DNA from: Diphasiastrum complanatum
Lineage: Eukaryota; Streptophyta; Lycopodiopsida; Lycopodiales; Lycopodiaceae
DNA length: 64,000 nucleotides
Assembly (NCBI GenBank): GCA_029204225.1
Contig: CM055110.1
Coordinates: 16,751,631-16,815,630 of the forward strand
Reading direction: 5' to 3'
Under the pieces are notes generated by a model. That model ran no database searches and was not told the origin of the DNA. It was given only the letters and a program-made list of their open reading frames with translations. This document shows, one piece after another, positions 1 through 64,000 of the stretch; position 1 is the first letter of the stretch, and each line of letters opens with the position of its first letter. A program made the translations under genes and the position numbers.

Positions 1-180
1 GGGAGACCACTTTATGACAGATGCATGAGTCAACAAATCGGGGATTGTAATTTGATTTAAACAAATCCACAAATAAAATATGAATTATGACCAAAACAAG
101 TTCAATTTATGGGTGGAGAGACTTATGAAATGGTCATGAAAAGAACCTTGGCCACCACTGCCCAAGTGCGAGGGCCATGC
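1..180 (-). repeat. Fragment of Transposase_24-like element (copy 3)
   Basis: This stretch aligns base by base with 52336-52520: the GGGAGACC start, the AATTGTAATTT run and the CCTTGGCCACCA block are shared. In the fuller copy it spans the end of one exon, a short intron and the next exon of a minus-strand gene. Read on the minus strand the fragment gives the GPSHLG/GGQGSFH-type motif seen there. It stops abruptly at about 180, where Copia homology begins. Confidence 0.7.
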
Positions 181-2786
181 AGGTAATGGCAAGGAAGAAG
201 GTTGTGATTGGTCTTCCAAGTTCCTTAAGTAATGACAAGCATGTTTGTGAGTCTTGTGCTTTGTCTGAGTCACATAGACTACCTTATACTAGATCTATTT
301 CTAGATCTACAAAGCCTTTCCAACTTGTACATTCGGATATTCATGGATTTACTACAATTAGCAATAGTGGAGCTAAGATGTATGTAACATTCATTGATGA
401 TTTTTGTAGATTTTGTTGGATCTATCTACTAAAGAGCAAGGATGAAGTGTATGATGTCTTTGTCAAGTTCAAGAATGCAAGGGAGAACCAATTTTCCACA
501 AAGATCAAGTGCTTGAGAGGTGACAATGGTGGTGAGTACATATCTAACAAGTTCAAGGCCTTTTGTGATGAGCATGGGATCAAGAGGGAGTATACAACAT
601 CAAGGACCCCACAACAAAATGGAGTGGCTGAAAGGAAGAATAGGACTTTATGTGAAAGTGCTAAAGCTATGAGGTTAAGTGCTAATCTTGACAAACCATT
701 TTGGGATCAAGCTTTGTTGTGTGCCAATTTCTTGTGCAATAGGTGGCCGAGTGCTATTTTGGATGGAAGGACACCTTTTGAGATGCTATTCAAGAGGAGG
801 CTGAGTGTCAACTTTCTAAGAACCTTTGGATGCATATGCTATGTCAACATTACTCTTGATGATAGGACCAAGGAGGATCCATCTTCAAGAAGAGGTATTT
901 TTGTTGGATATAGTGAGGTGAGTAAAGCCTACAAGGTTTACATTCCTTCTACTAACAAAGTGATTGTTGGTAGAGATGTCATTTTTTATGAGGGAAACAT
1001 TCCAGAGGTGTCTTCAAGCATGATTGATGGTAAAGTAGATGGATCTAACATTCTTGATGTTGATGAGAAGGATCCTACTTTGGATGGTGGTGATGATGGA
1101 CCTTCATCAAGTCAAAAGCCAGGGAGAACATCAAGAGAAAGACAAGTACCTTCAAAGCTCACATATGATCAAAACGGTAAGCAAGTAGTTTCTGGAAATT
1201 ATGTTGCTTTCCTAACCTCTTTGGATGAGCCTACAAGTGTAGATCAAGAAAGGAAAGAAGAGGAGTGGATCCAAGCAATGGATCTTGAGTATCAAGCTCT
1301 TATGAAGAATGGAACATGGAGATTGGTGGAGTTGCCTAAGGACAAGAAAGCTATTGGATGCAAATGGGTCTTCAATGTGAAGACAAACGAAGATGGATCT
1401 ATCAACAAGTACAAGGCAAGGTTAGTGGCAAAAGGATATGCTCAACAACAAGGAATTGACTATGATGAGACCTTTGCACCCGTGGCAAAGATGGTAAGCA
1501 TTTGAGTCATCATTTCACTTGCTACACTTTATGGATGAGATCTATGGCAAATGGACATTTCAAATGCATTCTTGAATGGTGATCTTGAGGAGGAAGTATA
1601 CATGGAGCAACCCGAGAGCTACATCTCATCAACAAAGCCAAATCATGTGTGTCTTTTACAAAAGAGTTTGTATGGCCTTAAGCAAGCACCAAGGAGTTGG
1701 TATGCTAAGCTTAACACTTTTTTACTCTCTCAAGGCTTTGTTATGAGTGAGTATGATCATTCACTTTATTATAGGTTTGCTGGAAATGATGTTACCATCT
1801 TTCTAATCTATGTGAATGATATCATCTTGAGTGGTGGAGACAATCAAGATGTGGAGGATATCAAGAATGCTCTTAAAAAGGAGTTTGAGGTGCATGATCT
1901 TGGTAATTTGCATTACATTTTAGGAATAGAAGTCATTAGATCTTCTCAATCTACTTTCATTTGTCAAGAGAAGTATGCTAATTCTATTCTAGAAAGATTT
2001 CATATGGTAGATGCAAAATCTATTGATACACCTATGGAGTCTCATGTAAAGCTTACTATAAGAGGTAATGAAAGATCCTTCAAGGACATTACTCTCTATA
2101 GAAAGCTAGTTGGTTCACTCATCTACCTAACCATTACTAGACCTAATCTAAGCTATTGTGTTGGAAGATTGAGTCAATTCATGCAACATCCTAGTGAGGA
2201 GCATTGGAAGCTAGGAAAGCGAGTTTTGAGGTACATCATTGGAACTCGAGATTTTGGCATATTGTATGAGGGATCATCACCTAATCTTTTTGGATTTTCA
2301 GATTCAGACTATGCTGGAGATATAATGGATAGGAAATCCATTAGTTCTTATTGTATTTTCATAGGTGATGGAGCTATATCATGGATGTCAAAGAAACAAG
2401 CCACTATCTCATTGTCATCTAGTGAGGCCGAATACAAAGCTCTTACACATTGCACAAAGGAGATGGTATGGATCAAGAGGATGATCAAGGATCTTCACTT
2501 GCTGGATTTTTCAGAGAGCCCAATCATCTTTTTTGACAATCAATCAGCCCAAAGAATGGCATCCAATCCTATCTTTCATGCTAGGAGCAAGCATATTGAG
2601 ATACAATATCACTTTGTGAGGGAGCGAGTCATTGCAAAGGAGGTGGAGCTTCAACATGTGTCTTCAAGGGAATGTGTAGCTGATATCTTCACCAAAGCAT
2701 TGGGAAAAGACTTGTTCATGAAGCATAGGACTTCACTTGGAGTATTATTAAAGCCTATGCTAAAACTAGTTGAAGAGGGAGTGTGA
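181..2786 (+). pseudogene. Ty1/copia pol, 5'-truncated (element A1)
   Basis: This is the 3' two thirds of a Copia polyprotein, closely related to the intact element at 25377-29327. It begins inside the GAG-pre-integrase zinc region (CESCALSESHRLPY) and runs through integrase (HSDIHG, RGDNGGEY, GVAERKN), reverse transcriptase (YGLKQAPRSWY) and RNase H (SSSEAEYKALT, then FTKALGKDLF). Gag and protease are missing. Two in-frame TGA codons lie at 1503-1505 and 1536-1538; the second replaces the Trp codon of the intact copy. The RT catalytic YVDD reads YVND, which by itself should inactivate the enzyme. Otherwise the frame is open for about 870 codons, so decay is moderate. The 5' junction abuts a DNA-transposon fragment. 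Confidence 0.93.
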
Positions 2787-3431
2787 AAGATTCAACTAGT
2801 TTCATCACATTTTGCAATATTTCCATATTTGGCATATTGAGGCCAAAACTTGTTTTAGACTTAGAGGTTGACTTTTCAAAGTTCATTAGTCTAAATTTCA
2901 TTTGAATAAACACTTTTTGAAAGTGTGGGAAAGATAGAATGTGAGTTTGAGTAGATTCAATTTGAATAAGTTGGGTACATTGAATCTAGACCCAAAATTG
3001 GTAGGGTTAGCATTTTGGTGGAAAAGCCAAGTGGCCAAATAGGGTTTGGACCTGTTATAAAAGGATGTAACTAGTGGAGAGAGTTATCTTCTCTCTTCTC
3101 TATCTCATTTCATGCTTATACATGGTTCTCTTGGGTTCTACTATCCATTGGTGCACTATCTTGGTGATTGCTTGCAATTCTATGTGTAGAATGATCTATA
3201 TTTGTTATTTTTGGATCCACACGTGTGAAATACAGTAGCTTGCTGGTTTTGTACAGACAGCAATAGTACATAATCATTTCATTCAAGTTTGATCAAGTTC
3301 TATTAGTGTTTGCATCTCAAATTGTGTGTAGATGCTGATTTTTCTACATTGGTGAAATTGATAGTGTATTTCTCTTTCTAGCCAAAGATCATTCAAGTAG
3401 ATTGGATCTTAAGGATCTGAAATCTTTCACA
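2782..3431 (+). repeat. 3' LTR of Copia A1 (LTR family A)
   Basis: The LTR begins TGTGAAAG right after the purine-rich GAAGAGGGAG tract and ends ATCTTTCACA, so the termini are inverted repeats TGTGAAA/TTTCACA. At 650 bp it matches the LTR at 50643-51290 (648 bp) along its length and resembles 62878 onward. It carries a TATA-like TTATAAAAGG at 3055-3064 and CACACGTGTG at 3218-3227. No 5' partner is present. Confidence 0.9.
3055..3064 (+). promoter_or_regulatory. TATA box of LTR A1
   Basis: TTATAAAAGG lies about 275 bp into the LTR, the expected place for the U3/R promoter. The same box occurs at the matching place in the LTR at 50643 (CTATAAAAGG). Confidence 0.5.
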
Positions 3432-3479
3432 CAAAACACATGAATTAGTCTTCTAAACAATCGTATGGGAGTGAATTGG

Positions 3480-4858
3480 TCATGTGTGGGAGAACGCCCC
3501 ACAGCGGATCGCTGCACAAACATTCCAAATTTTGATAATATAAAGATGGCATTTTATTCCAATGTGTCTTACGAAAAACTCCCAAGAGCAAAAAAAAAAA
3601 AAACAATCAATAGACAAATATCACAAATGGATATAGAGTAGACTTACAAAGTGGGCTCAGAAATATCCCTCGTCGCCACTGCCCAAGTGAGAAGGCCTTG
3701 TGGTCTATAGTCGGACTCTGGCTACCTCTCGTTGTTGTCTAAAGAGTTTTGGATCATCTTCGCATGCTTTCAGTTCTCTTTCTCCATGTAGGAAGGCCTG
3801 CCTCTCTTGGCTTTCACTGCATCTCGGATCTCCAATTTGCGGTGGCTCATCACAGCTCCCATACGGCTCCTCATCCATTTCTGTGCGATTTCCATGTCCT
3901 GGGATGAGACAAGGAACTCACTACACAGCTGGTCAATGATGCGATTCTTGCGGTCATCGTTGACATCACGCCAGTCATGAAAGATGTCTCTAGGAAAGTG
4001 GATATACATGAGCTTCCTCATGCGCGTGATGACCCTCTTATCATGGTTATTCTCAATGCCCTTCCGTATGAAAGACGTGGCTATGAGAATGTCTATGGGG
4101 GTGGCCTTAGGTATGAAAGATGCTCCGCCGACGGGAGAATACTGAGGTTGTGGGGTATCGAGGGGAGAATAGCCAATGGGGGGAGTCCAGAGGAGAGAAT
4201 ATATAGGGGGGACTGGGTGGGAGTGGGCTGATAACCCCACGGTGAAACGTGACCCCACGGCATATAGCTGGGAGGAAATGACTCAGTGGCAATGGGTCCA
4301 GAGGGAGGGAAAATGTGAGGGGTGTAAGTGGGCATGCGGAGAATCTGAGATGTGATAGATGCAAGAGTTGCAGTATCATGTGACATATGTGTTGCCTCCT
4401 AGGTCAGTGTATCTTGAAGTAGGGACTTCCCACAATGAGATGCGCTACACGGATGTTCAGGATTCATGACAACGTCAGGGTCATCGCCACATCCTCCACA
4501 ACAGGAGACACTGAGGGGGCTCCTCCTCCTCTCCCAAGAGTGTCGGGAGGAAGCACTGGCAGTAGTGACATGGGTGGGGGTGCGACCCTCGTCAAAGTGA
4601 CCCCCACGGGAAGGGGAAACATGTGACTTGTCTACATGAGGAGTGGACTGAATCTCCTCGGTCGATGATGTGTACTCAACCAATCGAGAGGAGCTACGAG
4701 CCTCGCATCAAGACCTCAAGCGTTGTAAGACCCTATCCTGTTACAAGGAAGGCAACTGGTCAAGGTAGCTAATGAGCTCACTCTCGCTCATAGAGGAAAG
4801 ATGGGATGACCCACGACTATTTCCTGACCTTTGACTAGGGGATCCAATATCTGACATA
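3480..4858 (-). pseudogene. Transposase_24-like (En/Spm-associated) gene, copy 1
   Basis: On the minus strand an ORF starts at about 4858 (MSDIGSPSQRSGNSRGSSHL...), is broken by stops in the Leu/Arg-rich part near 4700-4735, and resumes in the open frame 4258-3770. That frame has a Pro-rich spacer and then a conserved domain with RVITRMRKL, DIFHDWRDVNDDRKNRIIDQ and VMSHRKLEIRDAVKAK. The pattern (W-x-x-V, a basic helix, K-W-M, then a basic Ser/His-rich tail) fits the plant Transposase_24 family found beside En/Spm (CACTA) transposases. The copy at 52041-53756 is collinear. No catalytic transposase is present. The family name is inferred from motif pattern only. Confidence 0.6.
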
Positions 4859-4939
4859 ATGGGTGCAACGGAATAAGAGGGATAAATACTATACACAACC
4901 AATGGGAGTCTTAAAAATTAGTAAGAAAAAAACATCACC

Positions 4940-7738
<2,799 letters not shown>

Positions 7739-7739
7739 G

Positions 7740-10700
7740 CCTTTGCTTGGCAAATAGTGGCTTTTAGAGCGACTTCATGAGCAGATCTACAATCATGTCT
7801 TCTGATTTTATATATTGGACTTGGAGCTCTCTTTTCGAGATTAAATCTCAAATGTGATGGTACTTCAGAGGTATGTATTTTGTCTTTGAATAAAAGATGA
7901 GATCTTGGGACAGATAGATGGCACTCTAAGAGTCCATCATCATCGTGCTTGGCCCTTCTTGTGGTATCCCGATTGCCTCCAACATCATCTACAGCCACAT
8001 TATCTCATTCGCCACCTTTGAAGTTGCGACATATTCAGCTTCGCAAGAGGATTGAGCTACCAAGGTTTGCTTTTTGCATATCCAGCTGATTGCAGCTCTG
8101 CACACTATGGTACATCCTCCAGTTATGGACTTGTTGTCATCTTTGCAGCTCGCCCATCTTTACATCACTGTAGTAGTGCAGCTCGAATCATTTTCCTTCA
8201 TTTTCAGCTCTGTAGGTTAATCCCATATTTTGGGTACCCTTCAGATACTATAGGATTTGTTTTGCCATTTGCCAATGTGCCAGGCCAGGATTGGAAGAGA
8301 ATTGGCACAAGGTGTAAACAGGAAAAGCTAGATCGGGTTTGGTACAAATTGTGAGGTACATCAGACTACCGATCAAAATCTTTTCTTACTCTTTTAATGT
8401 AGACATTGCAGTCTGGTTGTGTAGGATTGAAGTCTAGAGACTTCAGAAGACCATCGAGCTTCTTATACCAAGCTCGTGATGCCTATTTTAGACCAGAGAT
8501 GCATCTCTGCAACCGACAGACATATTGTCAATTGTCAGGGTCTTCAAAATCTTCAGGCTGCTTCATGAAGATTTTCTCCTCTAGATCTCCATGGAGAAAG
8601 GCTGTTTTCATGTCAATCTAGTGAATTTCTAGATTGTGCTGTTCGAACGTTTCTTGTTTGTGGGTTCGATCTTCTACTTCCTACTGCTTGGGAGTCTGTG
8701 GCTCTGCATTCTAATTTGATGTCAGTACTCGATCTCCCTCTTGAATGGACAACAGTGTGAAGATCTCATGGCCTCTTTCATCTTTCAGTCCAGAGAATGT
8801 GGACTCATCAAACTTCACATCTCTGTTCAAAACAACCTTTTTTCGTGGTTGGATCGTAGAGCCTGTACACTTGTGTTCCGTTCGAGTAGCTGACCATGAT
8901 TGTTTGCTTTGATTTGTCATCGAGCTTGCTTCTTTTCTCTTTTGAAATGTGCTTATATGCTGCACATCCAAACACATGTACATATGACAGATCAGGCTTT
9001 CTACCTGTCTACATTTCGTACAACGTCTTGTTATCTAGCGTTGTTGTTATTGATCTATTCTGCAGGTGTACAGCTGCAGCTATTGCCTCATCCCAGAATT
9101 GACTTGGCAACTGATTTTGTGCCATCATGCATCTGGCTCCTTTGACTAGCATTCTATTTCTTCTTTCTACAATACCATTGTACTCTAGTGTGTATGCAAG
9201 AGTGAAGTGGTGTTCGATCCCCTGTTCTTCGCAGAATTTTGAGAATTCTTTGCTTTTGTATTCACCTTTGTTATCAGATCTGAGGATCTGTATCATTTTT
9301 GAGGTGTGTTAATGCCACAAACTTCTTGAAGGAATCATACGCTTCGGATTTCTCCTTTAAGTAGTAGATTGTGGTCATCCGGCTATAATCATCTATGAAC
9401 GTCAGAAAATACCTCAAACTTGAGAGCAAATCCATCTTCATCGGTCCACAGACATCAGAGTGGACAAGCTCAAGAACTTCTTTGGCTCTTCTTCCCTCAT
9501 GCATGAATGGATTCCGATATTGCTTGCCTTCCTGACAAGCTTTGTAGAATTCAGTTTTGGACCTTGATATTTTGAGACCTATGACTATGTCTTTCTTGCA
9601 CATGTCATACAGGCTTCGCATGTTCAGGTGATACATCATCCTATGCTAGAGCTGGTCTTCATTTTTTGATATTAGAGTTGCTGATTATTTTGGCATGGTA
9701 GAGGTTTCCTTCTCTGCATCCGACCATTAGCAACTTGTTTGTCATCTTCTCGATCATGCGGCATGTGTTGCCATCGTACAAAATCGAATGCCAAGATCTA
9801 CAATCTTGGAGAGTGATAGCAGATCTTTTCTGAGTGAGGGCACATAGAGTGCTCCTGGCAGCTCTGCTTGGCCTGACAGTGTCCGCAGTTGTACGGTGTC
9901 GATGCCTTTGACATCATGTCTGCTCCCATTACCTAGAATCATTTGTTCTGTTATTTTTGGGCCCTTTGAAATCGATCAAGATCTTCTTGTGCAGGTGATG
10001 TGTGATGTTGCTCCTCCTGAATCAATGCCTACATCGTAATCGTTTTCAGTGTAGCTCGTTGAAGCTTCATTGAGTATTGTGAAGGCTTCGTCACCTCTAT
10101 CAGCATCCTTGGATGACTTTGCAACATTAGCCTTTTCGGCTTTGTTTTTTATTTTTGGGTTGAATCTGCAATCGTATGCAGAATGCCCCTTCTTCTTTAG
10201 TGCATGGAAGGTATTGTTGGATTGAACCAGTATTTGTTGGCCGTATGGCCTAGTTTGTGGCAGTGATCACAAGAGAAAGATTGTTGATTCAAGGACTTTG
10301 TCTTCTCGAATCTTGGCTTGTTCTTGTTCTTCTTCTTTTCTTTCGTGAAGAGAGCCTTCTCTTGATCACTGTTTCTCTCTCCTTCATTTGGCATTAGTCT
10401 CTCATCAGTGACAAGACTAACTGCTTTGTCGAATGTCATATCTGGTAGACTCAGTATGAGCATTCTCAACAGCTGATAGGACGTCGGTAGAGATTTTATG
10501 AAGTACATCAACTGTTGTGGTGCTGGGACCTAGTGCTCCTGTCTTGATGCAGCGAGTTGAGCAAAGATCGTTCTAATCTTCTCAACGTGCTGATCCAAGT
10601 GGTTGGCATCCCATCGTATGGATTGCAGCTGAATGTGAAGGTGCATGACTGAAGTTGTAGTCCTCACTTCATACTTCTGTTTTAATCTTTCCCACGTTGC

Positions 10701-10960
10701 ATGGCTGCTTTTGCAGTCTTCAATCTACATGAGTAAATCTTCATTTATGGATGAAACGATGATCGCCATTGCTTGCTCATCTTTTCTGATCCATTCAGCT
10801 CTCCTCGGATCTCCCTCTGGAGGCTGCACCTCTAAGAGTTTGGTCACCGACTAGATGCCTTCGCCCTTCAAAAGTGTTTTGATTTTGAATTTCCAAATTC
10901 TGTAATTTGGACCATCAAGACTGATTGCTACTCTTGTCTGGATTGTTGTAGCCATATTGT
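7740..10960 (-). pseudogene. Degenerate Ty1/copia element F
   Basis: Minus-strand gag is readable at 10511-10197, with a zinc knuckle CDHCHKLGHTANKYW whose last Cys is replaced. Integrase is readable at 9639-9009 (LVHSDVCGPMK, LRSDNKGEY, NGIVERRN), followed by a post-integrase piece at 8983-8711. RNase H remnants are near 8050-7770 (SCEAEYVATSK, then LQVQYIKSEDMIVDLL with a stop and frame changes). Most of RT between about 8700 and 8060 is missing or unreadable. The order and strand agree with the PBS and 5' LTR at 11008-11830. Confidence 0.85.
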
Positions 10961-11007
10961 GCTGACTAAGAAAATCATTGCTCAAATATCAGTAGTGATA
11001 ACTTGTG

Positions 11008-11830
11008 GCTCTAATACCATGTTGCAAAACTTTGTCTTTTTTGTTTTCGTATTCGCAAACGATTTTGTGTCTTTGGATTTTCTTTTGCGCGGAAGCTTCA
11101 CAAGAACCTAAACACGCGACTAGAACACATTCTATTCTAGCAATCAAGACAAATGGCACAAGACAATGAGATGCACGAAAATAGAGAAACTATATTATTA
11201 GTTTGATTTGGGAGCGAGATCATCAGTGTCTCACTCGTTGGCGGCCTGGCGCTCTGCTCTTTTCACTGTGTTCTGCTCGTTGGCAGACTTTCATGCACAG
11301 CACTTTCATTTCCATTATTTTTTTGAGAATAGTTTATATATCTCCACTGTGTGGAGTTTACAAGAGAGCCAAAATAGAGAATTACAAAACTAGTTAATGC
11401 TAATCAACTAATCAGTTAATCTCCGTCGTTGCTACTCATTTCAGCTGGGCATAAAGTCTAAGACTCTAAGCCCATTGAGTTGCCAACTGGCAGCACGAAA
11501 GATTCTCCTTCGTTTCTTTCATTTGCTTTCGTTCTTTTTGTTTCTTTCATATCTTTTTGTTTTGTGTCCCTTTGCGGTTGTTGCGGTCCTGGAGGTATGT
11601 TTACGATTCGCGAATGATTCGCGAATCGTTTGTCCTTCGATTGTCCTTTAAGCAGGCTAACTTTCGCGAATCGTTCGACCTTTGAGTCAAGGTTTGTTGA
11701 CTTTTGTGTTGTGGGAAAGTTGCAAGAGTTCACCATTTCTGACAGAGAAAGCAAAGAGCAATAGCAAGATGAGCACTCAAATGTGAGGAGAATAAGGAGA
11801 GTAGGGAGGATAAAGTGGGCAAGCAAGGAT
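11008..11830 (-). repeat. PBS and 5' LTR of Copia F
   Basis: GCTCTAATACCA at 11008-11019 is the complement of a tRNA-Met-type primer binding site with one change. The LTR starts immediately to its right (TGTTGCAAAAC at 11020, minus orientation). Its far boundary is uncertain, about 11830. Three TTCGCGAA palindromes sit inside it at 11607-11614, 11618-11625 and 11663-11670. Confidence 0.6.
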
Positions 11831-12009
11831 CAACAAACAAGAGAGAGGATAAAGGCAGCAGGTATGTCCCTTGATTCCATCACTCACTCCTCTTCCCTCT
11901 TCAAAAATGCCGCAAAAAATGGCAATCTTTTTGAAATTTTCAAGATGCTATCGACCCACTCGTCATGTGAGGCTAGTCTGACTCAGATTGAGGAGAAACA
12001 GTCTCTACA

Positions 12010-12459
12010 AAAAAATTCTACCTCCGGGTTCTGTTTCTATCTAGCAGGGGGACCGATTTTGTGGAACTCAAGGAAATAGAAATCAGTTGCATTTTTTTCA
12101 ACCGAGGTAGAGTACATCGCAGCATGTCAAGCTTCAAAATAAGTTGTATGGATCAGGTTATTATTTACGACTTACATCACACTCAGTTCAATGCTACCAC
12201 CATTTCGTGTGACAAATTGAGCTATATTTCACTGTCACTAAATCCCAAATTTTATGGCAAATCAAAGCACATAGAAATCCAGTATCATTTCATTCGGGAG
12301 AAATTTTTCTCAGGGCAAGTGATTCTTCAATACTGCTCCACACCATAAATGGTTGCAGACATCTTCGCCAAAGCACTTCCCAAGATCAAGCATCAAAAGT
12401 TCTTCAACATTTGAACCTGACAAAGAGACCAGGGCACCAACCATGATCTTAAGGGGGAT
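12010..12459 (+). pseudogene. Copia RNase H tail (element G)
   Basis: The plus strand reads STSGFCFYLAGGPILWNSRK, then a broken STEVEYIAAC, then SKHIEIQYHFIREKFF and VADIFAKALP, with several in-frame stops. This is the extreme 3' end of a Copia pol. It ends with the polypurine tract AAGGGGGAT at 12451-12459. Confidence 0.8.
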
Positions 12460-12600
12460 TGTTGGAAATTAAGTCCACAGTTGTCTCCTTGGTGAATGAC
12501 TATTTCTATTTCAAGATTTTTCTCGCACGTTTATTGATCGTTGATGTAGGGTCAGTTGAAACCAACTTTGGTTCTACATTTGCTCATATGATACATACAT
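12460..12600 (+). repeat. Start of 3' LTR of Copia G
   Basis: TGTTGGAAATTAAGTCC follows the polypurine tract directly, as a 3' LTR should. I cannot place the right end. Confidence 0.5.
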
Positions 12601-13148
12601 GAATCATAACTTAGACAGCCAAATTACTTGAAGAACGTCTACAACGGGCTTCCAGCTGATCTCCAGCAAAGGGTAACCAATCCTATCATATTTCAAGTTC
12701 AGATGTTAAGTTCGCGCGTTCTTTACAATTTTTTTTTTTTTTATTGCTTCTCTCGCGCACAGGAGCGATATCTGCCCTATGACCATGGCCTCGTCCTTAG
12801 GATCTACTCGAGATTTTGGCCTAAGTGTATTTTTTACTAAATTTCGAATAACTGACAACCTACACTACTTCCACAACTATTTCACCCATATTTACATATT
12901 TTCAAGACTGCGCAACCCAATTCAGAAGTATTTTATGATCATTATGTTAGATTCAATGATCACTCAGTATACCTGTTATCTCCATAGGTTCACTCTCCTA
13001 CATGCATTATACTGATCTTGTCCATTTCTTCTCACTTTTCAGAATGTTCACTAGATTGTTTGATTTGTTTAAAAACACTTCAATGTGTCCTTACTGCAAC
13101 ACATATTGTCGATTTGTTGAATATCAGACTGGTTTTGTACTTTTCCTA
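12600..13148. other. No recognisable gene
   Basis: AT-rich sequence with a T13 run near 12731. It may hold the rest of LTR G and an intron or upstream exon of the next gene. Confidence 0.3.
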
Positions 13149-14056
13149 TTAGTTCAGATCCCAGATGATGAGGAAGTTTCTCCTTTTGATCCTCATATTG
13201 CATCATCCTCAGTTCAATCATCCTTTAAGGATATTAGCCACTTCCTTATCGACACCCCTAATAAGGATAGTGATTTTCTTGACGTAAATACTGATGTGCT
13301 TCGGGATTTATTCATTGGCCAGAATATTACTGTTGATGAATCGATCTCTATAGATGAATCTAAATGTCTTTTTAATTTGCCAGTGTATTATATAAATGAT
13401 GATGTATATATTACTATAGTTGATGTGTGTCAGATTTTTGACTATCGTGAGGATGAGGTGCTATGTTTATTATCTAGCACAATTTTTGAATTCTCCGACT
13501 TTGTAGATTTTGAAACAGATGATCTTGTTGCTGGAATTGATTATGATGATGAGGATGGACTTATGACTGTTGAAGAATGCTTGAAGAGAGTTTTATCAAA
13601 TTGTGCTGAGCATGGATGAAGCATACCATTTGATGAAGAATTACTACATTTCAATCCCATATGGCCTTCCCTCATCCATCATTAATGCATTTTACAGATG
13701 ATTCTTCTTTTGTAGGTGGCCATAATATTGATCATCCGGATTTGGTTGTTGTTGATGATGAAAAATGTGTAAGTGTTTAAACTTCCTTGCATAAGAATGT
13801 TGTTAACTATTGAATGTTTTAAACTTATTTTTTATTGCAGGATGCTCTCATAATTGATGACTTTGCTGCAAGACGAGGTGGTTATAGACAACATGCATCC
13901 TCGTTCCAAAGGGATAGTGGACTTGGCCACTATCTTAGGCATTTTCTAAAGAATGAGATATGTATTGCTCATTCGAAGTTGAGCCCAGTTGGGAAGACTC
14001 TGATAATGACAGTTAAAGCTTTTTTTTTTTTATCTAGGAGGACATTAATTTGTTAA
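13149..14056 (+). CDS. Unrecognised acidic protein, intron-containing
   Basis: A plausible exon opens after the acceptor TTAGTTCAG at about 13157 (IPDDEEVSPFDPHIASS...) and stays open to the stop at 13619. A second segment follows TTTTACAG near 13696 (DDSSFVGGHNIDHPDL...) and ends at a strong donor TGT|GTAAGTG near 13768. It is followed by the acceptor TTATTGCAG at about 13840 and an exon reading DALIIDDFAARRGGYRQH and GLGHYLRHFLKN. The protein is acidic and rich in Asp and Ser. The stretch VYITIVDVCQIFDYREDEV has an alternating strand-helix look, faintly like BRO-N/KilA-N folds, but I would not assign a family. It could be a TE passenger gene or a pseudogene. Confidence 0.4.
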
Positions 14057-14399
14057 GATGAATAAGATCATTTTCGTCAAAAGATTCCATGTTTTGAACA
14101 TTCTAGGTTTTACTGATGGAATGTTCCTTTAAGAAGCTCCCATTATTCATTGTACTCTACTTATATTGAACTTAGTGAAAATAAGGATAATGCACATCTA
14201 TTAGATGCATACTCAAGCAGAGAAATTTTTCATGACAATATAGCCATAGAAGCTGACACAAAAGCTGATGATTATTAGTCAACACTTTGTATTTTGTTAT
14301 GATACAATCAATACATTTACATTGAGTATTTCTCCTCTCTCTTGTTCCATAAATTTTCAAGCAATTTTGAACATGTCATGATTTGATGACAATGATGAT

Positions 14400-14790
14400 T
14401 GAATGTCTTTGTTATCTTCTACTCAACAATCATCTAATTTACTCTTCCTATATGAACTTCCATGCTTTTCTAAACTTGTTGTATTGTGTGGACTTTGTTA
14501 TATGTCGAATTTGAACTCTGCGGTAGAACCACTGAAACAATTGAAAAATGTAGTTTCATTTTTCATTGGTTCCTCCATGTTGTGTATTTCGATGAAATGT
14601 TGCTCATGCTTGCCAATGTGAATTCTCCATCCCTTGTGATGACCAGACACTCAAGCAGATGTGCTGCAGATGTCAAAACCATAATGTCAGTCTTATGTTT
14701 GGATCTAAATATATATGGAAAATTGAAAATATCTCGAAGACTTTATACTAACCATTTATGAGTGATGTGATCTTCTCCCCATGCAAGGAT
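14400..14790 (-). pseudogene. Partial copy of the multi-exon gene at 58850-60215
   Basis: On the minus strand this reads LVITRDGEFTLASMSN and ISSKYTTW, matching LVITRNGEIALVSQSS and ISSKYTTQWN at about 58910-58830. Both copies place a splice acceptor (CTGCAG here, TTGCAG there) before CACAT. The homology extends to the ATGATCTTCNCCCCA block (14768 here, 59087 there). The copy is truncated at about 14790 by Copia B. Confidence 0.6.
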
Positions 14791-16203
14791 CCTAAGTGCA
14801 ACCTTTGTGGCAAGGGAGGATATATTTTTTCAAGATGCTACAAAAAGAAGACCAATCCATCCAAGGAGAACCAAAGCAAGGGGGCTGAGGTGAAGGATGG
14901 AGCTTCAAGTTCAAAATGCAAATACAAGAAGGACTAGTCCAAGGAAAGGTGTTTCCTTTGTGGAAAGGTGAATGAGGCTTGGAGTCTCACAAGGACTTGC
15001 AAGATTTGTCTTCAAGAGTCCATCACAACACATGTTGAATCTTTTGAAATTTTTCATTTGGAAGTGCATTGTTTGGTTCAAGATGCACAGATAGATGTCA
15101 CTTCCATGAAAGTAACTTGGATGTATTTTATGTCCTTGGAAAGTATTTTTCTTGTAACTTTGGGTAAGTTCAAACTTATTGTTATTATCCAAGAGAAATC
15201 AATCAAGAATAAGGAGCAATCACAAAATGAAAATAGTTTCATTTGTGCTCTCACGTCAACTTATGAAGAACCATTTTGCTTTGAAGAGAATTTTGTATCT
15301 CAAAGGTGGATTAAGGCAATACTAGTTGAGTGTGATGCCTTAAAAGATAGCAAAATATGTTTTCCTTGTAAGCTTACATTAGTTATGAAGTCAAGGAAAT
15401 GGAAATATCTTCATAATGTAGGATCTTTTGGTTTCAATAAGATCATGAATGATGTGTTCATTCATAAAGATGAAAATTGTAAGTTTTCAATCTTAAAGGC
15501 AAGTTGTAAACTTCTTATGAGAATAAGTGAAGCATCCAAAGTGGACACTTATATCCATAAGCAACTAGTTAGCCTTATTGAGATGGAAATACCTTTTGAT
15601 TTCAATATTGGAAAAATCATGCCAAGTTGTGGTGATTTTTGGACTTATGGTTCTAGCATAAGTAATTTTGATAATCGTAGGAAGTGCATATTGAATGGTC
15701 ATGCTTGTTGTGATCATTATGAGACATGGAGGTCTCAGATTTCCATCAAGAAGGAGCACCATGAAGATGATCTTAAAGAATCATCTCAAGGTTCAAGTGT
15801 GCCAAGGATTGAGGAGGAGAGAACTTCTCAAGTTGTGATTCCAAAAAGAAATTCAAGAAATATGGTTGATTCCATGTGGCTCACATTTCAAGGGAAAGAG
15901 GAGCATATCTCATGTGGAGCATGCACATGAAGAAGGAGCAAGCCTCAAAGTCAAGCATCTACATGAAATTTGGAAGGAATCAATTTCGAAGATGCTAGAA
16001 TGGTGCAAAGCTCTCAAGTTCATCAAAGATGTCAACATCAAAGAAGCACTATCATGGATATGATGATTTCAGAGCAACATCAAGCTCATTGGCTGGTCTT
16101 CACACCTTTTGAACCAGCAAAGACCAATTCAGCCCATGGACTAAAGTTCAAGATCATCATGTTTTCCATCAAGCTAGATTTACTAAGCTAGATTTTTGAG
16201 GAG
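14770..16203 (+). pseudogene. Copia-derived element B: zinc knuckle plus unusual ORF, no RT
   Basis: A gag zinc knuckle (KCNLCGKGGYIFSRC) is followed by a stop at about 14936. A 320-residue ORF (14968-15930) follows. It does not read as integrase, RT or RNase H. Its second half (ASCKLLMRISEASKVDTY, later HYETWR) aligns with the C-terminal part of the 579-residue ORF at 45069-46808 (ASCKLLMRLSETSIEDTY, HYEAWR). A purine tract GAGGAG precedes the LTR at 16204. I read it as an RT-less, non-autonomous Copia derivative whose 3' half has been replaced. The source of the replacing module is unknown. Confidence 0.6.
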
Positions 16204-17035
16204 TGTGAAAAATGCAAAAATAAGCTTGGTAGAGGCCAAAAATCTTGTATATAGATAAACACGCATGTGTGGAGCCTGTTCTCACGTGTGAAAATAGTGT
16301 ACTTGTCATATACCATAATCATATAGGTTGTACATATGATTTAATTCAAGTTCTAGTGGCCAAAAAGGCCAAAAACTAGTTTTCTAGACATATGACGCAT
16401 GGTATCAATATATTGCTTGCATGAGCCACATCCTTTGGTTAGGTGTCACATCTCATGTGTAGAGGAAAGCTCACATGTGTGGAATAAGCTGAAGTAGACG
16501 AATTTTGACTTCTAGAAGATTTTCAAGTAGATCTCCATATAGAAGGAAAATGGACCAAGAGTGCTCAAAATAGAAGGTTTTGTCCAAGTGTCAGTTTTGC
16601 ATGATGAATCATCATATGACAAAGCACCTTCACACATGTGAGATCAAAGGGATGATCATTACCACGAGCTCCCACTTATTGTATATATAGAGCCACATTT
16701 GGCCATAATCAGTGTGAGACACCAATCTTGGTTTTGAAAGCAATTTTGAGTGATTCTCTCCATTTGTCTACATTTGTTTTGATTGTTTTGAGGTTCTATC
16801 AATGTGTAATTGATTTTCAGGTTGGAGTCCATACTCAGACAATGTTTCACACGTGTGAAACCAGAAAGTACACTTACCTTCAATTAATGATTGTTCTTGT
16901 TAGGATTTTGTGTCTAGAATTGATCTAGATTGATCTTGATCTGAAGTAGATTGATAGATCAAGTAATCTGACAACCAATCCCTCTTCAGGATGAGATTAG
17001 GATTCACTCTTGGTCCTTTTTGTACTTTTTGCACA
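16204..17035 (+). repeat. 3' LTR of element B (LTR family B)
   Basis: The 832-bp LTR begins TGTGAAAAATGC and ends TTTTTGCACA. Its last 90 bp recur reverse-complemented at 55628-55716, where they abut a PBS, which confirms the LTR end. It contains a TATA-like TGTATATATAG near 16680 and the perfect palindrome TTTCACACGTGTGAAA at 16845-16860. It sits directly against the antisense Gypsy at 17036. Confidence 0.85.
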
Positions 17036-18473
17036 CTGCATAGGGTGGACTATGGGTTTCTTGAAGGATCTTGGTTCTAAATGCTATGGGAATACATAGC
17101 TTATCTTCTTTGAATAAATATCCTTGTTTCAAAACATAGTCTTTATGACTTTGATTCCTTTCAAGTATTTCAAAGATATGTTGGAAGTCAAAATCACTAG
17201 CATACATACTTTTCATAGGAAGAAAATCTTTATGATATGCTAGGAAAATATGGTTGACCTTGGGGATTCTCGATAATGCATCAACAACCTTATTATCCTT
17301 TCCTGGGTGATGAAGTAACTGAAAATGGAAGGTTCTAAGGTAGTTAGCCCATTTTAGATGTTTTTCTTGAATTAATTGCTGGGTGAGAAAGTACCTAAGG
17401 CTTTGATGATCTATTTTAACTAGGAAATCATTTCCTAGTAGATAGTGCTTCCATAACTTAAGGGCATGAATAATGGTTAAAAGTTCTTTTTCATAAATGT
17501 CATACTATACTTTTGCCCCTTGAAGTCATCTACTTTCAAAGGCTACAACATGACCTTCTTGGTTTAAGACTGCCCCAATACAGTCTAGACTTGCATCCAC
17601 TTCCACAAAGAAAGGCTTGCGAAGGTCGGGAATGATAAGAACGGATCCAGTGGTAAGGGCATGCTTCAGAGTATCAAAGGCATTTTGCTCTTTCTTATAC
17701 CAATGAAATTTTACCCTCTTCTTAGTGAGTTCATGTAGTGGTGAAGCTATATGAGCAAAATGGCGAATAAATTTTCTATAATAGGAACATAAGCCTAGGA
17801 AAGACTGAACTTCATGAATATTTCTTGGTTTAGGCCAGTCTTGTATGGCCTTAATCTTTGAAGAGTCCATTTGGATTCCTTCCTTAGAAATCATATGTCC
17901 TAGAACGTGTATCTTTTCTAGGAAAAATTCGCTTTTCTTGCCTTTTATGAGAAGTGAGTTTTCTTGTAGGGTTCTAAAGACGATATCTAGATGTCTTTTA
18001 TGTTCTTCTTCATTTGCACTGAAGACTAAGATATCATCAAAGAATGCTCCTACAGAACGTCTATGGGGTCAAAGACTCGTTCCATCATTCTATTGAATGT
18101 TGCGGGAGCATTAGTAAGACCAGATGGTACCACTAAAAACTTATAAAGGCCAAAGTCAGTTCTGAAAGTAGTTTTATGGACATCTTCAGGTGCTCCTCGG
18201 ATTTATTGGCATCCACTTCTCGAATCAATTCTACTAAAGATACAAGATCCATTTATCCTATCCATAATGTCATCTATTCTTGGAATAGGAAAACGGTTCT
18301 TAGTGTAATCTTGTTTAGAGCACACAATAGTCCACACACATCCTAAAACTCCCATCTTTCTTTTGTACTAGAAGTACATGAGAGCAAAAGGGGGAGTTAC
18401 TAGGTTTTATAAGGCCTTTCTCTAGCAATTCATAAATTTGCTTAGAAATTTCCTCTTGTTGAGAATGGCTTAC
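17036..18473 (-). pseudogene. Antisense Ty3/gypsy 1, RT-RNase H half
   Basis: On the minus strand: RT with LLEKGLIKPSNSPFCSHVLL near 18440-18380 and the catalytic box FFDDILVFS near 18030, the RT/RNase H junction (FLGLCSYYRKFIRHFAHIAS) at 17800, and RNase H (FVEVDASLDCIGAVLNQEG) at 17590. A linker (YVLKQGYLFKEDKLCIP) at about 17130 leads toward the integrase zinc region, where LTR B truncates it. Frameshifts and stops are present. Its upstream half lies at 30561-31830; the break is the Gypsy 2 insertion. Confidence 0.88.
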
Positions 18474-18831
18474 TGTTACGAGCTCGTAACCAGTGCCGAA
18501 CCCTAGAGAACACAGATAGGTCAGATACCACAGTCAGGGTCGTGTCCAGCGTACATGACCAACAGGGCAAGACAGTGTGAGTAGTGTGTCCCAGCACGGT
18601 CCATAGCCATGGCGGGCCTAACACAGCCTAGGGACCCTGTCAGCAGGATAGGGCCCCCAGTTGGGTCCCAATGTGCAGTCGGCCACGTCAGTGCCATGTG
18701 GCCGACACTTGGCAGTAGCATGCTACCAGTCCTCACACTGGGCTAGGAAGGGCTTACTCTATATCAGGGAGTAGGCAAGGTTGGGTGGATCAGTTAGTGT
18801 TTGCCCTACTGTGGTGTTAGGATCTATTACA
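18474..18831 (+). repeat. 5' LTR of Gypsy 2
   Basis: Starts TGTTACGAGCTCG and ends ATCTATTACA; 358 bp, GC-richer than its surroundings. Pairs with 30203-30560. Confidence 0.95.
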
Positions 18832-18832
18832 C

Positions 18833-18844
18833 TGGTATCAGAGC
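18833..18844 (+). other. Primer binding site of Gypsy 2
   Basis: TGGTATCAGAGC, complementary to the 3' end of plant initiator tRNA-Met, one base after the 5' LTR. Confidence 0.9.
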
Positions 18845-19541
18845 CATCTCCATCCTAGGGAGTTCAGGACAGTAGTAGAGAAAGCTATCAGAAGATAGGA
18901 AGTGTTTCTCAGATTCTCAGAGAGGAATAGAGGAGGAGGATCGCTGTAGGAGCAGCCTTCAAACTTCTGATTTCCACTGAGAAATCACAGTAGCAAGGAG
19001 TCAGATTCCAAGTGTAGGTAACTCGCTGAAAAAACAGCTGTTTCCCACTGAGTTGAGAGGATTCTCTATAGTTTTCCCAGCGAAATTAGAGTAGGAAGAA
19101 GCCAGCACCTCCATCGCTGTACAGTCAGAGACCTACATCCGATTTGCAGGGAAAAAGTTACTGGTTCTTAGCGAGTTTGAAGCCAAAAAGGAGGAGCAGG
19201 GCCAGCGCTGCCAGTACTTCTGAAAATCTGGTTTTTCAACAAGTTTTTGGGCCCCAACGTCAGAGATTTGGAGCAAGAGGATTCCTATCAGACCAGCGAG
19301 CTACTATCATCAAAAAACCAGGAAATTTAGCACCGTTTTGAAGCTTCAAACTGGCATTTTTCGGAACAGCAGGTCTGAAATTTTGGGGAAAAGAGCTGAA
19401 AGGGTTCCTCTTCATTCTTTCTTTGGAAGTACAGTCCTCAGAAACAGCTAAGTCATCTTTCCTTTCCCTTGTACAGTTGTAAATTAGTCTTTTAGACTTT
19501 TTTCCTTCAGAAGTTAAGGTAGCTCTCTTTCAGTTTCGAAG

Positions 19542-20636
19542 ATGACCACTCCTCAGGGACCTGATCAACCCCAGGAGAGAGGCTTCGACGAACTTGAAAC
19601 AGAAGCCTTGGCTTACAGAAAAGGGAAGGAACCCATGGAAGTAGAAGAACAGGAACAGTTCGCCGAAGAACTCGACGAACTGGTTACCAAGGAGCAGTTC
19701 CTCCAATTGGTAACAGAAGTGGATGAACTGAAGCTGGCATTAGCCAATTTCAAGTCCAGTGTGGATGACTCGTTCGCTGAACTCAAAAATTTGATTTTGA
19801 GCTCCGCGAAAGGAAGCCTTCCCTCCACTTCTCAGTTATCCCCTTCTCCACTTCCATCAGTTTCGAGTGAGACTTTACGGTCTCACCCCAGTGTTTTTAA
19901 AGATTTAAAGCCTCCTACTTTTAATGGGGAAGAGAAGGATAGAAATGCAGATATTCTACAAACCTTCCTCAGCAAATGGAAGAACATTCATGCTCTTAAA
20001 CAGACCCCTGACCATTTGCAAGCAATTGAGGCCAGTCTTTCTTTAGGGCCTATGGCCTATAAGTGGTGGTTAAATCTCCAGGAGACTGGGCAGACTCCCC
20101 GGTCATGGAAAGCTTTTGAAGAAGCTTTCCTAAGAGAATTTCTACCAGAGAATGAACTTGATAGAGCCTGGGAAGCCTGGAAAAGAACAGTAATGGACAA
20201 GTCCCTCATCCAATATATCTCGCAGTATCGAGAAGCAATTTTAAAGATTAAAAATATGGATGACTATCAGAAAATCAGGGGATTTGTCCGTGGCCTCAAA
20301 GATGAATATAAAGTAGAGGTCCAGAGAAACTCGCCTACTACCCTTGAGCAAGCTCTCAGATATGCTCAAATCTATGATGATTCAGTGGGTAGGAAGAGAG
20401 CGAGACAGCAACCACTTTCTGAGCAGCTTCCTCAGAAAGACTTTCAATTTAAAAAGAAATTTTTAAAAAGAAAGAAAGAAGATAAACTTAAAGGTGAAGC
20501 TCCTCAAAAACGCCCTTCACTCATACAGCCCTTAAAACCAGATGATTTTGAGAAAGCCAAACAAGAACGTTTTGTGCTTTGTGTGTATGGGCAAGGGACA
20601 CACAGTCAGACAGTGTCCCAAGGGGCCTTTCACTAA
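19542..20636 (+). CDS. gag: Gypsy 2 gag
   Basis: A 364-residue ORF. It has an acidic, coiled N-terminal region and a Ser/Pro linker at about residues 85-120. The Retrotrans_gag capsid core follows ([20 protein letters not shown], then [17 protein letters not shown] and [18 protein letters not shown]), ending in a Lys/Arg-rich tail. The zinc knuckle is not in this frame: [15 protein letters not shown] is read in the +1 frame from about 20575. A one-base insertion in the TTTT run near 20568 would explain the frame change. A programmed +1 shift is the alternative. Confidence 0.88.
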
Positions 20637-23600
20637 AAAAGATAAAAAACAAGTTCATCTTGTTCAGACTGTATGTTTCCCCAGTAACTCGGCAGCTTCC
20701 GAGATCAAAGTGTATCATGAAGATCATGAACACTGTTGCCAGCTGACCTCTGCAATGCTAGCGAGACCCTTCAGCTTTGGGCCGCATGACCTAGTACGTA
20801 TGCATGGGAAAGTTGGTAACCAGTCAGTAAGAGTCATGGTTGATGATGGGGCAACCCATAATTTCATCAACCACACCCTGGTTAAAAAGCTTAAACTACC
20901 AGAAGTACCTAGTCAGCATAGGTACATAGTTTCATTAGCTAAGGGTGAAGATAAAAAAATATGGGAAACTATGGTAAGTAAGTTAAATCTTGGTATTCAG
21001 GGGTACCAAGATCAAATAAACTTTCAGATAATGCACCTGGATCGAACAGACATTGTTCTCGGGAGAGATTGGCTCTACAGTTTAGGACCTTCCCTCCACA
21101 GAAACTATCAGGAGAACACCCTCAGCTTTCAGTATAAAGGCCGAGAGATCCAGTTGCATGGGGAGCATGATGTTCCCAACAGCCCTATGGTCTGCAGTTC
21201 AGAGCTCTGTCAGCTAATCGGAGACGAAGACCATCAGGTATTCTTATGTGACTTTCAGTTTATTCCTGAAGTTTCTATTTCCAGTTCTATTCAGCAGAAA
21301 ATCAGTAAATTAGAAACTGTATTGTCTAAATTTAAAGATGTTTTTCCTGAAGATTTGCCACATGGTTTACCACCTAGCAGAGAGGTAGATCATGTAATAA
21401 ACCTAGTACCAGGTACAGCACCTGTTTCTAAACCTCCGTATCGGGTCAGCCGAATAGAGGATGAAGAAATAACTAGGCAGTTAACAGACTATCTTGGGAA
21501 AGGCCAAATTCAGACCAGTAGTTCACCATGGGCCTCACCAGTCCTATTGGTGAAAAAGAAAGAGGGGTCTATGCGTCTTTGCGTAGATTACAGAGCCCTC
21601 AATAAAGTCACAATTAAGAATAAATACCCTATGCCTCGGGCAGACGAGTTGTTTGATCAACTCGACGGGGCTAAGTTTTTCAGCAAAATAGACCTCAGAT
21701 CGGGATATCATCAAGTCCGTATAAAATCGGAAGATGTCTCGAAAACAGCTTTTAGGACTCGTCACGGTCATTATGAGTTTAAGGTGATGCCATTTGGGCT
21801 CACAAATGCTCCAGCTACCTTTATGACCTTGATGAATAGTGTCCTCAGACCATACTTGGGTAAGTTTGTAGTCGTATTTTTAGATAACATCCTCGTCTAC
21901 AGCAAAACGAGGAAGGAGCATCTAAAACACCTCAGAAAGGTGTTTCGACTGCTCAGAAAGCATAAGCTTTATGCTAAACAATCCAAGTGTGAATTCTTCG
22001 TTGAAGAAGTAGCATATTTGGGTCACATTATCTCTTCAAATGGGATTAAGATGGACCCAAATAAGGTTAAAGCCATACTCAGTTGGCTGAGACCTCAGAA
22101 TATTTTGGAACTTCAAATCTTTCTTGGTCTGGCAGGATATTACAGACGATTTGTCAAGGAATATGCTCAGATAGCAGTCCCTATGACAAATCTTCTTAAG
22201 GGGAAGGGAAAGGAGTTCATTTGGGAGTCCGCACAACAGGAGAGCTTTGATGCTCTCAAAACAGCCTTAGCTACAGCACCAGTTTTAAAGGTCGTCGACC
22301 CCACCCAATCAGCCATTTGTGGTCGAAACAGATGCTAGCGACTTTGCAGTAGGTGCTGTGCTAGCTCAGGGTGGACGACCAGTTGCGTTCGAGAGTAAAA
22401 AACTCGAGCCAGCACAGACTAGGTATAGTGCCTATGAAAAGGAACTCTTTTCTATAGTCCATGCCCTTAAGACTTGGAGGCATTATTTGTATGGTGCCAA
22501 CTTTGAGGTCCTGACAGACCATGAGAGTCTCAGATACCTTTGAAATCAACCTGAGCTTAGAGGTCGGAAAGCTCGTTGGGCAGAGTTGATGCAAGAGTTT
22601 GACATGTCTATCAGATATAGGCATGGAAAATTCAATACAGTAGCAGATGCCCTTAGCAGAATGCCTATAATAAACGAGCTGAGTTTTACTCAGATTCGTA
22701 ATGAGTTACTCGAGTCCTTGAGAGGGAAATGCCAGCATGATGCATTCTTCTCTATTATCTGGAACTCAGTCCAGAACAGACAGTTACAGACTCCAGAACC
22801 AGTTCCCGGGGCTGGTGCCAGTTCATCCAAGAATACGGCAGCTTCCGTTGAGGATGATGATGAGTCCGAGTATACGTCGTCAGATGACGTTGAGGATTCT
22901 GAGCCTGTATTACCCAAGCAAACCCCAGTGGTTGAGGGTCAGTTGACTCAAGGATTCAAATGGAAACAGTATTCCATTCAGGATGAGTACTTGCTCTATA
23001 GAGATAGAGTATGTGTCCCCAATTCAGAGGATTATAGGCAGCAGGTCCTATATGAATGTCATGACAATCCTAGCGCGGGACACCCAGGCATACAGAAGAC
23101 CTATGAGCTTCTTCGTAGGCAATTTTTCTGGCCCAGTATGAAAAAGGACGTCCACCAGTATGTAACCAGTTGCCAGAAATGTCAAGTAAATAAAGCAGAG
23201 CGTTTAAAGGCAGGAGGGTTGTTGCATCCCTTAGAAATACCAGCTGGTAAATGGGAGAGTATCTCCATGGATTTTATAGTAGGCCTGCCTAAAACCCAAA
23301 AGGGTAATGACGCTATATGGGTCACAGTTGACCGTCTGACCAAAATGGCTCATTTTATTCCGACCAAAACAACCGTTAGAGCTCCAGAGTTAGCGAGGTT
23401 GTTTGTAGACGGGCTATTTAAATTGTACGGTCTACCTTCCAGCATAGTCAGCGACCGGGACAGTAAGTTTACTGGAAATTTTTGGAAGGCAGTATTCCAT
23501 CATCTCCATACTAAACTTAATATGAGTACCACCGACCATCCACAGACGGACGGTCAAACAGAAAGGGTAAATCAAGTGCTGGAGGATATGCTTCGTGCAT

Positions 23601-24114
23601 ACGTCAGCAAGAGGCAGACTAATTGGGAGGAGTATCTCTCGATATTAGAGTTTGCTTACAACAGTACCAAACATTCAGCTACGGGATACAGCCCATTTAT
23701 GCTGATGTACGGTTTTCAGCCACGCTCACCCACAACTGTAGGGTTTAAACAAGAAAAAGTTGAAGCAGCCAGAAACTTTTTAGATGACCTAAACCAGATG
23801 ATAGAACATGCTAAGCGTAGCACTAGACAATCCCAGGATCAAGCCAGGCATTATGCAGATCCACACAGACGGGATGTGCAGTTCTCCACTGGTGAGAAAG
23901 TCTACTTGAGAGTCCCAGTTGACTCTAAAACCCTCAAATCAGGAGTGTGTGCTAAGTTGTCTCCAAGGTATTGTGGTCCCTTTACCATCAGTAGGAGACT
24001 AGGCGAGGTCACCTATGAACTAGAACTCCCACACAGCAGTAAGGTTTTTCCAGTCTTTCATGTAAGTCAGTTACGAAAAGCCTTAACCAGATCAGATAAT
24101 CTGGTAGGGGACAG
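20542..24114 (+). pseudogene. pol: Gypsy 2 pol: protease, RT, RNase H, integrase
   Basis: Domains in order: zinc knuckle; protease ([16 protein letters not shown], about 20835); RT ([20 protein letters not shown], about 21850-21905); RNase H ([19 protein letters not shown], 22319 onward); integrase zinc region (HPGIQKTYELLRRQFFWPSM, CQKCQ) and catalytic core (SMDFIVGL, SDRDSKFTG, HPQTDGQTERVNQ), then a GPF/YKV-like stretch. The frame shifts once near 22300. A TGA at 22541 stands where Trp is expected (LRYL-W-NQPEL). The RT dyad is D-N instead of D-D. The ORF is cut at 24114 by Copia A2 and resumes at 29976 with the chromodomain. Confidence 0.92.
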
Positions 24115-24767
24115 TGTGAAAAATTGTCAACTAGTAGTATTTTCCTAACTTGAGATTTTGTAGGCCTATGGCCAAATAAAAGTTAGAGATAGGTTCATAC
24201 ATGTATGTAGAGGCCCAAAGTATGTGTACACTACTTTTGAGGTCACATTAATTAGAGGAGGTCGAGTGTGGAGCTCTTCTATTGGCTCATAATTTGGTGC
24301 ATTCCTATTTGACCAAATTTCTAGGTATATGGGTGAATCCTATTGGACCCCAATTTTAGCCTATCATAAGACAAGTGGCCAAGAGGCACTATGGCTGCTA
24401 TAAATAGCCATCTCCACGAGTATGTACACATCTCATTTTCATTCTATTGAATGAATGTTATGCTCTTTGAAGATCCATCTTCTTCTCTCTCACTTTTTTG
24501 TTCATATCTTGCATTCTAGCCACTAGAATTGTGATTTCTTTGTTGCTATGGCTTCACACGTGTGAAATGCAGGTTGTAGGCTCTGAAGTACGGACAGGGA
24601 CAGCAAGTTTCTGTTTGTGGAAGCTTATGATCAGATTTTGATGTTTAGTTGATGTTTAGTATGCTTAACATCACAATTTCTATCATTTTTTCAATCTAGA
24701 TGTGCATAACTTCCATGGCCAAGATCTTTATGAAACTTTAGCATCTTTTGGATCTGAGTTTTTCACA
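24115..24767 (+). repeat. 5' LTR of Copia A2
   Basis: TGTGAAA...TTTCACA termini. It contains CTATAAATAG at 24398-24407, a likely TATA box, and TTCACACGTGTGAA at 24553-24566. Confidence 0.97.
24398..24407 (+). promoter_or_regulatory. TATA box in LTR of Copia A2
   Basis: CTATAAATAG sits mid-LTR, matching the usual place of the U3 promoter. An identical box is in the 3' LTR (29606-29615). Confidence 0.6.
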
Positions 24768-24779
24768 TGGTATCAGAGC
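24768..24779 (+). other. Primer binding site of Copia A2
   Basis: TGGTATCAGAGC directly abuts the 5' LTR; complementary to initiator tRNA-Met. Confidence 0.95.
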
Positions 24780-25376
24780 ATTAGGCGGCCAAATGTGCAG
24801 GTTTTGCCAGATTTAGAAGAGATTTGTGGGCGAGTTTGCTTTTGTAGCATTCCAATCAAGTTTCTAGCTAAAAATCTTGTTGATTTATGTGTAGAAATTG
24901 GATCTTTGTGATCAAAACATCATTTGTATGCATTTCAATTGAAGTAGGGCGAATTCCCTCTGTACTTATCAGAATAAGGAGACAAAAATTGTTTTGGAAA
25001 GAGGGAGATGCAAGATCCAACAAGATCCTATTAGTTTTCCATTCTAGCATATAGTTTTTTGATTCAATTTCTTGCTTCTTCATGTCAAAAACTTCAAAAT
25101 TGATGTAACCCTCTGATTTTCAGTTTGCTGAATGATTCAAGAGTGTATTTCAATCTTAGGAGTGAGGGAAAAGCAAGTATATTGAGGTTTGGTCTTGGTT
25201 TGATCAAGAAATCATAAAACTAGTGGCTAAAATTAAGGAAAAAGTGAGGAAAAGAGAGAAAAAGTAAGGTTTTAGGTTCCAAATCTTTGTGATTTCTTCT
25301 TGTGTTTCATTTGTTGATTCAAGAGAGTGCTTAGTGCATTGGAACAGGTCAAAGATCAGAGATCAATCATTGCAAC

Positions 25377-28300
25377 ATGGCTACAAATGGAGGCTACATG
25401 TTGGAAAGCAATGATAGGCTTACCTCCCTCAACTATTCTACTTGGAAAGTAAGGATGGAGTCTTTGCTTGAGATGAATGAGTTGATGGATATTGTTGTAG
25501 GTGTGGAGGAGAGACCTTTGGCACCTCAAGAACAATTGAGGTATGACAAGAGGGCAAAGAAAGCCCTTCACATGATCAAGATGAATGTGACAAATGAGCT
25601 TATCAAAGAGGTTGGTAAGTGCACATCATCTAGTGAAGCTTGGGAAGCCTTGAAGAAGGTTTATGAATCCAAGTCTACTTCTAGAGTGTTGACTTTAAGA
25701 AGGCAAATCTTTTCTTGTATGCAAAAGAAGAGTGAGAATGGACATGCTTTTGTTTTGAGAGTTAAAGCATTGAATGATGAGTTAGCATGCATTAATGATG
25801 GCATAAATAATGAGGAGCTTGTTCAAGTGATTCTCAATGGCTTGTTGGATGATCATGCTAATCTTGTTCAAAGTTATGCTATCCAAAAATGTTTACCAAG
25901 TGTTGGAGACTTGCAAGAGGTCTTGTTGGCTGAAGAATTCAGGTTGCAAGCAAGAGTGGGAGCATCTTCTACATCTCAAGGAGGAGAAGAGGAGGCAATG
26001 TTCTCTAAAGGCAAGTTCAAGGGCAAAGGTAAAAGCAATTGGTCTAAAGGGCAAGACCAAGGTGAGCACTCTACTTTTGGCAAAAAGAAGGATAGATCTA
26101 AGCTAAAATGTTTCTATTGTGGAGTCAAAGGGCATTTTGCTAGTGATTGTTTTAAGAAAAAGAGGGATCAAGGGGAAAAGCAAACCAATCTAACTATTGA
26201 TGAGGGTGGGGATGAGCTTCTTTCAAATGATGCTTTTGTTATGTCATCTTGCTTGTTGGCTAATCATGGAGACATTGATCCTTGGTGGATTGATAGTGGA
26301 GCCACTTCTCATATGACATATCATAAAGAGTATTTTTCATCTTTAATGGCATTTGATGGTGATAGGAAGGTAATCTATACCGCAAATGATGGTGAGTGTG
26401 CAATCAAGGGGATTGGCACAATTCCTATTTCACTTTCTACAAATAGGAATATAGAATTGAAAGATGTTTTGCTCATTCCATCCATTACCAAGAACTTACT
26501 TAGTGTAAGCCAAATGCTTGACAAAGGATTCAAAGTTGAGTTTGATGGTGATGCTTGCTTGATCAAAAAGGGGTGTAGTATCATTGCAAAAGGGAAAAGG
26601 CAAGGGAAATTGTTCAAGCTTGATGCATGTGTTGTTGCTAACCAAGTTGGATGCATGGCAAATGAACAAATGTCAATTCAAGAGGTATGGCATAAAAGGA
26701 TGGGACATCTCAACTACAAGGCCTTGGAGGTAATAGCCAAAAAGGAGGTAGTAAGGGGACTTCCCAAGTCTCTTACTTGCTTGAATCATGTTTGTGAAGA
26801 ATGTGCTTTGTCTAAATCACATAGATTGCCATATACTAGATCTATATCTAGATCTAAGATGCCTTTTTCTCTCTTGCATTCGGATATTCATGGTGTTACT
26901 ACAATTAGCAATGGAGGTGCTAAGATGTATGTAACTTTCATTGATGATTTTAGTAGATTTTGTTGGGTTTATCTACTAAAGAGCAAGGATGAGGTGTTTG
27001 ATGTGTTTGTCAAGTTCAAAGTTGCTATTGAGACTCAATTTACAACCAAAATCAAATGCTTGAGGAGCGACAATGGTGGTGAATACATTTCTAACAAATT
27101 CAAAGCCTTTTGCGATGAGCATGGGATCAAGAGGGAGTACACATGTCCAAGAACACCACAACAAAATGGAGTGGCCGAGAGGAAGAATAGAACCTTGTGT
27201 GAGAGTGCAAAGGCAATGAGATTGAATGCTAATCTTCCTAAACCTTTTTGGAGTGATGCTTTGTTGTGTGCAAATTTCCTATGCAATAGATGGCCAAGTG
27301 TTGTATTGGAAGGAAAAACCCCTTTTGAAGCTTTGTTTGGTACGAAGCCTAATGTCAAGTTTCTAAGAACTTTTGGATGCATTTGCTACTTCAACATTAC
27401 TCTTGATGATAGAACTAAGGAGGATCCATCTTCAAGAAAGGGCATTTTTGTTGGTTATAGTGAAGTAAGCAAAGCATATAGGATTTATGTTCCTTCAATC
27501 AAGAAAGTGTTCACAAGTAGGGATGTCATTTTTGATGAAAGTAACATTCCAAAAGTTGTTTCAAGTGATGATGGTGTTGTTGCAACTAATGTGCTTGATG
27601 ACAATGGAGTTGATGACACATTGGATGTGGATGTTGAAGAAGCCTCTTCAAGTCAAATTCCAAGGAGAACTCCAAGGCATAAAGTGAAACCCTCAAGGCT
27701 CACTTATGATGGCAAAGGTAAGCAAGTGGTGGATGGATCCAACTATGCTTTCCTAACTTTTTTTGATGTACCTTCATGTGTAGATGAAGCAAGGCAAGAA
27801 GAGGAATGGATCCAAGCAATGGATCTTGAGTTTGAAGCACTTATGAAGAACAACACATGGAGATTGGTGGAGCTTCCAAAGGGCAAAAGTGCAATTGGAT
27901 GCAAATGGATCTTCAAGGTAAAGACAAATCAAGATGGATCTATCAACAAGTTCAAGGCAAGGTTGGTGGCTAAAGGTTATGCTCAAGAGCATGGCATTGA
28001 CTATGAGGAAACCTTTGCACCCGTGGCAAAGATGGTGAGCATAAGAGTAATCATTTCCCTTGCAACTCTTTATGGATGGGATCTTTGGCAATTAGACATT
28101 TCTAATGCTTTCTTGAATGGTGATCTTGAAGAGGAAGCCTACATGGAGCAACCCGAGAGCTATGTTTCTCATAGCAAGCCTAATCATGTGTGTTTTCTAC
28201 AAAAAAGTTTGTATGGTCTTAAGCAAGCACCAAGGAGTTGGTATGCTAGGCTTAACTCTTTTCTACTTTCTCAAAACTTCACTATGAGTGAGTATGATCA

Positions 28301-29327
28301 TTCACTTTACTTTAGAATTAGTGCTAATGATGTTACAATCCTTCTAATTTATGTGGATGACATTATTTTAAGTGGAGGGAACAAGGAAGATATAGAAGAT
28401 ATCAAGAAAGCACTAAAAAAGGAATTTGAAGTGCATGATCTTGGTCTTTTGAGCTATATCTTAGGAATAGAAGTAATTAGAACTTCTCAAATCACTTTTA
28501 TTTCACAAGAGAAGTATGCTATTTCTATTCTCAATAGATTTCATATGGTAGATGCAAATCCTATTGATACACCTATGGAATCACATGTAAAGCTAACTAT
28601 AAGAGGTAATGAAAGATCCTTCGAGGACATTACTCTCTATAGGAAGCTAATAGGTTCTCTTATATATCTAACCATCACAAGACCTGATTTATCTTATTGT
28701 GTTGGTAGATTAAGCCAATTCATGCAAGATCCTAGCATAGAACATTGGAAACTAGGAAAGAGGATCTTGAGATACATCTCGGGAACAAAAGATTTTGGCA
28801 TTGTTTATAGAGGCTCATCACCTAACTTATTTGGTTTTTCAGATTCAGATTTTGCAGGAGACCTTATGGATAGAAAATCCATAAATGCACATGCTATTTT
28901 CATAGGTGATGGAGCTATCTCATGGATGTCGAAGAAACAAGCAACTATATCACTTTCTTCTAGTGAGGCCGAGTACAAAGCTTTGACATCATGCACAAAG
29001 GAGATGGTGTGGATCAAGAGGATGATTATGGAGCTTCATTTGCTGGATTTTTCAGAGAGTCCAATCATCTTTTGTGACAACCTTTCAGCCCAAAGTCTAG
29101 CAAGCAATCCGGTTTTCCATGCAAGGAGCAAACATATCGAGGTGGCTTACCATTTTGTGAGAGAACAAGTGTTGGCAAAAGAGATCAAGCTTGAACATAT
29201 CCCATCAAAGGAATGTGTGGCTGATATCTTTACCAAAGCATTGGGAAAGGACTTATTTTTCAAGCATAGAACAAGTCTTGGTGTACTTTCTAAATCTATG
29301 CTAAAACTAGTTGAAGAGGGAGTGTGA
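25377..29327 (+). CDS. Copia A2 Gag-Pol polyprotein, full length
   Basis: A single 1316-residue ORF for replication and integration of the element in virus-like particles. The gag N-terminus (SNDRLTSLNYSTWKVRMESL) is followed by a zinc knuckle CFYCGVKGHFASDC at about 245-258. The aspartic protease WWIDSGATSHM has its Asp at 306. The GAG-pre-integrase zinc region contains VWHKRMGHLNYKALE and CEECALS. The integrase core triad is D503, D565, E601, giving a 35-residue D-E spacing. RT contains YGLKQAPRSWY and YVDD at 992-995. RNase H contains SSSEAEYKAL near 1197 and VADIFTKALGKD near the end. Length and domain order (PR-IN-RT-RH) are normal for plant Copia. The start ATG is the first after a leader of about 600 bases. 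I see no defect. Confidence 0.97.
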   Translation: MATNGGYMLESNDRLTSLNYSTWKVRMESLLEMNELMDIVVGVEERPLAPQEQLRYDKRAKKALHMIKMNVTNELIKEVGKCTSSSEAWEALKKVYESKSTSRVLTLRRQIFSCMQKKSENGHAFVLRVKALNDELACINDGINNEELVQVILNGLLDDHANLVQSYAIQKCLPSVGDLQEVLLAEEFRLQARVGASSTSQGGEEEAMFSKGKFKGKGKSNWSKGQDQGEHSTFGKKKDRSKLKCFYCGVKGHFASDCFKKKRDQGEKQTNLTIDEGGDELLSNDAFVMSSCLLANHGDIDPWWIDSGATSHMTYHKEYFSSLMAFDGDRKVIYTANDGECAIKGIGTIPISLSTNRNIELKDVLLIPSITKNLLSVSQMLDKGFKVEFDGDACLIKKGCSIIAKGKRQGKLFKLDACVVANQVGCMANEQMSIQEVWHKRMGHLNYKALEVIAKKEVVRGLPKSLTCLNHVCEECALSKSHRLPYTRSISRSKMPFSLLHSDIHGVTTISNGGAKMYVTFIDDFSRFCWVYLLKSKDEVFDVFVKFKVAIETQFTTKIKCLRSDNGGEYISNKFKAFCDEHGIKREYTCPRTPQQNGVAERKNRTLCESAKAMRLNANLPKPFWSDALLCANFLCNRWPSVVLEGKTPFEALFGTKPNVKFLRTFGCICYFNITLDDRTKEDPSSRKGIFVGYSEVSKAYRIYVPSIKKVFTSRDVIFDESNIPKVVSSDDGVVATNVLDDNGVDDTLDVDVEEASSSQIPRRTPRHKVKPSRLTYDGKGKQVVDGSNYAFLTFFDVPSCVDEARQEEEWIQAMDLEFEALMKNNTWRLVELPKGKSAIGCKWIFKVKTNQDGSINKFKARLVAKGYAQEHGIDYEETFAPVAKMVSIRVIISLATLYGWDLWQLDISNAFLNGDLEEEAYMEQPESYVSHSKPNHVCFLQKSLYGLKQAPRSWYARLNSFLLSQNFTMSEYDHSLYFRISANDVTILLIYVDDIILSGGNKEDIEDIKKALKKEFEVHDLGLLSYILGIEVIRTSQITFISQEKYAISILNRFHMVDANPIDTPMESHVKLTIRGNERSFEDITLYRKLIGSLIYLTITRPDLSYCVGRLSQFMQDPSIEHWKLGKRILRYISGTKDFGIVYRGSSPNLFGFSDSDFAGDLMDRKSINAHAIFIGDGAISWMSKKQATISLSSSEAEYKALTSCTKEMVWIKRMIMELHLLDFSESPIIFCDNLSAQSLASNPVFHARSKHIEVAYHFVREQVLAKEIKLEHIPSKECVADIFTKALGKDLFFKHRTSLGVLSKSMLKLVEEGV

Positions 29328-29975
29328 AAAATTGTCAACTAGTAGTATTTTCCTAACTTGAGATTTTGTAGGCCTATGGCCAAATAAAAGTTAGAGATAG
29401 GTTCATACATGTATGTAGAGGCCCAAAGTATGTGTACACTACTTTTGAGGTCACATTAATTAGAGGAGGTCGAGTGTGGAGCTCTTCTATTGGCTCATAA
29501 TTTGGTGCATTCCTATTTGACCAAATTTCTAGGTATATGGGTGAATCCTATTGGACCCCAATTTTAGCCTATCATAAGACAAGTGGCCAAGAGGCACTAT
29601 GGCTGCTATAAATAGCCATCTCCACGAGTATGTACACATCTCATTTTCATTCTATTGAATGAATGTTATGCTCTTTGAAGATCCATCTTCTTCTCTCTCA
29701 CTTTTTTGTTCATATCTTGCATTCTAGCCACTAGAATTGTGATTTCTTTGTTGCTATGGCTTCACACGTGTGAAATGCAGGTTGTAGGCTCTGAAGTACG
29801 GACAGGGACAGCAAGTTTCTGTTTGTGGAAGCTTATGATCAGATTTTGATGTTTAGTTGATGTTTAGTATGCTTAACATCACAATTTCTATCATTTTTTC
29901 AATCTAGATGTGCATAATTTCCATGGCCAAGATCTTTATGAAACTTTAGCATCTTTTGGATCTGAGTTTTTCACA
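29323..29975 (+). repeat. 3' LTR of Copia A2
   Basis: Same as the 5' LTR except one observed base. The stop codon of the polyprotein (TGA, 29325-29327) lies within the first LTR bases. The following flank is GACAG. Confidence 0.97.
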
Positions 29976-30191
29976 GACAGTGTTCTAGTTCTCCCATTGG
30001 ATCCTCAACAACCTCCACATGAACCAGAGGAAATTCTTGATAGTAGAGAGACGCAGACTCGTCATACTCTATACCGAGAATATCTGGTTAAGTGGAATGA
30101 TCAGCCTGTTGAGAATGCCACTTGGGAAAGAGGCAGCGTCCTTCGCAAGATTTTTCCAGACTTTGTCTTAGAGGACCAAGACGGTTCTTAA
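29976..30191 (+). CDS. Gypsy 2 pol C-terminus with chromodomain
   Basis: This is the continuation of the Gypsy 2 integrase ORF after Copia A2. DSVLVLPLDPQQPPHEPEEI leads into a chromodomain-like stretch (YREYLVKWNDQPVENATWE) and the TAA stop. A chromodomain at the integrase C-terminus identifies the element as a chromovirus; in the family it steers integration toward marked chromatin. The purine tract AAGGGGGAGGGAG follows at once, before the 3' LTR. Confidence 0.9.
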   Translation, partial: DSVLVLPLDPQQPPHEPEEILDSRETQTRHTLYREYLVKWNDQPVENATWERGSVLRKIFPDFVLEDQDGS

Positions 30192-30202
30192 GGGGGAGGG
30201 AG

Positions 30203-30560
30203 TGTTACGAGCTCGTAACCAGTGCCGAACCCTAGAGAACACAGATAGGTCAGATACCACAGTCAGGGTCGTGTCCAGCGTACATGACCAACAGGGCAAG
30301 ACAATGTGAGTAGTGTGCCCCAGCACGGTCCATAGCCATGGCGGGCCTAACACAGCCTAGGGACCCTGTCAGCAGGATAGGGCCCCCAGTTGGGTCCCGA
30401 TGTGCAGTCGGCCACGTCAGTGCCATGTGGCCGACACTTGGCAGTAGCATGCTACCAGTCCTCACACTGGGCTAGGAGGGGCTTACTCTATATCAGGGAG
30501 TAGGCAAGGTTGGGTGGATCAGTTAGTGTTTGCCCTACTGTGGTGTTAGGATCTATTACA
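30203..30560 (+). repeat. 3' LTR of Gypsy 2
   Basis: 358 bp, pairs with 18474-18831; preceded by a polypurine tract and followed by the target duplication CTTAC. Confidence 0.95.
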
Positions 30561-31830
30561 CTTACCCTATAGGGAGGTCTATTGGGTATGGAACTTCCAG
30601 GAATAATGTCTATCGTATAATCTTCAGGTCTTTCAGGGGGTAAGGACTTTGGTAGCTCATCAGAAAAACAAGAAGAATACTTTAATAAAAAGTCTTTTCT
30701 ATTATTGTCCAAATAATGCACATTTCCGTCAACATCATCATCCATACTTTGAACAAACAACAAGTAAGAAAATACTGCTTTCTTTAGTACTTTTGATACT
30801 TGAATATGGCTTACCAAAGGAATTGTTTCGCCACTTTGTCCTGCATGCACACTAACATCTTTACGTTTGTGCTTCCATGAAATCAAATGCTTATTGTAGT
30901 CCACCAGAGGATTGTGCATTTTGTGCCAAGGCATGCCTAAGATTACATCCACTCCCTGCAAAGGACCTACCATGAATTCTATAGGTTTATAGTAGTCGGA
31001 GATTTGGAGCTTCAATTTTCCAATTACAGGGTAAATGTTTGCATCACCATCAACAAAAGCACCTTTAGCCTTAAGCATAGATTCGGAAAAAGAACCAACT
31101 CCTATCTCTTGTGCAAGCTTAAAAGAGATGAGATTATGAGAGGAGCTGCATCAAAGAGAATTAGACAGAGTTGCTTATGAACTTGTCCCCATGTTTTGAG
31201 AAAATCATGGGTTTGAGTATTCAATGCTTTGTACAGCCACCTGCTTCCCTTTGTTTGCACTTGAAGCTTTGTCATCTTTGAGTGGACATTTGAAGAAAAG
31301 GTGTCCCTTTTCCCCACACTTGAAGCATCTTCCTTCCTTGTGATAGGCCTGCATTTGTTCTTTGGAAAGGCATTGAGTCTTTTCTTTTGGAATTTGAGTT
31401 GTGGGAGGTTCCTTCCTTTTGTTCCCGACTCCATTTCAATGACTATCCTGCAGCTCAATTCTGGTAGCATAGTATATGACTTGTTCTAAAGTATCAGCTT
31501 GTACTAGATCCAAGCCATATTGTATACTTCTATGCACACCCGAATAGAACTTCCTTTTCTGTTCTTTCTTGGAGATGGAATGCAAAGTCTGAACTTTCAA
31601 AAGCAACTCCCAAAATCTCTTAACATACTCAACTACTTTCTCATTTTGCTTTTGCCTAAAGATGTCCCAAGCAGCTAAAGTATCTTTCTTATATTCTTTT
31701 GGCAAAAAGTGGGCTTTAATCTGTTTTTTAAAGCTATGCCATGTGGATGCAGCTTCGTGATTTGATTTCATAGATGTCCACCATAGTGATGCATACTTAT
31801 CTAGATGTACCGTTGCAAATCAAATCTTGG
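30561..31830 (-). pseudogene. Antisense Ty3/gypsy 1, gag-protease-RT start
   Basis: On the minus strand from right to left: Retrotrans_gag (AASTWHSFKKQIKAHFLPKE, 31771-31436), a CCHC zinc knuckle (RCFKCGEKGHLFFKCPLKDD, about 31340-31270), then protease and the RT N-terminus (GVDVILGMPWHKMHNPLVDY, then IIPGSSIPNRPPYRVS) to 30566. The frame continues at 18473 on the far side of Gypsy 2. Frameshifts separate the zinc knuckle from the protease. The gag N-terminus is missing. Confidence 0.88.
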
Positions 31831-31950
31831 AATAAGGGAAATCTATTCGAAAGTAAACATACAAACTCCTGTGTATTGGCATTTGTTTCAAGAATGAATA
31901 CACAAGGCCTTCACATCAATTTCACAAAGAAAAAAAAATAGTAGACCTTG

Positions 31951-31994
31951 GCTCTGATACCAACCTGTGAACTTAAAGTGAAGGTCTCCTAGAT
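31951..31994 (-). other. PBS and LTR stub
   Basis: GCTCTGATACCA at 31951-31962 is a complemented tRNA-Met primer binding site. A stub beginning TGTGAAC at 31966 may be the remaining LTR end, cut off by Copia C. It most simply belongs to Gypsy 1, but the gag start is missing between them, so ownership is uncertain. Confidence 0.5.
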
Positions 31995-34093
31995 TCTAAA
32001 GTCCTGACAAGGATGATGCAACATCCATCAAAGGCATCTTTGTGGGATATGGTGAGAATAGCAAAGGTTATAAAGTCTTCAATCCCATCACTAACAAGGT
32101 GATAGTGAGTAGGGATGTTATTTTTGATGAATGACATGCTTGTGATTTGGATGATAATGCTACTAATCATCTTGATGCCAAGGATCATGCTAGGATGGAG
32201 GAGGAGCTTCTAAGTGAAGAAGAACTTGAGGATCCACCTCAAGATGCAAGAACTCCAAGAACTCCCAGAAGATCTACAAGGGCAAGATTTGAGCCATTGA
32301 GGCTCACCTATGATGGTCAAGGTGATCGAAGGAAAGGCTCATGATCTTTCACATCTTACACCTTTCTTACTTCAATGTTAGATGAGCCAACATGCTATGA
32401 AGATGCTTGTAAGTCTAAAAGTTGGATGGATGCTATGCAATTAGAGTATGATGCTCTTATTGAGAATCAGACTTGGGATCTTGTGGATCTCCTCAAGGGA
32501 AGAAACCTCTTGATTGCAAGTGGATATTTAGATTGAAGTATAATCAAGATGGATCAATAAGCAAGCATAAAGCTAGGCTTGTTGCCAAAGGTTTTTTACA
32601 AACCAAAGGCATTGATTATGATGAGACTTTTGCTCCTATGGCTAAGCTTGTTACTATTAGGTTGATCATAAGTCTTGCTACAAGGAAAGGTATGTTTTTT
32701 GAAGAAGAGCCTCTATGGGCTTAAGAAAGCACCTAGAGCATGGTACTCTAGGCTAAACTCTTTTATCATTTCCATCAATTTTGTAATGAGTGGCTATGAT
32801 CCATCATTGTAGGCCTCTTATGGTGGTTTTTCCTTGATAACTTTTTACTCCTTGCACTAATTGTCTTGAGATTTTGATAGTAGTTGGATTTGATGCAGCT
32901 TTCATTTATTTCAGAACTATACTTCACATTCTGATTTCAGTAGTACCACACACAAACCATCTGTAACCTCTTTGGTGGACTGTACTCTCGTTTTAGAGTA
33001 TGAATTAATCTTTTTTTAAGATCCTGTTGGGCAATCAGAACGCATAAAGCTGTGATTATCTTTAGCAGAAGCTGTCTATTAGACTGTGATGGCATGATCA
33101 TTATTCTTGTTTTGTATGTAGATGACATTATCTTGAGTGGTAATGATCTAGATGGAATTAGAGATGTAAAAATTGCTTTAGCAAAAGAGTTTAAGATGGT
33201 AGATCTCGGCCTATTAAGCTTCATTCCTGGAATAGAGGTTATTAGAGGATGTGATTTTTAGCTTCATTTGTCAATCTAAATATGCTACATCCATCCTAGA
33301 TAGATTTGGAATGAAGATTTGCAAAGGCATTGAGACACCAATGGAGCAACATGTAGAAGCATCTATTGGTTGTGATGAAGCATCCTTTGAGGACATCACA
33401 TTATAAAGAAGGCTTATTGGCTCCTTGATCTATTTAACTATAACTAGACCTGATCTTAGTTATAGTGTTGGAAAGTTAAGACAATTCATGCAAAGTCCTC
33501 TAGTCTCACATTGGAAGATGGCCAAAAGACTTCTTAGATACATTTCATCCACTAAGAATTTTGGCATTTTGTATAGAGGAACTAATCTTGTCTTTAGAGC
33601 CTATAGTGACTCGGATTTTGTAGGTGACAAAGTGGATAGAAGATCAACAAGTTCCTTTGCCACCTTTCTATGTGATGGAGTAGTATCATGGCTTTCCAAA
33701 AAGCAAGATACCATCTCCCTATCTTCCACAGAATTCGAATACAAGGCGTTGACATCAACATGCAAGGAGGCCTTGTGGCTCAAAAGGCTATTGGTGGAGC
33801 TTCATGTCATGGAGGAGGAGATACCTATCATTTATTGTGACAACCAATTAGCCCAATCACTTGCAACTAATCCTACATTCCATGCAAGGGGCAAACACAT
33901 CGAAATTGCTCATCATTTCGTGAGGAAAAAAGTGCAAGCTAAAGAGATCAAGCTCCAACACGTGCCATCATCAAGTTGCTTGGCTAATTTGTTTACTAAA
34001 TCTTTACCTAAAGATTCATTTGTCAAGCTTAGATCTTCAATTGGAGTTATCGATAAAAGCATTGTGATCTCCAAGGCTAGATTTGAGGAGGAG
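31995..34093 (+). pseudogene. Degenerate Ty1/copia element C
   Basis: Begins within the integrase C-terminal region (KGIFVGYGENSKGYKVFNP), then RT ([35 protein letters not shown]). About 240 bp of unrelated sequence (32815-33055) interrupts RT before YVDDIILSGND near 33118. RNase H runs to the end as an open frame of 235 codons (33425-34132). Several stops and frameshifts are present. It ends with a purine tract GAGGAGGAG before the LTR. Confidence 0.88.
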
Positions 34094-34730
34094 TGTGAAA
34101 AATTGCCTACATTGGCAAATCTAGCCATGTAGAATATTGTACATTTTGTCAATATTGTTTGTTGGTTACTTGAATGGCCAAAGTGCCACTTGTACATTCA
34201 CACCTAAAGTAGGTTACCACGAGTCAAGATGAGTGGTTTTGTCCATTTGGTAGTGATTCCTACTTTGTAGGATCTAGACCATGATTTATGATGAGATTTG
34301 TACCTACCATGCACCTACCAAGCATGACTCTTGGATCTAGGCTAGGGTTTTCACATTAGGGCAAGAAAGTGGAGTCTACTTCCATATTACATGCTGGATT
34401 TTCACTAACTTAGCAAAGTAAGTGTGTTTTACTATGTATTCCCATTCTCCATAGTGAGAAGATAGAAACTTTTTGGAGCCTCAAGGAGAAACTCGTGTTT
34501 CCTCTCATTGTATGGTGATTGCTCTTGATTTCCAATGAAACCCAGATTTGGCACATTGTAAACATTGTCTATAGGCCGTACTACAACCTTATTTCCACAT
34601 GAGTGGAGTTGGATTACACTTATTGATCAATGCTTTGATTGTCTCTACTTGTTTTCTATCAAGCTGCTAAACTAGATCTTGTTTTCTGATGACTAGTTTT
34701 TGATAGATTGTTTAACAAGCATACAATCAA
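34094..34730 (+). repeat. 3' LTR of Copia C
   Basis: Starts TGTGAAAAATTGCC after the purine tract; the first bases match other Copia LTRs of this window. The right boundary is approximate, where the next gag fragment begins. Confidence 0.6.
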
Positions 34731-34734
34731 CCTT

Positions 34735-35655
34735 GTGGATCATTCAAGGGTCCATTTATGGTCCTTAGTACTATACTTTTCACAAGATCTAACTTTCTAG
34801 CATGGAAAGTTAAGACCTCGCTGATACTAAAGGGTGAATGATTATTCCCCTGGGTAGATGGCATCGAGGAGATGCCTACAACAACAGGCAAGGAGCTATG
34901 CGAATGGAGGGAGAAGAATGACAAAATAGTAGCCTTGCTTTCATCATCCATCGAGGATAGCCTCACACTTGACCTTACAACACTCTCCAAAGGAAAGGAG
35001 ATATGGGATTCACTACTCACAAGATTTCAAACAAAATCACGCAGTCAAATAATGATGCTGGAAGATCAGTTGACAAATCTACAGTGGGATGGCAAAGACC
35101 TCACTTCTTTTGTAAGGAAGATGAAGGATCTATTCTTTTCACTACACAATTCTGGAGCAAAAGATACAGTGTCAGCAAAGAAGCAGCTCACTGATCTGTT
35201 GAGAGGTCAGATTGAAAGCAAAATTGTGATCAACAAGCAGAAGGGACCAACAAAGGCAAATGGAAGAACAAAGGGAGGTCAAAACATCAAAGTGGAGACA
35301 AGAAGACCTACGTGAGATGCAAACGCGAAGGGCATACAGTCAATTCGTGTTGGCTCAATCCAAAAAGTGAGTGTATCCATTGCCACAAGAAGGGTCATGC
35401 AGCCATGGACTGCCGCTTGAACCCAAGAAACAAATCAGCACAAAGCAGACAGGAGAACAATAATAGCTCGTCCTATGTCAAGGAGCCAAAGAGCTCAAAA
35501 ATAAACGAAGAAAGATCGAACAGAAATAATTCGACCGCCTACATCTGTGCAGACATGTGTGCAATGTCAACACCTGACGCACAAGAGGTAATCCTTGAAT
35601 CAGGAACTACCTCACACTTCGTAACATCAAGACAAATCATGTCTGATTTTTGAAG
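34735..35655 (+). pseudogene. Copia gag-protease fragment (element I)
   Basis: The plus strand reads a gag domain (NFLAWKVKTSLILKG, then IVALLSSSIEDSLTLDLTTL and MMLEDQLTNLQWDGKDLTSF) and a double zinc knuckle (CKREGHTVNSCW; CIHCHKKGHAAMDC). The protease active-site start reads ILESGTTSHF: the catalytic Asp of the usual DSGA box is Glu here. It stops at a TGA near 35653. Confidence 0.85.
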
Positions 35656-35849
35656 TGCAGATCTATCAAGATTCATTGTTCATTCAATTTCGCACTTTGG
35701 CTTGATATTGTTGAATGCTATATTAATCTATTAACGTAGATCAGCAGTGTCTGTCTACACTCTGAAGGATTGTAGAAATGATGTAGCCGACAGTGACCAA
35801 CAATCATATCTGAATTCCTGGCGAATTGATCTTGTTCACGAATTATGAG

Positions 35850-36070
35850 TGCATTTTTTGCATCACAATCCAATTTTTCATGCAAGGAGCAAGCACATTG
35901 AAGTAGCACATTACTTTGTGAGAGAGAAGCTCATTGGAGGAGAGATCCATTTGGAGCACATTGATTCATCTTCATGTATTGTCGATCTACTCACCAAGCC
36001 ACTACTCAAGAGTTCCTTCATCAAACATAGATCTAATCTTGGATTGATTCCAAGATCTATCCTTTTCTAG
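35850..36070 (+). pseudogene. Copia RNase H C-terminus
   Basis: NPIFHARSKHIEVAHYFVRE, then LEHIDSSSCIVDLLTKPLL and a stop at about 36068. It may be the 3' end of element I after a large internal deletion; 35656-35849 has nothing readable. 36071-36298 is non-coding. Confidence 0.75.
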
Positions 36071-36298
36071 GTTTAATATTTCTTTAGGAGTCGTCTGAAA
36101 AATATATAAAGCTATCTATGTTGACTTTAGGGATGTCATAATTTTTCTTAGTTTTTTAGTGCTAGAAAAGGGTCCAATAGGAATTGAGCTTGGACTACCT
36201 CAAAATACTACATGTACTTTGATTTCCCTCATAATCAATATTGAGTTTGTGAGAGCAATTGGAGATTGATCAATTTTGTGTGTATTTCACTCTCTCTT

Positions 36299-37078
36299 TG
36301 TTGAAGGGTTTGCGGATCCCAAGGCAACCCTAACCCTAGTTAATAAGTGAGAGGGATTTGGCACCCTGCGTGTGTAAGTCCAACCCGATGATCACATAGT
36401 TATTTGATTAATTAGAAAGTCAATGATAGGACTTTAGGCCTTTTTGCGAGACTTTTAATGTCTTAGGCCCTAAATATCAAGTTATTGAATAAAATAGGGG
36501 TCCCCACCAAAATTCAAATTCAAATTGGTTCCCTCCAATTATTGAATGGGTTCCCACTCTTTTTAAAATATGAATAGTTAGGGAGGTAGAAATGGGCCAA
36601 TAGGACTTTGAGGCCAAGGCCCTCCTCTCCACTATAAATAGGGGGAAACTCGAGTTGCTCCTCATGTTCAAATCTTCATTTCAATATCAGCATATTGGCT
36701 CTCTTATGGAATGGACATGTGAATGTCCTTGTTCTCTATCCTTTTTCCTCCATCTCTCATGATTTTGTTGTATTTGATAATTGTTAGATTTGAATGTTAT
36801 TGGGATTGTATGTTCTTATGCTTTTTGTGAGAGAGAAAGGGAGGGAGAGAGAAGCAAGTATCTATCTCATTGTGGATTGTAGTGTTAATGGATTTCGGGT
36901 TAATGGATGTAGTGTTAGCAGATGTTAGTGTTAATTGTGGATCATCTATGCATGCTGGATTTGATTTATGTTATCGCTCTCATGGGATCGAACCTCTGAG
37001 TGATGATTAACTTCATCACCTTGATGCTTGTATGCTAGATCTTGGGTTGAGGATAGGATAGGAAATTGAGCCACTACA
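36299..37078 (+). repeat. Solo LTR, family D
   Basis: A 780-bp unit beginning TGTTGAAGGGTTTGCGG and ending GCCACTACA. It matches 61893-62655 along its length and 60943-61341 in reverse. The flanks are CTCTT and CTCCT, an imperfect 5-bp duplication. A TATA-like CACTATAAATAGG lies near 36630. No internal element sequence adjoins it, so it looks like a solo LTR. Confidence 0.75.
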
Positions 37079-39450
37079 CTCCTTCACTCTCTCTCTACCC
37101 GAGGCCAATTAGTTGCATTCTCTCTCTATTTGAGAGCAACAACTTTTTGTACTTAGATTTTTTTTCATGAAGACTTCTTATACGTGTGAAAGTACTTTGG
37201 TGATGTTTGTATGCATGTAGATTTGAGACATTTAATGAAGATGATTTTGTTTCTAAAGAACAATATTAGAAATTAGAAACTAAGGTGTCTAATCTAAAAT
37301 AGACTCTAAATAGCATGCAAATGAAACACGATAAATTATTTGCAAAGCCTAAAAGCCTATTTGCTAATTTAGTACCTCTTGCTCAAATTTCAACTCCAGT
37401 TTTAGGTTCAGTTTCAGTACTTATTCTATCTCCGTTACCTGCAAATCATTGAGATGCCAAATAGTACATGTACAAAACTAGAAATTGATATGCTGAATTG
37501 TGAGTGTGATTGTTCCTTTAGTACTACTTTTTTGCCTACTAGTTTATTTTGTTTGAAAGGCACTTAAAAAAATCAAAAAGTTGGTATTTGAGTGGACAAT
37601 GGATCAACTCATAATTTTGTTCATTCTGCTCTTGTACAAATAACTTACCTTGAAAACTAAAGACAAAAATCATAAATATCTAATTTCAAGAGCCGTGTTG
37701 GACAATTGGGGCATCAAAGTGTCAAATCTTCCAATGGCTATACAAGATTATAGAAAATTCTTTACTTTTCATGTTTTGGATTTAGCACATACTGAGTGAA
37801 GTTTTGGCCTGAAAACTCAAACCCATCAACAAAATTATATTTTCAAATATAAGACTTTCATCCACCACATGATTATCGATGCCCTTCCTTAGTAGTTTAT
37901 GGCCCTTCATTCAAGACAAAAGTTGTCGTCTCTATCAACTAGTACTAGAACTAACTTGCACCCATTCTTTGAGTGCCCTATCTCTTCCTAGATGCTACTT
38001 TGGAGATCTAAAAAACTCAAGATCTCTCTCTGTTGTGAGACTACTAGGAAACAACTCTCTAATGAAAGCTTATGACTCTCTCATTTGGTTTCTTTATAGG
38101 CTCTTTGCCTATAAGAACTATGAAATGTCCAGATAGAAAAAGTTTCTTCAAATGCAAAAGCTGTATCATATATATTCTTTAACATAAAGTGTGCTTATGT
38201 ATGCTCTAGATACCTTCCTAGATGGTGTGCCCCATATTTTTTAACACTTGGCATACAATTTTTTTAGCTTTCGCTATTATATAGCTTCCATAAACTGGGC
38301 CCCCTTGATCTATACATCTGCTCATTGAAATGGACTGCATGCACGGTACAAAATATTTGAGCCATATTTAAGAGTTAAAGTTTTAATGAGTTGTCCATCT
38401 ATTATTGGCCACTTTAATTCTTAAGATAAGTTATACTATGGCCAATTATTTTGGGTCGTTAGCTTACATCATAAGGTTTGATGTATTATATTATTCCTTT
38501 GCAAGTTGGTCTTACATAGACAAAATGCTAGTCTCATATTCATATGGCGTATCTTTTCTTTTATTACATCATAAGGGGCCCATTCTAATAAAGACTTAAA
38601 TTTGGAGAATTTTTCAGTGTTCACTTTTTACCTTTCGACTTCAAAAGTTCAAATCTCAATTCTAACTATTTAGATTAGTTGGGAAACTTTGATTGTATTT
38701 TTTGTGTTTGTTATTTTTCACTATTTTTTTTTATTATATAAGGATTTATGGAGCTTTTAATTTAGAAACTTTTAAAATATCTCTATAGCAATCTAAAACT
38801 GAGTGTCTCGGCCTTTTATCTTTTCATAAAGACTATGTTTTCTTGCAACTATCTACTTAAACATGGATAACAATGAGAATGTGTTTTTCCTTCACAAACC
38901 CCACCTCCTCCGCACCCCACCCCATGAGCATGCAGAAACTGGAATCTTGGTATTCACTATCAATCATATATAGATCTCTAATTGTCAATCATATATAGAT
39001 CTCTAACTGAGATTTGAATACAATAGCCAGTGGACTCAATGGTAATGAATCTAAGATCCTCTTCCAAAGCATACTTGCCAAAAGTGTCTCCATCTAGGAA
39101 TTCTCAAGTCTCACGAGAAATGAAATATTTAACAATGAATAAATCATTATGCTTATGATCTTTGGAACCCATTTAGTATTTTTGGTAGGTTCTCCTAGAT
39201 AATGCACTTAAAAATAATAGTGTGGACATCACTGCAAAAATGTCTAACTAGGAACTCTCGAGTCCCTAAGGTGAAATATTTAATAACAAGTGACTTGTTG
39301 TACTTATGTTCTTTGGATCCCATTTAGTACGTTTGGAAGGTTCTACTAAAGAATGTGCTTGATAAGATTAAAGTGGACATCACCATAGCACGAGTTTCAT
39401 CCCTCGTGCACCCTACTAGTTGAGTGACCCATGGCACTAGTAGTGGGTCC
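37079..39450. other. Mostly unrecognised, with a Gypsy protease remnant
   Basis: Around 37590-37790 the plus strand reads VDNGSTHNFVHSALVQI and later PMAIQDYRKFFTFHVLDLAH, a decayed Ty3/gypsy protease with frame changes. From 37880 to 39450 the sequence is AT-rich; two short near-copies of TCAATCATATATAGATCTCTAA occur at about 38960 and 38985. I see no gene. Confidence 0.5.
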
Positions 39451-39452
39451 AT

Positions 39453-39453
<1 letters not shown>

Positions 39454-39505
<52 letters not shown>
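39454..39505. repeat. (AC)n microsatellite
   Basis: About 25 AC units, immediately left of the inverted repeat. Confidence 0.97.
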
Positions 39506-39506
<1 letters not shown>

Positions 39507-39693
39507 ATGACATAAAGTTGTAACCAATTCATCAATAATTTACTCTTTAGTAGAGCGGCAAGATGAACTATTATGAGCAAGTAATAGAGAAGATTCCAAG
39601 AGCTATGTTGTGGTAACACATGGTGAATTGGTTACAATGCCGCTCTACTAAAGAGTAAATTATTGGTAAATTGGTTACAACTTTCTGTCATAT
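39505..39693. repeat. Inverted repeat with 56-bp arms
   Basis: The left arm is 39505-39560 and the right arm 39638-39693, separated by 77 bases. Reverse-complementing the right arm gives 53 of 56 matches to the left arm. RNA from either strand would fold into a long hairpin. No target duplication was obvious because the left side is AC repeat. It could be a small foldback element or a hairpin RNA precursor. Confidence 0.85.
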
Positions 39694-39697
39694 TCAG

Positions 39698-40140
39698 CCT
39701 TCTTCCTATAGGGCACTCTTTCATATTATCTCTTCTATAATAACACAAGGTTCAACATGCGTAGGATATTAAAGAGAAATGTTGTCAATGGTTTGAATAA
39801 TTCAACCTAAGATGAGGACCTCAAACTTCTTGTAGACATTTTTGTTTATTGCATTTGCTAAAAATCCAAATTGCAATAGAAACTCATTAACTCTTTGAAA
39901 TCAGGCCCTGAGTGCCTATTTGAGTCCATATAGCGCATTCTACAAACTTTGTGCTCCAAATCGGGATGAAAAAAATCTTCAGGCTTCTTCAAATAAATCT
40001 ATTCATGAATAAAACCATTAAAAAAATTAGCTTGAACATCCATTTGATGCAATTCAAAATTGTCTACTACAATAGTCGCAAGAAGTGCTCTGATTGAAGT
40101 GATTTTAACTAGGCACCAGTTTCCACATATGGCCCACCAC
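39698..40140 (-). pseudogene. Antisense Copia RT fragment, duplicate 1
   Basis: The minus strand reads ALLATIVVDNFELHQMDVQA and then FIHE-IYLKKPEDFF, the Copia RT region normally LHQMDVKTAFLNGDLEEE. It is repeated at 40456-40908 with an offset of about 757 bp. Duplicate 1 ends in the C-rich microsatellite at 40138. Confidence 0.8.
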
Positions 40141-40210
40141 CACACACACACCCCCCCACCCCCCCCCCACCCCCCCCCCCCACCACCACCGCCACCACCA
40201 CACACACCCC
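40138..40210. repeat. CA/C-rich microsatellite
   Basis: Mixed (CA)n, (C)n and (CCA)n; apparent Pro/His or Gly/Trp ORFs across it are artefacts. Confidence 0.95.
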
Positions 40211-40455
40211 ACATTACTAGGAAGAGGGCCTCAATTGCCCATAACATAAGAGTTGGACCCAATTCAATTAATAATCATATGGAGTCCATGTATAAGACAT
40301 CACAAGAGCATCAATGATGTATCAAGTACATGTCCATAATGACCAATAGCTCAAATTGCATTTAGCTTTATGGATAAAAATCAAACTATGTATGTTTTGA
40401 AATTAGAAAACCAAATGTGAATTCATTATAAAATTATTTTAGATGTGTGTGGGTG

Positions 40456-40908
40456 CCTTCTTCTTATAGGGCACTCTTACATATTATCTCTTCTATAATA
40501 ACACAAGGTTCAACATGCATAGGATATTAAAGAGAAACGTTGTCAATGGTTTGAATAATGCAACCTAAGATGAGGACCTCAAACTTCTTGTAGACATTTT
40601 TGTTTATTGCATTTGCTAAAAATCCAAATTGCAATAGAAACTTATTAACTCTTTGAAATCAGGCCCAGAGTGCCTATTTGAGTCCATATAGGGCCTTGTG
40701 CATTCTACAAACTTTGTGCTCCAAATCGAGATGAAAAAAATCTTCAAGCTTCTTCAAATAAATCTATTCATGAATAAAACCAATAAAAAAAGTAGCTTGA
40801 ACATCCATTTGATGCAATTCAAAATTGTCTACTACAATAGTGGCAAGAAGTGCTCTGATTGAAGTGATTTTAAGTAGGCACTAGTTTCCACATATGGCCC
40901 ACCTAGTG
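40456..40908 (-). pseudogene. Antisense Copia RT fragment, duplicate 2
   Basis: Collinear with duplicate 1, from CCTTCTTCTTATAGGGCACTC to CACATATGGCCCACC. It adds a few bases (GGGCCTTGTG) missing from the other copy. Confidence 0.8.
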
Positions 40909-42108
<1,200 letters not shown>

Positions 42109-42306
42109 TGCATCTACTTGAAAAAGACGTAGTGTAAAATAATGTTTGGCTATTCTAAGTGTCCACTTCAATGCCCGTACTCACTCCAAACCACAACATT
42201 GGAGCCCACTTTCACCAATGGTCATGATTTAATGTTGAATGCTGGGCTAGATGAGTTTTATGGATTCAATGACGAAGATTAATTTGAAGTAACCCAAAGT
42301 GCCTTC

Positions 42307-43166
42307 TGTTAAAAATTGTAAAACATATCTATCATATGTTGTTGATGTTTGGGGGGTCCTACCCATGTAAATACTTTGTACATATCAAGGTATGTGAATT
42401 GAGCACATATCCTTGTAGAGAAGGGCGAGTTTGGGTTAGGTAGATCAAATTCCAATGACATGCATAAAGTCTACTTGGTCTAGTATGACATGCAATGATG
42501 TTGACAATGTCTAGTTTGACATGCATATAGAAATTCACATGGAATTGGTCAATTATGACCTTGTAGAAACTTGAGCCACAATAAATGCATTATGTCCTAA
42601 GTTTCCATTGCGACATGCAAAGCATGCAAACACTCTAATGGACACATGCATGTAGTTTTGTACATGGCTAGTTGAGAAATTACCATTTGGAAAAAGTAGG
42701 TAGAAGTTAGGTGCAATCTGTGCATGCAAGCAATTAGGTGTCAAGATAATGGTAGTTTGCACTTGAATAGGTGTAGGATATGCATTGAATGTAAGGGGTA
42801 CCAAGAATTTTGGCTCTCCTATATATGTACATATCATTCTCATTCATTTCTAATGATGAATCAAGCTTTGGTAATGTCATAATGTCAAAATTGGATCTCA
42901 TGCTATTTTGCTTGTTTTGATATTCTCTCTCTAACTTGAGTAGAAGGTCTCCTTCATACATTCTTTTGCTTATGTATTCTCTCTATTTGTGAGGAATTAG
43001 CTTTGCTTTGATCTGTAGCATTCTAGATTGTGCTCTGGCCTCAGATCTTGTGGTAGATTGCACGATTGCTCTACAGATGTTTTGTGTGCCATCACAAAGC
43101 ATGGTCAAGATCATTCACACATTTCTTGTGGATCCCCACATGTGTGAACTTGCTGGATTTTTCACA
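42307..43166 (+). repeat. 5' LTR of Copia H
   Basis: TGTTAAAAATTG...TTTTTCACA; TATA-like CCTATATATG near 42818. Pairs with 47564-48424. Confidence 0.93.
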
Positions 43167-43178
43167 TGGTATCAGAGC
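43167..43178 (+). other. Primer binding site of Copia H
   Basis: TGGTATCAGAGC directly after the 5' LTR. The leader beyond it (to about 44195) is non-coding and contains the perfect palindrome TTTCACACGTGTGAAA at 43350-43365. Confidence 0.9.
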
Positions 43179-44195
43179 CATACCATGCTTTGAATGCTAC
43201 TAACATCAGGTGTTTGAAGAATTCTGTGACAATTCAATCTAGGAAGCTGTTTAGCACTTTTTTGCTATCTATTCTTGAACAATTTTTGGATGAATCAGAT
43301 GAGAACTGATATTTTCAGTCCAGAATAGAGTATGTATGGAATTTTGACATTTCACACGTGTGAAAATCAGAATACTTCATTTGCCTCTATTTCCTTTGTG
43401 CTAGGTCCAAAGTACTGACATTATAGCTTGTTGAAAAGCTAGAAGAACCCTCTTTCCATTGCAAGTGGTTTCAATTCATTCTGATGATCCTAGTAGGAGT
43501 TATAAGCTCTTAAAGAATGGTAGAGAGAGACCCAAAACCCGAGTGGACACTTTTTGATTTGATAACATTGCATGCATGATTCATCATTCATAGTTTTTTG
43601 TAATCAATCTGAGAAAGAATTGGGTACGTCAACATTATGTTGTCATAGTCACATCATTTCACACAAAGGGTTGTGTTTGAGTTGAATGTGTGTTTCTAAA
43701 GTGTGTTTCATTCATTTGAAACTCGTGGTAAAATTTGACATCAGAATTGTAAGTGCTTCATCAGAAGAAAGAGGCTAGATCCAAATTCAAAGTGATTGAT
43801 TTTCTGTTGTGAGAAAGGACTCACATAGCTGTTCCAAGGTTTTGCATAGGATTTGGTAGGTATACCAGTTCAACAAACTTGAGATCTAGACAAAATTTTG
43901 AGTCATGTAACACATTGTTTCATACAATTTGAGTGTATTTGAGTCAATAGTGGTGTCTTTAAGCATTTCACACATGCCAAAAGAAGAAAGTACCAAAATT
44001 TGTCTATACTCCAATTCAAGTTGAGAGGTTGATCTTGTTTGTTTTGTTTTGGTGGAATATTTGAGACCTATCAAATGCTGTTGCAAGACTTTGCATAGGA
44101 TTTGGTAATACACCCAATTGTTTTGGTTCCTATTGTAAAAAAGAAGCAACACACTCAATTCTATGTTGTTGTCCATCTACAAGAAGTCTTCACAT

Positions 44196-44905
44196 ACATG
44201 GCATCTATAGGAGATTTTCTCTTTGAGGCTAGTGAGAGACTAAATACCTCCAACTATTCAGTTTGGAAGGATAGGATAGAGTCTTTGTTGATTCTTTATG
44301 GTGTAATGGACATAGTATTGGGAATTGAAGTTGAAACTGAAGCTCATGATGAGGCTCAAAGATTCAAGAAGAGAGCAAGAATTGCTCTTCATATCATCAA
44401 ATTGAACATCTCTGATCAGATGTTGAGAGAAATAAGTTCATGTACCTCAGCCAAGCAGACTTGGGAAACTCTTAAGAACTTTTTTGAAGCAAAGATCACA
44501 TCAAGACTCTTACTCTTAGAAATTAGATATTTTCTAGTTTCCAAAGAGTTGATGAAAGTGCTTCAAGTTTTGTAATGAGAGTTAAAGATCTTCACAGAGA
44601 GATAGCTTGCTCTAGAGAATAGTCAACTTGTTCAAGTAGTCCTTAATGGACTTAGAGAAGAATATGCAAATGTTGTGCAAACTTATGCTATCAAGGAGGA
44701 GCTACCATCTATGGAGGCTCTACATGATATTCTTATTGCTGAAGAATGCAAGCAAAAGAACAAGCTATCAAAGATCAACACGCTTTCAAGGAAGGATGGT
44801 GGTTGTGGCAAAGATGCCAAGATCAAGTCAAGAAGGAGGAGCAAGAACAAATTTCTCAAGCCTTCACCAAGGACAAAGCAAAGGACAAAGACGAAGGAGG
44901 AGTAG
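44196..44905 (+). pseudogene. Copia H gag
   Basis: Gag begins FEASERLNTSNYSVWKDRIE, the same domain as in Copia A2, and is open to about 44575. It then shifts frame: YAIKEELPSMEALHDILIAE resumes from 44675 and ends in a Lys/Arg-rich tail at 44905. A zinc knuckle is not recognisable. Confidence 0.85.
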
Positions 44906-45068
44906 AAGATGATTTGACTCATTCTTCTATCTTCAAGAAGATCAAGCCAATTTTATCATAGAAGACTCACATGCAAGTTGTGGAGAGGCATCTCTCATGA
45001 TGTCTAGTTTTTCCTCTTTATTCTCTAGTGATGTATCATGATATATTGATAGTGGTGCATCATCACAC

Positions 45069-46808
45069 ATGAGTTGCACTAAAAGTTATTTTGTTTCTCT
45101 AGAACCTTTTCAAGAACTTAAAGATTCAATATACACAACTGTGGGTGATGCATGTTCAATTGAAGGAGTTGGAATTTGTTCCTTGAATCTTGCATCTTCT
45201 ATGAGTTTATCACTTTCCAATGTACTTTATGTTCCTAGTCTCACAAAGAATGTGATTAGTGTTGGAAAGTTATTTGATGATGGTTTTGAAGTGGAATTCA
45301 ATGTCAATAATTGTTCTATAAAGAAAGGTGATAAGATCCTTGCATGTGGATCTAAATATGGAGGCATTTTCAAGCTAGATGTGCATGAAAATGCAAGTGC
45401 ATGTGATGTTGCATTGATGACTTGTGTTTCCAAGAAGGAAGAATGGCATAGGAGGTTGCATGTTTCCAATTTCATATCTATGTCTTCAATGGTCAAGGAG
45501 ATCAAGCCAAGAGTGGCTTATTATATGGCAAAATTACATATGGATCCATATTTGATGTCTTCAACCAAGACAAAACATACTATGGAGTTGGAACATTCGG
45601 ATGTTCATCTTTCTTTATCAGAAATCAAGGGAGGTGTTTCTTGCTTTACATGTACTATTGATGGTTCCACAAGTTACATTTGGCTATGTCTTGTATCTTC
45701 AAGTTTAATGGTGCATGTGTATGTTCCATCATGCAAAACTTTATGGAGTTATGGAGCTAATGGAAGGAGTGCACTATATGGAGTCTTGTTCAACTATAAG
45801 CCTAAGGTTGTGTACCTTGGTGTTCTTGAAGGTTATTGCTTTGCATGTGGTTTCTTGGAAGGAAAGAAGGATGAAGATCCAAGTCTAATATGGATCATGG
45901 TTGGATGTTTATCCACCAAGGAAGGCTACAAAGCCTTTACACTCTCTATCTCAAAGGTGTTTGATTATGGAGAAGTTATTGATTTTGAAGATCTATTTTC
46001 TATCTTTGAAGAGGCCGAGAGCATAGTGTCTCTTATTGCATCAAAAGTTCATTCTATTGAGAAAAGCCAACTTATGATGGGGTCGAGGTTTGAGGAGGAG
46101 TATCCTCAACATGCAAGTCCAAGTAGATCTTCTTTATTGTACAAGGCCGAGTACTTGAGGATCTTATTTCATGGAAAAGAAAAGTTAAGTGAAGGTGGTA
46201 TTCATTGTATTCTACTCACCTATGGATCTCTTTCTTTTGTTGATGATCTATCTTGCTTAGTTGAGACTTGCTTATCTCAAAGATCAAGTAAGACTATTCT
46301 AGTTTTGAATGAAGTCTTTAGTTTGGAGTTAATTTTTGTCATTGGTGACTTGATTATGTTTCCAAAACATCTAAAAAGCAAGATATTGTATCATCATTTG
46401 TATGCTCTTAAATTGAGTAAGAGCAAGAATAAGAACAAGCTCAAACATATTGAAGAATATGTTCCTTCATTTGAAGAGGCATCTTGTAAACTTCTTATGA
46501 GGTTAAGTGAAACATCCATTGAGGACACTTACACTCTCAAGAGAGTATTTAGCCTCAATTTGATCAAGTTAGAATATGGTTTCAAGATTAGATCTTTTTT
46601 GGATAAAGTTCATAGAATTTGGACTAGTATAGCTAGCATGCTTAATCTTGAATATTGCTCATGGTATAATCTTGATCTATTTGATCTTTGTGGTCATTAT
46701 GAGGCTTGGAGGCCTCGTCTTTTTCAGATTTTGTGCAGCCAACTTCAGGCATGTGGACTTTGCAGACCCAAGATCTACATCAGGCATGGAGGAGGCATAT
46801 CAACATAG
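45069..46808 (+). CDS. Copia H 579-residue chimeric ORF (protease/integrase remnant plus unknown module)
   Basis: The protease active site YIDSGASSHM lies just upstream in the same frame, behind a TGA at 45039-45041 where Trp is expected. Inside the ORF: the rest of protease (LYVPSLTKNVISVGKLFDDG), a GAG-pre-integrase remnant (EEWHRRLHV), and an integrase start (ELEHSDVHLS). The second Asp and Glu of the DDE triad are missing: an in-frame deletion joins to the post-core region (LFNYKPKVVYLGVLEGYCFA). From about residue 300 on no Copia domain is recognisable. This part shares ASCKLLMR(L/I)SE and HYEAWR with 14968-15930. The frame stays open across the deletion and the foreign module, which is unusual for a decaying element. 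Confidence 0.7.
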   Translation: MSCTKSYFVSLEPFQELKDSIYTTVGDACSIEGVGICSLNLASSMSLSLSNVLYVPSLTKNVISVGKLFDDGFEVEFNVNNCSIKKGDKILACGSKYGGIFKLDVHENASACDVALMTCVSKKEEWHRRLHVSNFISMSSMVKEIKPRVAYYMAKLHMDPYLMSSTKTKHTMELEHSDVHLSLSEIKGGVSCFTCTIDGSTSYIWLCLVSSSLMVHVYVPSCKTLWSYGANGRSALYGVLFNYKPKVVYLGVLEGYCFACGFLEGKKDEDPSLIWIMVGCLSTKEGYKAFTLSISKVFDYGEVIDFEDLFSIFEEAESIVSLIASKVHSIEKSQLMMGSRFEEEYPQHASPSRSSLLYKAEYLRILFHGKEKLSEGGIHCILLTYGSLSFVDDLSCLVETCLSQRSSKTILVLNEVFSLELIFVIGDLIMFPKHLKSKILYHHLYALKLSKSKNKNKLKHIEEYVPSFEEASCKLLMRLSETSIEDTYTLKRVFSLNLIKLEYGFKIRSFLDKVHRIWTSIASMLNLEYCSWYNLDLFDLCGHYEAWRPRLFQILCSQLQACGLCRPKIYIRHGGGIST

Positions 46809-47563
46809 CGGCTAATTGGTGGAAAAATTTTCAAAGGCATTTGGAAAAGATTTCAAATGGTTATAACTTCTAATCCGTAACTCGGATCCGAATGATCCTA
46901 AAAGGTAAATTGATCCTTAAAACTCATAGAATTCACTAAGATTGAAAAAAATGACTTTTAATCTTATCATAAATTTCTCAGTTTGAGTGATGTGTAATGC
47001 TTAACAAAAGTATGATAAATCAGCTATTGCTAATCCATTGAAAAACATGGAGAAGCTATCGCTCAAAGTGGTTGAAAAACACCATCAGAGCTATATATAT
47101 ATTATATATTTTCAAAACTACATACATTATCATGATAAAACCATTGAAAAAGATGGTCAAGCTTTCATAGATAAATCATGGCAATTGCATCAAAGATTAA
47201 ATCAAATTAAGTTTGCTTCATTGGAGAGAATACAAGAATTAGTAAATGAAAAACATTTATATCATTGAGAAGAATATTTGAGATGGATTACTTACGAGGT
47301 GAATGGTTCAAACTTAAGTTACCTTCTAGTACAATCTATGGCAATATCCGAACTAGAAACCCAATGACTAGCTTCATAATCATACCAAAACACCGCTATA
47401 GTGTTATGAACACTATTAAGCAACACAACAAACGTACCACAATGGACTTGGAAAGCGTGCTACTATGATGGATTCTTTGTTCATCTTCACTTCGAATGCA
47501 AAGCAAAGAATCCACACTCAAAGGATCTTCACCAACATCAGATAGATATATTTTAAGGAGGAG
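46809..47563. other. Non-coding 3' region of Copia H
   Basis: AT-rich with no recognised domain; small ORFs at 47038-47268 and 47265-47468 show no family resemblance. Ends in the purine tract AAGGAGGAG (47555-47563). Confidence 0.5.
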
Positions 47564-48424
47564 TGTTAAAAATTGTAAAACATATCTATCATATGTTGTT
47601 GATGTTTGGGGGGTCCTACCCATGTAAATACTTTATACATATCCAAGGTATGTGAATTGAGCACATATCCTTGTAGAGAAGGGCGAGTTTGGGTTAGGTA
47701 GATCAAATTCCAATGACATGCATAAAGTCTAGTTGGTCTATTATGACATGCAATGATGTTGACAATGTCTAGTTTGACATGCATATAGAAATTCACATGG
47801 AATTGGTCAATTATGACCTTGTAGAAACTCGAGCCACAATAAATGCATTATGTCCTAAGTTTCCATTGTGACATGCAAAGCATGCAAACATTCTAATGGA
47901 CACATGCATGAACTTTTGTACATGGCTAGTTGAGAAATTGCCATTTGGAAAAAGTAGGTAGAAGTTATGTGCATTTTGTGCATGCAAGCAATTAGGTGTC
48001 AAGATAATGATAGTTTGCACTTGAATAGGTGTAGGATATGCATTGAATGCAAGGAATACCACAAATTTTGGCTCTCCTATATATGTACATATCATTCTCA
48101 TTCATTTCTAATGATGAATCAAGCTTTGGTAATGTCATAATGTCAAAATTGGATCTCATGCTATTTTGCTTGTTTTGATATTCTCTCTCTAACTCGAGTA
48201 GAAGGTCTCCTTCATACATTCTTTTTCTTATGTATTCTCTCTATTTGTGAGGAATTAGTTTTGCTTTGATCTATAGCATTCTAGATTGTGCTCTAGCCTC
48301 AGATCTTGTGGTAGATTGCAGGATTGCTCTACAGGTGTTTTGTGTGCCATCACAAAGCATGGTCAAGATCATTCACACATTTCTTGTGGATCCCCACACG
48401 TGTGAACTTGCTGGATTTTTCACA
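47564..48424 (+). repeat. 3' LTR of Copia H
   Basis: Pairs with 42307-43166. Has CACACGTGTG at 48395-48404 where the 5' LTR has CACATGTGTG. Confidence 0.93.
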
Positions 48425-48594
48425 CCTTCAAAAGCAAAGCAACCTTCAATTTCATTAAAAAAATTCAGTTGAAGGGACCCAAGGACCAAAATTGCTTGAA
48501 GAGTGAAGTTGTTTCACTATGAAGAAACAGTTCATTTTCTAAAAAAACCCTTATTTCTACCTCCTTTAACCGTTTTGGACCAAGTGAGGGGCTA

Positions 48595-49529
48595 TGTTGG
48601 ATTTCTATCCTCTCTATCCCTATGTTTCTGCTAATCTAGATCCATTCATTGGCTGTTATAAATACTTGTACAGTTGTATGCTCTGGAAAAATACACTTGT
48701 TTTATGATAGTCTATAGAAATACTAAGGAATCAGTGACAACGTTTTCTCCAATTGTTTGGACACCTTTGACTATTTGGTCATTCTTGATTATTCGGTCAT
48801 CTTCATAGTTTAGACATCCTCAAACAATCAGCCGTAATCTAACTATCGGCGGATCAACAAGTACATTCAATCATGATCGGACAAAATTCCTAACTGAATC
48901 AGATACTATCCGAAGGTGATTGCCAACAACACGTAGTGCCTTAATCCTAATTGTAAAGTACAAATTAAGTATTCTTTTAATTAGTTAGCCATGTGCATAT
49001 ATCCAACAACTTATCAGTTGCTCGATTAGCTCAATCATCTATCTAGTCTATCAATCGAATATTTCGAGTGAAATTACTTTGCTCTTTCTCTTTGTTATCA
49101 CAAAGTATTCAGGAAGAACGTGACTATGTCTGCATTTAGATTGTATTTTCTTCACGATTGAATAATCATTGTTTAAGTAATCTAGGTCATGTATGTCGTG
49201 TTGAATGCTCATTTTATTCATGTTCAGATCAATTCTTGTTTGCAGATAAATTTATTCGTAAATTAATTTATTTATATGACTAATAGCCTATGTCAATTTG
49301 TCGCTCTAATTTTCACACCTAATATGCTTTTGCAAAGCTAAATCTAAAATCAATTTAATTCGTGAATAGCTATGGAATCGATCGTATCGATCCAATGACT
49401 TCAAAGCTATGATCAAATAGCACAGACTTCAATTTGTGGAAGTCGATCTGAATCCAATAGAAGTAGTTGCATGCATCGAGGATTCTGTGCACCCGTGTCT
49501 ACTGCGCCACGACATATTGAATCCCAACA
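48595..49529 (+). repeat. 5' LTR of Copia E (LTR family E)
   Basis: A 935-bp LTR with termini TGTTGG/CCAACA, followed by a PBS-like TGATATCAGAGC (one change from TGGTATCAGAGC). Its stretch 49195-49420 recurs at 62656-62877. Confidence 0.85.
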
Positions 49530-49682
49530 TGATATCAGAGCAGTAATTCTACTCTTTGATTCATAAAGATGGACTTAGAGTTACATTATCAGAATGATTG
49601 TTCATATAGAGAGTATACACTTGTTATAATTATTTTCAGTCATATAATCTACTATCTGCATACACTCATCATGAATTTCTAG

Positions 49683-50640
49683 ATGGATTCGCAATCACAA
49701 TCTGCTCTAATGGTAGAAAAACTCGATGGTTCAAATTACCACTTGTGGACATTCAAGATGAAGGAGCTTTGGAAAATAGTCGCTGGAACCGAACTGCTTC
49801 CCAGTGTCGATGAGCAAGCCATTTATAGGTGGAAGCTCAGGGATGGCAAGACTTTTGTCTTGATCACCCTTAACATCTTCGACACACAAATTGGCCACAT
49901 CAGACAAGCCCAATCTTTGAAAGAGGCTTGGGATATATTGAACACACTATACAAAGTGAGAGATGTCACTTCAAAGACATTTAGGGATAAAGTTCCTCTC
50001 ACACAAAATTTCAAAGTAATTCTATTCATAATCACATTAATCAATATAAGACTCTATTGGAGCAGATGGTGTCAATAGGTTCAGTAATTTAACACTCTGA
50101 TGCTGTAATGACCTTATTCTCCAACCTCTGCCATCCTCATATGAGAGCTGGGTGATGATAATTTCCATGCACTTAGAAATTACATTGTCCAGAGTCATAA
50201 ATCATGCTGCTACAAGAGGAGAAATGAATAAATGGAGCATCCTTGTCATCCATCAAAGACTCGCAAGGATTATTCTCAAAGAAGAACACAAGAAAGCAAC
50301 AAAAGAAGAGAGTTGTCCCAAATTGACAACAATCAGAAGCAGCCGCAAAATGCCCAGAATCAGCAACTTATTCAGAACAAGAAGAGACTATTGTGCAAGT
50401 ACTGCAAGAGGATGACCCATGAAATCCAGGACTGTCGAATCTTGAAGTTCAACAATGACAAAAATAAGCAGTCGGATCAACAAGCCCATGCATCGAACAC
50501 GAAGCAGAAGATCCAAGAAGATGACGACGACGAGCAGGAAGCCTTCATGTAAACCATCACCATGTAAAACAATCAGAGGAGTGGTTCCTCAATTCTAGAG
50601 CAACACAAGCCATCAAGAATGGTTTATTGACTATTCAGCC
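49683..50640 (+). pseudogene. Copia E gag and protease start
   Basis: MDSQSQSALMVEKLDGSNYH starts a Copia gag (LWTFKMKELW, then SLKEAWDILNTLYK). It loses frame near 50030, resumes near 50150, and shows a decayed zinc knuckle (CKYCKRMTHEIQDCRI) near 50400. The protease start is at about 50580 (FLNSRATQAI for FLDSGAT..). It is cut at 50642 by an LTR of family A. Confidence 0.85.
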
Positions 50641-50642
50641 TA

Positions 50643-51290
50643 TGTGAAAGATTCAACTAGTGTAGTCATATTTGCTACATTTTTATATTTGGCAAATTGA
50701 GGGCAATTTCATATTAGACTTAGAGTTTGAATTTTCGAAGTTATATTAGTCTAAATTGAATTTGAATAAATACTTTTTGAAAGTGTGGAGAAGTTAGAAG
50801 TCGAGTTTGAATAGATTCAAATTTAAATGTTGGGTACATTGAATATAGATCCAAAAATAGTAGGGTTTACATTTTGGAGGGAAAGCCAAGTGGCCAAATA
50901 GGATTTGGACCTACTATAAAAGGATGTAACTCATGGAGAGACATATTTTCTCTCTTCTCTATCTCATTTCATGCATATACATGGTTCTCTTGGGTTCTAC
51001 TATCTGTTGGTGCACTATACTTGTGATTACTTGCAATTCTATGTGTAGAATGGTCTATATTTGCCATTTTTGGATCCACACGTATGAAATACAATAGCTT
51101 GTTAGTTTTGTATGGACAAAAATAGTACTTTATATTTTTATACATGTTTGATCAAATTCTATTAGATTTTTCATCTCATTTTATATGTAGATACTAATTT
51201 TTCTACATTGGCAAGATTGGTGGAGTAGCTTGTTTTGTAACCAAAGATCTTTAATAGATTTGGATCTGAATTGATCCCAAATCTTTCACA
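50643..51290 (+). repeat. 5' LTR of a truncated Copia A (copy A3)
   Basis: 648 bp, TGTGAAAG...ATCTTTCACA, homologous to 2782-3431. Followed by a diverged PBS (AGTATCAGAGC at 51294), so this is the 5' end of an element whose body is missing. Confidence 0.85.
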
Positions 51291-52040
51291 TGATAGTATC
51301 AGAGCTTGTGTTTCAGGTTATTAAGGAGGAAATCATATCCATCAATGATTTGGTGAAGATATCAAGGCTAGAGCATGCTAGAGAGGATTCTACACCAAAA
51401 TCAAGTTTCTTGCATTTGTAGATTGGATCTTTTGTAGATCAAAACCCTATATAAGTTTATAAACTTGATCAATTCTAATTTTTGAATTCACATACTTGAT
51501 TTGGCCGATTTTTGAATCATTGGATCAGCCTAAGTGGTGGCTAAGATTGCATATCAGATTTTCAGCATTTGCATGTAGATTTGGAATATTCAATTTTTTG
51601 TGATTTTGTCAAAACCCTAATTTTGATTGGATCTCTAGATAGTGAGGTTGATGGACTTCATTTGAGTGTGTTTCAATCTTAGGAAGTGGCAAGAGTCATT
51701 AGATTGAGGATCATAGGTTGATCAAGATTTCATGATTCTATGTGTTGATTTGCTTGTTATAAGTGCTAGAAGAGAATTATTGAGTAGTTTTAAATCTTTG
51801 TGATTTCTTTTGAAAACATTTGTTGTAAGAAGTTATAGGCGACTTTAAGGACCTTCTCACCTTAGAAGCGGTGGCCAAGGTTCTCCCATGGACATCGTTA
51901 TAACCCTGTCAAATGGCTCCATTCTGTCCTAAAACTGGACTCCATGCAATTGAAGATCCATGTGGAGGACTTAACTTAAACAAATTATATATATTGATAC
52001 ATAAATGTTCCAATTACAAATATATATCAGAATAAAATGC
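51291..52040. other. Leader of Copia A3, then unassigned sequence
   Basis: 51291 to about 51835 resembles the untranslated leader of Copia A2 (both contain the GTGTTTCAATCTTAGGA block). The element breaks off before gag. 51840-52040 has no recognisable feature. Confidence 0.5.
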
Positions 52041-53756
52041 CTAATTATTAGATCCAGCTGAATCGTTCCCGTTCTGGCCATGGTCATCAGACTCATGTGA
52101 CTAAGATGCATGAGACTGGGACTACGATACCTATGTACAATGAAGATGTGTAAATTTTGTAAGTGATGTTGTTAGAGTGTCCGACCAAATGAATGTGGTG
52201 AAGTCAAAATATATGTTGAAACGATAATACATACCTCAGAATATCCATCCCAGTCAATTCTCACTTCTTGTCTCTCCAATAATTCGAGTAATGATTGCTT
52301 GTTGTTGAAATATGCATACTTGTACTTCTCTTTTCTGGGAGACCGCTTTACGGCAGATTTCTGCATGAACTGACAAATCGGTAATTGTAATTTAATTTAA
52401 ACAAATTCACAAATAAAATATGAATTAAGACAATATCAAATTCAACTTGTGGGTGGGGAGATATACAAAATGGGCATGAAAAGAACCTTGGCCACCATTG
52501 CCCAGGTGTGAGGGCCCTGCCGTGTCCATATTCTTCTTAGCTACCTTTTTTTGTTGCTTGAAACAATCTAGATTTTCGCGAAATTCTTTCTTTGCAAACT
52601 TCCAATCGTCCTTGCGCACATTGTATGGCCTAGATTTTTAGCCTTAATCGCATCTTGGATCTCCGATTTGCGGTGGCTCATCACGCCTCCCATGCGTCGT
52701 CCCCTCTAGATTTGGTCAAATTCCAATTCAGGGAAGGGGACTGGTCAATGACATAATTCTTTTCCTCATCATTTTGTTTGCGCCGATCCTTGAAAATGTC
52801 CTTGTTGAAGACCACATGCGTGAGTTGCCTCATGTGAGTGATGACGCGACCACCACAGTCATCCTCCACTATGTGCTTCTCCGCATCTATGTCATAGGAT
52901 GGCAAGACGTCAACTGATGGAGAGGTGCCAGAGGGAGTGTCGAGAGGAGTCGGGGAGTTGACTACAATAGCAAAAATTGGGGAGGAGTTTGAAGGCAATC
53001 ACGAGAAGATTAGGGAGGGGTATGAAGAGGAGAAGGTTGGGGAGGAGTTTGAGCGGGAGTGTAACCAACAGGGGTTTGAATGGGAGAGAAAATGGGTGGA
53101 GTGGCTTGAGAAGAGGGATCACGGTGCCATGGAGACCCCATGGGAGAGGTGGATACCGAAGAGAAAAAAAAATGTGAGGAGAGAGTGTAGGGGTGTCTGG
53201 ATAACCAAGTGTGACAGATGCCAAAGTATCATGCGCCATCTATGTTACTTCCTGAGATAGAGTTTCTCGAAGTAAGAAATGACTACAATGAGGCTTGCTA
53301 GATGGATGTGCTGGGCTAGAGGTTGCATGAAGCACGACATCATCGGCGTCACCGCCACAACAAGAGCCATCGCTGAGGTGACTCGGGCCTATGATCTCTC
53401 TTTTCTTGGGTTGAATGTTGGGAAGAGGCACTAGCATTAGAGTGCGTGGGGGAGGGACTCCCGCCGGATAGACCCTCGTGGAAGGGAAAAACACCTCGGT
53501 CGGAGGGTTTTGGACACTGGATCTCCTTAGAACGAGATGATGTGGATAACCTACCCGAACTACGTGCATCCCAACGAGCCCGTAGTCTCTCCATGATCCT
53601 GCTTGCATGCGATGGGGACATCCCATCCATATAACTGAGGACCTCATCGTCACTCATGGATGAAAAATGGGACGACCTGCGACTGCGACCAAATCCATGA
53701 CTTGGAGATGTGGTACGAGACATTGAGGATACGATTGGTATAATTGCTGCAAGCAA
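52041..53756 (-). pseudogene. Transposase_24-like (En/Spm-associated) gene, copy 2
   Basis: On the minus strand the gene opens after an acceptor TTGCTTGCAG at 53757 and reads MSRTTSPSHGFGRSRRSSHF, then a Ser-rich region. The conserved domain follows (GGRVITHMRQLTHVVFNKDI, then MGGVMSHRKSEIQDAIKAK after a frameshift near 52690). A basic helix comes next (KEFRENLDCFKQQKKVAKKN), then GPSHLGNGGQGSFHAHF. Introns fit at about 52470-52395 (donor GTATATC, acceptor CATGCAG) and after DGYSE|GTATGT near 52230. A tail HESDDHGQNGNDSAGSNN ends at the TAG at 52041-52043. At least two frameshifts and a stop make it a pseudogene. Relatives are at 3480-4858 and 1-180. Confidence 0.6.
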
Positions 53757-55615
53757 TAAAAGATATTTTTAGAAAATACAACCCTGTAGAGTTATTAAGT
53801 GCAAGAAATAGATTCAAATAAATGAGTTTAGGATTTAAAGTCTAACAAAAAAAGTGACTCTTTGCATTCATCCATAGATGAATAAATTACATTACACCAC
53901 AATAATCACAAGTAACCACAATAATTACACTTCAATAGGATGCCACCTATTGATGCCATGTGAATAAAAACATGTGGTATGATTCTACAAATGTAATTTG
54001 TGACTTTCAAGAGACTAGATTTGAACATCTTCAACAATCTAGAAGGATCTACAAAAGATCTAGCTCACAAATTTAAGAATCAAACTTCACAGTAATGACT
54101 AGTCACTTGGAAACTTTGCTTTGATCACTAAGACAAAAGCACACAATCTTTGAATCAAATCACTAAAGAAATCAGATCCAATATTCTATTGGACTCATCA
54201 AATACCAATGACTCTTTCTTTTGAAAGTTGAAATGGATATGAAAAAGATTTGACACCTAGATTTTCCTTTTCACTTGACTAGTTCTCTCAACAATTGAGA
54301 TTCTTGAACAAAAGATGGGTTTTTTTTCAAATTCAAGAAAATCAAACTTAATCACTTCTTTTGGACTCACTCTTGACCCCAAATAATCTCACACTTGAGA
54401 TTTAGAATGAATTTGATTTGATTTGACAACAAACTATACCACCAATTTTTCACAAAGCTTAAAAATTTAGACAACTAGAGATTCACAAAGATCTCAACCA
54501 TGCATGCATACTCAAATATGGACGACTCCTCATTCTAGACATCCAATGGGATCTCAAATTGACCCTCACACTCTCACAAAGAAAGTTGAATAGAACTAGT
54601 TTGAGTTTCATACATAAAATGTAAATTTTTGCTCAACAAATTGAATTCAGTCACTCCTATTGGATTCCACCAATTACTCTACCTTTTAAGACTTGGAATG
54701 AAATTCAAAATCAAAAGTTGTGATTTTTCTCACTAAAATATTGTGCTTCAAAGAGCTAATGCCACTTAGAAAGATTTGATCACATAGGAGAAGACAAATT
54801 CTCCATCAATAACAACTCAAAATGAGCTTCTAGATCTTGCCCTCTACAAAGGAAGGAACTCTTAGAAAATTGGATCTCTCTCTACACATTTGCCATAGAC
54901 ACCTTAATGACTCTTTTCAAACCTTACAATCACTCAAACAAATTGAGTAGGGTTGAACAATGTGACTTGGATCTCAATCTCTTTTCTAGAATTCTCAATT
55001 TAAGCCAATCTATGTCAAATTCTACAAAAGATTTGCATAGATGCTCTATATGCACTAGAAACTCTCAAAGGTTTCACTTGGATGATAGATCCAAGGATGT
55101 TTTCTAGCAAATTGATGCTTCTAAACTTGACCCTATCACTCTTGAACATATGTAGAGTGATGGTACAATGGATTTCAACCTCTCACCTTGCATATCACTC
55201 CTTAATCTATGATTTTTAGCAAAATCTCTCTCAACTTCAACATGCACTCAAAAAATCAGAGATAATCAATTAATGCATCTAATTCAAGCTCCAAATTTAT
55301 GATCTAATCCAATCACTAATCAAAGGATTAGATTCTCTATAGAAAATGCTTGATTTTGCACCAAAAATCACTGAAATTGGGTATGTGAGTCAAATTCTAC
55401 AAATTTTTGAAAATTATCAGTCAAAACCGGAGCTGTACAGCCTCACACGTTTGAAAAGGGTTCCTACAGCCCGCAACAAGATCTGGACCAAAAATTTTGA
55501 GGATAGCTATCAAATCCAACTTGCTACACAAAATTTGACTAGTTTCCAAAAAACTGCTAATTTTGGCTTTGATTTGGATTAACCCTATCAATTTCAACAA
55601 AACCTCTTGTACTAG
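53757..55615. other. Non-coding, probable leader of a minus-strand Copia B
   Basis: 1.86 kb of AT-rich sequence without an ORF above about 80 codons. Because a minus-strand PBS and LTR end adjoin on its right (55616-55716), it may be the long untranslated leader of a Copia B element whose body is lost. Confidence 0.4.
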
Positions 55616-55716
55616 GCTCTGATACCATGTGAAAAAAGTACAAAAAGGACCAAGAGTGAATCCTAATCTGATCCTCAAGAGGGATTGGTTGTCAAATTAC
55701 TTGATTTATCAATCTG
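55616..55716 (-). repeat. PBS and end of LTR B (fragment)
   Basis: GCTCTGATACCA (55616-55627) is a complemented PBS. It is followed by TGTGAAAAAAGTAC..., the reverse complement of the last 90 bp of LTR B (16945-17035). The LTR is cut at about 55716, where homology stops and exon 4 of the Ulp1-like gene begins. Confidence 0.85.
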
Positions 55717-57115
55717 TAGGTTCATTCGAGGCACCTTCATGCTTGTAGGGCCTTGCACATGATAGTAAAATTTCCAACATTTCATGCCGATACTGATGAA
55801 TCGCATTCGTTGATACCTCAGGACATTGGAACTGCAAAAACAAATATCGAGTGTATGTATGTATTAGCCAATCACAAAGTTAACAATATATCATCAGGAT
55901 ACTGGAACATTGAAAAAAATACCTCACGGATACTAGCATATGGAGGTTGCACCATATACCAATCCAAGAATGATTTAACATTCCAGATTGGATACCATCC
56001 GCAGTTGAAAGCATCGTCTTGTTGTGAAGACTGAGAAATCACAGCAAAAAATTGTTAAATGATAATTCAATATAATTCTAAACTACATGCCATCATGCAA
56101 ATAAAATACGTAAAAAGATTCCTTTTACCTTTGCATCAACAACCTCTATGTTGGTATTGACAACCAACCCATCCGGCCTGGGCAATAGCTCCACCATCCT
56201 TTTGTACATGGATTTAATCATGGAATGGGTGGCATGCAAAGAATTCATTATCATGCACACAGGTGTGCAGCTTCCAGTTGAATCCACTTTCATGGATATG
56301 ACGTGCACACTCCAATGTTTGCTGCCAGAAAGAGACAAGCAGTGAATAACTAGAATCTATAAGAGTTTCCAAAAGAAAAATCTTACAGAAAATAGATATT
56401 ACAAGAACAAACTATTTTACTTTGAACAGTATGGGATGATGAACATTGATGCCTCTTTGCTGGTGTGCCTGAAGAGCCTTCTGGCTTTCCTCTCTTTATT
56501 CAACAGATGCCCAAAAAATGGAGATACAACAAAAATCTCGTTCATGACTATATATGTATATTTATGTACATAGTATGCACAAGCAGATTCAACTACTGTG
56601 TCTGAGATATATGAGGTCTTCTCTTTTAGCTCCCTACAATGCAGGTCTTTGATATGCATTGCAAAATTAATATCGTCTATACAAAACATAAACTCCCCTT
56701 CGAGATCATCTATTTTCTTGGCTATATACAGGTCAAAATCAATGTACCTCTCAGAATAAAAAAATGTGTCTTTAGGTTCATTCGAAAGTCTGATGTGCAA
56801 CTCTTTATCAGCTGCATCAACATCAGAAACAATCATGTTTACCACTGTATTTAGGTCATCCTCATGTATAGAAGGAGAATCGTGTTGTTGAAGATCAGGG
56901 ATTACGGGAGGACTCTCAACCAGTGGAATTGCGGACGTACTAGCCAGATCTTTTCTAATGGGAGGAGGTGAGGGTGAAGAGCTGGGAGACCTGGTCTTGG
57001 GTTGCGAACGCTTGGGCCATGCTTGCTTTCTCTTTTTGCGGGGTGGGACAGGCCCCCTTTCAAGAGGAACTTGCCTCTGTGTGAATCTAGACTTAAAAAT
57101 GTTGTCATAGGTGTT
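55709..57115 (-). CDS. Ulp1/SENP-type (C48) cysteine protease, spliced, in frame with H3-like ORF
   Basis: Four exons: up to 56421, then 56321-56129, 56030-55923 and 55831-55709. The introns are 99, 98 and 91 bp, all GT-AG, and the phases agree exactly. The exon 1/2 junction creates YCSNKHWSVHVISM, the catalytic His-Trp motif. Exon 3 gives QQDDAFNCGWYP with the oxyanion Gln six residues before the nucleophile Cys, as in Ulp1. Upstream, SYISDTVVESACAYYVHK fits the substrate-cleft helix (W-L-x-D-x-V). Where Ulp1 has Asp (DSL) this has Asn (MNSL). The N-terminal 90 residues are a Pro/Ser/Arg-rich linker with a likely nuclear signal (PRKKRKQ). The last residues and the TGA come from LTR B, so the natural C-terminus may be lost. 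In the family such enzymes process or remove SUMO; plant transposons often carry relatives. Confidence 0.85.
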
Positions 57116-57490
57116 TCAAAGCCTCATGACAAGAAGCATGTCCTTGGGCATCAGTGTCACCCTCTTGCCATGAATGGAGCCCCGCATCGAATCCTCAAAC
57201 AAATTTGTCTGGAAATCCTCGTATGTAGTATGGAGGGCCTCCAATGCAGTGATATTCCACCTCACTGCATAGGGCAGATGGGTGGTCATGTCTTGTGTAA
57301 CCTCTCTCACAGCCCGATAGAAGGCTGCTTTCGAGATCAGAAGTTTGGTGCTCCTCTGCAAGGCCCTGATGTCCCTCAACCATGGACGGCTAGGTCTACC
57401 GGGTCTTTGCGGACGTACGGTTTCAGATGTTTGGGGACGGGACAGTTGAACGAAACTGGTAAGCCTAGCGGTTTGCTTCGTCCAAGCCAT
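57116..57490 (-). CDS. Divergent histone H3-like (CENH3-like) ORF fused in frame to Ulp1 domain
   Basis: A 124-codon ORF. The tail MAWTKQTAR matches H3 (ARTKQTAR) except Arg2 is Trp; Lys4 is kept and Lys9 is not. The histone fold covers about residues 38-124: LRDIRALQRSTKLLI (alpha-N/alpha-1), AVREVTQDM, then a loop 1 about four residues longer than H3 that ends in Arg-Trp, TNLFED (end of alpha-2), and SIHGKRVTLMPKD (loop 2/alpha-3). A longer loop 1 and a Trp there are CENH3-type features. The ORF stops at TGA 57116-57118. The next 90 codons in the same frame are open and lead into the Ulp1 domain. Aligned to H3 the stop falls at the Arg of RRIR, so CGA to TGA is a likely recent mutation. Alternatives: two cistrons, or read-through. 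Confidence 0.82.
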   Translation of the reverse strand: MAWTKQTARLTSFVQLSRPQTSETVRPQRPGRPSRPWLRDIRALQRSTKLLISKAAFYRAVREVTQDMTTHLPYAVRWNITALEALHTTYEDFQTNLFEDSMRGSIHGKRVTLMPKDMLLVMRL

Positions 57491-57558
57491 TGAGGCCGAA
57501 TATCTATACTACGCAAGGATAGAGACACATCATAAGAGACACTGAGAACTCTAACTGT

Positions 57559-57700
57559 GATATCGCTACAACGCGAGAGAGTGGTAGAGTCAGGGGCTCG
57601 CGTGATGGCGATACTGGGGAAGTCAAGCTGATATCGCTACGATGCAAGGGTGTGTAAGGAATGGGCACGGGGAGGAGGTTGCTCACGTGATGGCGATATC
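57559..57700. repeat. 71-bp tandem repeat with inverted ends, upstream of H3-Ulp1
   Basis: Two units start GATATCGCTAC at 57559 and 57630. Each also contains CGTGATGGCGATA (57601, 57686), so each unit carries inverted TATCGC/GCGATA. A weaker trace (CTACGCAAGG at 57511) lies nearer the gene. Confidence 0.7.
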
Positions 57701-57783
57701 ATGAATGCAATCAAATGTGCCAGAAAATTATGCGAAGACCTGTACAATCCCCGGGAATGGACTTATACAGGGAGAAAAATTGG

Positions 57784-58151
57784 CACGTGTGAATACCAAC
57801 GACACATGGCCCAGTCAATAGCTGACATGTGGAACCACACGTCTGTATACGCACGTGTGAAACTGCACATCTGGATCAACACGTGTGGGATCCCACGTGG
57901 GGACACGTGGCCGAATGGATCAGTGACATGTGTTCTCGCACATATAGGCTCGCACGTGTGGTCACGTGGCCCAATCAGTACCTGACGTGTGGGACCTACA
58001 CCTCTGTATCCACACGTGTGAAACTTGCACGTGTGTCCATGTGGTCCAATGGTTTAGTGACGTGTGTTCTGGCACGTGTGATCTTGCACGTGTGGGCACG
58101 TGGGCGAATGGCAGATTAACGCGTATTGTAGCACGTGTGGTCTCGCACGTG
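57784..58151. promoter_or_regulatory. G-box cluster: 14 CACGTG hexamers in 368 bp
   Basis: CACGTG starts at 57784, 57852, 57880, 57894, 57904, 57953, 57963, 58013, 58028, 58073, 58087, 58097, 58132 and 58146. Most are extended to CACGTGTG or CACGTGG. The hexamers sit in a degenerate tandem repeat of roughly 60 bp (CACGTGGCC-AATG-x-GTGACRTGTG-TCGCACGTGTG). CACGTG is the core bound by plant bHLH and bZIP factors. The block lies between the H3-Ulp1 start (57490, leftward) and a TATA box at 58231 (rightward). It could be a two-way promoter or the subterminal repeat array of a DNA transposon. Confidence 0.8.
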
Positions 58152-58230
58152 TGGACGGTTGTACTACACACCATAGATCTGATCTGTTGTTGGATCGACA
58201 AGTGTACGGCTTGGATTTTCTTGGTTTTGG

Positions 58231-58239
58231 CTATATAAA
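58231..58239 (+). promoter_or_regulatory. TATA box right of the G-box cluster
   Basis: CTATATAAA, about 80 bp after the last CACGTG and about 100 bp before the ATG at 58333. Confidence 0.45.
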
Positions 58240-58332
58240 TGTTGTTTGATCAATTAAAACATTGAGTGCTTTGTAAATAGAGAGATTTGCATTCATCATG
58301 GCAAATTTTCTTCAGATGCTACGACAATAATA

Positions 58333-58605
58333 ATGGCAATTAAAGTGTTATCCTATTTCTCGAATGTGCATAAATACCCTCCGAATACATATAAAATTAT
58401 TTTTGTGAAGAGAGACATTGCCATAAAAGTATTTGGCTATGTAGCTGAGGAAGTTCCGAAAAGGTCTTCCTCCTTAGCTGTTTTCTCTGGATACATTGAC
58501 TTGATCAAAAGAAGATCGATTGATTTTCTAGATCCATATGATAAAAAAAAAATTCTTCATGACCACACAACAAAACTGATCATTAAAGACAAAGAGAAAC
58601 AATGA
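58333..58605 (+). CDS. Small unrecognised ORF downstream of G-box/TATA
   Basis: 90 codons, Lys-rich and without membrane segments (MAIKVLSYFSNVHKYPPNTY..., ending in TKLIIKDKEKQ). Its start is well placed behind the TATA box, but a shorter upstream ATG (58299) would be met first. I recognise no family, and it may be fortuitous. Confidence 0.3.
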   Translation: MAIKVLSYFSNVHKYPPNTYKIIFVKRDIAIKVFGYVAEEVPKRSSSLAVFSGYIDLIKRRSIDFLDPYDKKKILHDHTTKLIIKDKEKQ

Positions 58606-58849
58606 TTTTGCCTTGCATTGTACTACACATGATGCGATATAATACATATACTTTTTTCGTCTGATATCATGAAATTTACTATGGGTTGAGTCTTGCATCA
58701 ATATTATTTTCGTCTATAAATTTGCACGCCTTTCTAAATTTCTGATAATTTTTTGATCTAGTTTTATATCGGATTTGAATACGCTTGTAGAACCATTGAA
58801 ATAGCTGGATGATGTAACTATTTTTTTGAGATGTTCCACTGTGTTGTGT

Positions 58850-60215
58850 ATTTTGATGAAATGCTACTCTGGCTTACCAATGCAATTTCTCCATTTCTTG
58901 TGATGACCAAATACTTAGACTATCGTAAGCTTTTGCAAAAAATGATGCATGATGTCATAAAATGTGCTGCAATATCAAAGATACAAATATTGTCATATTA
59001 ATCATTTTAAATTTAGCATATGTGCAATGAGATTATAAATTGAAGAGTTAGTTACATTGAAAAGAGATTTACCATATAATGCGTAATATGATCTTCACCC
59101 CAGGCGTCTTTAACTGCATCCACAAACTCAATTGTTGATTTCTCAATTAGTAGGACATCAGTATCAGATAGTTTATCTTTTATGAGCAATTTGACCATGT
59201 TGTCAAGCTTTGTCCAGACTTCAACTTTTTTAATCCTCGTTGTTCCTTTTTCTTCAAAATCCTTCGTGGCATTAAGTACATCTATCCAAATTGAGTATTG
59301 GATATCTTTGATGATTTTAAACATTGTGTCATATGCATTCCTGCTAATACCAGAATAATCACATGCCCCTTTTATCAATTTTCGGTCAATGATCTTGCCG
59401 ACTTCGCCCATAAGGGCCTCTGCAATCTTGGACTTGATTCGAGAATATCGTTGATTTCCAAGTAGACTCATTGTTGACTTGGCTGTAAGTACTGCACTCA
59501 AAGACTCTCCAATCATGTCCTTGTCTTTCAGATTTTCATTGGTGACTAAAGCTGATCTGCAAAAGAAAAATAAGATTTAGAAAGAAAATAATTCACAACC
59601 ATTGAGTGCTAGATGAAACAAAACACATGAATAGTTTAAAACATAATCTTACTTGAAAGCATATATTTTTTTTTCCGTTGACCCCCACTTGTTGAAAGCT
59701 TGTCAATACTTTTTAAAATAACTCTTTTTCGCTTATTGTTTAGTATTTTCTTATGTATTGTGTTTACTTCTACATTTATTTGACAATATGAGGTACGCAA
59801 TGTTTGTACAATTAGTTTCATATTGTTTGATTAAGTTTAATATAATATCTTGCAAACGAGAATTATCTATCTTCAAGATTTCATTCTCTTCTTTTGTTTG
59901 CAAAAAATTAGTTTCTCTTTCTCGGTAGTCAGTAAGCAAACCAGTCAACATATTTTCCAAACAATGGATTTTTTTCATTGAATTACTAATGCCATAACTT
60001 TTCAATCTTTCACAATAACCTAATAGACCATTGTGTCCTTCACACAAAAACAGTAGGAGTTGTGTGACCGATCTAAAATTTGGATGTTGCATTGAGCTTG
60101 GATTGATTGGATACAAACTTCCATCAACCCATAGATCACAATGTTTCCTATCTTCTGTCCTTTGGTGAGCTGGTAAGGTGGATCCTTTCAGATTTTTTCT
60201 CGACAGTGGAGCATA
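58850..60215 (-). CDS. Unrecognised multi-exon gene, helical/coiled-coil, partly frameshifted
   Basis: On the minus strand an open stretch starts near 60215 (AHQRTEDRKHCDLWVDGSLY, then PNFRSVTQLLLFLCEGH) and continues into a coiled coil (FLQTKEENEILKIDNSRLQD). It shifts frame near 59830 into a segment with a basic motif NNKRKR. A donor A|GTAAGAT lies near 59650. The next exon follows TTTTGCAG at about 59558 (SALVTNENLKDKDMIGESLS, then helical sequence to GEDHITHYM) and ends at donor ATG|GTAAATC near 59071. A last exon near 58968-58830 reads YLVITRNGEIALVSQSS and is conserved at 14500-14655. No known domain recognised. The phases across two junctions do not fit, so it may be a pseudogene. Confidence 0.45.
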
Positions 60216-60942
60216 TTATGTGGGAAGATCAATATGGAGATGATATTTAGACATCTTAATAATCGATAGATTAATCTAGTAGAAAACCAACTTGTTATAT
60301 ATCTTGTAAGCTATTAAAACTCGTCTTAATTAAATAAAAAATTAATTGAAAAAGTTTGAAATGACCTTGGCGCTCTTTTTGATCCATCACACTCCATGTT
60401 TCTTGCTTGATATGCAAAATCAATGCTTTGCAGCTATGAACAAAATAAGCAAAATATTTTTTCAATAGATGTGTGTTGAAATCGCAAATTTTTGAATTGC
60501 AAAAGCTTGAAATAACCTTACCGCTCAATTTGATCCAACACACTCCGTATTTTCAGAATTGCAAAAATATAGATTCACATTGGCGCTCATTGTGATCCAA
60601 AGTATTCAAGGTTTTTTGCCATGATTTTCAGATCGATAAGACTGTTTTTCATTGATGTGAACGCTTTGAGTAGATGGAAAGAAAACTTTGATGTGCAATA
60701 CGATTTGCATTTACATAAGAAGTTATGTTAGTTAATGGTAGAAAATAGAATCTTGAAGTATGGATCCCACGAGTTGCGGCTACCCAACTTCCAGTTAACT
60801 ACATACGTTACTAGTGAGGTCAAGTCATCAGAGTTGTGCAGGCAGACCAAAAACTCGGTTGGAGTTTTAAAATCCGACGATTTTCTCTCTCTTACGTGGC
60901 ATTTCTTAGATAGCCCTTTTGGGCCTTGGAACTCCTATAATA
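60216..60942. other. No gene seen
   Basis: AT-rich. The phrase TTGAAAT(G/A)ACCTTGGCGCTC and its variant ACCTTACCGCTCAATTTGATCCA recur at about 60354, 60509 and 60573 together with ATCCAACACACTCC(A/G)T, a diverged short tandem repeat. Confidence 0.35.
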
Positions 60943-61341
60943 TACATTCATAAATCCATTTCATAAGAGACCCAATCTGCTTTATTGAAATGAAGATATG
61001 TACATGTGTAGGAAACTCGAGTTGGTCCCTTCTTAGAGTAGAGAGGAGGAACCTGGCCTTTGAATCTTATTGGTCCATTTCTGCCTCCCTAACTATTCAA
61101 ATTTAAAAGAGAGTGAGAACCCATTCAAATTGGAGAGAAACCCAACTTTATTCACTAACTTGACATGTAGGCCCTACGACATTAAAAGTCCCGCAAAAAG
61201 CCTTAAAGGCCTTTGATTAACTATCTAATTAATCAAATAACTATGTGATCATCGGGTTGGACTTACACACATTGGGTGCCAAATCCCTCTCACTTATTAA
61301 CTAGGGTTAGGGTTGCCTTGGGATCCGCAAACCCTCCAACA
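60943..61341 (-). repeat. LTR D fragment, reverse orientation
   Basis: Reverse complement of the first 400 bp of LTR D (TGTTGGAGGGTTTGCGGATCC starts at 61341 reading leftward). Forms an inverted pair with 61893-62655. Confidence 0.85.
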
Positions 61342-61892
61342 TGGAAACAACAGAAACATAGTGAAATTTGCTACAGCATCCACACCCCAAATTGGCCCAT
61401 CATTCACCAAACATACAATTGGTAGATATCAGTTTATTTTATCAAAGCACTTCAGTTTTATGGTGCTGAGTACCGAAATTCGCCAGATCCAACTGTGCAA
61501 CAGTCGGTAATATTTGTCAATGATTTGTCCAAGTTGGCATCCACTGCTACGAGATGGGATGATTGCCTACCTCCTTTGGCATTCAATCCAAATGTTCCCA
61601 TGGCATCAGATAAAGTTCATGACCAGCTGCCAATCGCTAGATTATATTATCGTGCAGCAATGCTGGGTGGTACTTAAGAATCAAGATTTTTGGCCTGGAC
61701 CACTTCAAATTGGATTGCTGGAGCAAATAAGTATTTTTTTTTGCACAAATATGATTTTAATACGGAGTGTCTGAAATTCATGGATTAGGTGCAGTACCAT
61801 CTCATCAAGGTACGACGCGAGCAAAACTAGAGCCCAAAATGAATAAACCCGCGAGGTGTCATGGGACCGCCACCAGTTTTGGTGGGGGATAT
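61342..61892 (+). other. Spacer between inverted LTR D copies
   Basis: 551 bp. Its right end, CCACCAGTTTTGGTGGGGGATAT, is a polypurine-type tract as expected just before a 3' LTR, so this is residual internal sequence of element D. No domain is readable. Confidence 0.5.
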
Positions 61893-62655
61893 TGTTGGAG
61901 GGTTTGCGGATCTCAAGGGAACCCTAACCCTAGTTAATAAGTGAGAGGGATTTGGCACCCTACGTGTGTAAGTCCAACCCGATGATCACATAGTTATTTG
62001 ATAATTAGCAAGTCAATAAAAGGACTTTAGTCCTTTTTGCGGGACTTTTAATGTCGCAGGTCCTAAATGTCAAATTAGTGAATAAAGTTGGGACTCCCAC
62101 CAAAATTGGTTCAGATTCAAAGTCGAATTCCCATTCTTTTTTAAATTTGAATAGTTAGGGAGGTAGAAATGGGCCAATAGACTTTTGAGGCCAGGGTCCC
62201 CCTCTCCACTATAAAAAAGGGCCAACTCGAGTTTGCTAGACATGTTCATATCCTCATTTCAATACAAGCAAATTGGTTCTCTTATAGAATGAATTTGTGA
62301 ATGTCCTTGCTCTCTATCAATTTTCCTTCATCTCTCATGCTTTTGTTATATTTGCTAATTGTTGGATCTAATTATTATTAGAATTGCTATTTCTTATACT
62401 TTTTGTGAGAGAGGAAGGGAGAGAGAGAAAGAGTAAGCTATCATCATTGTGGAACATAGTGTTAATGGATGTACTGTTAATGCTTAGGATTAATGGATGT
62501 TAGAGTTAGATGTGGATCTTCCATTCATGCTGAATTTTGAGATATGCTATCACTCTCATAAGAACGAACCTACGCATGACAACTAACTTCATCTCCTTGA
62601 TGCCAGATTGCTTGGATCTTGGGTTGAGGATAGGCTAGGAAAGAAGCCCACTACA
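61893..62655 (+). repeat. LTR D, full length, forward
   Basis: 763 bp, TGTTGGAGGG...CCCACTACA, homologous to 36299-37078. TATA-like CACTATAAAAAAGG near 62208. Confidence 0.85.
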
Positions 62656-62877
62656 ATGTCGTGTTGAATGCTCATTTTATTCATCAGATCGATTCTTGTT
62701 TGCAGATAAATTTATTCGTAGATTAAATTATTTAAGTGACTGATAGCCTGTGTCGATTTGTCGCTCTAATTTCTGCACTTAATACGCTTTTGCGAAGCTA
62801 AATCTAATACCAGGTTAATTCGTTCGTGGCTATGGAATCAATTGTATCGATCCAGTGATTTCGAAGCTATGATCAAG
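62656..62877 (+). repeat. LTR E fragment
   Basis: Matches 49195-49420 (TGTCGTGTTGAATGCTCATT..., GCTATGATCAA). It is bounded on the left by LTR D and on the right by LTR A4. Confidence 0.85.
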
Positions 62878-63490
62878 TGTGAGAAATTGTCAACTAGTTT
62901 GATCTATTTTGATCAAGTCTGAATAAATGGCAATTTAGGCCAATGTGGATTTCATACTTAGAGATAAACTCTATGAAGTTATTTTTAGCCTAAGTACATT
63001 TGAATTACCACTTTTAAAAAGTGAGGGAAATGTAGAAGGTCGAGTTTGGAAGATTCAAATTTGAATATCTTGTTCATTGAATCTAGTCCATATTTTTCAT
63101 AGGGTTTTTGATATGGAAGGAAACCGAGATCATTAATGAGGCATAAACCTATTATAAATAGATGTAAACACATGGGAAGAGAAGCATTCTCTCTCTCTAC
63201 TCTCATTCATGCTTATACATGAGATCTCTTTGGGGTGCACTATACTGTTGATATCTTGAATTTATGTGTTTAGAATGCAATTGTTTGATGTTTGTTGGAT
63301 TCACACGTGTGAAATACAGTAGCTTACTAGTTTTGTACGAAAAGCAACAATACTTTATCATTCATATCTGATTTTGTCAAGGTCTATTAGAGTTTATGGC
63401 TTCTATGCATTATGAGTTACATTTCTACATTGTCAATGGTGCTAGATGTGCTATCTTAAGTAATCAACTTAGATCTTAGAGATTGATTGG
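62878..63490 (+). repeat. LTR of family A (copy A4), right end lost
   Basis: Starts TGTGAGAAATTGTCAACTAG inside LTR E sequence. Carries CTATTATAAATAG near 63149 and TTCACACGTGTGAA at 63300-63313. The typical ATCTTTCACA end is missing. Confidence 0.75.
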
Positions 63491-64000
63491 GGAACTAGAG
63501 CAAATGCAATCAATCTTACAATCTATTCGATTTGAAAACTTACGATTACTTAAGGATGTGGAAGTGGCTAAGAAGAAGGCTCTGAATAACAAGCGAAAGC
63601 GAAAAAGTAGCAAGGATATTTAAACTCTTTCAAGAGGATGTTATCAAAATAGAAGGATTCGTGCATTCAAGTAAGCATATTTTGATTTTTGTAACTTGAT
63701 CAATGATATATGGATTTATTTCAGCTACGATGATATTCTGCTAACTATCTGGTTTTTGGCAGATCTGCATTGGTAGCTCCTCAGAATATTAAGGACAATG
63801 CTTCACTTGGAATGTTGTTGGGCTCAATATTGACAGGCAAATCCAGTGAGTGTATCATGATGAACAATAGACATTAGAGAAAATTTGAGCACAAAAGGGG
63901 CCTCTCAAAAAGATATCTTTTATTTTTTTCTCAAAAGTTTCTTCCACATGGTCCAATGAAAACACTCAAATTTGAAATCTACGTAACGTAGCTCCTTCAA
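63491..64000 (+). other. Unassigned; possible short coding exon
   Basis: The plus strand reads SIRFENLRLLKDVEVAKKKA and then a Lys/Arg cluster (NNKRKRKSSKD) to a stop at about 63622. The basic cluster resembles NNKRKR in the gene near 59700, but that is too short to link them. The rest to the window end shows nothing. Confidence 0.25.

Follow-up and report, generated by a model that had tools for sequence, protein, structure and literature searches.

A transposon gene of Diphasiastrum complanatum joining a histone H3-family domain to a Ulp1/SENP-like domain

Results

Gene model of the window copy

The feature at positions 55709-57490 (minus strand) of the window, that is, of the whole 64,000-nucleotide stretch of D. 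complanatum DNA analysed here, is almost certainly a decayed copy of a transposon gene whose single protein product would contain a histone of the H3 family (probably a CENH3-type one), followed by a linker and a Ulp1/SENP-like domain resembling a cysteine protease. A script reproduced the gene model, which runs from 57490 to 55709 on the minus strand in four exons, with the H3-like fold, a TGA codon, the basic linker and the Ulp1/SENP-like domain all in one frame. The single frame and the six splice sites with agreeing phases, as described in the original prediction, were recovered: the three introns are of the GT-AG type, measure 99, 98, and 91 bp, have phases 2, 0, and 0, and are rich in T (45-48% vs. 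22-31% in the coding pieces). The features of the gene are as follows.

57119-57490, minus strand: H3-like histone domain, 124 codons (Pfam PF00125, E 2.9e-21)
57116-57118, minus strand: in-frame TGA; a stop is at the same place in 6 of 41 copies read
56842-57115, minus strand: basic, Ser/Pro-rich linker between both domains; shared substitutions biased to synonymous (p 0.033)
56421-57490, minus strand: exon 1 of the H3-Ulp1 gene (script model)
56421-56841, minus strand: N-terminal half of the putative Ulp1-like domain, the remainder of exon 1 (gene model and profile match)
56129-56321, minus strand: exon 2, with the His motif HWSVHVI and MNSL (gene model and profile match)
55923-56030, minus strand: exon 3, with QQDDAFNCG, containing Gln and Cys (gene model and profile match)
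55709-55831, minus strand: exon 4, LTR-derived below ~55718
55628-55717, minus strand: end of a retrotransposon LTR with a primer-binding-site-like sequence, truncating the element (LTR match)

The G+C content in the window copy is 52% in the H3 part and 49% in the linker but 36% where exon 1 encodes Ulp1, and the H3 and Ulp1 halves may therefore differ in source. What did not hold is the complete-looking Ulp1 domain with an end of its own. The gene is truncated at its 3' side, and the last codons together with the stop at 55709 lie within an LTR remnant foreign to the gene; the segment 55628-55715 matches 16948-17035 of the same window at 94% over 88 bp, and the sequence at the LTR end resembles a primer-binding site. 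Since exon 4 is LTR-derived below ~55718, the window copy lacks the native last ~22 residues, and in six of ten copies checked the native C-terminus was found ~22 residues past the cut point. The window copy is a decayed, dead copy of the element gene.

A hidden intron skipping the TGA was considered and rejected. Among 141 frame-keeping candidates, scored with assumed splice-site weights, the best totals (11.3 and 10.2) were below those of the three modelled introns (11.6, 13.2, and 15.9), and such an intron would delete much of the histone. It is also needless, because most copies have a sense codon at the junction.

The fusion in other copies of the genome

The source plant's own assembly (1.74 Gb, 5,176 contigs) was searched with both halves. 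For the H3 part there were 6,213 first-look candidates; scoring was applied to the best 150, which matched without exception at 81-100% identity. For the Ulp1 exon there were 5,118 candidates, and scoring 150 of them yielded 152 matches, of which 150 are listed. Among the matches listed, 60 of 150 Ulp1 matches had an H3 match no more than 400 nt upstream on the same strand, in 46 cases with a gap of exactly one codon. Reading ~520 bp upstream of 20 Ulp1 matches with no listed H3 partner revealed an H3 domain in each of them, several being partial or frameshifted, and a sense codon at the junction in 18. An alignment of 21 copies along the full gene showed Arg or Gln at the junction codon in 17 and a stop in four, which brings the totals for copies having both halves to 35 sense codons and six stops among 41.

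Two H3 copies without Ulp1 (L025 and L026) were excluded from these 41 junctions, some of which are not independent of each other. L022 and the window copy represent the same insertion, duplicated on C19, with a common 5' flank, stop, and 3' junction, and the members of the pairs L044/L046, L045/L056, and L048/L049 look much alike. Copies L001-L004, L006, and L007 were left out of the alignment, being the same as or near-identical to copies already in it. Because 35 of the 41 copies have a sense codon in its place, the TGA represents copy-specific damage. One copy (L013) retains a spliced frame without a stop and an exon 1 without an indel; a stop or a frame-breaking indel is present in 19 of the 21 aligned copies.

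The H3-Ulp1 fusion is real and multicopy in the source genome. The view of the original prediction that the feature is one joined protein and not two chance pseudogenes is thus borne out by the 35 sense junctions, and the copies without the stop that it proposed to look for exist in numbers (17 of 21 and 18 of 20). It had named halves that always occur as separate genes as one observation that would speak against it. The halves adjoin in 18 of 20 regions of the first set fetched, in L005, L008, and the window, and in all 20 of the further loci; H3 without Ulp1 occurs in L025, L026, L038, and L040.

More distant relatives were sought in the same genome with Arabidopsis CENH3 as the query. The search returned 13 matches at 53% identity, taken to be ordinary H3 genes, followed by many H3-like matches at 34-56%, many of them with long open frames. 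In three of six loci fetched (L035, L036, and L037), the H3 domain, the linker and the N-terminal part of the Ulp1-like domain share one open frame, the identity to the window protein being 33%, 30%, and 43%, respectively. The fusion families, including that of the window, form one clade (95/94). The loci L038-L040 constitute one family, in which L038 and L040 have a stand-alone H3-like open reading frame (ORF) ending at the usual H3 C-terminus; an ORF near it resembles, by eye, gene 2 of the element described below.

The transposable element

The mobile-element connection raised in the original prediction is upheld, since the gene sits in an element of ~10 kb with 31-bp imperfect inverted ends. 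A 29-base end pattern, with up to two mismatches allowed, occurs 2,471 times in the genome (1,261 + 1,210; 0 in the control), a number that covers all ends with the pattern, irrespective of whether the element holds the H3-Ulp1 gene. Lengths measured by end positions were ~10.0 kb (C2), 9.9 kb (C1), and 10.0 kb (a second pair on C2), and the fetched stretches of the copies are collinear over ~8 kb. Five copies show a sharp 3' end; the 5' end lies 6,053 bp before the ATG in the C2 copy and is also present in copies on C8 and C10. The dispersed copies share these conserved ends and have unrelated flanks, as is characteristic of a DNA transposon with inverted ends. Along the element, the H3-Ulp1 gene is accompanied by gene 1 on the same strand, by the divergent gene 2, and by gene 4 downstream. 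The following parts of it are present in the window.

55718-60941, minus strand: window copy of the element, from its 5' end to the 3' truncation point, with two internal deletions near 59304 and 58264
60912-60942, minus strand: 5' terminal inverted repeat, a pattern match with 8 mismatches of 31; the same end is found in other copies
58679-60215, minus strand: remnant of the multi-exon, putatively transposase-like gene 1 (ORFs 60215-59751, 59576-59052, and 58873-58679), homologous to gene 1 of fuller copies
58258-58605, plus strand: remnant of the divergently transcribed gene 2, its ORF matching by eye the gene 2 ORFs in L009, L013, L014, L020, and L021
57491-58257, no strand: spacer separating gene 2 from the H3-Ulp1 gene, containing CACGTG-rich repeats that have diverged; the region is also present in other copies

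A blastn comparison of the window with the C2 copy gave the collinear blocks 60941-59305, 59303-58265, and 58263-55718; the window copy lacks ~1.1 and ~1.4 kb of the C2 copy, as well as the 3' part.

The motifs of gene 1 suggest a transposase-like protein, which we take to be of the DDE type; nine ORFs from genes 1, 2, and 4 gave no Pfam match. No target-site duplication of at least 2 bp was seen in any of nine end pairs, three compared by eye and six by script, three of the latter (C3, 10.1 kb; C4, 20.8 kb; C2, 13.5 kb) being possibly not single elements and possibly without the gene. The missing duplication is unusual for a cut-and-paste element. Mutator-like elements have a MULE transposase and a 9-10 bp target-site duplication. 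Three assignments found no support in the Pfam result and the nine end pairs: a Mutator-like element of the Kaonashi/KIU type (no MULE transposase, no target-site duplication), hAT (no hAT transposase, no 8-bp duplication), and KDZ/Zisupton (no KDZ transposase, no 8-bp duplication).

The histone half

Judging by its sequence, the histone half is a member of the H3 family. It matches the Pfam Histone domain in the window copy, in L013 (E 2.5e-23), and in the divergent L035 (E 6.6e-25), and the best PDB chain is a CENP-A/H3.1 chimera (E 7.9e-20). A single-sequence fold placed helices in the expected order (pLDDT 50.5, too weak for a structure search). The window copy starts with MAWTKQTAR, and the commonest start among the copies is MARTKQTAR; the histone retains ARTKQTAR around K4, and a leucine stands at position 9. 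K4 and Leu9 are both present in 21 of 21 copies of a set taken without a motif filter. Lysine 9 was found in none of 37 tails, and any lysine between positions 9 and 36 in seven of them; 16 of these tails were located by a motif that itself fixes K4 and Q5, and four of 20 loci yielded no tail by that motif.

In H3 numbering, the residues of the H3-H3 interface are mostly kept (H113 and D123 in 19/19 and L126 in 18/19 copies that gave the anchor motif), as are those contacting DNA (R69 in 18/21, R72 in 19/21, R83 in 21/21, and R116 in 18/19 copies). These features fit a histone that would be able to enter nucleosomes but not to take K9 or K27 methylation.

A longer loop 1 with Trp is a hallmark of CENH3. 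All 21 copies of the window family have RW at loop 1, and most have LLIP at helix 1. Among the divergent copies, RW occurs in L035 and L037, where the loop is not lengthened, and RF in L036. Identity does not separate the two types, being 57/119 to canonical H3 and 42/91 to Arabidopsis CENH3. In a tree of 16 rows including reference sequences, the element H3s and plant CENH3 are set apart from the other five rows (H3, CENP-A, and Cse4) at 90/93, a node that is not starred. The best tree does not unite the element H3s in one clade, but the AU test does not reject such a clade (p 0.35). The CENH3 likeness stated in the original prediction is retained in this grouping, although an earlier tree did not reject a grouping of the element H3s with H3 (AU p 0.22). 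The histone half is probably of CENH3 type.

The Ulp1-like half

Neither Pfam (no match at E<=10) nor the PDB (best E 1.5, an unrelated chain) recognised the Ulp1 part. A profile was built from SENP1, SENP8, and yeast Ulp1, each reference being confirmed against a PDB chain; with it, the Ulp1 part scored 18.7 bits and the reversed sequence -1.6; none of 5000 shuffles reached 18.7 (4,079 reported, highest 11.3). Pairwise scores exceeded those of 1000/1000 shuffles for SENP8 and for yeast Ulp1, and the score against SENP1 was no better than chance, 465 of 1000 shuffles being as high. A profile-profile comparison, in which the query comprised the window and three aligned copies (one of the same family and two divergent), gave P 4.3e-6 and a probability of 86.8, with P 0.35 for the reversed control. 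By these profile comparisons the part is a distant Ulp1/SENP-like domain, the match being beyond chance.

The claim of the original prediction that the catalytic motifs fit stands in part. His, Gln, and Cys occupy the catalytic places in the profile alignment, but the column of the triad Asp contains Asn in all four aligned rows, which represent three families. L035 has His, Gln, and Cys, L036 has Gln and Cys, and L037 has lost Cys. Because of the Asn and of the lost Cys, we name the domain Ulp1-like and do not assign it to C48. Asn in place of the triad Asp may indicate an altered or absent protease activity.

Selection on the gene

Substitutions were compared in 20 copies, with L022 left out; those present in at least three copies were counted as shared and those in one copy as private, substitutions in two copies being omitted. 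The private substitutions in H3 (28 synonymous, 67 nonsynonymous, and 4 nonsense) agree with the fractions expected without selection under assumed transition weights (0.30, 0.66, and 0.04), and the shared ones are 22, 13, and 0, nonsense changes occurring only among the private ones. The synonymous to nonsynonymous counts, shared vs. private, are 22:13 vs. 28:67 in H3 (Fisher one-sided p 6e-4), 7:5 vs. 23:63 in the linker (p 0.033), 8:15 vs. 36:139 in Ulp1 exon 1 (p 0.10), and 37:33 vs. 87:269 when pooled (p 3.9e-6; all one-sided Fisher tests). The mean dS is 0.154, 0.090, and 0.116 in H3, the linker, and Ulp1 exon 1, respectively; the mean divergence of intron 1 is 0.174, and introns 2 and 3, whose alignment is poorer, give 0.345 and 0.603.

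As the shared substitutions are mostly synonymous and the private ones look neutral, the protein was constrained while the element multiplied, and after insertion the copies decay neutrally. The comparison of selection by part, which the original prediction had proposed, gave mean pairwise dN/dS values of 0.34 for H3, 0.52 for the linker, and 0.60 for the Ulp1 exon. The purifying-selection signal is strong in H3, fair in the linker, and only a trend in the Ulp1 exon.

Discussion

We consider it rather probable that the element encodes a chromatin effector that places a silencing-resistant histone and removes SUMO locally. The histone half would pair with host H4 and enter nucleosomes at the element, possibly at centromeric chromatin. 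Its tail has K4 but neither K9 nor most other lysines, so that the usual repressive methyl marks could not be carried. The tethered Ulp1-like half would strip SUMO from nearby silencing or kinetochore proteins, and the joint effect would be to sustain expression of the element or to direct where it inserts. That the mechanism is one of anti-silencing we infer with a confidence slightly short of even. Its more specific form, in which a transposon superfamily builds chromatin of its own, an element-encoded replacement H3 with the K4 motif and without K9/K27 methylation being tethered to a deSUMOylating enzyme and letting the nucleosomes of the element escape silencing by K9 methylation and SUMO, is put forward tentatively. 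If true, this would be a new kind of anti-silencing effector, namely, a functional histone encoded by a transposon.

Alternatively, though with a clearly smaller likelihood, the protein may be directed to centromeres, the CENH3-type half homing it and new insertions to centromeric chromatin and the Ulp1-like half acting on SUMO-regulated kinetochore proteins. Two features of plant CENH3, LLIP at helix 1 (in most copies) and RW at loop 1, would agree with this, as would the tree described above. The identity values, equally near to H3, and the AU test, which leaves a clade with H3 standing, argue against it. Among the matches listed, 46 of 150 H3 matches cluster on C3 at 18.5-21.7 and ~30 Mb, but the copies read from that cluster (L025 and L026) are truncated, have H3 without Ulp1, and lie within a local repeat. 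SUMO proteases are described in excerpts of PMC10172491 as stabilising CENP-A chromatin, with SENP6/Ulp2 providing the balance, and SUMOylation of alphaKNL2 and the protease ULP1d are described as acting at Arabidopsis centromeres (PMC12903445). The latter paper reports, however, that SUMOylation in Arabidopsis promotes the binding of alphaKNL2 to CENH3, and SUMO removal there could therefore weaken rather than protect.

It is improbable that the fused gene is a passenger, captured once, with no role for the element, decaying, and with a frame that is historical. Most aligned copies here are indeed broken, and excerpts of PMC6710886 report that captured H3 sequences in Pseudocercospora hAT elements are mostly truncated and dead. 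Nevertheless, the shared substitutions are biased to synonymous ones and nonsense changes are confined to private ones, and the fusion and its motifs have been maintained across families at 30-43% identity.

An origin from an endogenous large DNA virus with histone and Ulp1-like genes is very improbable. Histones and Ulp1-like proteases do occur in some giant viruses. However, no relative turned up in IMG/VR scans, which reach close relatives only, when the queries were the H3 part, the Ulp1 exon, and an exon of gene 1; no viral gene was recognised among the ORFs read; and the element has introns, short inverted ends, and thousands of end copies. That two separate genes lie in one frame by chance, the TGA being a normal histone gene end, deserves practically no credence: the stop is near the natural H3 C-terminus and L038 and L040 do have an H3-like gene standing alone, but the sense codon in 35 of 41 copies and an open linker under constraint speak against it, and the junction codons refute it for the window family.

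Compared with known systems, the chromatin effector that we favour combines features described separately. A 9-10 bp duplication is typical of Mutator-like elements; in the H3-Ulp1 element neither a Mutator domain (nine ORFs) nor such a duplication (nine end pairs) was found. The Kaonashi/KIU ULP-like proteases of plant Mutator-like (VANDAL) elements are likewise transposon-encoded Ulp1-like domains in many copies, and their descriptions in excerpts of PMC13317346 and PMC6117577 include no histone. Vandals carrying KIU/Ulp1 have been tied to hypomethylation of related elements, although the review concerned calls it unknown what the Ulp1 domain does in these elements (PMC13317346); according to another review, Kaonashi proteases show hardly any expression and probably do not act on SUMO (PMC6117577).

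The fungal hAT elements with a captured H3 in Pyrenophora and Pseudocercospora are also DNA elements (~9.5 kb in Pseudocercospora) with an H3 sequence in many copies. According to excerpts of PMC6710886, that H3 is a captured transcript of a host H3 gene, the elements have 8-bp duplications, and no fusion is described; in contrast, the H3 of the plant element is probably of CENH3 type, fused, and under selection, with no duplication seen. H3 capture by fungal hAT elements and Ulp1 domains in plant Mutator-like elements are thus known separately; among the papers listed from open PubMed Central text, judged by titles and abstract openings, neither an H3-Ulp1 fusion nor a histone encoded by a plant transposon appeared.

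A conserved histone joined to a SUMO-protease-like domain would mean that a mobile element acts on host chromatin from inside the nucleosome. Two questions can now be tested, namely, whether selfish elements evade silencing via histone variants and whether local SUMO removal is what the Ulp1-like domains recurrently acquired by plant transposons do. A natural fusion of a probable CENH3-type histone is also offered for centromere work.

The two halves differ from their nearest counterparts. With the C48 peptidases SENP1, SENP8, and Ulp1, the Ulp1-like half has in common His, Gln, and Cys at matching places and the profile match; it differs in that Asn replaces Asp, the profile alignment shows 11% identity, the loop after the His strand is longer, and Pfam gives no match. 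The element histone and plant CENH3 have in common LLIP, RW at loop 1, and the MARTK start, but the former has no long N-terminal tail; its tail is short, has leucine at position 9, and the protein runs into the linker. Other element-encoded proteins also act on epigenetic marks, including TET/JBP in several fungal element lineages, SET in HarbingerS and MuDR, and the Vandal anti-silencing protein (excerpts of PMC12730594). These are enzymes or sequence-specific regulators, and the protein described here contains a histone.

Outside the usual layout of the multicopy element, in which an H3-like histone is fused to a basic linker and a Ulp1/SENP-like domain (H3-Ulp1 gene), a stand-alone H3-like ORF without the Ulp1 fusion occurs in a divergent family represented by the loci L038 and L040, to which L039 is related. 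This ORF contains the motif LIPRAPF, ends in RRERN or RSERH, and lies near an ORF similar to gene 2, the divergently transcribed gene of the element. In L036, a divergent fusion family, residues similar to the transposase-like gene 1 stand at the start of an open frame (L036:1-1107) that is continuous into the H3 domain, perhaps as the result of a deletion joining both genes.

Among the best 150 of 6,213 candidate H3 matches in the D. complanatum genome, 46 are densely clustered on contig C3 (18.5-21.7 Mb and about 30 Mb) and four on C14 (49.6-49.9 Mb). The C3 copies examined (L025 and L026) are truncated directly after the H3 domain and located within a local repeat. The clusters may represent an array of satellite type or one linked to a centromere.

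Downstream of the H3-Ulp1 gene, the element carries a further gene:

About 2.4-3.7 kb after the ATG in L016, L020 and L021, opposite strand: gene 4

One stretch of gene 4 in these loci is, as we take it, reminiscent of a BAH domain; its ORFs gave no match to Pfam.

No target-site duplication of at least 2 bp was found at nine pairs of element ends, although the inverted repeats there are well preserved. Locus L022 (C19, 27.0 Mb) and the window copy represent one insertion, duplicated on C19: they share the stop codon, the flank on the 5' side and the junction at the 3' end. An inverted end of the element type at window position 63872 lies within another gene-1-like fragment (63504-63880), which indicates a nested insertion extending beyond the window.

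In the window copy, the interval separating gene 2 from the H3-Ulp1 gene contains diverged CACGTG-rich repeats (57803-58154), which are perhaps binding sites for host factors or for the element's own. Directly outside the 5' end of this copy, a large imperfect inverted repeat (60983-62264) has arms of 137, 110 and 102 nt. Two degenerate gene remnants of the window (52571-53768 and 3804-4779, both minus strand), related by protein-level similarity, probably belong to another transposon family.
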